Origin: Bacilli bacterium
GTDB lineage: Bacteria; Bacillota_I; Bacilli_A; RF39; UBA660
Assembly: GCA_017459965.1 (NCBI GenBank)
Contig: JAFUBW010000009.1
Span: 1 to 42,535 of the forward strand
Length of the DNA stretch: 42,535 bases
Reading direction: 5' to 3'
This document shows, piece after piece, positions 1-42,535 of the stretch. The translations under genes were made by a program, and so were the position numbers. How positions within the stretch are numbered: position 1 is the stretch's first letter; the number at the start of each line of letters is the position of its first letter. The notes under the pieces are model-generated. The model made no database searches and had not been told where the DNA came from. It saw nothing but the letters and a program-made list of their open reading frames with translations.

Positions 1-116
1 GCAAAAACAGAAATAATACTACTAAAGAAGATAGAAACAACACCAATAAGAAAAATAATTCTTTCTTTATTATATGAAGAAAGAACCTGGGTTTTAATAA
101 AATGTTTAAGACTCAT
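1..116 (-). CDS. N-terminus of a membrane-anchored protein, cut by window edge
   Basis: The first 38 codons of a minus-strand gene are visible, starting at an ATG at 116-114 and running off the left edge. The start MSLKHFIKTQVLSSY is followed by a charged patch (NKER) and then a hydrophobic stretch of about 18 residues rich in I, V, F and S, so a single N-terminal membrane anchor or first transmembrane helix is likely. A weak ribosome binding site (AGGT) lies about 7 bases upstream. Nothing in the visible part identifies the family. The gene lies downstream of efp on the same strand, separated by the efp terminator and an odd C9G3 tract, so it probably has its own promoter. Confidence 0.55.
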   Translation of the reverse strand, partial: MSLKHFIKTQVLSSYNKERIIFLIGVVSIFFSSIISVF

Positions 117-145
117 ATAAAATACCTATAATATCTAATATATTA

Positions 146-157
146 CCCCCCCCCGGG
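146..157. repeat. C9G3 homopolymer tract
   Basis: Nine consecutive C followed by GGG in an otherwise AT-rich intergenic region. It lies about 30 bases upstream of the start of the partial gene at 1-116. On the minus strand it is CCC followed by nine G, placed where a -35 element or spacer of that gene would be expected. It could be a slippage-prone tract or an assembly artefact. Confidence 0.8.
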
Positions 158-170
158 TTACTTTTTTTAT

Positions 171-195
171 AAAAAAAAATAGACTAATGTCTATT
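171..195 (-). terminator. Intrinsic terminator after efp
   Basis: On the minus strand AATAGAC pairs with GTCTATT across a 4-base loop (178-195), followed by a run of seven or more T. The hairpin overlaps the efp stop codon. Confidence 0.8.
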
Positions 196-751
196 TTCTA
201 GATACATATTTACCATCTTTTGTTGATACTACAACTACATCATTTTCATTTACAAAAAGTGGTACTTTTATTTCAAGTCCATTTTCAAGTGTTGCATCTT
301 TTTGTGCACCTTGAGATGTGTTACCTTTAACAGCATCTGTAGTATAAGTTACTGTATATTCTACTTTTTCTGGTAAATTTAAACCTATTAATTCTGCTTC
401 ATAATATACAAGTTCTACATCTAAGTTTTCTTTTAAATATTTCTTTTCATCTTGTATTTGACTTTCTGAAAGTTCTACTTGTTCATATGTATTCATATCC
501 ATGAAATAATAAGTATCACCTGTATTATATAAATATTGCATAGTTTTTTTACTTATATTTGCTTTTTGGATTTTAATATTTGTATTAAAAGTTTTTTCTA
601 GTGTACCACCAGTACGTAGGTTTTTTAATTTAGTTTTCATAAAAGCTGCACCTTTACCAGGTTTAACATGTAGAAATTCAACTATTTGATAAAGATTACC
701 TTCTATTATAACAGTCATACCATTTTTGATATCATTAATATCTATCATCAT
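191..751 (-). CDS. efp: Elongation factor P
   Basis: EF-P binds ribosomes stalled on polyproline stretches and promotes peptide bond formation. The product is about 186 residues, the normal EF-P length, with the KOW-like N-terminal domain first. The conserved loop PGKGAAF is at about residues 31-37. Its lysine (residue 33, or 32 if the second Met starts translation) is the site of post-translational modification in EF-P proteins. The C-terminal OB domains end in the expected pattern (VNENDVVVVSTKDGKYV). A strong ribosome binding site, GGAGGT, sits 7 bases before the first of two adjacent ATG codons. No modification enzyme (EpmA/B or YmfI type) is seen nearby. The gene lies 3 bases downstream of ldh on the same strand and has its own terminator, so the two may be cotranscribed. 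Confidence 0.97.
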   Translation of the reverse strand: MMIDINDIKNGMTVIIEGNLYQIVEFLHVKPGKGAAFMKTKLKNLRTGGTLEKTFNTNIKIQKANISKKTMQYLYNTGDTYYFMDMNTYEQVELSESQIQDEKKYLKENLDVELVYYEAELIGLNLPEKVEYTVTYTTDAVKGNTSQGAQKDATLENGLEIKVPLFVNENDVVVVSTKDGKYVSRK

Positions 752-754
752 AGT

Positions 755-1657
755 TTATACCTCCAATTTATTTATATTACTTTTTAGTATTTCAATACTA
801 TCTTCTAATTTATTAGCTTCTTCATTGGTTAATTTTATTTTCATAACACCTTTTATACCATCTTTATTTATAACAGATGGCATGCCTAGATAAATACCAT
901 TATAAGGTGCGCTTACAGGTAAAACTGCATATTCATTATTAATAATTGCATTTGTTATTTTAGTTAAACAAAGTGCAAGTGCAAAAGATGTTTCACCTTT
1001 TAAATCAATTATTCTATAACCTGATTTCTTTACTATTCTTTCAATTTGTTTTAGATCATTGCCAAGTACAATATCTTTTACATTAAGTGAACCTATAGTA
1101 GCTGAAGACCAAGAAACAAATGAAGAATCACCATGTTCACCTAAAACATATAAATCTATATCTTTTGGGTTAACATTTATTTTTTCTGATAATAGAAATT
1201 TACATCTAGCTGTATCAATTAGTGTACCTGTTCCTATTACTTTACTATTATCAAAATCAGAATATTTTTTTACCATATAAGTCATTATATCTACTGGATT
1301 AGTTGCGACAATAAATACTCCTTTAAAACCTGCGGATACCACTTTTTTAGTTATACTTTTAATTATTACATTATTTCTAGAAGCAAGTTCTAATCTTGAT
1401 TCATTAGATTTTTGATTAGCACCAGCTGCTATTACAACTATTTTAGCACCTTTACAATCCATGTATGAACCTGCTTTTACTTGTATATTACTATTAGTAA
1501 ACATAGCAGTATGGCTTAAATCCATTGCATTACCAAGTGCTTTTTTATTATCAATATCTACAAGTATTAATTCATCAATTTTTGTATTTTGATTAATTAA
1601 ACTTAAAGAATATGCTTTACCTACATTTCCAGTACCAATAACTACTACCTTATTCAT
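755..1657 (-). CDS. ldh: L-lactate dehydrogenase
   Basis: Reduces pyruvate to L-lactate with NADH, the usual fermentative route for regenerating NAD. The Rossmann motif GTGNVG is at residues 8-13. The catalytic pattern is complete: Arg88 in the mobile loop (NESRLEL), Asp148 and Arg151 (DTARCKF) and His175 (GEHGDSSF). Gln82 occupies the position that selects lactate over malate, so lactate rather than malate dehydrogenase is preferred. At 300 residues it is slightly shorter than most bacterial LDHs (about 315). The start is supported by AAGGTG upstream. It sits between rpmG and efp with very short spacing, so it may share a transcript with ribosome-related genes. Confidence 0.95.
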   Translation of the reverse strand: MNKVVVIGTGNVGKAYSLSLINQNTKIDELILVDIDNKKALGNAMDLSHTAMFTNSNIQVKAGSYMDCKGAKIVVIAAGANQKSNESRLELASRNNVIIKSITKKVVSAGFKGVFIVATNPVDIMTYMVKKYSDFDNSKVIGTGTLIDTARCKFLLSEKINVNPKDIDLYVLGEHGDSSFVSWSSATIGSLNVKDIVLGNDLKQIERIVKKSGYRIIDLKGETSFALALCLTKITNAIINNEYAVLPVSAPYNGIYLGMPSVINKDGIKGVMKIKLTNEEANKLEDSIEILKSNINKLEV

Positions 1658-1669
1658 AAAATCACCTTA

Positions 1670-1858
1670 TTATTTCTTTTCTTTATGAATTGTATGTTTT
1701 CTGCATGTTGGACAATATTTATTTAATTCTAAACGATCTGGTGTATTAGCTTTATTTTTTTCTACGAAATAATTTTCTTTTGAAACACCATTTTCAGCTT
1801 TACAAACTGTACATTCAAGTGCAACATAACTTCTTGCATCTTTCTTTTTACTTGCCAT
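1670..1858 (-). CDS. rpmG: 50S ribosomal protein L33, zinc-ribbon form
   Basis: A 62-residue basic protein with two CxxC pairs (CTVC at 16-19 and CPTC at 49-52), the zinc-binding form of L33. The sequence after the second pair ([10 protein letters not shown]) is typical of the family. Keeping the cysteines means it needs zinc; cysteine-free paralogues replace it under zinc starvation in other Firmicutes, and none is seen here. A GGAGGT ribosome binding site precedes the ATG. It lies between the class B PBP and ldh on the same strand. Confidence 0.95.
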
Positions 1859-1900
1859 AGATTTACCTCCGTTCTTTTTCGCATAATTAATTATAACATA

Positions 1901-3913
1901 TTATTGTAAAATTTCAAATACTTTATTTGATACTCTTGAACTTATTTTATTATTTACTGGTGAAGTATATAATGAATTTTTAGAATATCTTACATTTGGA
2001 GATAATACTACAATAGAAAATTTAGGATCATTACTTGGTGCATATCCTATAAACCCTTTTGAAAGTGTTTCTACATCTATATTACCATCACCATCTGAAT
2101 CAACAAAACTTTCAGAAGTACCTGTTTTACCTGCGGGTGATGGCACACTACCCATATATCCATATCCAAGTGTTTTCATAACAGATTCAAACCCTAATTT
2201 TATTCTATCTTTATATATTTGATCTAAATCTACAGTATTAAGTAATTTAGGTTCTTTCTTTTCTTTTAATGTACCTATTTCATCTGTATTTGATTTATTT
2301 CTTATTTCTTTTAATAAATGAAGTTGATATCTATTACCATTTGATGCGAGTGTATTTATATAACTTGCGATTTGAACTGGTGTATATGTATCATATTGCC
2401 CTATTGCAAGATCTAAAAGATGTCCAGATTCAAATGTTTTACCTTTAAAACCATATGATTCAACTGGAAGGTCTATATTAGTTTTTTCTCCTAGTCCATA
2501 CTCTAAAAACATATCTCTATATGTTTGAAATGCCGATTCAGATACACTAAGAGGTCCATTATAATAATAATTAGCACCTGCGACTTTTATAGCTGTTTTA
2601 TATTGATAAGAATTTGATGAATAAGCAAGTGCTTTTACATCATTTAAGTAACCAAGTCCTTTAGTCCATGAACATTTAGCTGGTGTATTTCTTATTTTAA
2701 TACACTCATCTCTCATAGTTGTTCCTATAGTAATTGCACCTGTTTTATATCCTACACTCATAGATGCACCTTTAACTATAGAACCTGGAGTAACCGGATT
2801 AGTAAGAAGTGTTGGTGTAGCATCATATAATTTATATTCACCATTTTTATTTACTATTTGTTTTGATGCCATCGCTAGTATTTCTCCAGTATTAGGTTCT
2901 ATTACAATAACATGTGAGCCTGTATAAAATGTTGTATTCATATTGTTTACTTTGGCATTTAATATTTCTTCATTTAAAATTTGTTCTATTTCTTTTTGAA
3001 GATTTATATCTATTGTAAGTACTATATCATTACCTCTTGAACCTTTATCTAATATTGTATATGTATTATCATTGTTTAATTTATATTTAACTTTATCCCC
3101 TTTTAAAATATCTTCATACTGATATTCTAAAAAAGAAACACCAACTCTATCATTTAAAGAATAACCTTTTGATAAATAATAATCTTTAAGTTCAAATGGT
3201 ATTCCAGATGAACTACTTGATACATTTCCAAGTATACTTCTAAATGTATCACCATATAAATATTTTCTTTCCCATTCTAATTTTATATTTACACCCTTTA
3301 ATTCATTTAGATGTTCTGCAACATATGCATATTCTTCATCTGTGGCATATGTTTTAATTATTTTTTCATCATAATAATAACCTTTATTCATCAAATAATA
3401 TATATAGGCAGCTTCTTTATCAAGTTCATTATATTTACTTAATTCTTTTTTAGTAATTCTTTTTAATTTTAAATTATTTATGTCTTTAGTTGTTAATTTT
3501 CTTTCATTAAATAGTTCATTTTCTTTCTTTGTAATTTTTTTATCAACTAATTCTTTATTGTTTGCCATATAAAATTCTTTTAAATTAATTAATTGTAATT
3601 TATCGTAATTAACATCTATATTTTTCGCAAGTTTATATGAAATGTGTATCTTATCTTTTGTAGAAATACTGCCTTTTCTTTTAAAATATATTGTTTTAAC
3701 ACCTACATTATCTACAAGTAGATTATAATTTCTATCATATATTCTTCCCCTTGGAGTTGAAGTTGAATATACATAATCTACTTTTAAATCATCTAATTTT
3801 GTTTTATATTTTTCTTTATTTAATATTTGTATATTAGTAAGTTTTAATGTTAATACTATAAAAGAAATTAATATTAAAATTGAAATTATTATTAATCTAT
3901 TGTTATTATTCAT
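1901..3913 (-). CDS. Class B penicillin-binding protein (peptidoglycan transpeptidase, PBP2/FtsI type)
   Basis: A monofunctional DD-transpeptidase that cross-links peptidoglycan outside the membrane. There is one N-terminal membrane segment (about residues 7-26), then the PBP dimerisation domain beginning with the RGRIYDRN motif at about 55-62, then the transpeptidase domain. All three active-site motifs are present: SIVK at 378-381, SSN at 432-434 and KTG at 596-598. The length of 670 residues fits the family. I cannot tell from sequence whether it serves elongation (MrdA-like) or division or sporulation (FtsI/SpoVD-like). No mreC, mreD or mraW neighbour is present. It shows that the organism makes a cell wall. 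Confidence 0.93.
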   Translation of the reverse strand: MNNNNRLIIISILILISFIVLTLKLTNIQILNKEKYKTKLDDLKVDYVYSTSTPRGRIYDRNYNLLVDNVGVKTIYFKRKGSISTKDKIHISYKLAKNIDVNYDKLQLINLKEFYMANNKELVDKKITKKENELFNERKLTTKDINNLKLKRITKKELSKYNELDKEAAYIYYLMNKGYYYDEKIIKTYATDEEYAYVAEHLNELKGVNIKLEWERKYLYGDTFRSILGNVSSSSSGIPFELKDYYLSKGYSLNDRVGVSFLEYQYEDILKGDKVKYKLNNDNTYTILDKGSRGNDIVLTIDINLQKEIEQILNEEILNAKVNNMNTTFYTGSHVIVIEPNTGEILAMASKQIVNKNGEYKLYDATPTLLTNPVTPGSIVKGASMSVGYKTGAITIGTTMRDECIKIRNTPAKCSWTKGLGYLNDVKALAYSSNSYQYKTAIKVAGANYYYNGPLSVSESAFQTYRDMFLEYGLGEKTNIDLPVESYGFKGKTFESGHLLDLAIGQYDTYTPVQIASYINTLASNGNRYQLHLLKEIRNKSNTDEIGTLKEKKEPKLLNTVDLDQIYKDRIKLGFESVMKTLGYGYMGSVPSPAGKTGTSESFVDSDGDGNIDVETLSKGFIGYAPSNDPKFSIVVLSPNVRYSKNSLYTSPVNNKISSRVSNKVFEILQ

Positions 3914-3999
3914 ATTATATTCACTTCCTTATCTATTTATTAGTTTGTGAAATAAATTAAATTTATATAACATATATTTTTATTAAGGAAGTGATTTTA

Positions 4000-4257
4000 T
4001 TGAATGAATTTATGCTTAATAAATATATTGATAAATTAACAGTTACTCATATTAAAGAATATGCGAAAAATCAAGGTATAATATTAAAAAATAATGAAGA
4101 TGAAATAATATATGATTTTATTAAGAATAATTATATGAAATTATATAAAGAAGATTATAATGAAAATATTATAAAAGAACTTAAGTGTAGTTTATCATTT
4201 AATACATATGAAAAAGTTAATTTATTATATAAAGAAGCAAAAGAAAAAATTAAGTAA
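4000..4257 (+). CDS. DUF2624 family protein (YqfT-like)
   Basis: A small acidic and basic helical protein of 85 residues, function unknown. The pattern LNKYIDKLTVTHIKEYAK near the start, and a C-terminal helix around FNTYEKVNLLYKEAK, resembles the DUF2624 family typified by B. subtilis YqfT; this is from memory, not a search. I prefer the TTG at 4000 as start, because AAGGAAG lies 8 bases before it. A GTG at 3991 would abut the ribosome binding site, and the ATG at 4012 would be too far away. It is divergent from the PBP and convergent with gmk, with only 3 bases between the stops. Confidence 0.6.
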   Translation: MNEFMLNKYIDKLTVTHIKEYAKNQGIILKNNEDEIIYDFIKNNYMKLYKEDYNENIIKELKCSLSFNTYEKVNLLYKEAKEKIK

Positions 4258-4271
4258 AACTTAATTTTTTT
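4244..4271. terminator. Bidirectional terminator between DUF2624 gene and gmk
   Basis: AATTAAGT (4248-4255) pairs with ACTTAATT (4259-4266) over a 3-base loop. It has a T run after it on the plus strand and a T run on the minus strand as well. It spans the stop codons of the two convergent genes. Confidence 0.75.
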
Positions 4272-4818
4272 CATTTTCAATAATCATTTTTAATTTATCA
4301 ACTGATGTTTCTATTTTATTATTAGTTATAATATAATTATACATATCAGACATACTTATTTCTGTAATAGCAATTTTTAATCTATTTTTAATCATATTTT
4401 CATCATCTGTATTTCTATTTTTTAATCTTTTTTCAAGTTCTTCTAAAGAAGGTGGCATAATAAATATTAAAACCGATTCATTTATTTTTTCTTTTATTTG
4501 AAGTGCACCTTGTACATCTATTATTAAAAAAACATCTATTCCTTTATCTAAGTTTTCAAATATTTTAGATTTAGGTGTACCATAATAATTATCATTATAA
4601 GTAGCATATTCTAAAAAATTATCTTTTTTTATCCATTTTTCAAATTTTTTCTTGGTTAAAAAATAATAATCTTTTTTATCTACTTCACCTTTTCTAGGTT
4701 TTCTTGTAGTAGCACTTATACTAAGCATACCTTCATTATTTTTTAAATATTCATTAATTATTGTATCTTTACCAACTCCAGATGGTCCAGATATTACAAA
4801 CAATTTACCTTTTTTCAT
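4261..4818 (-). CDS. gmk: Guanylate kinase
   Basis: Phosphorylates GMP or dGMP to GDP with ATP, essential for GTP supply. The P-loop GPSGVGKDT is at residues 11-19, followed by the GMP-binding lid segment with SATTRKPRKGEVDKKDYYF, and later the DVQGALQIK motif. The length of 185 residues is normal, although the C-terminus is slightly short. The start is the ATG at 4818, preceded by AGGTGAT; an in-frame GTG three codons upstream belongs to the ribosome binding region. It follows the unknown gene at 4828-5367 with 9 bases between, so the two are probably cotranscribed. Confidence 0.95.
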   Translation of the reverse strand: MKKGKLFVISGPSGVGKDTIINEYLKNNEGMLSISATTRKPRKGEVDKKDYYFLTKKKFEKWIKKDNFLEYATYNDNYYGTPKSKIFENLDKGIDVFLIIDVQGALQIKEKINESVLIFIMPPSLEELEKRLKNRNTDDENMIKNRLKIAITEISMSDMYNYIITNNKIETSVDKLKMIIENEKN

Positions 4819-4827
4819 AATTATCAC

Positions 4828-5367
4828 CTATTGTTTCATTTTATATTGATCTAATTCATTTAATATTTCTTCTCTTTTTTTATTAAGGGATTCCTCAGAA
4901 ATTACAAAAAGACTAAATCCTAAAATTTTCCATATTTTATCCCCAAGTTCTTCTCCATGATTAAAGTATGCATAAACAGTTGCTTTAGGATCTGTTTTTC
5001 TATCTGTTCCAAGTTCAAGACCAACTTGTTGTCTTACATCAGGTGTCAATTTCCATTTATATATGTCTTCTATCATATAAATAAAACCAAGTAATATTTT
5101 TAAATATTCTTCATAATAGTTTAAATTATGTTGTTTTTCATTTAATATTTTCTTTTTTATTTTTAATAATTGTTCTTTTGTTAATACATCATCAGTTATA
5201 TTTAATAAATTACAAATATAATCTTTACTTGTTATATTATTTAGATTAAAAGTAGTAATATTTTCAATTGATTCATTATTATCTAATCTTTTTTCTTCTT
5301 CTAATTTCTCTATTAAATCAAGTAATAATACTTTAGCTTTTTTATATTCTTTAAAATAATTATCCAT
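4828..5367 (-). CDS. Uncharacterised protein, upstream of gmk
   Basis: I do not recognise this 179-residue protein. It is soluble and mostly helical by composition. The N-terminal half is Leu/Lys/Glu-rich with coiled-coil character (about residues 1-30 and 55-85). The C-terminal half holds the only distinctive segment, around residues 105-155, with WKLTPDVRQQVGLELGTDRK followed by a HGEELGDKIWK motif. No signal peptide or membrane segment is present. It lies directly before gmk and after rpmF on the same strand, so a housekeeping role linked to translation or nucleotide supply is possible but unproven. Confidence 0.8.
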   Translation of the reverse strand: MDNYFKEYKKAKVLLLDLIEKLEEEKRLDNNESIENITTFNLNNITSKDYICNLLNITDDVLTKEQLLKIKKKILNEKQHNLNYYEEYLKILLGFIYMIEDIYKWKLTPDVRQQVGLELGTDRKTDPKATVYAYFNHGEELGDKIWKILGFSLFVISEESLNKKREEILNELDQYKMKQ

Positions 5368-5406
5368 ACCTAGTCTCCTTATAAAATAATTTTAACAAAA
5401 TAAAGT

Positions 5407-5432
5407 AAAAAAAACAACTAATTATTTAGTTG
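5407..5432 (-). terminator. Intrinsic terminator after rpmF
   Basis: On the minus strand CAACTAA pairs with TTAGTTG over a 4-base loop and is followed by eight T. It overlaps the end of rpmF. Confidence 0.8.
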
Positions 5433-5610
5433 CTTCTTCTTTTTCTACTACATTTTTTCCTTTATAAAATCCACATTCTGGACATACTCTATGTGATCTT
5501 ATATCAGCACCACAATTTGAGCATTTAACAGTTCCATTAGCTTCTACTTTATAATGAGTTCTTCTCATTCTACCACTAGTTTTAGATACTTTTCTAAAAG
5601 GTACAGCCAT
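5422..5610 (-). CDS. rpmF: 50S ribosomal protein L32, zinc-ribbon form
   Basis: The protein starts MAVPFRKVSKTSGRMRRTHY, the typical L32 start, and carries four cysteines in two CxxC pairs (CSNC and CPEC) forming a zinc ribbon. It is 62 residues long. The start is the ATG at 5610; GGAAGGAG lies 6 bases before it, and an in-frame GTG three codons upstream overlaps that ribosome binding site. It directly follows the DUF177 gene, the classic yceD-rpmF pairing. Confidence 0.96.
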   Translation of the reverse strand: MAVPFRKVSKTSGRMRRTHYKVEANGTVKCSNCGADIRSHRVCPECGFYKGKNVVEKEEATK

Positions 5611-5626
5611 TTTATACACTCCTTCC

Positions 5627-6124
5627 TTATTCGTTTAAAAATTCTTTTAATTTTTCTAATCTTGGATCGATATCCGTATTTTCTACCTTTTCCTCAGTAA
5701 TAAATTCCCATCCGTCACCTTTTAAATTTTTTAATTCAACATCTGGAGAAATAACTTTCAAAGGTACTTCCAATATAATATTTTGCCATATAATTGGAAT
5801 TAAATCAATAGAATTATTAATAATTTTATTATTTTCTTCAATATCTAATGATTCATCTGATTCACCAATTATTTCATTTATGTCAATATCTATATCATAT
5901 TTAACATCTTTTAATGATATACTACAAATTAAAGTAAGTGTACACTTTATATTCAAATTAAGTTCAAAATTATTTTCGTATGGTCTTATATCTCCACTTA
6001 CTTTTATTTCACTTATGTCTTTAATATCCGTATTTTCTAAATAATCTTTGTCAATATTTACTATATCATCAATTAATATTTTATCTGTTAAACCTGTGAT
6101 TAATTTTGAAAGATTAATAAACAT
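5627..6124 (-). CDS. YceD/DUF177 family protein
   Basis: A 165-residue acidic protein with the layout of the DUF177 (YceD) family, which in many bacteria is encoded immediately before rpmF and in plants and E. coli is tied to 23S rRNA accumulation. The family landmarks are a central beta region with KCTLTLICS (two cysteines), a segment IDLIPIIWQNIILEVPL, and a C-terminal DGWEFITEE...DPRLEKLKEFL. The second Cys pair found in many homologues is absent. The position 16 bases before rpmF is strong support. Confidence 0.8.
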   Translation of the reverse strand: MFINLSKLITGLTDKILIDDIVNIDKDYLENTDIKDISEIKVSGDIRPYENNFELNLNIKCTLTLICSISLKDVKYDIDIDINEIIGESDESLDIEENNKIINNSIDLIPIIWQNIILEVPLKVISPDVELKNLKGDGWEFITEEKVENTDIDPRLEKLKEFLNE

Positions 6125-6192
6125 GATATCACTCCAAACACACTAAAATTATATATTAAATAACAAAAAAAATCAATATAATAAAACAAAAT

Positions 6193-6217
6193 AAAAACTA
6201 TTTATAAAATAGTTTTT
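6193..6217 (-). terminator. Hairpin terminator after small gene 6216-6407
   Basis: AAAAACTATTT pairs perfectly with AAATAGTTTTT over a 3-base loop. The minus-strand side continues T-rich, and the hairpin touches the stop codon of the small gene. Confidence 0.6.
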
Positions 6218-6407
6218 ATGCAGATACATTTATTCTCATTTGTAACTTTTTATTTTTTTGATCTTCTTTAACTAATGCATCATATAAAGCTAAATCATAT
6301 TCATTAAATGATCCAGACTTAATTCTAAATTTTAAATCTTTAAGAACTACATTTATATTATTTTTATAATTATTAACAATATTTTCTGAAATTACTATAT
6401 TATTCAT
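6216..6407 (-). CDS. Small uncharacterised protein (63 aa)
   Basis: I do not recognise it. It is a basic, helical 63-residue protein starting MNNIVISENIVNNYKNNINV. A longer reading frame extends upstream to 6476, but the ribosome binding site GGGAG lies 9 bases before the ATG at 6407 and makes that start much better. It has no membrane segment. It lies 62 bases downstream of the GATase-like gene on the same strand. Confidence 0.6.
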   Translation of the reverse strand: MNNIVISENIVNNYKNNINVVLKDLKFRIKSGSFNEYDLALYDALVKEDQKNKKLQMRINVSA

Positions 6408-6469
6408 AAAATTCATCTCCCTTTTTTTTTCGGCAACGAAATAAATGTTATCAAAAAATATAATAATTG

Positions 6470-7063
6470 TCAACACCTATCAATAAAATAATTAAAAAGG
6501 AGTTTACTATTTATATCTTTTTCTAAAAATTCTGGATTCCATTGAACTCCAACAAAAAATATTTTGTTTTTATCTTCAATAGATTCAATAATAAAATCAT
6601 CACTGTATGATGAAACAGTAAAAATAGTTTCTTTTACATAAAATGTATGATTACTATTTACATAAATTTTATTTTTACCTATTATATTTTCTAAAATAGA
6701 ATCTTTTTTTATATTTATTTTATGAGAATATTTATTATTATTTTTATGTAAATTATTATCTAGTAACTCTACTGTTCCATTAAAGGCTCTAACCATTTCT
6801 TGCATACCTAACCCTATTGCAAGTGTAGGTTTATCAATATCATATAAATATTTAATTACATTATTAATTTTATTATTATTTGATCCAATTAGAATAAATC
6901 CATCACATAGATTAATTAATTCTCTTATTTTATTAAAATCATAATTATCATTAATAATAATTCCAATTAATAAAATATCGTAATTTGATAAATAATTAAT
7001 TATATTATTATATATAATCATTTTGTTATTAGTATCTTTTAATAATATACCTATTTTTTTCAT
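6470..7063 (-). CDS. Class I glutamine amidotransferase-like protein lacking catalytic Cys and His
   Basis: The fold is that of the class I glutamine amidotransferase / peptidase C26 family (PuuD-like gamma-glutamyl hydrolases). The nucleophile elbow normally reads G-I-C-R-G-M-Q, but here residues 82-88 read AIGLGMQ, with Gly84 replacing the catalytic Cys. Near the C-terminus the usual QWHPE is QWNPE (174-178), with Asn176 replacing the catalytic His; Glu178 is kept. The frame is otherwise intact (197 residues, start ATG at 7063), so this is a probable pseudoenzyme rather than a pseudogene. It is divergent from the YlbJ-like gene with only 10 bases between starts. A binding or regulatory role is inferred. 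Confidence 0.75.
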   Translation of the reverse strand: MKKIGILLKDTNNKMIIYNNIINYLSNYDILLIGIIINDNYDFNKIRELINLCDGFILIGSNNNKINNVIKYLYDIDKPTLAIGLGMQEMVRAFNGTVELLDNNLHKNNNKYSHKINIKKDSILENIIGKNKIYVNSNHTFYVKETIFTVSSYSDDFIIESIEDKNKIFFVGVQWNPEFLEKDINSKLLFNYFIDRC

Positions 7064-7073
7064 ATTATATATT

Positions 7074-7964
7074 ATGAAAAAATATATAAATATATTATTA
7101 ATTATATTATTTGTAATCTTAGAGGTTTTTTTATTATCTAATTCAAAAATAGTTATCTATAGTTTTAGAAAAACATTAAATATATGTTTATATAATTTAA
7201 TGCCTACAATGTTTTTTTCAATTATTATCTCTCAAATATTAATTAAACTAAATATTAAAAATTATATACCAAATTTTATTAAAAATATATTTATTAAATT
7301 ATTTAATATAAATCAAAACGATGTAATTATATTTTTACTATCTATACTAAGTGGATATCCAAATAATGGAAAAATGCTTATTAATAATAAAAACTTAAAT
7401 AATATTATTTTATACACTAATTTTGTTAATCCAATATTTTTAATATGTACTGTAGGTGGTATATATTTAAAAAATATTAAATTAGCTCTAATAATATTAA
7501 TATCACATTATATTTCAAATATTATACTAGGTATTATTTTAAGAAAGAATAATATAAACGATGAAAAAGAAATAAAAAATGACAATAAGTCATTTTTAAA
7601 TATATATAATAGTTCACTTAAAGATACTATATATACATTAAGTATAATATTTTCTAATATATTATTCTTTTCAATTATTATTTCATTATATACTAATATA
7701 ACTAATATTAATGAACCAATTAATTCAGTTTTAATTGGTTTAATAGAATTTTCTTCAGGTATATATAATATATCTATCTTAAATATAAATTTATTTTTAA
7801 AGGGATTAATAATACTTATAATAATAACTTTTGGAAGTTTTAGTATACACATGCAGATGATTAGTATTAATGACAAAATAAAATACATTAAGTATTTATT
7901 TTATAGAATACTTAATGTATTTATTTCAATTATTATTTATTTAGTAATAACAGCTATTGTATGA
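7074..7964 (+). CDS. YlbJ-like sporulation/nucleoside-recognition membrane protein
   Basis: About 296 residues with roughly eight hydrophobic segments. The central motif LSGYPNNGKML followed by NPIFLICTVGGIYLKN matches the SGYP(V)GAK...TN..GP.FMIG pattern of YlbJ and related Gate-domain membrane proteins, which in Firmicutes are needed for spore formation. The ATG at 7074 starts a natural leader MKKYINILLIILFVILEV; an earlier in-frame start at 7023 lies inside the divergent gene and is unlikely. No clear ribosome binding site precedes 7074, so translation initiation may be weak or leaderless. Its last 24 bases overlap the end of the convergent prepilin-like gene. YlbJ assignment is by motif and length; the ligand is unknown. 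Confidence 0.7.
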   Translation: MKKYINILLIILFVILEVFLLSNSKIVIYSFRKTLNICLYNLMPTMFFSIIISQILIKLNIKNYIPNFIKNIFIKLFNINQNDVIIFLLSILSGYPNNGKMLINNKNLNNIILYTNFVNPIFLICTVGGIYLKNIKLALIILISHYISNIILGIILRKNNINDEKEIKNDNKSFLNIYNSSLKDTIYTLSIIFSNILFFSIIISLYTNITNINEPINSVLIGLIEFSSGIYNISILNINLFLKGLIILIIITFGSFSIHMQMISINDKIKYIKYLFYRILNVFISIIIYLVITAIV

Positions 7965-10010
7965 TGAGCATCCACAAGCTGCAGTTGCACATGTATTAGT
8001 AGTATAAGATGTTGATGTTGTACATCTACGATCTTGGAAACAATAATATGGACTATATTTACCATTCTTTTTAGTACATGATGATATTTTATATCTGTGA
8101 GTCAAATAACCATTTTTATAAGTACAAATATCTCCGAATCCAGGAATATTACATCCAGTAGACCCAACTGAACAACTAGAAGTTTGTCCATAATAATCAC
8201 AATCTCCATTATTAACCCAAGAGCCACAACTTGTAGAAGTATGTGCTGTTGTACCACAATCTGAATGTTGACATGTATTATATGATGAACATCCACATGA
8301 TGAATCAGATCCATATCTTATCCATTGTGCTGTTAGAGTTTCATTTCCTGCTGTTGTATATTTATCATCTGGTAATCTATAGTTTGCACTACTTCTTCTT
8401 CCTTCTGCTTTACCCCATTTTACCCAATGGTCCATTAATCCTTGATAGCTTGTTCCATATACATTTCGTACATCTTTATATGTATTTGAATAATATGTTG
8501 CGTTAAATGAACCTGATGTATACCATCCTATGAATATATATCCACCTCTACTTGGTGTTGGTAATGATCCATATGTACTATCATAAGTTACTGTTTTTGT
8601 TTTTGGTGATACTGAACCACCATTTGGATTAAATGTTATTGTATATGTATTTGCTTTCCAGTGTGCTGTTAGGGTTTCATTTCCTACAGTTTTATATACA
8701 CTATTTGCATTTCTACTTGCACCTGATGAATTATACCATCCAGTAAATGTATACCCTGGTCTTGATGGTGTTGGTAGTGTTCCATATTTGCTATCATATG
8801 TTACTGTCTTTTTATTTGGTGATACTAATCCTCCTGCTGGTTCAAATACTAAAGTATAATTATTTGCTTTCCACTGTGCATAGTAAGTTACTGTTCCACT
8901 TGTTGCTGCATTTTTTATACTTACATTTGGTGCTAATACATATCCTGCGTTTGCTTTCTTCCATCCTTGGAATGTGTAACCAGTTCGTGTAAATCCATTT
9001 GCTTTTAGACTACATGCTGCATCATATGTACATGTATGACTTGTTGTTGTTCCTCCTGTTGCTCCATTTCCATTATATGCTACTGTGAATGTATTAGCTT
9101 TCCACTGTGCATAGTAAGTTACTGTTCCACTTGTTGCTGCATTTTTTATACTAGCTCCTGGTGCTAACATATTTCCTGCATTACCTTTCTTCCATCCTTG
9201 GAATGTGTAACCAGTTTTTGTAAACCCATTTGCTTTTAAATAACATTCTTGATCATATGTACATATATGACTTGTTGTTGTTCCTCCTGTTGCTCCATTA
9301 CCTGCATATGCAACTGTGAATGTATTTGCTTCCCAATTTGCTGTATATTGAATTGTTGTTTTTATTGTTACGGTATTTTTCTCTAATTTTTTTCCGTTTG
9401 CGAACCAACCTTTAAATGTATATCCTGTTTTTTGTACAGTTGGTACTTGTACTTCTTGTCCAAATTTACCTACTACTTCTGTTTCTCCACTTATGATTTG
9501 ACCACCATTTGGATTAAATGTTATTGTATAATCTAATAATTTTTTATTTTGATATACTATTTTTAAATCTTCATTATCTCTGTTTTTCTTTATATATATT
9601 GTTATTACATAATATTCATGAGTTCCTAAATGTTTTTCTACTTTATATGTTTTATGATCACTATTTTCTCTTATTGATACTTTATCTGGTAATTCATATA
9701 TTGTTCCACCATATATTATTTGATTATTATCTTTATTAACTTCTATATCTTTATCAATATCTTTTAATTTAATTTTACCTGATTCTTCTGTAACTCCTTT
9801 AAAATCTTCCGCATCATACGCTACTTCTAAATCATCATATACATGTTTTAATAAATTATTTTCATATACTGAATATTCTTCATTTACTAGTAAATCATTG
9901 TTTTTATTTGTTAGTACTATTACTGTTCTTAGTAAATATATCATTACAACTGTTATTAAAACAAAACTTACTATAACTTCTACTATCGTATATCCTTTTT
10001 TATTTTTCAT
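7941..10010 (-). CDS. Prepilin-like surface protein with InlB-type repeats and Cys-rich tail
   Basis: The N-terminus MKNKKGYTIVEVIVSF is a type IV prepilin signature: basic leader, Gly6 before the cleavage point, Tyr7, Glu11 at mature position 5, and a hydrophobic helix to about residue 33. Residues 34-160 form a pilin-like domain. From about 160 to 563 there are five InlB_B (Listeria-Bacteroides) repeats, each with GYTFxGW and an ending like YxAxW. Repeats 2 and 3 are nearly identical 77-residue units. The fifth repeat is interrupted by a block with DVRNVYGTSY and GKAEGRR, resembling a common surface-protein motif. The last 126 residues hold 16 cysteines, with a CGCSSYNxC motif at both ends. 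The presumed role is a pilus-displayed or envelope-anchored adhesin. It shares strand and context with the prepilin at 10019 and a divergent PilB-like ATPase. Confidence 0.8.
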   Translation of the reverse strand: MKNKKGYTIVEVIVSFVLITVVMIYLLRTVIVLTNKNNDLLVNEEYSVYENNLLKHVYDDLEVAYDAEDFKGVTEESGKIKLKDIDKDIEVNKDNNQIIYGGTIYELPDKVSIRENSDHKTYKVEKHLGTHEYYVITIYIKKNRDNEDLKIVYQNKKLLDYTITFNPNGGQIISGETEVVGKFGQEVQVPTVQKTGYTFKGWFANGKKLEKNTVTIKTTIQYTANWEANTFTVAYAGNGATGGTTTSHICTYDQECYLKANGFTKTGYTFQGWKKGNAGNMLAPGASIKNAATSGTVTYYAQWKANTFTVAYNGNGATGGTTTSHTCTYDAACSLKANGFTRTGYTFQGWKKANAGYVLAPNVSIKNAATSGTVTYYAQWKANNYTLVFEPAGGLVSPNKKTVTYDSKYGTLPTPSRPGYTFTGWYNSSGASRNANSVYKTVGNETLTAHWKANTYTITFNPNGGSVSPKTKTVTYDSTYGSLPTPSRGGYIFIGWYTSGSFNATYYSNTYKDVRNVYGTSYQGLMDHWVKWGKAEGRRSSANYRLPDDKYTTAGNETLTAQWIRYGSDSSCGCSSYNTCQHSDCGTTAHTSTSCGSWVNNGDCDYYGQTSSCSVGSTGCNIPGFGDICTYKNGYLTHRYKISSCTKKNGKYSPYYCFQDRRCTTSTSYTTNTCATAACGCSSYNSCYY
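8871..9332. repeat. Two tandem near-identical 231-bp coding repeats
   Basis: The unit beginning CCACTGTGCATAGTAAG at 8871 recurs at 9102, exactly 231 bases (77 codons) later, with few differences. Both encode InlB-type repeats inside the prepilin-like gene. In-frame gain or loss of units by recombination would keep the gene open. Confidence 0.85.
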
Positions 10011-10018
10011 TTTATCAC

Positions 10019-10489
10019 CTACTCATCACATTCAGAACCTACTATTGAATAACTATCATCATTATATATAACTATATATTTATACTCACATAAATTATAA
10101 GTATTATTATCGTTATATTCTGATAGAAATTTTTTTAATCTAATACTTATATTTTCATCTTTAATTAAATTTTCTATATTTTTCTTTGAATAAAATATTT
10201 CTTTTATATTTAATTCATCTTTAATTGCGCTATCAAAATCAGTTATTTGTACATAATCTTTATTTTCTTCACTAAAAGATTCTATATAATATTTTTCTTG
10301 ATCAGAAAATAATTTTTTTATTTGATATGCATTATATATTCCTTGAGCTGTATTAAATTTAGTAATTTCATTATCTTCTTTAATATAATAATTCATTATT
10401 ATTGCATAAACCATTGTAATAACTGTTGCGACTACTGTAATTGCGATTATAGTTTCAGCAAGTAAATAACCTTTACTATTTTTTATCAT
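10019..10489 (-). CDS. Type IV prepilin-like (pseudopilin) protein
   Basis: A 156-residue protein starting MIKNSKGYLLAETIIAITVV: a short basic leader, Gly-Tyr cleavage site, and Glu at mature position 5, then a hydrophobic helix and a small acidic C-terminal domain with two cysteines (CEY and SECDE). This is the signature of class 3 signal peptides cut by a prepilin peptidase. The frame is open upstream to 10606, but that would put the pilin signal 39 residues inside, and GTAGGTGAGA sits before the ATG at 10489. It is followed 8 bases later by the repeat-bearing prepilin, so the two form one operon divergent from the PilB-like gene. No prepilin peptidase is seen in the window. Confidence 0.85.
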   Translation of the reverse strand: MIKNSKGYLLAETIIAITVVATVITMVYAIIMNYYIKEDNEITKFNTAQGIYNAYQIKKLFSDQEKYYIESFSEENKDYVQITDFDSAIKDELNIKEIFYSKKNIENLIKDENISIRLKKFLSEYNDNNTYNLCEYKYIVIYNDDSYSIVGSECDE

Positions 10490-10506
10490 TTTTATCTCAC
10501 CTACTA

Positions 10507-10535
10507 TTGATATTATTACAAATTTATTATATAAT
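10507..10535 (+). promoter_or_regulatory. Promoter of the PilB-like gene
   Basis: TTGATA (10507-10512), a 17-base spacer, then TATAAT (10530-10535): a near-consensus sigma-A type promoter 70 bases before the ATG. The same interval must also hold the divergent prepilin promoter. Confidence 0.75.
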
Positions 10536-10604
10536 ATTTTTAGAATAAATACTAGAGAAAATCTGTATTTTATGTAAAGAAAGAATAAAAAAGGGGTAAT
10601 ATAC

Positions 10605-11843
10605 ATGCTTAAAACATTTGATTTTGAAAAATTACCTATTGTTGAGATAGTAAATGAAATTATTATTGATGCAACTAAAAACAGGGCCAGTGATATTCAC
10701 TTTGACCCTCTTTCTGATACATTAAAAGTAAGAATTAGAATTGATGGTAGACTTATTGATTATTGTTCTATACCAAACGATTATAAAAGAAATTTAATAA
10801 CAAGAGTTAAGATAATCGCTGGTATGAACATTACTGAAAATAGACTTCCTCAAGATGGTGCGATTAAAACATCATTAAATGGTGTCCCTCTTGATATGCG
10901 TGTATCTTCATTACCTACTAATGCTGGTGAAAAAATAGTTATTCGTATATTAGACTATTCAATGAGTATTCAAGGACTTGAAAAACTAGGATTTACTAAA
11001 GATAATTATGATAAAATAATAAAAATGATAAATATTCCAAATGGAATTATATTAGTTACTGGTGCCACTGGTACTGGTAAATCTACAACAGTATATTCTG
11101 TTTTACAAAAACTAAATAAAGAAGAAGCAAATATAATTACTGTTGAAGATCCAGTTGAAATGGATTTACCTGGTATTAACCAAGTACAAGTAAGTAGTGA
11201 AATTGGTTTAACATTTGCTAATGTACTTAGATCTATATTAAGACAAGACCCTGATATTATAATGATTGGGGAAATTCGTGATGATGAAACTGCTACTATA
11301 GCTGTAAGAGCATCTATTACTGGACATTTAGTATTATCTACTCTTCATACAAATGACTCGCTTAATACTATTGAAAGACTTTTAGATATGGAAGTTGAAA
11401 GATATCTACTTGCTGCTTCTCTATCTGGTATAGTATCTCAAAAATTAGCTAGAAAATTATGCCCTTATTGTAGAAAAAAAATACAAACTAATCAATATCA
11501 AAAGCATTTATTTAAAAAGAATTTAGGCGTTGAATTAAATGAAATATTTATAGCTGGTGATGGTTGTGAACATTGTATGAATGGTTATAGTGGTCGTATT
11601 GCTATTCATGAAGTTTTATTAATAAATGAAGATATTAGAGATGCTATTTCTAATAATGTAAAAAAAGAAGAATTAAAAGAATTAGTATATAAAGGTGATG
11701 TTAAAACATTACTTCAAGATGGTTTATTAAAAGTAGCTAATGGTTTAACTACATTTGAAGAAATAATTAGATTAATTGAATTGGACGCTGAAGATATAAT
11801 TATTCAAAAAAATGAATTAGATGAAGTAATTGAAACAAAATAA
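10605..11843 (+). CDS. Type II secretion / type IV pilus assembly ATPase (PilB/GspE family)
   Basis: A hexameric ATPase that powers pilus or pseudopilus assembly from the cytoplasmic side. Walker A is GATGTGKS at 153-160, followed by VEDPVE (Asp box) and the Walker B/arginine region DPDIIMIGEIRDDETA. A zinc site follows from two Cys pairs (CPYC and CEHC), then GYSGRIAIHEVL, all diagnostic. At 412 residues it lacks the extra N-terminal MshEN-type domain of long PilB proteins and is closer in size to ComGA/short GspE forms. It faces two prepilin genes, its probable substrates. The partner platform protein (PilC/ComGB) and the peptidase are not in the window. GGGG precedes the ATG. Confidence 0.93.
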   Translation: MLKTFDFEKLPIVEIVNEIIIDATKNRASDIHFDPLSDTLKVRIRIDGRLIDYCSIPNDYKRNLITRVKIIAGMNITENRLPQDGAIKTSLNGVPLDMRVSSLPTNAGEKIVIRILDYSMSIQGLEKLGFTKDNYDKIIKMINIPNGIILVTGATGTGKSTTVYSVLQKLNKEEANIITVEDPVEMDLPGINQVQVSSEIGLTFANVLRSILRQDPDIIMIGEIRDDETATIAVRASITGHLVLSTLHTNDSLNTIERLLDMEVERYLLAASLSGIVSQKLARKLCPYCRKKIQTNQYQKHLFKKNLGVELNEIFIAGDGCEHCMNGYSGRIAIHEVLLINEDIRDAISNNVKKEELKELVYKGDVKTLLQDGLLKVANGLTTFEEIIRLIELDAEDIIIQKNELDEVIETK

Positions 11844-11872
11844 AATTACAGTTATTAAACTGTAATTTTTTT
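11842..11872 (+). terminator. Intrinsic terminator of the PilB-like gene
   Basis: AAAATTACAG pairs with CTGTAATTTT over an 8-base loop, followed by a T run. The convergent gene ends 31 bases further on. Confidence 0.8.
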
Positions 11873-11902
11873 AAACTATATTTTATTATTAAAAGCACAT
11901 AT

Positions 11903-12955
11903 CTACTTTTTTAATTCTTTTAATTTATTATTAATATTATATTTTTTAGTATTTATTGCATTAATAATCTTATTATATAAATCATCAAAGTTATTGGCAT
12001 TAAATTCATATGCAATTTCATCTATAATAGTTTCCTTTATTAATAATTTACCATTTAATATATCATCTACTTTTCCTACTCCACAATGAAGTTTAGTTGA
12101 TAATTGTTTTATAGATAAATTATACAAATCTGCATATTCTTTTATAAAACTAAGATTATATCTTGTAATACCATCTTTATCTATAATTTTATTTGATATA
12201 ATTATTTCATTTGATTCTTTAGATTCCTCTTTTATCTCTATTTTATCTTCTTTAGGTTTAATATGTTTTTTTAATTCATTTCGTTTTTTTAAAAGTTCTT
12301 CTTTATATTTATAAAATTGTATTTTCTCTTCTATAATATTTTTTAATTCATCGTAAGAAGAAACATTAAATAGACCACATAATATATCAAGATCATCTTT
12401 TTCTATTTTTTTTGTTCCTAATAATATTTGATTAAATGATTTCATGCTATATGATAAGATATTCGCATAAGCTCTGCTTTCTATTCCATACAATTCTATA
12501 TATTCTTTAAAGAATGAAATATCATACATTTTTTCTTCACATAAATTGTGCTTATTATTGCTTAATATAATATATTTCATATTGTCAACGATATTAGAAC
12601 TCAATAATTCTTTATCATTATATCTATTTTTTAATAATTCAATAGCATCCTCATATATTTTATTAATTTCATTTGGTTGTAAATTATATTTAGGATTTTT
12701 AACAATTAACTTTTTTAAATAGTTATATTTATCAATTATCATAATAGTTAAATCGATATTATCATTTTTTATTTCATTTACAATATATTTTCCAATTCTT
12801 CTATCAAAATGAAATATAATTTCACTTTCATCTTGAATATTTTTAACTTTTTCAAAATTTTCTTTTAAAATATTTTTTGGTATATCTAATGATGAATATT
12901 TAGAAAATTGTTGTTGTTTTAATAAATTAATATCAATTTTCTTTTGTTCTTTCAT
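11903..12955 (-). CDS. Uncharacterised protein with two related HTH-like regions
   Basis: I do not recognise the whole protein (350 residues, charged, no membrane segment). Two segments resemble each other. Residues 144-212 start YDISFFKEYIELYGIESRAY and include LGTKKIEKDDLDILCGLFNVSSYDELKNII. Residues 266-334 start YNLSFIKEYADLYNLSIKQL and include LNGKLLIKETIIDEIAYEFNANNFDDLYNKI. Both look like the helices of an Xre-type HTH (short helix, recognition helix, G-K turn, final helix), joined by a Lys/Glu-rich linker. The gene has its own promoter with an inverted repeat right after the -10 element, which suggests autoregulation. DNA binding is inferred. Confidence 0.7.
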   Translation of the reverse strand: MKEQKKIDINLLKQQQFSKYSSLDIPKNILKENFEKVKNIQDESEIIFHFDRRIGKYIVNEIKNDNIDLTIMIIDKYNYLKKLIVKNPKYNLQPNEINKIYEDAIELLKNRYNDKELLSSNIVDNMKYIILSNNKHNLCEEKMYDISFFKEYIELYGIESRAYANILSYSMKSFNQILLGTKKIEKDDLDILCGLFNVSSYDELKNIIEEKIQFYKYKEELLKKRNELKKHIKPKEDKIEIKEESKESNEIIISNKIIDKDGITRYNLSFIKEYADLYNLSIKQLSTKLHCGVGKVDDILNGKLLIKETIIDEIAYEFNANNFDDLYNKIINAINTKKYNINNKLKELKK

Positions 12956-12987
12956 TTATACCACCTCACTATTTCTTTACTTTTATG

Positions 12988-13043
12988 ACAAATACACCCC
13001 TATTTGTTTGAAAGTATTATACATATTTTAAAAAAAAATGCAA
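12988..13043 (-). promoter_or_regulatory. Promoter with overlapping inverted repeat (possible operator) of gene 11903-12955
   Basis: On the minus strand TTGCAT (13038-13043), a 16-base spacer and TATAAT (13016-13021) form a good promoter. About ten bases past the -10 element an inverted repeat, ACAAATA, six bases, TATTTGT (12988-13007), covers the expected start of transcription. It could be an operator or a 5' leader hairpin. Confidence 0.6.
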
Positions 13044-13069
13044 GAAAAAACTATCTTTTTGATAGTTTT
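13044..13069 (-). terminator. Intrinsic terminator after gene 13068-13337
   Basis: AAAACTATC pairs with GATAGTTTT over five bases, followed on the minus strand by a T run. It touches the stop codon of the upstream small membrane protein gene. Confidence 0.75.
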
Positions 13070-13337
13070 AGTCGATTTTTATGAAAGGTTCTAAAAAATT
13101 ATAACCAAAGAAATATACTAATGAAGCAAATATTATTAAGAAAACAATAAGTCCGATTTGAATTTTAGTTATTTTTTGTTGTCTTATTTCTTCTAATTTT
13201 TTATCTTCTTCATATGCATCAATTACTTCTTCGTTAGAATTATCAAATAATCTATCTAAAGAAATAATCTCTTTAGAATTATTAGTAGATTCGCTTTTTG
13301 TAAAATCTTCATCTAAAACTTCTATTTCTTCGTTCAT
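13068..13337 (-). CDS. Small acidic protein with one C-terminal membrane segment
   Basis: An 89-residue protein I do not recognise. Residues 1-60 are strongly acidic (for example EEIEVLDEDF and EEDKKLEEIRQQK), followed by a hydrophobic helix at about 62-80 and a short tail ending EPFIKID. The layout suggests a cytoplasmic acidic domain tethered to the membrane. It lies 14 bases after hemW on the same strand with a clear ribosome binding site (AGGAGG), so the two are probably cotranscribed. Confidence 0.75.
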   Translation of the reverse strand: MNEEIEVLDEDFTKSESTNNSKEIISLDRLFDNSNEEVIDAYEEDKKLEEIRQQKITKIQIGLIVFLIIFASLVYFFGYNFLEPFIKID

Positions 13338-13351
13338 AATTAACCTCCTTT

Positions 13352-14431
13352 TTATATTAATTTAACTAATATATCATTAGATACATATAAATATTTATCA
13401 TTTATATAAATATTTTCATTATCATTAATTAAATATCCTTGTTTTATAAGATTATTAATATTTTGATAACTTAATATATCTATTTTATATTTTTTATAAA
13501 ATTCTTTTATATTTATTCCTTTTATTTTTCTAAATCCTAATATTAATTCATATTTTATTTTATCTTTTTTTGTTAATGTTTCATATTCTTTTTCATAATT
13601 TCTATTTAGGTATTTAGTTAAATTTTTTGTATTTGTATATCTTATATTATTAATATAACCTGAAGCACCTAATCCAAATCCATAATATTTCTCATTATTC
13701 CAATATGTTAAATTATGTTTTGATTCAAATCCTTTTTTTGAATAGTTACTTATTTCATATCTATCATATATATCATTAAATTTATTAAATATTAATTCAT
13801 ACATTTTATAATCTAATTCTGAATCAATATTTTTGATATTATCTATATATAATTTTGTATTTTTTTCAATCATTAATGAATAGCATGATACATGTGTTAC
13901 ATCTAAATTTATTATTTTATCTAAATCATTTTGTAAATCTTCTAATGATTGATCTTTAAGTGCATATATTAAATCTATATTAATGTTATTAAAATACTTT
14001 TTAACTAAATTTATTTTATCATTAATGATATTACTACTATAATTTCTATTTAAAAATCTTAAATATTTATCATTAAATGATTCAATACCTATACTTATTC
14101 TATTAACATTATTATATTTAAATAATTTTAATTTTTCTTCTGTTATATCTTCTATATTACACTCTATTGTAAATTCATAATCTTTATTTATCTTAAAGAT
14201 TTTTATTATTTTAAATAATTTATTTAATTCTTCAATATTTAATGATGAAGGAGTTCCACCACCAATATAAATTGTTTTTAATTCTTCATCTTTATAATTA
14301 TTTTTAATTTCATATTCAAGTGAATCTAAATAATCATTTATCCATTTTTTATTGTAAAATACTTTGCAAAAATCGCAATATGAACATATTGTTTTACAAA
14401 ATGGTATATGAATATATACTGACTTTACCAT
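13352..14431 (-). CDS. hemW: Radical SAM heme chaperone HemW
   Basis: A radical SAM protein of 359 residues, the usual HemW length. The cluster-binding motif is HIPFCKTICSYCDFC, with Cys12, Cys16, Cys19 and the extra Cys22 that marks HemW rather than coproporphyrinogen dehydrogenase HemN. GGGTPSSL follows at about 58-65, and IGIESFND and a C-terminal wing domain complete the pattern. HemW is often mis-annotated as an oxygen-independent coproporphyrinogen oxidase; known members bind heme and transfer it. No heme biosynthesis gene is in the window. In Firmicutes hemW commonly lies near lepA and hrcA, which are absent here. Confidence 0.92.
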   Translation of the reverse strand: MVKSVYIHIPFCKTICSYCDFCKVFYNKKWINDYLDSLEYEIKNNYKDEELKTIYIGGGTPSSLNIEELNKLFKIIKIFKINKDYEFTIECNIEDITEEKLKLFKYNNVNRISIGIESFNDKYLRFLNRNYSSNIINDKINLVKKYFNNINIDLIYALKDQSLEDLQNDLDKIINLDVTHVSCYSLMIEKNTKLYIDNIKNIDSELDYKMYELIFNKFNDIYDRYEISNYSKKGFESKHNLTYWNNEKYYGFGLGASGYINNIRYTNTKNLTKYLNRNYEKEYETLTKKDKIKYELILGFRKIKGINIKEFYKKYKIDILSYQNINNLIKQGYLINDNENIYINDKYLYVSNDILVKLI

Positions 14432-14450
14432 AGATACCCCCTAGTTATTA

Positions 14451-16181
14451 TTATTTATACCATGTATTTTTAATACTTATATTATCACTGTTTGGTCTTG
14501 GATTTGGTAAATCAAATTTAGTTGTTAGTGGTATTTTAAATGCTGATCCAAACATAAGAGCAAATCCCGGTTGTAATGATTTTATTTTCATTATCATTTC
14601 ATCTGTTATATTAGGAACTATTTTTCTTACATATTCTATATCTGTTGGATTGTTAAGTCTGAATATTATATAGTTAGATGCTTGTGATAAAGTTGTATCA
14701 GATAGTTCAGAAGGTCTTTGAGTTATTAAGCATAAAATAACACCATATTTTCTACCTTCTTTAGCAATTTTTTCAAATATATTATATCCTAATAATTCAA
14801 CATCAATATCATTTTGAACATATCTATGTGCTTCTTCAATGAATATATGTATTGGTCTTGAACCTCTTGGTGTAACTCTAAATGATGATTCTAGTAACAT
14901 TTTTGATAAGATTTTTATAACTATTTTAGCTTGTCTATCAGTAATAGAATTTATATTAAAATTAACTATTGGATTTTTACCATCATTATTTAATGATTTT
15001 ACATAGTCTTCTTTTGATATATATTTATCATATCTAAAGAACATTCCAAATTCACCATCAATTAATGATTTTAATCTAACTTTTAATGAGTTAACTTTAT
15101 CATATATTGCATCACTTTTTAATGTTCCTTCTGAAATAAATGCAAGTTCTAAAGCTTCATATAAGTTTTCTAAAGTATAATACATTTCTCCATTTGGTAA
15201 ATTAAGTTCAATATCATTAGATATAAATTTACCAATAAATTCAGATACTAATTGCATTTCTGATATTTTATTTTCTTTATCAAGTTGTAAACATTGTTTT
15301 AGTGTTCTTGTCCAACCTGGTACAACTACTTGTGTTTCAGTATTTAATGTCTTAGTCGGAAAACTAGTTAAAATAGCAATTATTTGGTCTCTTATTTGCG
15401 CAGCTGTTTTACCTGAATAAAGAATTTCTTTTATTGCTCTTGCAATTATATCATTTTTACATTTTAATTGTTCTTCTTCTGTTTTATTAAAAATTGTAAC
15501 TACTCTAAGCATTTTTTCAATTATTGGAAGTTGCGTAAAGTTTTCTGCTTGAAGTAAAAGTGCTAAATCTTCTATATTAAGTAAGTGTACTGGTATTTTT
15601 ATAATTTCATTTTTTTGATCTTTTAAATCAGTTGTATATGATTTATAATTAATTCCATTAAATCCAGCAAGTGCATTTTCATATTCACCAAATACATCAA
15701 ATATAAACATATTTGATTTTGGTCTTATATTAGTTGAAAAAATATTTTGGAAAAGTCTTGCAACTGCACTTGATTTACCACTACCTGAATTACCTACTAT
15801 TGCAGAATGATTTGAAAAGAAAATATCTGGATTAAGATTAATTGGATAATTTGAATAAAGTGGTAATCTACCAAAATTAATAGCATAATTAGAATTTTCA
15901 AAATCTATTATTTGATTTAATTCATCTTTTGTAATTATTCTAATTGTAGATGCAAAAGATGGCTTAGTATTAACACCTGATATAAATTGATTATTAATTA
16001 TTTCTCCAAGTAAACTAATAGTAGCATACTTTAAATCTATTTCTATTATTTCTCCGATTAATTTTTTTCCTTGACATTCAATAGCAACATGTAAATTAGA
16101 TAATCCTGTTTTATTAGTTACATCTATTGCAAGTTCTACTTTTAATATATTCCCATTTATTGATATTATTTTACCAAGCAT
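14451..16181 (-). CDS. HerA-like hexameric ATPase (DUF87)
   Basis: A 576-residue protein of the HerA/FtsK superfamily. An N-terminal HAS-barrel-like domain (about 1-100) precedes Walker A GNSGSGKS (130-137). Walker B is the HerA-type IFIEEAHR at about 445-452, followed by the sensor region GVILCLITQRPSELS and the LNNPTDIEYVRKIVP segment. HerA ATPases pump or process DNA ends with a nuclease partner such as NurA, or pair with SIR2 or other effectors in defence systems. No partner is adjacent: neighbours are hemW and gpr, so this looks like the orphan HerA found in conserved chromosomal positions rather than a defence island. Start ATG at 16181 with AGGAAGG upstream. Confidence 0.88.
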   Translation of the reverse strand: MLGKIISINGNILKVELAIDVTNKTGLSNLHVAIECQGKKLIGEIIEIDLKYATISLLGEIINNQFISGVNTKPSFASTIRIITKDELNQIIDFENSNYAINFGRLPLYSNYPINLNPDIFFSNHSAIVGNSGSGKSSAVARLFQNIFSTNIRPKSNMFIFDVFGEYENALAGFNGINYKSYTTDLKDQKNEIIKIPVHLLNIEDLALLLQAENFTQLPIIEKMLRVVTIFNKTEEEQLKCKNDIIARAIKEILYSGKTAAQIRDQIIAILTSFPTKTLNTETQVVVPGWTRTLKQCLQLDKENKISEMQLVSEFIGKFISNDIELNLPNGEMYYTLENLYEALELAFISEGTLKSDAIYDKVNSLKVRLKSLIDGEFGMFFRYDKYISKEDYVKSLNNDGKNPIVNFNINSITDRQAKIVIKILSKMLLESSFRVTPRGSRPIHIFIEEAHRYVQNDIDVELLGYNIFEKIAKEGRKYGVILCLITQRPSELSDTTLSQASNYIIFRLNNPTDIEYVRKIVPNITDEMIMKIKSLQPGFALMFGSAFKIPLTTKFDLPNPRPNSDNISIKNTWYK

Positions 16182-16337
16182 AAAAACACCTTCCTATTCT
16201 TATATATAATTTTATCATAAAAAAAGAAAATAGTTAATACCTATTTCTTATTTTATAAAACTTTTAAATGAAAATCTTATAGTAAATATCAGTACTTAAA
16301 AATTAATAACTAGTATCACTACTCTTTTTATTATTTT

Positions 16338-17354
16338 TTATAAATTATTTACATTTTTATGTAAAGAATTATTTATACCATTTGATAATATATTGCTTAA
16401 TCTTTTTATTTCAAAGTCTATATCTTTAGGTGTTACTATCATGTTGTAACCTATTGGTATTAATACTTCACATATAAATTGTTTTATTTCTTCTTCATTT
16501 AAAGTCCCAAATATACCAAATAATTCTTTTTTATCATCCGTATTTATATCATTATCTTTATAATTTGTTCTTACTATTTTTAATTTTTCTGATGGGTTAT
16601 TTATATTATTTTTCATGTATGAATAATAATTTGTTATGTGATTTATTGAATCATTTATTATAGTTATTGAATCAACTACTGTTGGTATACCAATTGCGAA
16701 TACTGGTATTTTTAATACTTCTTTACTTATTTCTTTTCTATTATTTCCTATTCCACTACCTGGTGATATCCCTGTATCTGTTATTTGTATTGTTTTATTT
16801 ATTCTATTTACTGAGGTTGCTTTTAAAGAATCTATTATTATTACAAAATCAGGTTTTATTTGTTTAACTATAGAATAAATAATATCATATGTTTCTATAC
16901 CAGTTGTCCCCATTACACCTGGTGAAATTGCTGCTACACTTCTAAATCCTTCTTCTACATCTAAACCTAAATAATAATAATGATTTGTTACTATAATATC
17001 ATTAATGGTAAGTGGTCCAAGTGAATCTGGTGTTGATTTTTCATTTCCTAATCCTATTACTAGGCATGTATTATCATCATTTATGTCATATTGATTTAAT
17101 AATTCTTTTAATTCATTAATAAATACTTGTTCGACTTTTTTTGAATTATTATAATCTGTTATATCATTAAATTCAATTGTTATATATTGTCCTTCTTTTT
17201 TTAAATATTTATTTTTATTGGTATCATTAACTGTTATATTAGTTACTTTAATATCATCAATTATTTTTTCATTAATATAACTAATATCATCTATTTGTTC
17301 AATTGCTAAATCTGTTCTTATGTTTATTTTTGATGTATCTATTTCATGATTCAT
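16338..17354 (-). CDS. gpr: Germination protease GPR
   Basis: GPR is an atypical aspartic protease that degrades the small acid-soluble DNA-protecting proteins of spores during germination. It is made as a zymogen. The N-terminus NIRTDLAIE matches the conserved processing region. Further landmarks are CLVIGLGNEKSTPDSLGPL, SVAAISPGVMGTTGIE, IIIDSLKATS, ITDTGISPGSGIGNNRKE and GIPTVVD. The length of 338 residues fits the family (about 340-370). Its presence implies an organism that forms spores or recently did. Together with YlbJ-like and YjcZ-like genes this is one of three sporulation markers here. It is divergent from rpsT, as in many Firmicutes. A sigma-G promoter could not be defined with confidence. 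Confidence 0.95.
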   Translation of the reverse strand: MNHEIDTSKINIRTDLAIEQIDDISYINEKIIDDIKVTNITVNDTNKNKYLKKEGQYITIEFNDITDYNNSKKVEQVFINELKELLNQYDINDDNTCLVIGLGNEKSTPDSLGPLTINDIIVTNHYYYLGLDVEEGFRSVAAISPGVMGTTGIETYDIIYSIVKQIKPDFVIIIDSLKATSVNRINKTIQITDTGISPGSGIGNNRKEISKEVLKIPVFAIGIPTVVDSITIINDSINHITNYYSYMKNNINNPSEKLKIVRTNYKDNDINTDDKKELFGIFGTLNEEEIKQFICEVLIPIGYNMIVTPKDIDFEIKRLSNILSNGINNSLHKNVNNL

Positions 17355-17397
17355 TATTTCACCTCTAATACTATTTTGTGAAAAATTAAGAAATTTA

Positions 17398-17426
17398 TTG
17401 ATTTTTTTATATATATTTGATAAAAT
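17398..17426 (+). promoter_or_regulatory. Promoter of rpsT
   Basis: TTGATT (17398-17403), 17-base spacer, TAAAAT (17421-17426), about 35 bases before the GTG start codon of rpsT. Confidence 0.65.
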
Positions 17427-17460
17427 TATAAAAGCGAATGAGTCATGGAGGTGAATATAA

Positions 17461-17700
17461 GTGGCAAATATTAAAAGTGCGAAAAAAAGAGTTTTAGTAA
17501 ATCAAACAAAAAGAGAAAATAATTTACCAAAAAAATCTGTTATGAAATCTTCTGTTAAAAAAGCTATTATTGAACCAAGTGTTGAAACTGTTAAAGAAGC
17601 TAATAAAAGAATAGATAAAGCATTAAAAAGCGGAATAATAACTAAAAATAAAGCTGCTAGAGCAAAATCTCGTATAGCAAAAAAATTAAATAATAAATAA
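17461..17700 (+). CDS. rpsT: 30S ribosomal protein S20
   Basis: A 79-residue, very basic protein with the S20 pattern: ANIKSAKKRVLVNQTKREN at the start and a C-terminal GIITKNKAARAKSRIAKKLN. It binds 16S rRNA in the small subunit. The start codon is GTG at 17461 preceded by GGAGGTG at a suitable distance; starting elsewhere would remove the conserved N-terminus. The gene is monocistronic: promoter upstream and terminator immediately after the stop. Its place next to gpr is a conserved Firmicute arrangement. Confidence 0.96.
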   Translation: MANIKSAKKRVLVNQTKRENNLPKKSVMKSSVKKAIIEPSVETVKEANKRIDKALKSGIITKNKAARAKSRIAKKLNNK

Positions 17701-17726
17701 TATCTATAAAATAGATATTTTTTTTT
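17699..17726 (+). terminator. Intrinsic terminator of rpsT
   Basis: AATATCTAT pairs with ATAGATATT over three bases, then a run of T. Confidence 0.85.
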
Positions 17727-17756
17727 ATTTTTGGTATAATTATAATAGGTGGTAAA

Positions 17757-18689
17757 ATGAAAAGAATAATAAAATCTTTTTTAATTTTTATTATATGCTT
17801 AGATATAATTGATAATCTTTTTTTAGATAATGTTATTGAAAAGAGTATTAAATATTATTATAAAAATGATAATTATAATTTAGTTGTTAATAAAAATACA
17901 CTTAATAATAAATATAAATATAATGAATTTAGTAAAACTGTTAAAAATACAAATGATTTTTCACCTAAGAATAAAGAAGAATTATTAAATGTATATTATA
18001 CTTTTTTAAATAATGGTTTTAATGATTTTACCTATTATTGTGATATTACTTATAAAAATTGTATAGATGAGATAAAAGAAATATCTGAAGATGCGAATGT
18101 TTTTTCTTATGTAAATCAATTAGTTCATCCTTATAATTCTTTTAGAGAAATTAATTCAAAATATAACAAATTGACTAGAAGAGTTGATATTGAAATACAA
18201 AAAAAATATTCTAATGAAGATATTATTAAAATAGATAAAAAAATTGATGATATAATAAATCAATTAAATATAAATAATTATGATGATGTTACTGATAAAA
18301 TAAAAGTTTTTCATGATTATTTAGCTAGTACTAATAAATACGATAAAGATAAAGAATCTGGTAATTCAAAATATCATTCAGATACTGCTATTGGAACTTT
18401 ATTTGAAGGATATTCAGTTTGTAGTGGTTATAGTGATACTATGGCAATATTTTTAAATAAATTAGGTTTAGATAATGTTAAGGTTATTACTGATAAACAT
18501 GCATGGAATGCGGTTAAATTAAATGGTAAATGGTATCATATTGATTTAACTTGGGATGATCCCATTGTTAGTAATGGTTCTGATATAATAAGTCATGATT
18601 ATTTTTTACTTACTACTCATGAATTACTTGTTAAGGAAGCAATAGAACATAATTATGATAGAGATTCTTATAGTTTTTTAACAAAATAA
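17757..18689 (+). CDS. Secreted or membrane-anchored transglutaminase-like protein
   Basis: A 310-residue protein with an N-terminal hydrophobic segment (about residues 4-22) acting as signal peptide or anchor. The C-terminal half is a transglutaminase-like cysteine protease fold with an intact triad: Cys222 in YSVCSGYSD, His248 in KHAWN and Asp263 in HIDLTWDDP. In bacteria this fold is usually a protease or peptidase, sometimes a cross-linker; the substrate cannot be told from sequence. The middle region is Lys/Asn-rich and helical. A TATAAT box lies at 17735-17740, only 16 bases before the ATG, so it is unlikely on its own to be a complete promoter. The gene converges on miaA with a shared terminator. 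Confidence 0.85.
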   Translation: MKRIIKSFLIFIICLDIIDNLFLDNVIEKSIKYYYKNDNYNLVVNKNTLNNKYKYNEFSKTVKNTNDFSPKNKEELLNVYYTFLNNGFNDFTYYCDITYKNCIDEIKEISEDANVFSYVNQLVHPYNSFREINSKYNKLTRRVDIEIQKKYSNEDIIKIDKKIDDIINQLNINNYDDVTDKIKVFHDYLASTNKYDKDKESGNSKYHSDTAIGTLFEGYSVCSGYSDTMAIFLNKLGLDNVKVITDKHAWNAVKLNGKWYHIDLTWDDPIVSNGSDIISHDYFLLTTHELLVKEAIEHNYDRDSYSFLTK

Positions 18690-18715
18690 AGGAAATGATT
18701 ATTCATTTCCTTTTT
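18688..18715. terminator. Bidirectional terminator between transglutaminase-like gene and miaA
   Basis: AAAGGAAATGA pairs with TCATTTCCTTT over four bases, with T runs or A runs on both sides. It contains the ends of both convergent genes. Confidence 0.85.
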
Positions 18716-19574
18716 CTATATATTTTATAACATTGTTTGTAGTATTATTAAAATTATTAAAATCAACATCAAACCATTTTATATTCATTTTATTGTTAAA
18801 CCATGTATACTGTCTTTTTGCATAATGTCTTGAATTTTTTTTAATTAAATCTATTGCTTCTTCTTTAGAAATATTATTATCAAAATAATTAAATAATTCT
18901 TTATATCCAATAACTGTTTTTAGTGATTTAGCATTTTTATCTAAATTATAAAAATATTTTGCTTCTGATAATAAACCATTTTCTATCATTATATCTACTC
19001 TATCATTTATTCTTTTATATAATAAATCTCTATTTGTTGTTAAACCAATAAAGTATACATTATCATATAATAGTTTATCTCCAAAATTATTTTGTGCATT
19101 GTTTTCTAAATTAATTAATTCTCTTATTAATCTTCTATTATTATTTTTATCTACTTTTGACTCTGGATTTATTTCTATTATTCTTTTATATAATTCTTCA
19201 TTAGTAAGATTATTATATATATTACTGTTATCTTCTTTATTAAATCTATAATCATATAGTGTTGCCTTTATATAAAGGCCTGTACCTCCAACCATGATTA
19301 TATTTTTATTTTCTTTTTGTAATTTATCAATAATACTTCTTGCATCTTTTTGATAATCATATACAGTATAATCTTCATTATATTCTTTTATATCTAACAA
19401 ATGGTGAATTATACCTTCCTTTTCTTCATTTGTTACTTTTGCGGATGCGATATCCATCTTTTTATATATTTGAACACTATCACAGTTTATTATTTCAGCA
19501 TTATATTTTTTAGCAAGTTCTATACTTAATTTTGTTTTACCTACTGCGGTTGGTCCTGTTATTACTATTATCAT
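18699..19574 (-). CDS. miaA: tRNA dimethylallyltransferase
   Basis: Adds a dimethylallyl group to A37 of tRNAs reading codons that start with U. The P-loop GPTAVGKT is at 7-14, followed by the substrate motif NCDSVQIYKKMDIASAK, the GGTGLYIKA segment, GLTTNRDLLYKRINDRVD, and the C-terminal RHYAKRQYTWFNN motif. It is about 291 residues. The ATG at 19574 is the best start; the upstream in-frame GTG codons form part of the weak GTGGTG ribosome binding region. In Firmicutes miaA typically follows mutL, as here on the same strand, although 158 bases separate them. Confidence 0.95.
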   Translation of the reverse strand: MIIVITGPTAVGKTKLSIELAKKYNAEIINCDSVQIYKKMDIASAKVTNEEKEGIIHHLLDIKEYNEDYTVYDYQKDARSIIDKLQKENKNIIMVGGTGLYIKATLYDYRFNKEDNSNIYNNLTNEELYKRIIEINPESKVDKNNNRRLIRELINLENNAQNNFGDKLLYDNVYFIGLTTNRDLLYKRINDRVDIMIENGLLSEAKYFYNLDKNAKSLKTVIGYKELFNYFDNNISKEEAIDLIKKNSRHYAKRQYTWFNNKMNIKWFDVDFNNFNNTTNNVIKYIEKGNE

Positions 19575-19732
19575 ATTCTTCACCACTCAAACTAATAATA
19601 TTCTATAATAAAACCTTATTATATTCAAGTGATTTTTTTTAGTAATTTTAAAACTTTTTTTATTCCCAATTTAATGGCTGGATACACCGCTTTTAACTAC
19701 TAATGTAGTTTACAATTAATAATTGCAAATAA
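19575..19732. other. Intergenic region between mutL and miaA with inverted repeats
   Basis: No gene is called. AACTAC and GTAGTT form a 6-base hairpin around 19694-19709 with no T run, next to a palindromic AT stretch. On the minus strand an open stretch (19625-19696) could encode a tail with VYPAIKLGIKKVLKLLKK, but it has no start codon and may be chance. Confidence 0.4.
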
Positions 19733-21481
19733 TTAAACTGCCCTTTTAAATAACTTATCAAGTTCATATTTTGGATAATGAATTATTGATGGTCTTCCAT
19801 GGGCGCAGTTAAATGGATTATCACATTTTTTTAGTTGATCTATTAGTATTCTTGATTCTTCTATAGTTATAGGTTCATTTGCTTTAATAGATGCTTTACA
19901 TGCCATCATTGCAGATATACTATCATTGAATCTTTCTAAATCAAAATTATTTTGCATAGTTATTATTTTTTCTAGAATACTTTTAATAAATAATTCTTCT
20001 AATCCTTCTTTAAACCATGTAGGATGTGATCTTATCATAAAAGAACTATTACCAAATTCTTCTATTTCAATTCCTAAACTTTTTATAAAATCTAAATTAT
20101 TCTTTATTATTAAAAATTCTTCTTTTGGATATTCAATATTAATTGGAAATAACATACTTATTGTATCACTTGTAGGATTTGCCATTTGTTTTTTGTATTT
20201 TTCATAATTTACTCTTTCAGCAGCTGCATGTTGATCTATTAAATACATTCCTTTTTCTGAAGTACATACTATATATGTTCCACATACTTGACCAACTGGC
20301 TCTAAAAGCGGAAATTCTCTTTTTTCTTCTTGAATATCTGTTACTTGATAATTATATGTATTTTCTTCTTCTTTTATTAACTTATCTGATTCATCAAAAT
20401 TAAGTACATATTCCTTTATAGTTGGTTCTTCATTTGTTTGTATATGATCTACTATATTATCAATTTTAATAGTAGAATTATCAACTGTAGGTGCTAGAAA
20501 ATGATTATCAAGGGTATTTGAAATAATATTTTTAACAAGTTGTTTTAAGTCTTCAAAATTACTAAATTTTATATCCATTTTAGATGGATGTATATTTACA
20601 TCTATTAAACACGGATCAACATTTATTTGAAGAACTACGATTGGATATCTATTTTCAAACTTATATTTAAAATAACTATCATTTATTACTTTATTTAATT
20701 CTGAATTTCTAACTACTCTACCATTTACAATTGTTATTATATGGTTTCTATTTGATTTAGTTATTTCAGGAAGTGATATATATCCATATATTTCATAATC
20801 TATATTTTCACCTTTTACATTTAACATTTTTTTTGCAGTTTTTACTCCATATATATCATTTATTGTTTTAAGTAGATCTCCACTACCAGTTGTTTTTAAA
20901 ACTTCTTTTCCATCATTTATTAAAGTAAATCTTATATTTGTATGGGATAGAGCTTGTCTATTTATTACAGTTACTATATTAGCAAGTTCACTTTGAAGAG
21001 ATGATAAATATTTTAATCTTGCGGGTGTATTATAAAATAAATCTTTTACTTCTATAGATGTTCCTATTCGTAAATCACCTGAAGATTCTTTTATTTTTTT
21101 ACCACCATCAAGTTCATATATAACACTATCATTTCCATCACAAGTTTTTATAATTACATAAGAAACTGATGCGATAGATGGAAGTGCTTCTCCTCTAAAG
21201 CCTAAAGTAGATATATTAAATAAATCCTCTTCATCTTTTATTTTACTAGTAGCATGTGATGTGAAACAAAGTAAAGCATCTTCTTTATCCATACCTATTC
21301 CATTATCTGTTACTTTCATTGATTTTATACCTGAATTTATTAATTCTACTTTTATATCTGTTGCATGAGCATCTATTGAATTTTCAACTAATTCTTTTAT
21401 AACAGATGCACATTTTTCTACTACTTCACCTGCGGCTATTTTATTTGCTAAATTATCACTCATGATAGATATTTTACCCAT
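19733..21481 (-). CDS. mutL: DNA mismatch repair protein MutL (endonuclease type)
   Basis: About 582 residues. The N-terminal GHKL ATPase has ELVENSIDA, DNGIGMDKED, SHATSKI, GFRGEALPSI and GTSIEVKDLFYNTPARLKYL. The C-terminal domain carries the endonuclease motif DQHAAAERVNYE near residue 415, with ACKASIK and CAHGRPS completing the metal site. Such MutL proteins nick DNA themselves, as in organisms without MutH, so repair here is methylation-independent. The start is ATG at 21481 with AGGTG before it. MutS would be expected upstream but instead the next gene is an unknown repeat protein. Confidence 0.96.
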   Translation of the reverse strand: MGKISIMSDNLANKIAAGEVVEKCASVIKELVENSIDAHATDIKVELINSGIKSMKVTDNGIGMDKEDALLCFTSHATSKIKDEEDLFNISTLGFRGEALPSIASVSYVIIKTCDGNDSVIYELDGGKKIKESSGDLRIGTSIEVKDLFYNTPARLKYLSSLQSELANIVTVINRQALSHTNIRFTLINDGKEVLKTTGSGDLLKTINDIYGVKTAKKMLNVKGENIDYEIYGYISLPEITKSNRNHIITIVNGRVVRNSELNKVINDSYFKYKFENRYPIVVLQINVDPCLIDVNIHPSKMDIKFSNFEDLKQLVKNIISNTLDNHFLAPTVDNSTIKIDNIVDHIQTNEEPTIKEYVLNFDESDKLIKEEENTYNYQVTDIQEEKREFPLLEPVGQVCGTYIVCTSEKGMYLIDQHAAAERVNYEKYKKQMANPTSDTISMLFPINIEYPKEEFLIIKNNLDFIKSLGIEIEEFGNSSFMIRSHPTWFKEGLEELFIKSILEKIITMQNNFDLERFNDSISAMMACKASIKANEPITIEESRILIDQLKKCDNPFNCAHGRPSIIHYPKYELDKLFKRAV

Positions 21482-21506
21482 ATACTTCACCTAAAATAAT
21501 TATAAC

Positions 21507-21539
21507 AAAAAATAAGTAATAAATCATTACTTATTTTTA
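21507..21539 (-). terminator. Terminator after gene 21527-22354
   Basis: AATAAGTAAT pairs with ATTACTTATT over five bases; T-rich on both sides. It covers the stop codon of the unknown gene upstream of mutL. Confidence 0.75.
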
Positions 21540-22354
21540 TTTTTAAATAACATATTTTTATATATTTTTATATCTTTGTTAATAGAATTATTTATTTTTT
21601 GATATGCATCTTTTTTACCTACAGAATTTATTATTTTTTCAAATGTATCTTTTGTTGGATTATCTAAATACATATCTATTAGCTTTTTTTGTTCATATAG
21701 ATTCATATATTTTAGTATATTTAAATTAACTATTAAATTATATATCTCATCACATTGATGATATAAATATAATTTTATTAATTCTATTTGTTCATAGTTA
21801 TTTCTTCTTTTTAATACATTTTCATTTAATATTATTTTTATTGATAAACCATTCTCATCTTTATAATATACTTTTATTAAATCATATATTTCTTCATTAC
21901 TTCTATATTTTAAGACATTTTGATTAGAAGTTATTGGATATGCAGATTTATCTATTTTTTTATCAGTTTTGTGTTCTTTTTTAGGTTTTTCTTCTTCTTT
22001 TTCTTTTATTATTTCATTATTCATACATCTAATATAACAATTATTAACTATTTGTTCATATGATAAATTACCAGAAATAAATTTCTTTATAAATTCTTTT
22101 TGTTCTTCATATGTAAAATAATTAGTTATTTGAAAGTTATATATTAAATATTCTATATGTTCTTTTTTTCTGTTTTTTACATAATACATAATTAAATCGC
22201 TTTTTTCACTATCAGTTCTATTTGTATTATATAATTTTTTATATATTTCAATTATTTTATTAAGTAAATCTTCATCATTATATAAAAATACAAGTCTAAT
22301 TATTTTTTTACTATTAGTATATTTTAATAATTCATTAATACTTTGTTTTTTCAT
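21527..22354 (-). CDS. Uncharacterised helical protein with degenerate repeats
   Basis: A 275-residue protein I do not recognise. The C-terminal half has three degenerate repeats of about 33-35 residues. Each begins with N-(V/I)-L-K-(Y/R)-(R/M) and continues with an E-x-x-x-L-I-x-x-Y helix: NVLKYRSNEEIYDLIKVYY, NVLKRRNNYEQIELIKLYL and NILKYMNLYEQKKLIDMYL. The N-terminal half repeats the same idea less clearly. A very charged linker rich in Lys and Glu (about residues 115-138) separates the halves. The pattern suggests an alpha solenoid for protein binding. No membrane segment is present. It lies between uvrC and mutL on the same strand, so a link to DNA repair is possible only from context. 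Confidence 0.75.
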   Translation of the reverse strand: MKKQSINELLKYTNSKKIIRLVFLYNDEDLLNKIIEIYKKLYNTNRTDSEKSDLIMYYVKNRKKEHIEYLIYNFQITNYFTYEEQKEFIKKFISGNLSYEQIVNNCYIRCMNNEIIKEKEEEKPKKEHKTDKKIDKSAYPITSNQNVLKYRSNEEIYDLIKVYYKDENGLSIKIILNENVLKRRNNYEQIELIKLYLYHQCDEIYNLIVNLNILKYMNLYEQKKLIDMYLDNPTKDTFEKIINSVGKKDAYQKINNSINKDIKIYKNMLFKNKNK

Positions 22355-22384
22355 TTAAACCACCAGGATTAAATTATACCATAA

Positions 22385-24163
22385 TTAATAATTTTGTAAA
22401 TAGTTTTTTAACGATTTAGCAACTTCTATAGGTAATATTTTTGATAATTCTTCTATTGATGCATCTTTTATATTATTTATAGTTTTAAATTCTTTTATAA
22501 GTGCTTTTCTTCTTTTTTCACCTATACCAGGTATATCATCTAGTACAGATGATAAAGACCCTTTACTTCTAATATCTTTATGATATGAAATAGCAAACCT
22601 ATGAACTTCTTCAGATATCTTTTCTAAATAATGAAATAAATCACTATTTTTTTCAATTGGTATTTCATTATCATTTTCATCTACTAACGCACATATTCTA
22701 TGTTTATCATTTTTTTTCATTCCATAAACTGGTATATCTAAACATAGATTATCAAGTACTTCTTTTGTAGCATGTATTTGCACTATACCACCATCTGTTA
22801 ATATTAAATCTGGTTTTAATAAATTATCATTTATTACTCGTGAATATCTTCTTTCAACAGTTTCTATCATCAAATGATAATCATCTTTAGCATCACCTAT
22901 TATTTTATATTTTCTATAATCCTTTTTAGAAGGTCTACCATCTACAAATACAACCATTCCAGATACTGTATATGTACCAAATAAATGTGAATTATCAAAG
23001 CTTTCTATTCTATGTATATTTATACCAAGTAACTTAGATAGTTCATCATTAGCATGTACACTTCTATTTAAATCATTTTTTATAAGATCAAATTTTTCAT
23101 TTAAACCTATTTTAGCATTTTCATATGCCATTTGAACTAATCTCTTTTTAGGACCCCTTGTTGGCTTAACTAGTTTAATTTCTAATATATTTTCTAAAAG
23201 TTCATTATCAATTTCATCTGGGATTAATATTTCTTTTGGCATATCATTATTTCCTTCATAAAATGATAATATAAAATTATTAATAACATCTTCTTTTTCT
23301 TCATTTAGTTCATAAATATAACTATTTCTTTCAACTAAGTTACCATTTCTTTGATGTAGTACTTGAACTGAAATAAAATCATCTTTAATATAATAATTAA
23401 ATATATCTCTATTAACATTATCTGTTAAATCAATTTTTTGTTTTTCAAGTGTTTTATCTATATAATCAAGAAGGTTTTTTATTTCTTTTGCTTTTTCAAA
23501 ATTTAATTTATTAGATGCCTCCATCATTTCAAATTTTAATTTTTTTGTTATATCGTCAAAATTACCATTTAAAAACGATGTTATTTCTTTTACCATTTCA
23601 TCTATTTTTTCGTTTTCTATTTTTAATTTACAATATCCAAGGCATTCTCCTATATGATAATAAAGACATAATTTATCTTCGAAATGTTTACATTTTTGAA
23701 GAGGATATATTCTATTTAACATATTAACTATATTTTTAGCGGCATAAGAATTTGGATAAGGACCAAATAACTTTACATTTTTTTTCTTTCTATTTTTTTT
23801 AGGTCTTACAACTTCAAGTTTTGGATAAGGTGATGTAGTAAGCATTATATATGGATATGATTTATCATCTCTAAATATAATATTATATTTTGGATCATAT
23901 TTTTTAATTAAATTAATTTCTAATAAAAAAGCTTCTTTTTCTGTTTCTGTTACTATATATTCAAAATCTATTATATTAGATACTAAAGCTTTTGTTTTAC
24001 CTGTTTTCTTTCCATTAAAATAACTACTTACTCTATTTTTAAGTATTTTAGCTTTACCTACATATATAATAGTACCTGTATTATCTTTCATTAAATAACA
24101 ACCAGGTTTTCTAGGTAATAATGAAAGTTTTTGCTTTATATGATCTTTTATTTTTTCATCCAT
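22385..24163 (-). CDS. uvrC: Excinuclease ABC subunit C
   Basis: Makes both incisions around UvrB-bound damage in nucleotide excision repair. The N-terminal GIY-YIG domain starts PRKPGCYLMKDNTG and continues IIYVGKAKILKNRVSSYF. A UVR helix pair lies around residues 195-230, and the RNase H-like nuclease has ESFDNSHLFGTYTVSGMVVF. The C-terminus has two helix-hairpin-helix motifs (DDIPGIGEKRRKALIKEF). The total is about 592 residues. The ATG at 24163 with AGAGGTGAC upstream is preferred over an in-frame start 13 codons earlier. A LexA-box-like sequence lies 17-30 bases upstream. Confidence 0.96.
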   Translation of the reverse strand: MDEKIKDHIKQKLSLLPRKPGCYLMKDNTGTIIYVGKAKILKNRVSSYFNGKKTGKTKALVSNIIDFEYIVTETEKEAFLLEINLIKKYDPKYNIIFRDDKSYPYIMLTTSPYPKLEVVRPKKNRKKKNVKLFGPYPNSYAAKNIVNMLNRIYPLQKCKHFEDKLCLYYHIGECLGYCKLKIENEKIDEMVKEITSFLNGNFDDITKKLKFEMMEASNKLNFEKAKEIKNLLDYIDKTLEKQKIDLTDNVNRDIFNYYIKDDFISVQVLHQRNGNLVERNSYIYELNEEKEDVINNFILSFYEGNNDMPKEILIPDEIDNELLENILEIKLVKPTRGPKKRLVQMAYENAKIGLNEKFDLIKNDLNRSVHANDELSKLLGINIHRIESFDNSHLFGTYTVSGMVVFVDGRPSKKDYRKYKIIGDAKDDYHLMIETVERRYSRVINDNLLKPDLILTDGGIVQIHATKEVLDNLCLDIPVYGMKKNDKHRICALVDENDNEIPIEKNSDLFHYLEKISEEVHRFAISYHKDIRSKGSLSSVLDDIPGIGEKRRKALIKEFKTINNIKDASIEELSKILPIEVAKSLKNYLQNY

Positions 24164-24179
24164 ACATGTCACCTCTTTT

Positions 24180-24193
24180 CGAACAAATGTACT
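24180..24193. promoter_or_regulatory. Possible LexA (SOS) box upstream of uvrC
   Basis: CGAACAAATGTACT resembles the Firmicute LexA site CGAACNNNNGTTCG, with a full left half and a right half that differs at two positions. It lies between the uvrC start and the promoter of the divergent small peptide gene, so it could touch both. The two stronger sites near lexA in this window support the motif. Confidence 0.45.
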
Positions 24194-24201
24194 TAAAATC
24201 A

Positions 24202-24230
24202 TTGATATATTATTTAAATTATTATATAAT
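24202..24230 (+). promoter_or_regulatory. Consensus promoter of the small hydrophobic peptide gene
   Basis: TTGATA (24202-24207), exactly 17 bases, TATAAT (24225-24230). The predicted start is the G at about 24237, giving a 55-base leader. Confidence 0.8.
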
Positions 24231-24261
24231 TAATATGGAACATTTAATAGTTGGGTGGTTG

Positions 24262-24284
24262 CCTTCTTTTTTATAAAAAGGAGG
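24262..24284 (+). promoter_or_regulatory. Hairpin hiding the ribosome binding site of the small peptide gene
   Basis: CCTTCTTTTT (24262-24271) pairs with AAAAAGGAGG (24275-24284) with one G-U pair and a 3-base loop. The right arm is the Shine-Dalgarno sequence of the ATG at 24292, so the folded leader would block ribosome entry. Confidence 0.75.
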
Positions 24285-24291
24285 TGGTAAA

Positions 24292-24390
24292 ATGATATCA
24301 AAAAAAGATTTATTAAAAAATCTACTTATAGTAATTTTGATTATCATAATCCTTCTTCTTATATTATTACTATTTGTAGTTTTGATATAA
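24292..24390 (+). CDS. 32-residue hydrophobic peptide, candidate type I toxin
   Basis: The peptide begins MISKKDLLKN and continues as about 22 almost uninterrupted L, I, V and F residues, ending FVVLI. It is therefore a single membrane helix with a short basic N-terminus. Expression features are strong: a consensus promoter, a full AGGAGGTGG ribosome binding site sequestered in a hairpin, and mRNA ends able to pair. A convergent transcript with its own terminator overlaps the 3' part. These are hallmarks of type I toxin-antitoxin loci such as txpA/ratA or bsrG/SR4, but the peptide does not match any such family I know (Fst, TxpA, Ldr, Hok). A small regulatory membrane peptide is the alternative. 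Confidence 0.6.
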   Translation: MISKKDLLKNLLIVILIIIILLLILLLFVVLI

Positions 24391-24425
24391 AAGAAAATCA
24401 CCTAACTACAGCTTAGTTAGGTGAT
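24388..24425 (-). terminator. Minus-strand terminator overlapping the end of the peptide gene
   Basis: ATCACCTAACTA (24397-24408) pairs perfectly with TAGTTAGGTGAT (24414-24425). The T-rich tail (TTTTCTTTT) is on the minus strand only, so the hairpin ends a transcript coming from the right and antisense to the 3' end of the peptide mRNA. Confidence 0.8.
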
Positions 24426-24475
24426 ACCAAAATATATGGCAACACTCAACATGCACAATTGAATGTTCCTTTTTT

Positions 24476-24504
24476 ATTTTATGAAGAATTTCTTCATTAC
24501 ATAC
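24476..24504 (-). promoter_or_regulatory. Possible weak antisense promoter with palindrome
   Basis: On the minus strand TAAAAT lies 6 bases before GGAACATT, the sequence at the 5' end of the candidate antisense RNA. The -35 region is poor. ATGAAGAA and TTCTTCAT form an 8-base palindrome (24481-24497) just upstream. It may be an operator, or the antisense RNA may simply be the 3' end of the transcript of the gene at 24520-24663. Confidence 0.3.
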
Positions 24505-24519
24505 ATACTATCATATATT

Positions 24520-24663
24520 TTAATTATTTGCAAGTTTATTATTTTTTAATTTTAATGATTTATTATCATCATTCATTTTATCTAAAAGTGGTTTAACTGT
24601 TTCTTTTAATTCAGATAATTGTTCTATTTTTTTCTTATATTCATGTATTTCAATTGTCTCCAT
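24520..24663 (-). CDS. Small helical protein (47 aa)
   Basis: The peptide METIEIHEYKKKIEQLSELK continues with a charged helical stretch and ends KLANN. It has no hydrophobic segment and looks like a short coiled coil. A strong ribosome binding site GGAGGG lies 5 bases before the ATG, and TATAAT with a TTTACT -35 lies upstream, so it is likely real. Its transcript would run leftward into the terminator at 24388-24425 and be antisense to the end of the hydrophobic peptide gene. It could be an antitoxin partner or an unrelated convergent gene. I recognise no family. Confidence 0.6.
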   Translation of the reverse strand: METIEIHEYKKKIEQLSELKETVKPLLDKMNDDNKSLKLKNNKLANN

Positions 24664-24745
24664 ATATCCCTCCTACTTTATTTATTAAATTATAACATAT
24701 TTTAAATTTTAGTAAATATATAGTATAATACTTTTAGGTGAAATT

Positions 24746-25096
24746 ATGATTGAAAATGAAATAGTTATTAAAAAATCTAGGTTTATTACTAAATTATATA
24801 ATATAGATAATATTAATGAAGTTGAAAAAATATTAAATGAATTAAAAAAAGAATATAAAAAAGCAACTCATTTTTGTTTTGCATACTCTATTAATGGACA
24901 AGAGAAAGCTTATGATGATGGTGAACCTTCTCATACAGCGGGCCTTCCTATTTTAAATGTAATACATATGAAAAAATTAAATAATCTATTAATAGTTGTG
25001 ATTAGATATTTTGGAGGAGTTAAATTAGGTGCAGGTCCACTTACAAGAGCTTATTCAAAAAGTGCATCTGAAATAATAAAGAAGTTAGAAAACTAA
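24746..25096 (+). CDS. yigZ: YigZ/IMPACT family protein, N-terminal domain only
   Basis: A UPF0029/IMPACT domain of 116 residues with the hallmarks IKKSRF near the start, HFCFAYSING, DDGEPSHTAGLPIL and VVIRYFGGVKLGAGPLTRAYSKSA. Function in bacteria is uncertain; the fold may bind nucleic acid. Typical bacterial YigZ proteins are about 200 residues with a C-terminal DUF1949 domain; here the protein stops right after the IMPACT domain, at a clean stop inside a terminator hairpin. It is therefore a short form or lost the domain. It converges with smc. Confidence 0.88.
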   Translation: MIENEIVIKKSRFITKLYNIDNINEVEKILNELKKEYKKATHFCFAYSINGQEKAYDDGEPSHTAGLPILNVIHMKKLNNLLIVVIRYFGGVKLGAGPLTRAYSKSASEIIKKLEN

Positions 25097-25104
25097 CTTC
25101 TTTT
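25079..25104. terminator. Bidirectional terminator between yigZ and smc
   Basis: AAGAAGTTAG pairs with CTAACTTCTT over four A. It includes the last codons of yigZ and abuts the smc stop. Confidence 0.85.
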
Positions 25105-28045
25105 ATTTTAATTCTTCTAATTTAACACTTACAAGTTTTGATACACCTGATTCTTGCATTGTTATACCATATAGTATATCTGCATATTCCATTGTTTTTT
25201 TCTTATGTGTAATAAGAATAAATTGTGTATCTCCTCTATATTTAGTTAAATATTTACCAAAGTTATCTACATTTACTTCATCTAAAGCTGCTTCTACTTC
25301 ATCTAAAATACAGAATGGCACAGGTCTTACTTTTAATATAGCAAATAATAGAGATATTGCAGTAAGTGTTTTTTCTCCACCTGATAAAAGTGAAATATGT
25401 TGTAATTTTTTACCTGGTGGAAGAGCAACTATATCTATACCAGTTGTAAGAATATCTGATGAATCAGTTAATTTTAGTTCTGCATTACCTCCTCCAAATA
25501 ATGTCTTAAATGTTTCTGAGAATGCCTCTTTTATTTTATCAAATGTTTCTTTAAAATTAACTCTCATTACTTCATCCATTTCATTTATTATTTCAAGTAG
25601 CATATCTTCTGCTTTTTCTAAATCTTCTTTTTGTTTATTTAGAAAATTAAATCTTTCAGATACTCTTTCATATTCTTCAATAGATGACACATTAACATCA
25701 CCAAGAGATTTAATTTCTCTTTTTAATGTTGTTACTATACTTCTTGCTTCATCTTCAGGTATGTCAAGTATAAATTCTCCTTTTGCTTTTTCATATGTTA
25801 TAGAGTATTCTTCATTTAAAATATTAAGTAGATTATCTAATTTTACATCTAATCTATTTATTTTTATTTCATGTTCTTTAAGTTCATTTTGCATTTTAGA
25901 ATATTCACTATTTTCTTCTTTTAATAATACTTCGTTACTAGCAAGTTCATCTTTTTCTTTATCGATTTCTTTTAATATTTGTTTTATATCTATATTTAAT
26001 TTATCGCCTTTTTCTTTAGCATTATAATAATCATTTAATACTTTTTCTTCTTCATTACTAATTACATTATTTATTACATTTAAATTATTATTAAGTTCAA
26101 GTTCTAAATGATTTTTACTTAATATTAATTCTTCTAATGTATTTTTCTTTGATATTAATAACTCGCTATTAGTTTGTGTAGTTATTAAAGTACTCTTCTT
26201 TTCATATTCTATATTTGTATATTTTTCATCTATTTCATTAATTTTATTTTCAATTTCATTAATATTATTTTGTGTTACTTCGATTTGTTTTAATACATTT
26301 TCTAGTTCATATTTTTCATTTAATATGTTACTTTTCTTTATTGAACCACCTGAAATTGATCCTCCGATATTTACAACTTCTCCTGAAAGTGTTACTACTC
26401 TATATCTATTATTAATTTTTTTAGCAAGTATATTAGCATCATCTATATTATCAACCACTATAATATTACCAAGTAAATTAAGAATTATATTTTTATATTT
26501 CAAATCAAAATTAACAAGATTAGATGCTATATCGATAAATCCTTTTTCATTTTTAATTATATTATAAGAATCAATATCAATATTTCTTTCTTTCATAACA
26601 GATATTGGAAGAAAAGTTGCTCTACCTAGTTTATTATTTTTTAAATATTCAATTGCTTCTTTAGCACTTGTTTCATTATCACATATTATATGACTTACTG
26701 CGCTCATTAAAGCTATTTCAAGTGCATTAGAATATTTTTCTTCATATTCAATTACTTTTCCTACTACGTTATGTATTCCAGAAAGTTTAGGATTATTTAA
26801 AACATTTTTAACTGAATATGGAAGTGATGAATTATTTTCAATTGATTCCATTAATACATCTCTTTTATGTTTTAAAGTAGTAATATTATGAATATTATTA
26901 TTTAATTCTTGTATTAATTTTTCCTTTTCTTTTTCTAATTCTTTTAAATTATTTACAATAGTTTGTAATTTGTCTGATATATTTTTATTATTAATATTAT
27001 CATTTTCTAGTTCAATTTCAATAGTAGATATTTCATTATTTATACCAAGTAGTTTTTCTTTTAATAAAAGTATATTATCATGTACTTTAACATCATTTGA
27101 ATTATATTTACTTCTTTCAGATATTAGATTTTTTTCACCTTGAAGTCTTTCTATTTCACTAGTAGTTTTAACAAGTTCTTGTTGTTTATTATATAATTCA
27201 TTATTTAAATTATTTATATTATTTTTAATTTTTTCTATAATAGCTTGTTTTGATGAATTTTCTGATAAAGATTTAGCTATTTGATCAGTTAATGTTTCAA
27301 CTTTTTCTTTAGAAAATTTATAATCAAAATTATATTTTTCAATATCATTTACACAAAGAGCGATTTCAACATTTTGTAATTTATCTTTTTTATCTAAATA
27401 TATTTTAGCAACTTCACTTTGTTTTTTAAGAGGTTCAACAGTAGTTCTTAACTCTTCAATAATATCATTTACTCTAGTCATATTATCATGAGTTTTAGAT
27501 AGTTTTCTAAGAGCTTCATCTTTTCTTTTTTTATACTTAAGTACTCCTGCAGCTTCTTCAAATATAATTCTTCTATCTTCTGCTTTAGATGATAAAATAT
27601 TTGCAACATCACCTTGAGATATAATATTAAATGATTCTCTAGATGCACCTGTATCCATAAATAGATTAAGAATATCTTTTAATCTACATTTTTCACCATT
27701 TATATAATATTCATTCTCACCAGATTTATAAATAGTTCTTTTGATAGAAACTTCCTCATAATCTATATTCAAATATTTATCAGAATTATCAAATATTAAA
27801 GAAACTGATGCGTAATTAGCTGCTCTTCTAGATTTAGAACCAGAAAATATTACATCACTCATAGTACCTTCACCACGAAGTGATTTAACACTTTGTTCTC
27901 CAAGTACCCATCTTACAGCATCTACTACATTACTTTTTCCTGATCCATTAGGACCAACTATACCAGATATACCATTATTAAATTCTAATGTCATAGCATC
28001 TGCGAAAGATTTAAAATTATTTGCTCTTATTTCCTTTAAATACAT
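25103..28045 (-). CDS. smc: Chromosome partition protein Smc
   Basis: The ATPase head starts MYLKEIRANNFKSF with Walker A GPNGSGKS at 31-38, RSLRGE-like and IISQGDVANILSSKAEDRR segments. A long coiled coil leads to a hinge (about residues 415-580, with GKVIEYEEKYSNALEIAL and GGSISGGSIKKSN) and a return coil. The C-terminal head has LSGGEKTLTAISLLFAI and Walker B CILDEVEAALDE. At 980 residues it is about 200 shorter than B. subtilis Smc, so the coiled-coil arms are shorter, as in Mycoplasma. The kleisin partners ScpA and ScpB are not in the window. Confidence 0.97.
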   Translation of the reverse strand: MYLKEIRANNFKSFADAMTLEFNNGISGIVGPNGSGKSNVVDAVRWVLGEQSVKSLRGEGTMSDVIFSGSKSRRAANYASVSLIFDNSDKYLNIDYEEVSIKRTIYKSGENEYYINGEKCRLKDILNLFMDTGASRESFNIISQGDVANILSSKAEDRRIIFEEAAGVLKYKKRKDEALRKLSKTHDNMTRVNDIIEELRTTVEPLKKQSEVAKIYLDKKDKLQNVEIALCVNDIEKYNFDYKFSKEKVETLTDQIAKSLSENSSKQAIIEKIKNNINNLNNELYNKQQELVKTTSEIERLQGEKNLISERSKYNSNDVKVHDNILLLKEKLLGINNEISTIEIELENDNINNKNISDKLQTIVNNLKELEKEKEKLIQELNNNIHNITTLKHKRDVLMESIENNSSLPYSVKNVLNNPKLSGIHNVVGKVIEYEEKYSNALEIALMSAVSHIICDNETSAKEAIEYLKNNKLGRATFLPISVMKERNIDIDSYNIIKNEKGFIDIASNLVNFDLKYKNIILNLLGNIIVVDNIDDANILAKKINNRYRVVTLSGEVVNIGGSISGGSIKKSNILNEKYELENVLKQIEVTQNNINEIENKINEIDEKYTNIEYEKKSTLITTQTNSELLISKKNTLEELILSKNHLELELNNNLNVINNVISNEEEKVLNDYYNAKEKGDKLNIDIKQILKEIDKEKDELASNEVLLKEENSEYSKMQNELKEHEIKINRLDVKLDNLLNILNEEYSITYEKAKGEFILDIPEDEARSIVTTLKREIKSLGDVNVSSIEEYERVSERFNFLNKQKEDLEKAEDMLLEIINEMDEVMRVNFKETFDKIKEAFSETFKTLFGGGNAELKLTDSSDILTTGIDIVALPPGKKLQHISLLSGGEKTLTAISLLFAILKVRPVPFCILDEVEAALDEVNVDNFGKYLTKYRGDTQFILITHKKKTMEYADILYGITMQESGVSKLVSVKLEELK

Positions 28046-28100
28046 ACTATCTTACCTACTTTTCATACTAGTTAATTATACAACAATTATTTAAATAAGT

Positions 28101-28124
28101 AAATAAAAAAGAACCTATTGGTTC
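28101..28124 (-). terminator. Terminator after rpe
   Basis: A short GAACC / GGTTC hairpin with a 4-base loop, followed on the minus strand by six T. It overlaps the rpe stop. Confidence 0.65.
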
Positions 28125-28741
28125 AATATATTTATATTATCTTGGTAGTTATCAGAGCTAGTTATATAGCTACCTGATACTATTATATTTGCATAGTCTT
28201 TTACTTTGTTAATGGTTTTATTATTAATGCCACCATCTACTTCTATTAAATATTTATAATTTGGTTGCATCTTTTTTAATTGAATTAATTTTTTAGTAGT
28301 ATCTTCTATATAAGTTTGTCCTGATTTACCTGGTTTAACTCCCATTACAAGTACTATATCAATTTGATCTAAATATTGATATATTTCTGATACAAGTGTA
28401 TCTGGATTTATTGCAATCCCCACTTTTATATTATTTTTCTTTATTTTTTTAATATATTTATCTATTTTATCTACTGCTTCAAAGTGTATAGATATAATAT
28501 CAGGTTTTAATTTAATATATTCATCTAATATATTATCTAAATCTTCACTCATTAGATGTATATCTAGTTTTTTATTATTTAATTTATTTATTTCTTTTGC
28601 TTGATCTATTGAAAAAGAAGAATTTATAGTAAATGTTTTATCCATAATATCTAAATGTAAATAATCTACATTTGTTTTATTAATTTTATTAATTGTTTGT
28701 TCATAATTTTCTTTTTCATTTAATATTGATACTGATATCAT
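28115..28741 (-). CDS. rpe: Ribulose-phosphate 3-epimerase
   Basis: Interconverts ribulose-5-phosphate and xylulose-5-phosphate in the pentose phosphate pathway, feeding the transketolase encoded at 33222. The TIM-barrel landmarks are YLHLDIMD at the start, LDIHLMS, ISIHFEA, VLVMGVKPGKSGQ and the phosphate site IEVDGGINNKT with IVSGSYI. It is 208 residues, slightly short. It follows rsgA with 8 bases between, in the Firmicute order prpC-prkC-rsgA-rpe. Confidence 0.94.
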   Translation of the reverse strand: MISVSILNEKENYEQTINKINKTNVDYLHLDIMDKTFTINSSFSIDQAKEINKLNNKKLDIHLMSEDLDNILDEYIKLKPDIISIHFEAVDKIDKYIKKIKKNNIKVGIAINPDTLVSEIYQYLDQIDIVLVMGVKPGKSGQTYIEDTTKKLIQLKKMQPNYKYLIEVDGGINNKTINKVKDYANIIVSGSYITSSDNYQDNINILNQ

Positions 28742-28749
28742 ATTTACAC

Positions 28750-29577
28750 CTACTTTTCTTCTAAAAATTTTTTATAATTATCATATCTTTCTTTTAATAT
28801 TATATTTTCTTGTACTTTTGTTTTTATTTCACAAGTATCCTCATTTATATGCATACAATCTCTATATTTACATTTATCTTTATAATTATTGAATTCTATA
28901 AAATTATCTCTTATATCTTCTTTTGTCATATCTATAAATGAAAGTGATGAAAAACCTGGTGTATCTGCGATAAGTCCATTAAATAAATCATATAATTCAA
29001 TCGCCCTTGTAGTATGTTTTCCTCTTCCAAGAGCTTTTGATATCTCATTTGTTTTTAAATTCATATTACCTAGTCTATTAATTAAACTAGATTTACCTAC
29101 GCCTGTTTGACCTGTTAATATAGTGACTTTATCTTTAAATATTTTTTTTATTTCATCTATTTGATTATTAATAAATACTTGATAACCTATTCTTTTATAA
29201 TACTTAATTATATTATCAATATAATTAGTATCAGATAATAAATCATATTTAGTTATTACTATTATTGGTTTAATATTATTATATTCTATTATATTAAGCA
29301 TTTTATCGAGTAAGTTAGATGAAAAGTCAGGATTTAAACAACTTGTGACTATTATTGCTTGATCTATATTAGCAACAGGTGGTCTTATAAGTTCATTTTT
29401 TCTTGGTAATACTTTATCTATTACTTTTTTATTTATATCAATTTCTACATTATCACCTACTAAAGGTGTAATATTTTTATTTCTAAATACACCTCTAGCT
29501 TTTACAGTAATAATTTCATTATTATCAAGTTTTATTGTATAGTCATTACTTATTATTTTGATTATTTTTCCTATCAT
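28750..29577 (-). CDS. rsgA: Ribosome small subunit-dependent GTPase A
   Basis: A circularly permuted GTPase that helps mature the 30S subunit. An N-terminal OB domain (about 1-65) precedes the GTPase motifs in permuted order: VITKYD (G4), then LTGQTGVGKSSLIN (G1) and ADTPGFSS (G3). A C-terminal zinc site has CKYRDCMH and a later Cys. Its length of 275 residues is normal. The ATG shares one base with the prkC stop codon, so translation is probably coupled. Confidence 0.96.
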   Translation of the reverse strand: MIGKIIKIISNDYTIKLDNNEIITVKARGVFRNKNITPLVGDNVEIDINKKVIDKVLPRKNELIRPPVANIDQAIIVTSCLNPDFSSNLLDKMLNIIEYNNIKPIIVITKYDLLSDTNYIDNIIKYYKRIGYQVFINNQIDEIKKIFKDKVTILTGQTGVGKSSLINRLGNMNLKTNEISKALGRGKHTTRAIELYDLFNGLIADTPGFSSLSFIDMTKEDIRDNFIEFNNYKDKCKYRDCMHINEDTCEIKTKVQENIILKERYDNYKKFLEEK

Positions 29578-31355
29578 TAATTTGTTTCTCCACTAGTATT
29601 TGTATTATCATTATTATTTGTACTTTCATTTTGATATGGAACCATTTCTTCTTGTTCTTTTGCGAATGATTTTTTTGCGATTGTTATTGTTAATGTAGAT
29701 CTTTCAGCGATTTCTGAACCAACTGCTCTTGATTGAGCTGTTATAGTTCCTGGTTTAACACTATCATCTTCTCTTTCTTCGGTTATTAAAGTAATACCAT
29801 ATTCTTCACAGAATTTTTTTACTTCATCTAAAGTATAGTTTTCTTTAACAAAATCTGGATATTCTTTTAATATTTTAGGTAAATATAATGTAATTGTTTC
29901 TCCTCTTACTAAAACTGTTCCTTTTTCTACTGATTGAGATATTATTAAATCTTCTTTACCTTTATATTTTGATTTATCATCTACTACTTTGTAATCTATT
30001 GATACTTGAAGACCTTTTACTTCAAGTTCTGCTTGTACTTTATTATAATTTTTACCTGTATAATCTTCTATTTTTATTTTTTCAGATCCTAATGATTTAT
30101 ATAATGTTATTGTCGCACCTTTTTTTACTGTTTCATTTGCTTTTGGTTTTGTTTTAGATACTTTTCCTTTTTTTACTTCATCTGTATAATCTTTTTTAAT
30201 ATCACTTGAAACTACTAATCCTTTTTTCTCTAGTGCTTTAGTAGCTTCTGAAGTAGATAATCCTGATACATCAGGTACTCTTACATCAGGTGTTCTAAAA
30301 ATAGTAGTAATTATTAATATTAATAATGCTATTCCTATAATTGCTGAACATATTATTATTAACCATTTTGTTAATTTACTATTTTTCTTACTTAAGTCAT
30401 CATCAGTTACTTCTTTAACTTTTATTTCTTCTTCATTTTCTTTTATTTCATCTTGAAGATTATCTAGTACTTTTGTTTCATCTAAATCATCTTCTGGATA
30501 TTTAAATTTAATTTTTTCTTCATTTTCTCTATCTTTTGATAATGCACTTTTTAAATCTTCATTTAATTCTTTTACATTGTTATATCTATTTTTTGGATTT
30601 TTAGCAGTACATTTAAGTATTATGTTTTCTACTGATTGAGGTACTTTATTATTTACTTTTTTAATTGATGGCATTGGATCTTTTATATGTTTAAGTGCTA
30701 TTTCAACAGCTGTTTCACCTCTAAATGGCATTGTCCCAGCAAGCATTTCATAAAAAAGTATACCAAGTGAATATATATCACTTTTTATAGTAGAACCTTT
30801 TCCTGCGGCTTGTTCTGGTGGTAAATAGTGTACTGATCCCATAACTGAATTAGTTTGAGTAAGATCAGCTGCATTTATAGCCATTGCTATACCAAAGTCT
30901 GTTATTTTTACAAGTCCATCTTCTAATATCATTATATTTTGTGGTTTTATATCCCTATGTATTATATATGAATCATGTGCAGTTGCAAGACCATCTGTTA
31001 ATTGAAGCATAATATCTATTGCTTCTGATACTTGAAGATGTCCTCTTTTTTTAATTAATTGTTTTAAAGTTTTTCCATCTATATATTCCATAACTATATA
31101 GAAATTACCATTATCTTCACCAACATCATACATTTCAACAATATTAGGATGATTAAGTGAAGATGCACTTAAAGCTTCTCTTTGAAATCTTCTAACAAAT
31201 TTTTCATCATCTGCAAGATCTCCCCTTAAAACTTTAACAGCTACATTTCTTTCTAGTATTGTGTCATATGCTAAATAAACATTAGCCATTCCACCTTCGC
31301 CAATTAATTTAATTATTTCATATCTATCATTAATTTTATCACCTTTTGTAAACAT
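29577..31355 (-). CDS. prkC: Serine/threonine protein kinase PrkC with PASTA repeats
   Basis: A transmembrane kinase that senses muropeptides or lipid II. The kinase domain is at residues 1-270 with IGEGGMANVYLAYD, VAVKVL, HRDIKPQN near 134 and DFGIAM. A charged juxtamembrane stretch follows, then a membrane helix around 338. Three PASTA repeats fill about 365-565 (for example PDVSGLSTSEATKALEKKG), followed by a Ser/Thr/Asn-rich tail. In sporulating Bacilli PrkC also responds to peptidoglycan fragments during germination, which fits gpr in this window. The ATG overlaps the prpC stop by one base. Confidence 0.96.
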   Translation of the reverse strand: MFTKGDKINDRYEIIKLIGEGGMANVYLAYDTILERNVAVKVLRGDLADDEKFVRRFQREALSASSLNHPNIVEMYDVGEDNGNFYIVMEYIDGKTLKQLIKKRGHLQVSEAIDIMLQLTDGLATAHDSYIIHRDIKPQNIMILEDGLVKITDFGIAMAINAADLTQTNSVMGSVHYLPPEQAAGKGSTIKSDIYSLGILFYEMLAGTMPFRGETAVEIALKHIKDPMPSIKKVNNKVPQSVENIILKCTAKNPKNRYNNVKELNEDLKSALSKDRENEEKIKFKYPEDDLDETKVLDNLQDEIKENEEEIKVKEVTDDDLSKKNSKLTKWLIIICSAIIGIALLILIITTIFRTPDVRVPDVSGLSTSEATKALEKKGLVVSSDIKKDYTDEVKKGKVSKTKPKANETVKKGATITLYKSLGSEKIKIEDYTGKNYNKVQAELEVKGLQVSIDYKVVDDKSKYKGKEDLIISQSVEKGTVLVRGETITLYLPKILKEYPDFVKENYTLDEVKKFCEEYGITLITEEREDDSVKPGTITAQSRAVGSEIAERSTLTITIAKKSFAKEQEEMVPYQNESTNNNDNTNTSGETN

Positions 31356-32098
31356 TACTCATTTGCCTCCTCATCAGTCATTAGACAAGCAATTGAGATG
31401 TTATCTGTTCCACCTCTTATATTACTTTTTCTAATTAATTTAGTTACCTTCTCTTCTAAAGTTCCATCACCTGCTAAAACTCTTTCTATTTGAGTGTTAT
31501 TAAGCATTGTAGTAAGTCCATCTGAACACAAAAGTATTCCATCTATATCTGTATCTACATCAAATATATCTACTTCTGCTGGATTATTAGCTCCAAGTGC
31601 TCTCATAAGTATATTTTTTCTTGGATGATGTTCTGCTTCTTCAGGTGTAAGTTCTCCTGATTCTACAAGCAAATTAACTAATGTATGTGGTTTAGTTACT
31701 CTATATAATTTATCTTTTTTAAATACATATCCTGATGAATCTCCTACATTTGCAAATAAAAGATAATCTTTTGTAAAGAGTGCTGCTACAAATGTAGTTC
31801 CCATACCTTTACTTTCTTCATATATAGCAGTATAGTCAAATATTGATTTATTAATAGCAGCAACTTCTTCTCTAATCCAATTAATTGCTGTTTGTTTATC
31901 ACCTAATGTTTCTAAATTTTCAAATTTACTTGTTATGTGGTTAACTGCCATAGAAGAAGCTACTTCACCGGCTTTATGACCACCCATACCATCTGCTACT
32001 ACAAGTAAGTATTCTTTATTTGCATTTTCTAAGATAGTTACACTATCTTCATTATGATCTCTTACTTTTCCTGTATCTGTTAAGAAAAATGTTTTCAT
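31355..32098 (-). CDS. prpC: PP2C-type protein phosphatase
   Basis: Reverses PrkC phosphorylation. The PPM metal-binding motifs are present: DHNEDS near the start, ADGMGGHKAGEVAS, GMGTTFVAALF, NVGDSSGYVF, LLCSDGL and GGTDNIS at the end. The length of 247 residues is normal. It forms an overlapping pair with prkC and starts right after rlmN ends. Confidence 0.96.
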   Translation of the reverse strand: MKTFFLTDTGKVRDHNEDSVTILENANKEYLLVVADGMGGHKAGEVASSMAVNHITSKFENLETLGDKQTAINWIREEVAAINKSIFDYTAIYEESKGMGTTFVAALFTKDYLLFANVGDSSGYVFKKDKLYRVTKPHTLVNLLVESGELTPEEAEHHPRKNILMRALGANNPAEVDIFDVDTDIDGILLCSDGLTTMLNNTQIERVLAGDGTLEEKVTKLIRKSNIRGGTDNISIACLMTDEEANE

Positions 32099-33124
32099 TT
32101 AATTCACCTTCCTATTTTCACTTCTAAGTTGTCCACATGCAGCGGATACTTTAGAACCAAATTCCATTCTTATTGTTACATTTATATTATTCTTCTTTAG
32201 TATATCATAAAATTTATCTATTTTTTCTTTTTTACTTCTTTTAAATCCTATATTATTTGTTTCATTATATGGAATTAAATTAACATATGCATTCATTCCT
32301 TTTATTAAGTTAGATAATTCTTTTGCACATTCTTCACTATCGTTAACACCATCTAACATTATATATTCAAATGTTAGTTTTCTATTTGTCTCTCTTATAT
32401 AATCTTTACATGCTTTTATTATATCTTCTATATTATATGCTTTATTTACTTTCATTATTTTATTTCTAATTTCATTATTTGGTGCATGCAGACTAATAGC
32501 AAGGTTAACTTGCGATTCATCTTTAGCAAATTCATATATTTTAGGTACTATTCCTGATGTTGAAACTGTTATATGTCTTGCTCCTATTGCAAGTGAATAT
32601 GGATCATTAATTATATTAATAAAATCAATAACATTTTCATAATTATCAAAAGGTTCTCCAATACCCATTATTACAACATGAGATATTCTTTCATTTATAT
32701 CATTTTGTGCCTCTAATACTTGAAGAAGCATTTCATCTACTGTTAGATTTCTTATTTTTTTAAGTCTTCCACTTTCACAAAATGCACATCCCATATTACA
32801 ACCTATCTGGCTTGATATACATATACTTATTCCATAGTCATGATACATAACAACTGATTCTATCCTATTACCATCAGAAAGTTCAAATAAATATTTTTTA
32901 ACATCTTTATCTTCTTGTTTAGTAATTATTTTTAAACTATTAAAATCAAAATCTTCTTTTAGTTTATTAATAGAATCTTTATTTACATTTGTTATTTCAT
33001 CAAATGAAGTTATATTTTTTCTATATAACCATTCAAATATTTGAGTCGCTCTAAATTTTTTATCATTATTTGAAATAAAGTAATCTTCTAATTTTTTTCT
33101 TGTTATACTATAAATACTTTTCAT
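32099..33124 (-). CDS. rlmN: 23S rRNA/tRNA adenine C2-methyltransferase RlmN
   Basis: A radical SAM methyltransferase acting on A2503 of 23S rRNA and A37 of some tRNAs. The cluster motif is Cys109, Cys113 and Cys116 in GCNMGCAFCESG; the catalytic C-terminal Cys is about residue 330 in SAACGQL. IGEPFDN and HAPNNEIRNKIMK further match the family. It is 341 residues and lies immediately before prpC, an arrangement common in Firmicutes. Confidence 0.95.
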   Translation of the reverse strand: MKSIYSITRKKLEDYFISNNDKKFRATQIFEWLYRKNITSFDEITNVNKDSINKLKEDFDFNSLKIITKQEDKDVKKYLFELSDGNRIESVVMYHDYGISICISSQIGCNMGCAFCESGRLKKIRNLTVDEMLLQVLEAQNDINERISHVVIMGIGEPFDNYENVIDFINIINDPYSLAIGARHITVSTSGIVPKIYEFAKDESQVNLAISLHAPNNEIRNKIMKVNKAYNIEDIIKACKDYIRETNRKLTFEYIMLDGVNDSEECAKELSNLIKGMNAYVNLIPYNETNNIGFKRSKKEKIDKFYDILKKNNINVTIRMEFGSKVSAACGQLRSENRKVN

Positions 33125-33163
33125 ATAACCTCCAGATAAATAAATTATATCATAATTACTAGT

Positions 33164-33207
33164 AAAAAAATGAAAAACTAGTGCTTTACACTATATTTTT
33201 CATTTTT
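33164..33207 (-). terminator. Terminator after tkt
   Basis: A long hairpin with AAAAATGAAAAA and TTTTTCATTTTT as outer arms and TAGTG/CACTA as inner arms, followed on the minus strand by a T run. It separates tkt from rlmN. Confidence 0.75.
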
Positions 33208-33221
33208 GGTTTACATTTTCT

Positions 33222-35207
33222 TTATAATATGTTTTTTATTTTTTCAATTATAGAATCTATATCTACACCTTGATATTTTAATGAATCTTCTTTAGATGCG
33301 CTTACACCAAATTTATCTACTGTAAATAAATGATCTGAATCTACTACAAATTTTTCCCAACCTAAACTTGATTCGTATTCTATTACAAATACTTCTGCAT
33401 CATAAGGAAATAATTCTGATTTATATCCATCATTTGCTTCTAGGAATTTTTCCATACAAGGCATACTTATTACTCTTATATTTATTCCATCATGTTTTAA
33501 TCTTTCTTGAATCGAATTTGCGACTTGAACTTCTGCGCCAGTTGCGATTATAACGGCATCTATATGTCCAGTTGCTTCACTTTCTATATAAGCACCTTTT
33601 GATACATTATTCGCATTTGTACCATTTTGTGGTTTTACTTCTGTTCTTGCAAGTGTTATTATACTTGGTTTTTTATCTTGCATAATACATTGCCATGTAC
33701 CTATAATTTCTTTTATATCAGCTGGTCTATATACATTTATATTAGGCATTGCTCTAAAATGAGCAAGTTGTTCAATTGGTTGTTTTGACGGACCATCAGC
33801 ACCTGTTGTTATAGAATCATGTGTAAATATGTATGTTACAGGTAAATTCATTAAAGCTGTATTTCTAATTGATGTAATCATGTAATCAGAATTTGCTAAA
33901 TAAGTTGATGCTACTGGTCTAAATCCTGAAAGTGCAAGTCCATTTACAACTGCACCCATTAAATTTTCTCTAAGACCTAATCTTATATTTCTTGCATTAA
34001 AATTATTAAATGTTATATCACCTTTGTCATATAAATAAGCTTTAGTTGATCCTACTGTATCATCAGATGCGCCTATTATATTATAAAAATTATTTGCAAT
34101 TATATTTAATATTTTGCTATTACTATCTCTTAATGTTTCTTTTGCTTCTGGATTAATTTGTAAATTAAGTTTAGATAAATCTAAATATAAATTATTATAT
34201 GTAATATTTTCTATTTGAGTAATTTGATTTTGATCTAATTCTTGTTTATATTCAGAGTATATTTTTTCATAATTTGTATACTCTAACTCTGCTCTTTTTA
34301 AAACTTGATCCCTTATATAGTCAGCACCTTCTTTATCAGGTAAAAAAGGCATTCCCTCTATTTTTAATTTTTTCTTTATATTTTCATAATCTTCTTTAGT
34401 AAGTTCACCAAAATGTATTTTATTAGTATTTTCTAAAACAGACCCATCACCTATTTTAGTATTTATTTGGATTAAACTTGGCATTTTACTTTTTTTAGCA
34501 TTTATTATTGCTTTATTTATATCACTTACTGAATTGCCATTTTTTACTATTTGAGTATGCCATCCCATAGATGAAAATCTACTCACTACATTTTCTGAAA
34601 ATGTTAAATCTGTAGATCCATCCATTGTCATTTTATTTGAATCATATAATACAATTAATTTATTTAATTTTAAATGTGATGCGAAAGATGCAGCTTCATA
34701 TGATAATCCTTCCATCATATCAGCATCACTTGCAAGTACATAAGTATAATAATTAAATAAAGGTTTAGTTTTTTTATCAAAAGAATTTTTAGGTTTCTTA
34801 TTATATTTTTGAGCATATATTTTTTCTGCTAGAGCAAGTCCAACTGAAGTTGCAAGTCCTTGTGCATGCATACCTGTTGTGACTTCAACTCCTAATGTTT
34901 TAATTTCTGGATATGCTGGAGTTCCACTATTAAATTTTCTAAAATTTCTTAAATCATCAACACTTATTTGATATCCACATAAATAAAGCATTGAATATAA
35001 AAGTGGTGATGTGTGACCTGAAGACAATACAAATCTATCTCTATTAATCCAATCAGGATTTTTAGGATTTACTTTTAAATGCTTTGTAAAAAGTGTATAA
35101 AGTATGGGTGCACTAGATAAACAACTACCTGGATGACCTGCTTTTGCATTTTGTATTATATCAAGTGATAGTCCTTTTAAAACAGCAATAGATCTATTAT
35201 CCATCAC
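33222..35207 (-). CDS. tkt: Transketolase
   Basis: A thiamine diphosphate enzyme of the pentose phosphate pathway, 661 residues. Landmarks are GHPGSCLSSAP near the N-terminus, the TDP-binding region SDADMMEGLSYEAASFASHL with DSNKMTMDGST, the pyrimidine-domain FTHDSITTGADGPSKQPIEQLA, and RPADIKE. The usual GDG at the start of the TDP motif reads SDAD, a small deviation, but the rest of the site is intact. GAGGAG precedes the first of two ATG codons. The tkt-lexA neighbourhood matches that of B. subtilis, where yneA, yneB and ynzC lie between. Confidence 0.96.
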   Translation of the reverse strand: MMDNRSIAVLKGLSLDIIQNAKAGHPGSCLSSAPILYTLFTKHLKVNPKNPDWINRDRFVLSSGHTSPLLYSMLYLCGYQISVDDLRNFRKFNSGTPAYPEIKTLGVEVTTGMHAQGLATSVGLALAEKIYAQKYNKKPKNSFDKKTKPLFNYYTYVLASDADMMEGLSYEAASFASHLKLNKLIVLYDSNKMTMDGSTDLTFSENVVSRFSSMGWHTQIVKNGNSVSDINKAIINAKKSKMPSLIQINTKIGDGSVLENTNKIHFGELTKEDYENIKKKLKIEGMPFLPDKEGADYIRDQVLKRAELEYTNYEKIYSEYKQELDQNQITQIENITYNNLYLDLSKLNLQINPEAKETLRDSNSKILNIIANNFYNIIGASDDTVGSTKAYLYDKGDITFNNFNARNIRLGLRENLMGAVVNGLALSGFRPVASTYLANSDYMITSIRNTALMNLPVTYIFTHDSITTGADGPSKQPIEQLAHFRAMPNINVYRPADIKEIIGTWQCIMQDKKPSIITLARTEVKPQNGTNANNVSKGAYIESEATGHIDAVIIATGAEVQVANSIQERLKHDGINIRVISMPCMEKFLEANDGYKSELFPYDAEVFVIEYESSLGWEKFVVDSDHLFTVDKFGVSASKEDSLKYQGVDIDSIIEKIKNIL

Positions 35208-35237
35208 TAACCAACTCCTCTACTATAAATAATTATA

Positions 35238-35272
35238 CCAAAAAAAAAATAAATCTACAATATAGACTTATT
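35238..35272 (-). terminator. Terminator after the SOS small protein gene
   Basis: AATAAGTCTA pairs with TAGATTTATT (one G-U) over five bases, then a long T run on the minus strand, before tkt begins. Confidence 0.75.
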
Positions 35273-35276
35273 ATTT

Positions 35277-35405
35277 TTAACAAAGAACAATTGTGTTATT
35301 TCCTTTTGCAATATTATTATCAATAGATTCACTTCTATTCATTAAAGTAATGATTGATGCAACTCCTAATACAATAATTAAAACATATCCTATAAATTTT
35401 TTCAT
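35277..35405 (-). CDS. 42-residue membrane protein divergent from lexA, candidate SOS division inhibitor (YneA/SosA-like)
   Basis: The peptide MKKFIGYVLIIVLGVASIIT has a basic start and one membrane helix (about 4-21), then a short polar tail ending TIVLC. AAAAGGAGTGG precedes the ATG. It is transcribed from a near-consensus promoter with a perfect LexA box lying between its -35 and -10 elements, divergent from lexA and followed by tkt. This is exactly the position of yneA in B. subtilis and matches sosA next to lexA in staphylococci, both SOS-induced division inhibitors with one membrane helix. It lacks the LysM domain of YneA. The function is inferred from position, regulation and topology. 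Confidence 0.7.
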   Translation of the reverse strand: MKKFIGYVLIIVLGVASIITLMNRSESIDNNIAKGNNTIVLC

Positions 35406-35434
35406 ATACACCACTCCTTTTCTTTTCTGATTCA

Positions 35435-35463
35435 ATCTTATCACGAACAAGTGTTCGTGTCAA
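35435..35463 (-). promoter_or_regulatory. Promoter of the SOS small protein with internal LexA box
   Basis: On the minus strand TTGACA (35458-35463), 17 bases, TAAGAT (35435-35440). The palindrome CACGAACAAGTGTTCGTG (35442-35459), which contains the LexA site CGAACAAGTGTTCG, fills the spacer, so bound LexA would block RNA polymerase. Confidence 0.88.
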
Positions 35464-35471
35464 TATATTTT

Positions 35472-35511
35472 CGAACAATTGTTTGACATTTTACATTTTA
35501 TATGTTAAAAT
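35472..35511 (+). promoter_or_regulatory. lexA promoter with LexA box
   Basis: TTGACA (35483-35488), 17 bases, TAAAAT (35506-35511). The second LexA site CGAACAATTGTTTG (35472-35485), one base off the ideal palindrome, overlaps the -35 element and would give autoregulation. Confidence 0.88.
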
Positions 35512-35542
35512 GAATTTGTAAATAGAAAAAGGAGTTGATTTA

Positions 35543-36157
35543 ATGAAAGAAAAATTAACTAGTAAACAAAATCAAGTATTAGATTATTTAAAAAAATTTA
35601 TGGCTAAGAAAGGATATCCACCTACTGTAAGAGAAATAGGAAGTGCACTTAATTTATCATCACCAGCGACTGTACACGCACATTTAAATACTTTAGTTGA
35701 TAAAGGATATATTAAAAAAGGTAATTCAAAAAACAGAGCTATTGAATTACTTGTAAAAAACGAATATGAAGTTGAGGATGTTGTAGATGTTCCTCTTTTA
35801 GGTAAAGTTACAGCTGGTTCTCCAATCGAAGCAATTGAAGTACCTGATGAATATTTTACTTTACCTACTTATTTAATACCTGCACATAAAGAAGTATTTA
35901 CTTTAAAAGTTTGGGGAGAATCAATGATTAATGCTGGTATTCATGATGGTGATATTGTAATTGTTCAAAGACAAGTAACTGCTAATAATGGAGATATAGT
36001 TGTTGCAATGAACGATGAAAACGAAGTAACACTTAAAACATTTTATAAAGAAGATGGATATTTTAGATTACAGCCTGAAAATGATACAATGGCTCCTATT
36101 ATATTAGATAATGTTACTATAATTGGTAAAGCTATTGGATTATATAGAAAAATATAA
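35543..36157 (+). CDS. lexA: SOS repressor LexA
   Basis: A 204-residue repressor-protease. The winged HTH (1-65) has PPTVREIGSALNLSSPATVHAHL. The self-cleavage site is Ala91-Gly92 in KVTAGSP, and the catalytic dyad is Ser127 (WGESMIN) with Lys165 (EVTLKTF). All features needed for RecA-stimulated autocleavage are present. Targets visible here are its own promoter, the divergent small protein and perhaps uvrC. AAAAAGGAG precedes the ATG. Confidence 0.97.
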   Translation: MKEKLTSKQNQVLDYLKKFMAKKGYPPTVREIGSALNLSSPATVHAHLNTLVDKGYIKKGNSKNRAIELLVKNEYEVEDVVDVPLLGKVTAGSPIEAIEVPDEYFTLPTYLIPAHKEVFTLKVWGESMINAGIHDGDIVIVQRQVTANNGDIVVAMNDENEVTLKTFYKEDGYFRLQPENDTMAPIILDNVTIIGKAIGLYRKI

Positions 36158-36181
36158 AAAGGAACTATTTAAGTTCCTTTT
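36157..36181 (+). terminator. Intrinsic terminator of lexA
   Basis: AAAAGGAACT pairs with AGTTCCTTTT over five bases. Confidence 0.8.
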
Positions 36182-36343
36182 ATCTATATAAACGCTTATG
36201 CGTAAGCGTACTCCATTAAATTATATGTAAAGTATGAAAAAATTTTCATACTTTTTTTATTACAGTAATAATATATTCCAATATTATTTTTTTGTGTATA
36301 TTATTAATATAAACATTTTATTGTTTTATATACAATTTAATTA
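36182..36343. other. Intergenic region with two hairpins
   Basis: No gene is visible. ACGCTTA and TAAGCGT flank TGCG (36191-36208), a GC-richer palindrome without a T run. AAAGTATGAAAA pairs with TTTTCATACTTT (36229-36254), followed by extra T on the plus strand, giving a second terminator-like hairpin. It may be debris of the decayed dinD region. Confidence 0.6.
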
Positions 36344-36540
36344 TTAAGTTGTTTGTTTTCGCTTTTTATTTCTTTTTCCGCCTTTACCAATGCTTATCAT
36401 TTTCCCGACCCCGGGAAAATGATCATTAACATTGTATCCACTATTTTCACAAGCAATTTATACCAATATTCATTACCATTTCCATCAATATGTTTTAAAT
36501 CTTCAAATATTTTTTCTGTATATTCTTTTATTTCATTCAT
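36344..36540 (-). pseudogene. dinD: Decayed DNA-damage-inducible protein D (dinD) remnant
   Basis: A strong ribosome binding site (GAAAGGAAG) and ATG at 36540 open MNEIKEYTEKIFEDLKHIDG and NGNEYWY, the DinD N-terminus. The match then stops. In a second frame the sequence resumes as ACENSGYNVNDHFPGVGKMI and SIGKGGKRN, which aligns with a later part of DinD-type proteins, then diverges and stops at 36344. So there is an internal deletion with frameshift and a lost C-terminus. In the first frame translation would stop at 36397 after 47 residues. DinD-family proteins are SOS-associated in E. coli; here the remnant lies just beyond lexA and downstream of comEC. Confidence 0.75.
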
Positions 36541-36556
36541 CTTATCAGCTTCCTTT

Positions 36557-38617
36557 CTATGGACTGCGTGTCTCAATTTTTATTTTATTATTTTTAATTT
36601 TAAACATAATACTTCCTTGCTTGTCTGTCCTATATATTTTTGAATTATTTAAATTATTTAATACTTCTTTATTCGGATGTCCATAACGATTGTTCTTTCC
36701 AACACTAATAATTGAATATTTAGGTTTTATTTCATTAATAAATCTTTTACTACTACTCGTCTTACTTCCATGATGTCCTACTTTTAATACATCTATATCT
36801 GATAGATTGTATTTATCTAACATTTCCTTTTCAGTAGCACTTGAGGCATCACCCATAAATATAAATTTATATTCATCTAACTCTGTATAAATAACATTAC
36901 TATTATCATTTTCATTATCATACTCTTTTGTTTGTAAAAAGTATAATTTATTTTTATCGACATTTAATTCTTTGATACATGAATATTTTTTTATATTCTT
37001 TTTATTTAATATCTTGATTAACTCTTTTTCTAAGTCGTTATAAGACCCACAGTTAAAAACTACTTTTTCAACTTTAAAGTTATTAACTAAATTAATAGCC
37101 TCTCCTATATGATCAAAGTCTCCATGTGTTAATATTAGGTAATCTATCCTTTTAACACCTTCACTTTTAAAATAAGGAAGTAATATATTATTAGTTAAAT
37201 CATAATTGTTTTTATCATTAAAAGAAACTATTCCTCCCGTATCAATCAATATATTTTTATTAAATATTCTTAATAATGTACAGTCTCCTTGTCCTACATT
37301 CAAAAATGTAACACTAGGTTTTAATACTATACTTTTATAAAAAATAAAGATAATAAATATAAAGATAATATTTAATACATTTTTTATTGAAATATTTTTA
37401 AATAGTTTATATAAAAATAAATAATATAAAAATATAAATAATACTGGTAGTTTTGATATTTTTAATATAAAAATATCTAAATCAGATAATATATTACTTA
37501 CATTTTCAAATAAATTTATTAAACTATAATTAATATTATCTAAAAAAGGAAAAATAATAGTTAATAAATTAATTGGAAATAATATATAAGATACAAAAGG
37601 TACATAAAATATATTATAAATAACACTAAAGATGTTTAATTGATAAAAATTATTAATTAATATAGGAATAGATACTAAAAATGATATCAATGATACTTTT
37701 AATAATTTATAAAAATAATTTCCTTTATTTAATAATTTATTGAAATGAATTAAACTAAAACTAATTGTAAAAGAAAATATAAAACCAACATTATAAATTA
37801 AAAATGGATTATAAAATAAAAACATTGAAAATAACAATATTACTAAATTTATATTTTTAATATTCAATTTCAAAATTTTATTTAAAAAAAACATAATAAA
37901 TTGTAAACACGCTCTAGACATTGAAATAGTAAAATTTGTTAAAAACAGATATAATAATAACAATATAGAAATTAGTAAATATCTTTTGTTTTCTTTAATA
38001 AATGACAATAATTTTAAAAGTAATATTGATATAAATGAAACATGCATACCTGATATTGCAAATAAATGACTTATACCTATTTTTTGATAGTTTAAATACA
38101 TTTCATTATCAATATTATTTTTATCTGCGAATAAAAATGTTTTTATGTATGCATTTGATTTTTTACATTTATTAATTCTTTTTAATAATTTGTTTTTAAA
38201 AATATAAAATATGTTATTGGTTTTTTTAATTATTTTTATATTATCAGCGTTTACTGTATATTTTATTTTTCTAGAAAGCAAATATTTTCTATAATTAAAT
38301 AAATTAAAATTAGTATTATTAGATGGTTTATCAAAAGTACCATATACTTTTATATAATCGCCATATTCTATATTATTTATTTCTTTTTTATTTTTAAAAT
38401 AATAATTAACTACTAAATTTTCTTTTCCTTTTATATAAACAGTTGCTTTTTCATTTTTTATTTTATAATCTCTTATATAACCAATTACTTGTTTAGTATT
38501 ATTATTATAAATTGATTTTGTTTCTTTATTTATATTTATAAATGTATAAATTAAACTAAAAATTAATAATATTAAGAATAGATAATTATACTGTAATATA
38601 TTCTTTAATTTTTTCAA
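36557..38617 (-). CDS. comEC: DNA internalisation competence protein ComEC
   Basis: A 686-residue polytopic membrane protein forming the channel for single-stranded DNA in natural transformation. An N-terminal DUF4131/OB region (about 25-130) precedes the competence domain with many membrane helices, including FAISGMHVSF and MSRACLQFIMFF. The C-terminal metallo-beta-lactamase-like domain has FLNVGQGDCTLL, the metal motif THGDFDH near 500, and KVGHHGSKTSSS. It is complete. Its start lies inside the end of comEA (32-base overlap), so the two are translationally coupled. comEB is absent, as in many species. Confidence 0.95.
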   Translation of the reverse strand: MKKLKNILQYNYLFLILLIFSLIYTFININKETKSIYNNNTKQVIGYIRDYKIKNEKATVYIKGKENLVVNYYFKNKKEINNIEYGDYIKVYGTFDKPSNNTNFNLFNYRKYLLSRKIKYTVNADNIKIIKKTNNIFYIFKNKLLKRINKCKKSNAYIKTFLFADKNNIDNEMYLNYQKIGISHLFAISGMHVSFISILLLKLLSFIKENKRYLLISILLLLYLFLTNFTISMSRACLQFIMFFLNKILKLNIKNINLVILLFSMFLFYNPFLIYNVGFIFSFTISFSLIHFNKLLNKGNYFYKLLKVSLISFLVSIPILINNFYQLNIFSVIYNIFYVPFVSYILFPINLLTIIFPFLDNINYSLINLFENVSNILSDLDIFILKISKLPVLFIFLYYLFLYKLFKNISIKNVLNIIFIFIIFIFYKSIVLKPSVTFLNVGQGDCTLLRIFNKNILIDTGGIVSFNDKNNYDLTNNILLPYFKSEGVKRIDYLILTHGDFDHIGEAINLVNNFKVEKVVFNCGSYNDLEKELIKILNKKNIKKYSCIKELNVDKNKLYFLQTKEYDNENDNSNVIYTELDEYKFIFMGDASSATEKEMLDKYNLSDIDVLKVGHHGSKTSSSKRFINEIKPKYSIISVGKNNRYGHPNKEVLNNLNNSKIYRTDKQGSIMFKIKNNKIKIETRSP

Positions 38618-39302
38618 ATAAAGAATCCCCTATACCACTTACATTTTTTATATCTTCTATATTTTCAAAATCACCATTTTCTTCTCTATATGATATAATT
38701 GCATCTGCCTTACTTTCACCTATACCTGTTATTGTAAGTAATTCTTCTTTTGTAGCAGTATTAATATTTACAAGTTTATTTTCTTCTTCTATAGTTTCAT
38801 TATTATTAGTTTTAACACTACTTTTTTTATTATTTTTTACATTTGCATTATTATTTTCATCTATTACAATAATATTCTTATCTAACTTTTCATTTATTTC
38901 TTTTGTAGAAATAGTTTGTTGTTTATACTTATCTATTTCTTCTTTCGTATATATTACAATAAACATTTCATCAAATATTTTTTTACTTAAATTAATGATA
39001 CTAGTATCAGCATTTTCTTTTAAACCACCTGCTTCATTAATAACATCTATTACTCTAGAATTTTCTTTTAATTTATATACGCCTTCATTATTTACGGCAC
39101 CTTTTATATCCACATAAAAAAAAGTTTCTTCTTTTTCTTCTTTTTTATCTTCTTTTTTAGCTAGTATTTCTTTATTTTCTTTTATTTTTATTTCTTCATC
39201 TTTATTATTAATATAATAATAAATAACTATTATAGATATAATAATTAATAATATAAATATAGTTATTATATATTTTAAATATTCTTTTAATTTTTCTTTC
39301 AT
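38586..39302 (-). CDS. comEA: DNA receptor competence protein ComEA
   Basis: A membrane-anchored DNA-binding protein of 238 residues. An N-terminal membrane helix (about 10-30) is followed by a charged linker, an SLBB domain (about 58-120: VDIKGAVNNEGVYKLKE...VIDVINEAGGL), a second Lys/Asn-rich linker, and a C-terminal double helix-hairpin-helix (about 174-238: VNINTATKEELLTITGIGES). This layout is that of Firmicute ComEA. It starts the comEA-comEC pair; AAGGAGATGA precedes the ATG. Confidence 0.95.
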   Translation of the reverse strand: MKEKLKEYLKYIITIFILLIIISIIVIYYYINNKDEEIKIKENKEILAKKEDKKEEKEETFFYVDIKGAVNNEGVYKLKENSRVIDVINEAGGLKENADTSIINLSKKIFDEMFIVIYTKEEIDKYKQQTISTKEINEKLDKNIIVIDENNNANVKNNKKSSVKTNNNETIEEENKLVNINTATKEELLTITGIGESKADAIISYREENGDFENIEDIKNVSGIGDSLFEKIKEYITV

Positions 39303-39390
39303 TTAATCATCTCCTTGTACTTAAAGATTATATAAACAACTACCTTTCAATATATATATTCGTTTTTTTTAGAAAAATTTCCCCTAAAAA

Positions 39391-39419
39391 AAAGAAAAAA
39401 ATACTTTTTAAGTATTTTT
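39391..39419 (-). terminator. Terminator after the FtsW/RodA gene
   Basis: AAAAATACTT pairs with AAGTATTTTT over three bases and is followed on the minus strand by a T-rich stretch. It lies in the 115-base gap before comEA. Confidence 0.75.
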
Positions 39420-40566
39420 ATTTTAAAACTTTTTTCTTATTATAATTATAATTTTCAATTGATACTCTTTGTACAAGAGCAAGTCCAATTAAAAGTGTAA
39501 GAGCAAATGATCCACCATATGATAAGAATGGAAGTGGAACACCCGTTAATGGTAGCAATCCTAAAACACCAGTTAAATTTACTAATACATGTAAACATAT
39601 ATAACAAGCTACCCCATAACATATTATTGAATTTTGTAAATTACAACTTCTTTGACTAATAACTAGTATTCTAATAATTATAGTAATATATATTAATATA
39701 ACTAGTATACCTGTGATCAATCCCATATCTTCTACTATTATTGGAAATATAAAGTCTGTATATGCTTCTGGTAAATATAAATATTTTTGTTTACTATTAC
39801 CTGGCTCCATACTAAATAATTTACCATTATTGATTGCTATATATCCATTACATACTTGATAACCCGTATCTTCCCTATATCTAGTACAAGGTTCTTTATA
39901 ATTAAATCTTCCTTGTTGCATACTAGAAAGTGGACTTTTACCTGTAATTAATATTAATAAAAGACCTATAACAACTATTATTAAACCTAAAAATGTTACT
40001 TTTACTTTTATATCTTTTGCTACAGGTGAAGAATAAAATAATAAAATAGATATAAAAAATAATATTAAACCTGTACCACCATCTGGTTGAAGAAGTGTTA
40101 AAAGTGTAAATATTGCACCTAAACCAAGTGGAATAATGGCAATTACAAAATTATCTAATCTTCTTATATTCATTTGATAATAAAGCGCAGTAAATAATAT
40201 AAGTGCCACTTTAGCAAATTCTGAGGGTTGAACACCAAAACCTGCTATATAAAACCAACTTTTTGATCCATTTGTTGTTACTGCGGCAACTAATAATGCC
40301 ATAAGCATAAATATAATAAATGCACATATTAAATATATTATTTTCCTATATCTTTTTAATGGAGTAACTATTACTATAAATGATAAAAATAATCCTGCAA
40401 TTAATACAATTAATTGTTTAAAAAAATATTTTGTATTCTCTCCATAAACTAAGAACGATTTCATACTTGATGCATCTAATATCATAAACAATCCAAATGT
40501 AAACATGACAATTGTTAATAATAATAAAGTTTTATCCATTTTATTAAATGTTTTTATCATATTCAT
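39418..40566 (-). CDS. FtsW/RodA/SpoVE family peptidoglycan glycosyltransferase
   Basis: A SEDS protein of 382 residues with about ten membrane helices. The family motifs are GFGVQPSEFAKVALILF, LLQPDGGTGLIL, a long extracellular loop (about residues 220-260) with the conserved YLPEAYTDFIFPIIVEDMGL, and PLPFLSYGGSFAL near the end. SEDS proteins polymerise glycan strands with a class B PBP; the PBP at 1901-3913 is a candidate partner. FtsW, RodA and SpoVE cannot be separated by motif alone. Two ATG codons (40566 and 40560) lie close to AAGGA; the start is ambiguous by two codons. Confidence 0.92.
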   Translation of the reverse strand: MNMIKTFNKMDKTLLLLTIVMFTFGLFMILDASSMKSFLVYGENTKYFFKQLIVLIAGLFLSFIVIVTPLKRYRKIIYLICAFIIFMLMALLVAAVTTNGSKSWFYIAGFGVQPSEFAKVALILFTALYYQMNIRRLDNFVIAIIPLGLGAIFTLLTLLQPDGGTGLILFFISILLFYSSPVAKDIKVKVTFLGLIIVVIGLLLILITGKSPLSSMQQGRFNYKEPCTRYREDTGYQVCNGYIAINNGKLFSMEPGNSKQKYLYLPEAYTDFIFPIIVEDMGLITGILVILIYITIIIRILVISQRSCNLQNSIICYGVACYICLHVLVNLTGVLGLLPLTGVPLPFLSYGGSFALTLLIGLALVQRVSIENYNYNKKKVLK

Positions 40567-40686
40567 ACCATCCTTATAATAATAATATCATAAATAAATA
40601 AAAATACCTATATTTTAGGTTAATTAAATAACATTTTATTTACATTATTAATACAATATAATAGAAAATAAAAAGGAGGTAGAACT

Positions 40687-40875
40687 ATGTATTATTATGG
40701 ATATGGTGGCTATGGTTATAATAATTCTTGCTGCCCTAATCAAGGTGGATATGTATATCCAGTAAATACTGGTTATGGTTATGGCTCTGGATATGGATCA
40801 GCAATTATATTAGTATTATTTATATTACTTGTAATAGTTATAGGAGCAGGTTTCTTTAATAGAATAAATAACTAA
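40687..40875 (+). CDS. YjcZ-like small sporulation protein
   Basis: A 62-residue protein: a Gly/Tyr-rich head with GYGGYGYNN and a CC pair, then YGSGYGSAIILVLFILLVIVIGAG, a single membrane helix and a short tail. The G-Y-G-x-x-(A/F)-I-I-L-V-L-F-I-L-L-V-I-V-G pattern is that of the YjcZ family of sporulation-associated small proteins. AAAAAGGAGG precedes the ATG, and a TATAAT box lies about 20 bases before that. It is a single gene with its own terminator and supports spore-forming ancestry. Confidence 0.8.
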   Translation: MYYYGYGGYGYNNSCCPNQGGYVYPVNTGYGYGSGYGSAIILVLFILLVIVIGAGFFNRINN

Positions 40876-40876
40876 A

Positions 40877-40906
40877 CAAAAAAAGACTTATTTTAAAGTC
40901 TTTTTT
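40877..40906 (+). terminator. Terminator of the YjcZ-like gene
   Basis: AAAAAGACTT pairs with AAGTCTTTTT over about six bases. It overlaps the end of the broken minus-strand reading frame at 40888. Confidence 0.8.
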
Positions 40907-40998
40907 AAATTATAAGAATCATATTCTCTAGCAAGTCCATTACCTAAATACATAAATAGTAAATAATTGTTTTTTAATTCATTTTAAATTTTTTCCAT
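40888..40998 (-). pseudogene. Small gene interrupted by an in-frame stop
   Basis: From an ATG at 40998 with GAGGG about 9 bases upstream, the frame reads MEKI, a TAA stop (40984-40986), then in the same frame NELKNNYLLFMYLGNGLARE and YDSYNLKKTLK before a second stop. The downstream 31 codons look like a real small protein rather than random AT-rich sequence (LGNGLARE, ordered aromatic pattern). The simplest reading is a nonsense mutation in a small gene of unknown function. No alternative start follows the stop. Confidence 0.4.
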
Positions 40999-41100
40999 GT
41001 ATTTACCCTCAAGATATGAAATTATTATAACATATTTAGACTATTTTTTTACTTTTTTTATAAAATATGTTAGAATATATACGAATTTGAGGTGGTATAC

Positions 41101-41649
41101 GTGATACGAAATAAAGATATAATTGATGAATATGATAAAAGAATAAGAAAAGTAAGTACTGAAGTAACATTTCCACTAGACGATAAATATAAAAAATTTA
41201 TTGAAGATGCGATAGAAATGTTAACGCTTAGCCAAATTGAAGAAGAAGCAGAAAAATATGACCTACGACCAGGTATGGGGTTATCTGCAATTCAAGTTGG
41301 AATTGATAAAAGAATATTTGTAATTGTTTATGAATATGAAGAAGGTAAATTTGAAAATTATATATTTATTAATCCAAAAATAATAAGTCAATCTGAAGAG
41401 CTTGTATATGTTGATGGCGGTGAAGGATGTTTAAGTATTAACAGAGAAATTGAAGGTATTGTACCTAGATGTGCAAGAGTTAAAGCTGAATATTATGATA
41501 TTAATGGAAATAAACAAACTATTAGATTAAGAGAAGAACTTTCTATAGCATTTCAACATGAATTAGATCACTTAAATGGTATTTTATTCTATGATCATAT
41601 AGATAAAAATAACCCATTTAAAAATCAAGTAAATATGAGAGCAATATAA
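41101..41649 (+). CDS. def: Peptide deformylase
   Basis: Removes the formyl group from nascent proteins. The three metal motifs are intact: GMGLSAIQ (58-65), EGCLS with Cys110, and HELDH with His153 and His157. A slightly long spacer region (EMLTLSQIEEEAEKYDLRP) follows the N-terminus, as in type 2 Firmicute deformylases. The GTG at 41101 is the best start, since GAGGTGG lies just before it; a GTG three codons upstream overlaps that site. It is 182 residues and monocistronic. Confidence 0.95.
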   Translation: MIRNKDIIDEYDKRIRKVSTEVTFPLDDKYKKFIEDAIEMLTLSQIEEEAEKYDLRPGMGLSAIQVGIDKRIFVIVYEYEEGKFENYIFINPKIISQSEELVYVDGGEGCLSINREIEGIVPRCARVKAEYYDINGNKQTIRLREELSIAFQHELDHLNGILFYDHIDKNNPFKNQVNMRAI

Positions 41650-41676
41650 AAATTCCTAAATAACTAGGAATTTTTT
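41648..41676. terminator. Bidirectional terminator between def and the tail-collar-like gene
   Basis: AAAATTCCTA pairs with TAGGAATTTT over six bases, with extra T on the plus strand and A/T-rich flank on the other. Confidence 0.8.
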
Positions 41677-41679
41677 AAT

Positions 41680-42477
41680 TTAACTAACTCTTTTATACAT
41701 ATATACAGTTATATAAGGCTGCATATGTGAAATTGTTGCTTCTGTTCCTGTGAAACTATGATTATGAGCTGATGTAGCATTTGCTGCAGTTACTTTTGTT
41801 ACTGCTCCTCCACTTGCTTTTGCTGTATGATTATGTGTTGCATTTATATCAAAAGCCCCATAAGATTTTGCTCCTGTATGATTAGTTAAGTCATTTGGTG
41901 TTCTATAACTATTGGCACCACTACCATAAATTGAAACAATACCAGAAGCAGAACTTATTATACTTGCATTTTCTCCTCCATGAAATGAAACTCTACCTGT
42001 TAAAGTCTTAGAATCAACAGTAATTGTTGGTTGTGTAAACGAATGTGTGTGCTCTCTTATACCTGTTTGAGCTGCAGTTAGAGTTGTATTGTTTACTTTT
42101 CCATCTTTTGCTGCAGGAGTATAACTTTGACTTTCAGCACCACCAGTTGCTTCTACTGTAGTATAATTTGTAGTTCCATTATTCCCCATTGCTACTATTG
42201 TTCTTCCAGCTGCAAAAACTTCCCATTCTCCTCCAAATCTTTCTTGAACTTTAGCTACTGTGTCATCTTCTACACTCATATATATACTTCCTACTGGATA
42301 TATTAATTCTCTTATTTCATTATATCCTTGTGAATGATATAATTTATTTTCTTTTCCTTTTATTTCTTCTTTCTCTTCTTTTTGTGTATATATGTAATTT
42401 GTTACATATGTAAATATACTCATACTCATTAGTATTGTTATTATTCCTATTATTAATACTATATTCCTTCTTTTCAT
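41680..42477 (-). CDS. Membrane-anchored protein with phage tail-collar-like domain
   Basis: A 265-residue protein. A basic start (MKRRN) and a hydrophobic helix (about 5-28) form a signal anchor, followed by a Lys/Glu-rich linker. From about residue 58 the sequence IYPVGSIYMSVEDD, then FGGEWEVFAAGRTIV, resembles the collar or receptor-binding part of phage tail fibres and baseplate proteins. Three His-rich motifs follow (HTHSF, HNHTA, HNHSF), and it ends MQPYITVYMYKRVS, also typical of tail proteins. It has no phage neighbours and carries a bacterial membrane anchor, so a domesticated surface protein is inferred. A second copy follows upstream on the same strand. Confidence 0.75.
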   Translation of the reverse strand: MKRRNIVLIIGIITILMSMSIFTYVTNYIYTQKEEKEEIKGKENKLYHSQGYNEIRELIYPVGSIYMSVEDDTVAKVQERFGGEWEVFAAGRTIVAMGNNGTTNYTTVEATGGAESQSYTPAAKDGKVNNTTLTAAQTGIREHTHSFTQPTITVDSKTLTGRVSFHGGENASIISSASGIVSIYGSGANSYRTPNDLTNHTGAKSYGAFDINATHNHTAKASGGAVTKVTAANATSAHNHSFTGTEATISHMQPYITVYMYKRVS

Positions 42478-42498
42478 TTTTTTCTCCTCTTATAACAT

Positions 42499-42521
42499 AA
42501 GAGTTAGTTTAACTAACTCTT
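42499..42521. repeat. Perfect palindrome between the tandem tail-collar-like genes
   Basis: AAGAGTTAGTT and AACTAACTCTT flank a single T. The right arm is also the end of the next gene's coding sequence. There is no T run, so it is not a typical terminator; it may be an mRNA-processing hairpin or operator. Confidence 0.7.
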
Positions 42522-42535
42522 TTATACATATATAC
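42509..42535 (-). CDS. C-terminus of a second tail-collar-like protein, cut by window edge
   Basis: The last 27 bases of the window are identical to 41680-41706 and encode the same ending, VYMYKRVS followed by TAA. A tandem paralogue therefore lies just upstream of the gene at 41680-42477, 31 bases away on the same strand. Only eight codons are visible. Confidence 0.75.
   Translation of the reverse strand, partial: VYMYKRVS

Follow-up and report, generated by a model that had tools for sequence, protein, structure and literature searches.

A minor prepilin with five InlB-type repeats and a cysteine-rich tail at a conserved pilin-pair locus in gut Bacilli of the RF39 lineage

The window, that is, the whole stretch of 42,535 nucleotides analyzed here, contains a reverse-strand gene (positions 7941 to 10010) whose product, designated p2, is a modular minor prepilin of 689 amino acids. 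The gene has an ATG start and no internal stop. Located 8 bp upstream and transcribed in the same direction is the gene for a partner minor prepilin, p1 (10019 to 10492, reverse strand), which has 157 amino acids and is not extended. A pilus extension ATPase of the PilB/GspE/ComGA type is encoded divergently (10605 to 11843, forward strand) and is the sole T2SSE match in the genome. On the other side of p2, the gene for a YlbJ-like membrane protein is convergent (7023 to 7964, forward strand); its TIGR02871 match of 107.5 bits is below the cut-off of 304.65. Membrane proteins that look YlbJ-like by eye also lie behind the pilin pair in five loci of relatives (L029, L033, L035, L036 and L038).

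The p2 frame is the best of the six by codon use in the pilin module, the repeats and the tail alike, and the margin is smallest in the tail (+0.16 bits per codon versus -0.50 in the next frame). Third-position GC of these three parts is 5%, 10% and 10%, at or near the 5.0-10.5% range of the 26 other genes of the window. The share of cysteine in those 26 genes is 0.85%; p2 has 20 cysteines, none in residues 1-157, four in the repeats and 16 in residues 572-687.

The N-terminus of p2 bears a class III leader, MKNKKG (9993 to 10010, reverse strand), evident from the sequence and from a match to N_methyl (PF07963/IPR012902) over residues 1-24, which scores 23.5 bits against a Pfam cut-off of 21.2. 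Cleavage is predicted before Tyr7, between MKNKKG and YTIVE, which would place a glutamate at mature position 5 (Glu11 of the precursor). The type IV pilin signal claimed in the original prediction is therefore confirmed, and the pilin-like domain that was thought to follow it proves to be a complete minor-pilin module (residues 1-157; 9540 to 10010, reverse strand). Profiles were built from short pilins alone, 52 for p1 and 37 for p2, and the p2 profile matches the window protein with 92.2 bits over positions 2-161 of its 169. Pilins of at least 230 amino acids are called extended, a threshold that, like the prepilin detector, was set by us. Among 48 prepilins of this size, 47 match the profile of their own family, the exception being a third frame in one locus (L055), and the extended prepilins other than the window protein are matched over nearly the whole short-pilin profile, which indicates that the extensions were added after a complete pilin.

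The point of fusion can be located in a genome of the same genus, G001, whose ATPase is 89% identical to that of the window. Its p2 orthologue is unextended and ends at about residue 157 of the window protein. It lies between the same neighbours and overlaps the end of the YlbJ-like frame, as does p2 in the window. A structure prediction of the pilin module (AF2, three sequences) has a pilin-like arrangement, a long helix (residues 9-65) preceding strands, at a low confidence (pLDDT 53.4) that leaves the fold unconfirmed; the model of full-length p2, from two sequences, is poor (pLDDT 41.6). A PDB fold search with the weak pilin model returned no match with E under 2; a type 4 pilin ranks 24th among the chance matches. 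With such models and an empty fold search, assignment of the pilin fold rests on the profile and the signal.

Five InlB-type repeats had been predicted in p2, and PF09479 (Flg_new) finds five stretches with 153.2 bits against a gathering cut-off of 27; the divergent InlB model Flg_new_2 (PF18998) adds a match of 34.9 bits. These repeats constitute an extra C-terminal domain that is not pilus-specific, the mark of a modular pilin. Repeat 1 comprises residues ~161-229 (9324 to 9530; all of these features are on the reverse strand) and is recognized by Flg_new/Flg_new_2, with boundaries set by eye. Repeats 2 and 3 (residues ~230-383; 8862 to 9323) are a 231-nt tandem duplication with 86% identity, and each has a cysteine pair in a CTYDxxC motif (Cys250 and Cys256, Cys327 and Cys333). 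Repeat 4 (residues ~384-454; 8649 to 8861) and repeat 5 (residues ~455-564; 8319 to 8648) are Pfam matches. Another InlB protein of this genome, of 1250 amino acids, is not favoured as the source of the repeats, the identity being only 29%.

Repeat 5 is split by an insert of ~45 residues (residues ~500-546; 8373 to 8513), which is a copy of a different, EGR-type helical repeat, YxxxYxDlxxxyGxxYxxxxxHwxxxGxxEGR. Its identity to repeats in two large proteins from another genome (G006:C22) is 40% (E 1.3e-6), and it was modelled, with low confidence, as two helices. The two large proteins are encoded in tandem on the reverse strand of that locus (L266; 2206-6036 and 7317-11000), are very similar to one another and have 1276 and at least 1227 amino acids; their C-terminal parts consist of many EGR-type repeats of ~40 residues for which no Pfam model scores above its cut-off.

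The remainder of p2 is a cysteine-rich tail (residues ~565-689; 7944 to 8318). Its 16 cysteines span residues 572-687 and are framed by CGCSSYNTC (572-580) and CGCSSYNSC (679-687), just as originally described. No relatives of the tail were found at E≤0.01 in the 192 other genomes of the family. The only PDB sequence match to p2 is Listeria InlB (2Y5P, E 0.026), a member of the B-repeat family (PF09479) to which the five repeats belong. Unlike the InlB B-repeat proteins, the window repeats ride on a prepilin, and the LPXTG-type motif of a sortase anchor is absent from the last 60 residues.

At E≤1e-60, 180 of the family's 193 genomes have the extension ATPase, and the same locus in relatives holds two small prepilins, p1 then p2, transcribed away from the ATPase. 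The loci compared number 111. They are the window, ten picked through a pilin query, which are a biased sample, and 100 from the 180 ATPase-bearing genomes, taken in the order of the match list. Six loci listed with less than 2.5 kb on the upstream side were excluded (G167, G142, G133, G071, one of two in G063, and G140), and some of those fetched are short owing to contig ends. Both pilins were found in 67 of the 111. One or both are extended in 36 of these (8 both, 8 p1 only and 20 p2 only) and neither in 31, three of the 67 loci holding a short pilin that runs off the contig. Since 31 loci lack an extension, it is not needed for the machine. When the ten biased loci and the window are left aside, both pilins are present in 56 of 100 loci and extended in 32 of the 56 (hand count). 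The 44 loci that were not scored as holding both pilins include some truncated where the contig ends, and in one of them (L048) both are present and extended, in reverse order.

A quick-search tree of the 67 loci, with modest support (stars on 26 of the 64 inner branches), requires at least 15 changes between the short and the extended state of p2; the mean of 200 label shuffles is 21.7, and none is as low. For p1 it requires at least 13 (shuffle mean 14.5, with 38 of 200 as low or lower). These counts indicate that extensions are gained and lost often, and on this tree those of p2 appear partly inherited and those of p1 almost random. In one genome (L090, G106) the whole p1-p2 pair is tandemly duplicated, and both p1 copies (626 and 785 amino acids when mature) have ConA-like lectin domains.

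The extensions are diverse. By hand count, a Pfam module scores above its cut-off on 27 of the 47 extended minor pilins, window included, and 20 extensions have no known module. The glycine-rich ALK_LTK_GRD is found on 16 pilins, both p1 and p2, and is often accompanied by a bacterial Ig-like domain; the ConA-like Laminin_G_3 is on four. DUF285, LRR_5, Fib_succ_major, DUF6273, CBM49 with DUF7507, an Ig-like domain alone, and InlB (the window) are found once each. Single-linkage clustering divides 48 extensions by sequence into 22 groups. Of these, 16 consist of a single extension, that of the window among them, two have 2 members and three have 3; the largest has 19, some of the linkage within it resting on a shared Ig-like part. 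All of this is read directly from the genomes: the prepilin signal with its pilin module, the point of fusion, the gene neighbourhood, the conservation of the slot and the diversity of what it carries. Because other modules stand at the same slot in relatives, the pilin pair can be regarded as a holder whose outer module is replaceable, and the differing sticky modules at one gene position suggest a pilus with an exchangeable tip. Behind the pilin pair of locus L034 (G012) is a third gene (5220-6764) for a protein of 514 amino acids with an N-terminal hydrophobic stretch and with Ig-like, glycine-rich and F5/8-type modules resembling those on the adjacent p1.

InlB repeats are present on the minor-pilin pair in the window only, 1 of 47 extended minor pilins. 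A search for further proteins that unite a prepilin signal and InlB repeats yielded two, both outside the p1-p2 pair and in other genera. The first (G021) has 605 amino acids, an N_methyl match of 26.2 bits, three InlB repeats and a cysteine-rich C-terminus, and adjoins ribosomal protein genes (named by eye). The second (G015, L265:2151-5120) has 989 amino acids, an N_methyl match of 24.3 bits, five InlB repeats and a glycine-rich end, and lies 1.8 kb from the ATPase; InlB repeats and glycine-rich modules are otherwise found apart at the minor-pilin slot. By eye, the N-termini of both (GFTLIE...) look like those of major pilins and not like that of p2. The fetched loci, including the window, have 35 InlB frames, of which 12 have no N-terminus; of the other 23, two are prepilins (the window and G021), the G015 frame having been found separately, outside this set. 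The description of p2 as an uncommon architecture therefore holds for the choice of InlB. It does not hold for the extended minor pilin as such, which is common (36 of 67 loci), or for the modular pilin, which is a described class (PMC8179133).

Core parts of type 4 filaments have been tabulated (PMC10191384), and the ATPase, platform protein and prepilin peptidase are each present once in the window genome, whose assembly is 89.7% complete; the latter two are both on contig C11. The genome has eight N_methyl matches, seven of them over the cut-off. The window also encodes the ComEC/Rec2 DNA-uptake channel (36557 to 38617, reverse strand; TIGR00361, 281.3 bits, above cut-off) and a ComEA-like DNA receptor (38586 to 39302, reverse strand; TIGR00426, 94.4 bits, above cut-off). 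The ComGA model gives the ATPase 266.5 bits (cut-off 300) and the ComGB model gives the platform protein 148.7 (cut-off 240). Against the ComGE model p1 scores 27.8 and p2 19.1 (cut-off 49), and p2 scores 13.7 against ComGF (cut-off 80). Filing the pilins as ComGE or ComGF was rejected since these scores are under the cut-offs. The best NCBIfam match, weak throughout, is ComGE for 26 and ComGF for 8 of 38 p2 modules (the window and 37 short relatives), and ComGD for 25 and ComGE for 22 of 52 short p1. Of two marks of a type 4a machine, PilM and a second, retraction ATPase, neither was found in the window genome at the stated completeness: it has no PilM_2 match and only the one T2SSE match. 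PilM is, however, a poor marker: the family's matches are mostly weak and fall in frames of ~420 amino acids, which are probably FtsA, and the control also matches in E. coli and B. subtilis. The filament machine of the genome looks Com-like, a resemblance that falls short of proof.

These features make it likely, in our judgement, that p2 is a modular minor pilin and that its InlB stalk and cysteine-rich head are displayed at a pilus tip. The protein would be exported as a prepilin and cut after Gly6 by the single prepilin peptidase of the genome, and its pilin module would pair with p1, encoded directly upstream. The facing ATPase and the platform protein would assemble p1 and p2 into a type 4 filament. 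An extension of this bulk would fit best at the filament tip. There the five InlB repeats would form a stalk, and the 16-cysteine head, stapled by disulfides, would be the surface exposed for contact, probably with a ligand from the host or from another microbe in the gut. The pilin pair would be the holder, and the outer module would be replaced over evolution. The prepilin route to a pilus, which the original prediction had proposed, is well supported by the N_methyl match, the module with its short orthologues, the adjoining ATPase, and the peptidase and platform protein in the genome. Tip location and adhesion, like cleavage, pairing, assembly, disulfides and the ligand, are extrapolated largely from a parallel with Streptococcus sanguinis.

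More than 1,200 modular pilins in 264 architectures have been described together with S. sanguinis PilB (PMC8179133), and p2 is thus a variant within a described class. PilC and PilB of S. sanguinis likewise combine a pilin module with an adhesive C-terminal module and are modelled at the pilus tip (PMC9934059, PMC8179133). PilC, which has Ig-like and ConA-like lectin modules, binds glycans (PMC9934059), and both module types also occur at this slot in relatives of the window genome. Unlike PilC and PilB, p2 has an InlB stalk and a cysteine-rich head, and, in contrast to S. sanguinis, modules here change between genera at a fixed locus. The pili of S. sanguinis are T4aP, with a set that includes PilM/N/O (PMC10191384); of these three, PilM was searched for and not found in the window genome. 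CofB of ETEC and PilC/PilY1 are also tip-placed carriers of an adhesive part, but they differ in fold and lineage, and PilC/PilY1 is not a pilin (PMC8179133). InlB and Listeria do not appear in the main text of PMC8179133, and no InlB-pilin fusion was found in the titles and abstract openings of the literature searched on InlB and pilin. Type IV pili are mentioned in another reduced-genome gut lineage (PMC12306168); searches on RF39 with type IV pili, or gut Bacilli with modular pilins, found nothing on this locus. Beyond one odd fusion, the novelty is the conserved slot with its changing modules.

It is unlikely, though worth weighing, that the filament is a competence (Com) pilus whose extension serves DNA capture or assembly and not adhesion. 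ComEC and ComEA are encoded within the window, the genome has one ATPase and no PilM match, and ComGD, ComGE and ComGF are the best NCBIfam matches of the short pilins. The Com pilus, a T4dP with ComGD/E/F/G, appears to have the same minimal machine of four core parts (pilins, peptidase, ATPase and platform protein) and further shares the weak best family matches and ComEC/ComEA, and its tip pilins ComGD and ComGF are required for DNA capture (PMC12153270). Unlike in the Com pilus, however, scores are below the curated cut-offs in the members for which they are given here, the pilins are not in an operon with the ATPase and platform protein, and large modules have been added. The lectin, LRR, Ig-like and glycine-rich modules at the slot resemble binders of ligands, not of DNA, and adhesion and DNA uptake are not mutually exclusive.

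Somewhat less probable again is that the N-terminus is merely a membrane anchor or a pseudopilin, p2 being a membrane-held surface adhesin that never enters a filament. The InlB proteins of these genomes mostly lack a prepilin N-terminus (only 2 of 23 with an intact N-terminus have one), and the filament is predicted here from genes; yet the module covers the full length of the short minor pilins that are paired with the extension ATPase and is homologous to them, and a plain anchor would need neither a full module nor the retained Glu5. That p2 is an artefact in which a pilin gene and an InlB gene were joined by misassembly or frame fusion is highly improbable: the assembly is a draft of 23 contigs and the coding score is weakest in the tail, but the frame is unbroken with host-like third-position GC, 47 extended minor pilins (that of the window included) are known from the family, and misassembly was rejected on the conserved G001 flanks, which are of the same kind on both sides of the extension, and on the two further prepilin-InlB genes in other genera.

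The reading of p2 as a tip-displayed minor pilin can be extended, tentatively, to the group: it is possible, if rather doubtful, that this family of small-genome gut Bacilli has a sole type 4 machine, Com-like, with a fixed two-gene tip slot, and that the outer modules there, from InlB stalks and lectins to glycine-rich and LRR modules and cysteine-rich heads, are swapped between genera and between the two carriers. If so, a single filament would join DNA uptake and a rapidly changing adhesive tip; no description of such a combined pilus subtype was found in the literature searched. How simple filaments acquire many functions is still unclear, and the locus offers a natural comparison series with constant neighbours, two pilin modules, an extension absent or present, and many types of extension. 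Comparison or swapping within it could address which pilin is outermost, whether the bare pair builds a pilus, and whether the module sets binding specificity. The locus also supplies a hypothesis for the attachment of small-genome gut Bacilli to their host or neighbours.

Elsewhere in the window genome, locus L040 (G000:C14) encodes two prepilins of 222 and 280 amino acids (5861-7452 and 9418-10008) near a sortase gene (PF04203, 78 bits). Near the end of the window (41680 to 42477, reverse strand) is the gene for a membrane-anchored protein that by eye has a phage tail-collar-like sequence.

Follow-up and report, generated by a model that had tools for sequence, protein, structure and literature searches.

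Does the short hydrophobic open reading frame between uvrC and yigZ in this Bacilli genome, together with the hairpins that surround it, represent an accident of AT-rich DNA, or is it a toxin-antitoxin locus in which an antisense RNA holds a small membrane toxin in check? The locus occupies positions 24,202-24,663 of the window, by which we mean the whole stretch of 42,535 nt that was analysed (contig JAFUBW010000009.1 of assembly GCA_017459965.1), and its parts are listed in Table 1. We consider that these parts quite probably form a chromosomal type I toxin-antitoxin module whose family lies outside the libraries searched, and from its anatomy we strongly infer a toxin-antitoxin function. 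This reading is favoured because the locus belongs to a conserved, multi-copy family with tandem arrays, because its peptide is under purifying selection, because the mRNA ends and the stem over the Shine-Dalgarno (SD) sequence co-vary, because an antisense promoter and terminator can be recognised, because an RNase III gene is present, and because the design resembles that of txpA and bsrG.

Table 1. Parts of the putative type I toxin-antitoxin locus, in window coordinates
Feature	Position	Strand	Details
Putative toxin promoter	24202-24230	+	-35 TTGATA 24202-24207; 17-nt spacer; -10 TATAAT 24225-24230
Putative toxin mRNA	24237-24475	+	about 239 nt; ends placed from the first G after the -10 box to the T run
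5' closing arm	24237-24263	+	GGAACATTTAAT 24237-24248 and AGTTGGGTGGTTGCC 24249-24263; pairs with the 3' arms
Leader hairpin	24261-24285	+	11 bp, 24261-24271 with 24275-24285; buries SD AAGGAGG 24278-24284
Putative toxin ORF	24292-24390	+	32 aa, MISKKDLLKNLLIVILIIIILLLILLLFVVLI; putative single-pass membrane toxin
Antisense RNA, putative antitoxin	24390-24498	-	about 109 nt, approximate ends; conserved promoter and terminator
Antisense intrinsic terminator	24397-24425	-	perfect 12-bp stem and T run
3' closing arms	24438-24475	+	GGCAACACTCAAC 24438-24450, ATTGAATGTTCC 24458-24469, T run 24470-24475
Antisense promoter	24505-24533	-	-35 TTGCAA 24533-24528; 17 nt; -10 TAGTAT 24510-24505

The promoter, the peptide and their relatives

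The promoter that an earlier note on this DNA had named, TTGATA-17-TATAAT, is indeed present and matches the consensus at 11 of 12 positions. Promoter-like sites, as judged by match score, are no commoner in this AT-rich region than in shuffled sequences (18 observed against 19.2 expected), so that chance can be excluded only by comparison with relatives. In 126 of 184 related copies, however, an exact TATAAT precedes the GG start by 4-10 nt, which makes the toxin promoter credible. The frequency of promoter-like sites in shuffles is what one would expect if an accidental hydrophobic reading frame and some hairpins had come together in an AT-rich intergenic region, but this explanation is refuted by the 237 distinct copies that we collected, in which the ends, the peptide and both promoters are conserved, and its probability is negligible.

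When 60 relatives were searched by blastn, the block 24224-24483 was found again at no more than 79% identity, with several copies to a genome and with tandem arrangements, and the mRNA region forms a single conserved block in these relatives. The exact 5' motif GGAACATTTAATN0-2GTTGGGTG occurs in at least 117 stretches of GTDB species genomes; among the matches listed, nearly all are to metagenome-assembled genomes (MAGs) of uncultured Bacilli, Tenericutes or Erysipelotrichaceae, and many come from animal-gut sources, including Candidatus Onthousia. NCBI places the latter in Bacilli incertae sedis, and we take it and its kin to belong to the GTDB order RF39. This search left the 3' end unconstrained, and the expected 3' end was present in all but three of 116 copies, as TTGAATGTTCC (56 copies), TTAAGTGTTCC (53 copies) or a near variant.

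The peptide had been described as consisting of 32 residues, all of them hydrophobic. The 32-codon reading frame is there, but its N-terminus is charged (MISKKDLLKN) and only then followed by an unbroken hydrophobic segment. With fewer than 60 residues and what appears to be a membrane-spanning segment, judged by length, composition and conservation, it resembles the small hydrophobic peptides of type I toxin-antitoxin systems. Among the 184 copies in which a start could be placed behind the -10 box, there are 149 distinct reading frames behind a good SD sequence (a few at the end of this list look miscalled), and the family peptides, 25-32 aa long, all combine a short charged N-terminus with one hydrophobic helix. 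By eye they fall into subfamilies such as MNKKDFLILSLVIIIFLLLFLLFIVLI, MKTKTFIVKVLKLIAIILLLSTLLVLAIKK, MRKKDEYLCTIIILLIIVILIILIKIVPTV, MTKREFSQFIIILLLFLVVIILLLK and MKKKDLLISFLILIIILLIVSLMILCIKK. Across 76 distinct 27-codon reading frames, the first, second and third codon positions show 21900, 7709 and 25179 nucleotide differences, respectively; K4, L21 and L22 never vary, and K3 and D5 hardly do. The codon-position differences and the invariant residues indicate that the peptide itself is selected, i.e. that purifying selection acts on the hydrophobic peptide beyond what acts on the RNA alone.

Folding of the mRNA and the antisense RNA

That the mRNA ends could pair just before a T run had been proposed from the window copy, and such pairing is found: an outer helix joins GGAACATTTAAT to ATTGAATGTTCC, an inner one joins AGTTGGGTGGTTGCC to GGCAACACTCAAC, and the T run follows directly. 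In relatives the two ends change together (GGAACA(T)/TGTTCC, GGATACA/TGTATCC, GGAATAC/GTATTCC, GGAAATA/TATTTCC), with compensatory changes over 59 distinct end combinations. In these combinations the outer helix has -11.5 kcal/mol with its own 3' end against -6.9 with permuted 3' ends (sd 0.35), and the inner helix -17.3 against -11.0 kcal/mol (sd 0.49), strengths that none of 5000 permutations approached; since copies share descent, the permutation spread understates the uncertainty, yet at least four matched end types exist. RNAalifold gave no pairs on alignment A1, probably because a few outlying rows are misaligned, and the matched-arm permutation tests were used instead. Full-length folds pair the mRNA ends in 97% of copies, a long-distance 5'-3' closure of the aapA/hok type. 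Judging from the alignment, the two 3' arms may instead form a helix between themselves that would act as a local sense terminator, so that the 3' end would have two mutually exclusive partners. With so many natural variants whose ends match, this family would be an unusually rich source of data on the folding rules of toxin mRNAs.

A leader hairpin sequestering the SD sequence, put earlier at 10 bp, is present with 11 bp, and its arms co-vary in relatives. The fold alone is weak evidence for such a lock, because in shuffled leaders the SD sequence is also fairly often paired (0.53 against 0.69), and the useful test is therefore the swapping of arms: the stem has -10.85 kcal/mol with its own arms against -9.54 with swapped ones (sd 0.27), and none of 5000 permutations reached the former value. 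In full-length folds the pairing probability of the SD sequence exceeds 0.5 in 97% of 172 copies, which, with the covariation of the stem, points to a toxin mRNA that is folded with its SD sequence blocked. Deleting 14 nt from the 3' end of the mRNA leaves this pairing unchanged in the fold model, a result that counts against our preferred explanation. As loss of the 3' end does not free the SD sequence in the model, the leader hairpin would be a separate lock; activation through 3' trimming, which we also considered, is unsupported by folding.

On the opposite strand, the 12-bp hairpin with a T run that had been claimed as the end of a convergent transcript is present (24425-24397) and conserved. 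The same stem-loop stands just past the toxin stop codon on the sense RNA, where the fold following the stop codon averages -15.0 kcal/mol against -6.4 in shuffled sequences, and the region has three terminator-like sites against 0.2 expected. Relatives thus keep the paired sense ends and the leader hairpin, both with compensatory change, as well as the antisense terminator; lack of hairpin conservation in relatives was one of the outcomes that the earlier note had named as evidence against its own reading.

Alignment of relatives adds a conserved antisense promoter, which that note did not contain, just as it had neither the conservation across the family nor the multi-copy distribution. The boxes in the window are weak (8 of 12 consensus positions), which counts against our preferred explanation, and the automatic scan favoured another site in this copy; they stand in register with the TTGaCA/TATTAT-type boxes of relatives, where a TTG-type -35 box is combined with a -10 box of TATTAT, TATGAT or TATAAT. 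Of 113 copies, 94 have a 17-nt spacer and 99 a -10 box that ends 33-37 nt before the complement of GGAACA, while 62 reach a promoter match score of at least 10, as compared to about 5% of shuffles. By sequence and conservation, these boxes and the terminator indicate an antisense gene over the toxin mRNA that has a promoter and a terminator of its own. A reading frame for a charged, coiled-coil-like product of 47 aa, with an SD sequence, lies nearby (24520-24663, minus strand), and its stop codon falls between the antisense -10 and -35 boxes; as it was not found in the genus relatives, it was dropped as a part of the system.

The antisense RNA would overlap the mRNA over its final 86 nt, from the toxin stop codon to the mRNA end, i.e. 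only its untranslated 3' part, as in txpA/RatA and bsrG/SR4. The predicted duplex of the two RNAs has -182.4 kcal/mol, against predicted minimum free energies of -71.6 for the full-length mRNA and -34.2 for the antisense RNA alone. In the mechanism that we envisage, the leader hairpin and the end closure would keep fresh mRNA untranslated, while the antisense RNA, part of which resembles the 5' arm of the mRNA in sequence and so can compete for the 3' arm, would form a duplex of about 86 bp with it. RNase III, for which the host genome has a gene (225.9 bits), would probably cleave this duplex and so remove the mRNA. Should the supply of antisense RNA drop, mRNA would escape and some peptide would be made, which may then insert in the membrane and slow or kill the cell.

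Known type I systems and searched libraries

The earlier comparison with txpA/ratA and bsrG/SR4 holds for design, in that a sequestered SD sequence, end closure and 3' antisense overlap were all found and are conserved. In Bacillus subtilis, both txpA/RatA and bsrG/SR4 form a 3'-3' duplex, hold the SD sequence in a short stem and decay through RNase III (PMC6562991, PMC3531473). With txpA/RatA the present locus shares a convergent antisense RNA over the 3' end of the mRNA of a small membrane toxin, a strong SD sequence in a short stem, and an RNase III gene in the genome (PMC6562991, PMC3531473). It differs in its peptide (25-32 aa in this family against 59 aa), in the overlap (about 86 nt against about 120) and in the length of the antisense RNA (about 109 nt against 222), has no sequence match to that system in Rfam or the protein libraries, and forms a chromosomal multi-copy family, whereas txpA/RatA belongs to a prophage, the skin element. 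The bsrG/SR4 and bsrE/SR5 systems of B. subtilis likewise have 3'-3' overlap and a sequestered SD sequence, with mRNAs of 255-294 nt and toxins of 30-38 aa as compared to 239 nt and 32 aa here (PMC6562991), but their peptides are unrelated to ours by profile libraries and our RNA is without an Rfam match.

Other systems share other parts of this anatomy. In aapA/IsoA of Helicobacter, as in hok/Sok, the full-length mRNA is closed by 5'-3' pairing, and aapA also has local hairpins that mask the SD sequence and several chromosomal copies (PMC6733600); in aapA3, however, it is the 3' end that masks the SD sequence and trimming that opens it, whereas here a local hairpin does the masking and trimming in silico does not open it. 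Fst/RNAII (par, on Gram-positive plasmids and chromosomes) resembles our family in the charged K-D near the N-terminus, the hydrophobic helix that follows, and an antisense antitoxin, but a search of the host genome with its model PF13955 was negative, and the Rfam model fstAT stays far below its cut-off (E 2.7; 16.6 bits against 72 required).

Searches of Pfam, NCBIfam, PHROG, Rfam and the PDB sequences gave no match to the peptide or the RNA at a meaningful score, Rfam giving nothing at gathering score, which agrees with the earlier opinion that the peptide matches neither the txpA/ratA nor the bsrG/SR4 family. Homology to txpA/RatA or bsrG/SR4 was likewise not found, as judged by Pfam, NCBIfam and PHROG profiles for the peptide and by Rfam for the RNA. 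In the open-access literature searched, we found nothing on type I toxins in RF39 or in Erysipelotrich- taxa, nor on toxin-antitoxin systems in RF39. Within Pfam, NCBIfam, PHROGs, Rfam, PDB and this open-access literature, the family is thus undescribed.

The profiles of SecE and MgtR give weak and non-significant matches to the peptide. One may consider that it lacks toxicity and instead acts as a small regulator in the membrane, comparable to MgtR or a SecE accessory, with the antisense RNA controlling it, and single-pass peptides as small as this can indeed be regulators. However, many diverged paralogues per genome and tandem arrays are typical of type I toxins, and a very tight repression in several layers, with hydrophobicity kept over sequence, is toxin-like as well, so that we regard a regulatory role as quite unlikely.

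Distribution, mobility and neighbouring genes

R1, a sequence-only covariance model of the 3' half and the antisense promoter, found copies in 100 of the 145 genomes of the host family, which represent 99 of 144 genera. There are from one to at least 20 copies per genome, 20 candidates having been scored in each, and the host genome has two. The genomes are mostly MAGs; that of the host is about 90% complete, an incompleteness that we counted against the preferred explanation. Of 198 genomes sampled evenly across the class, 14 were positive, 13 from the host family and one (G319) from another. In this last genome the copy (L270, G319:C32) has all its parts, encodes an intact peptide of 30 aa, and reflects either horizontal transfer or contamination. 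Tandem arrays of two to four modules were seen at L010, L053, L117, L120 and L241, with peptides that differ within L010 and L053.

If our reading is correct, most genera of an uncultured gut group of Bacilli carry many copies of a system that is absent from annotation libraries, and a load of up to at least 20 copies in about 1.2 Mb would be, to our knowledge, among the densest of type I toxin-antitoxin loci.

In the window 543 bp separate uvrC from yigZ, while in G002, the closest genus relative, and in others the two genes are close and the module is absent; another relative (L263) has a different insert at this site. Since the module is missing from this interval in the genus relatives inspected, the window copy was either gained in this lineage or lost in others. 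Synteny of the module is not conserved in the genus relatives inspected, and the comparison indicates that it is mobile, or often gained and lost. Lack of conserved synteny is usual for such loci. A phage or plasmid origin was rejected, as IMG/VR has no match to the exact 5' motif and distant blastn searches against phages and plasmids yielded nothing beyond short matches of the kind that chance produces.

Shortly beyond the antisense promoter, 29 of 155 copies have a tRNA gene, against about 3.6 expected. These genes are of many tRNA species, all 29 are read in the antisense direction, and all but one lie 68-125 bp past the mRNA 3' end (L003-L148). Among protein-coding neighbours the direction is biased likewise, with 109 of 136 on the right side; such neighbour counts are not independent events, since copies may share descent. 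In the tRNA-adjacent copies no repeat of the tRNA end was found across the module from the tRNA gene, for which reason site-specific integration at tRNA ends was rejected.

This placement behind tRNA genes and other genes is strongly biased, and it suggests another view of the family, as a small mobile element that spreads itself and for which RNA and peptide provide its own maintenance by addiction, with no role for the host: the mechanism would be toxin-antitoxin-like and the function selfish. The tandem arrays, the up to at least 20 copies per genome of 1.0-1.5 Mb (among the matches listed), the absence of the module from the uvrC-yigZ interval of the inspected genus relatives and the single copy in another family all fit such an element. 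Against it, neither a transposase nor terminal repeats were noticed, in passing rather than in systematic inspection, the tRNA end is unrepeated on the far side, and phage, plasmid and IMG/VR collections gave no convincing match. We hold a selfish element to be a real possibility, if a somewhat less than even one; it is compatible with the toxin-antitoxin reading and does not exclude it.

Near the antisense promoter, a terminator-like hairpin is found in 24 of the 29 tRNA-adjacent copies and in 34 of 132 other copies. In most hairpin-bearing copies next to a tRNA gene the TTG of the antisense -35 box stands at the junction of stem and loop (acgacTT.GTCAaa.aagtcgt|TTTT), and the stems around it vary between copies yet stay paired, e.g. 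in L018 and L095. Tentatively, one may imagine a very large undescribed type I toxin-antitoxin family whose members settle downstream of transcription units, tRNA genes among them, and in which, through a -35 box in the terminator loop, the supply of antitoxin is tied to upstream termination and read-through, although we think this rather unlikely to be correct as a whole. Were it so, antitoxin would fall with tRNA transcription and a tRNA terminator would have become a growth-rate sensor, a link that suggests a new way of coupling antitoxin to growth. The window copy itself is without a tRNA neighbour. The second copy in the host genome (L271, G000:C20, near 287950-288250) encodes a peptide of another subfamily, MTKREKSQFFIILLLFIIIFVL, and its RNA ends differ from those of the window copy yet match each other.
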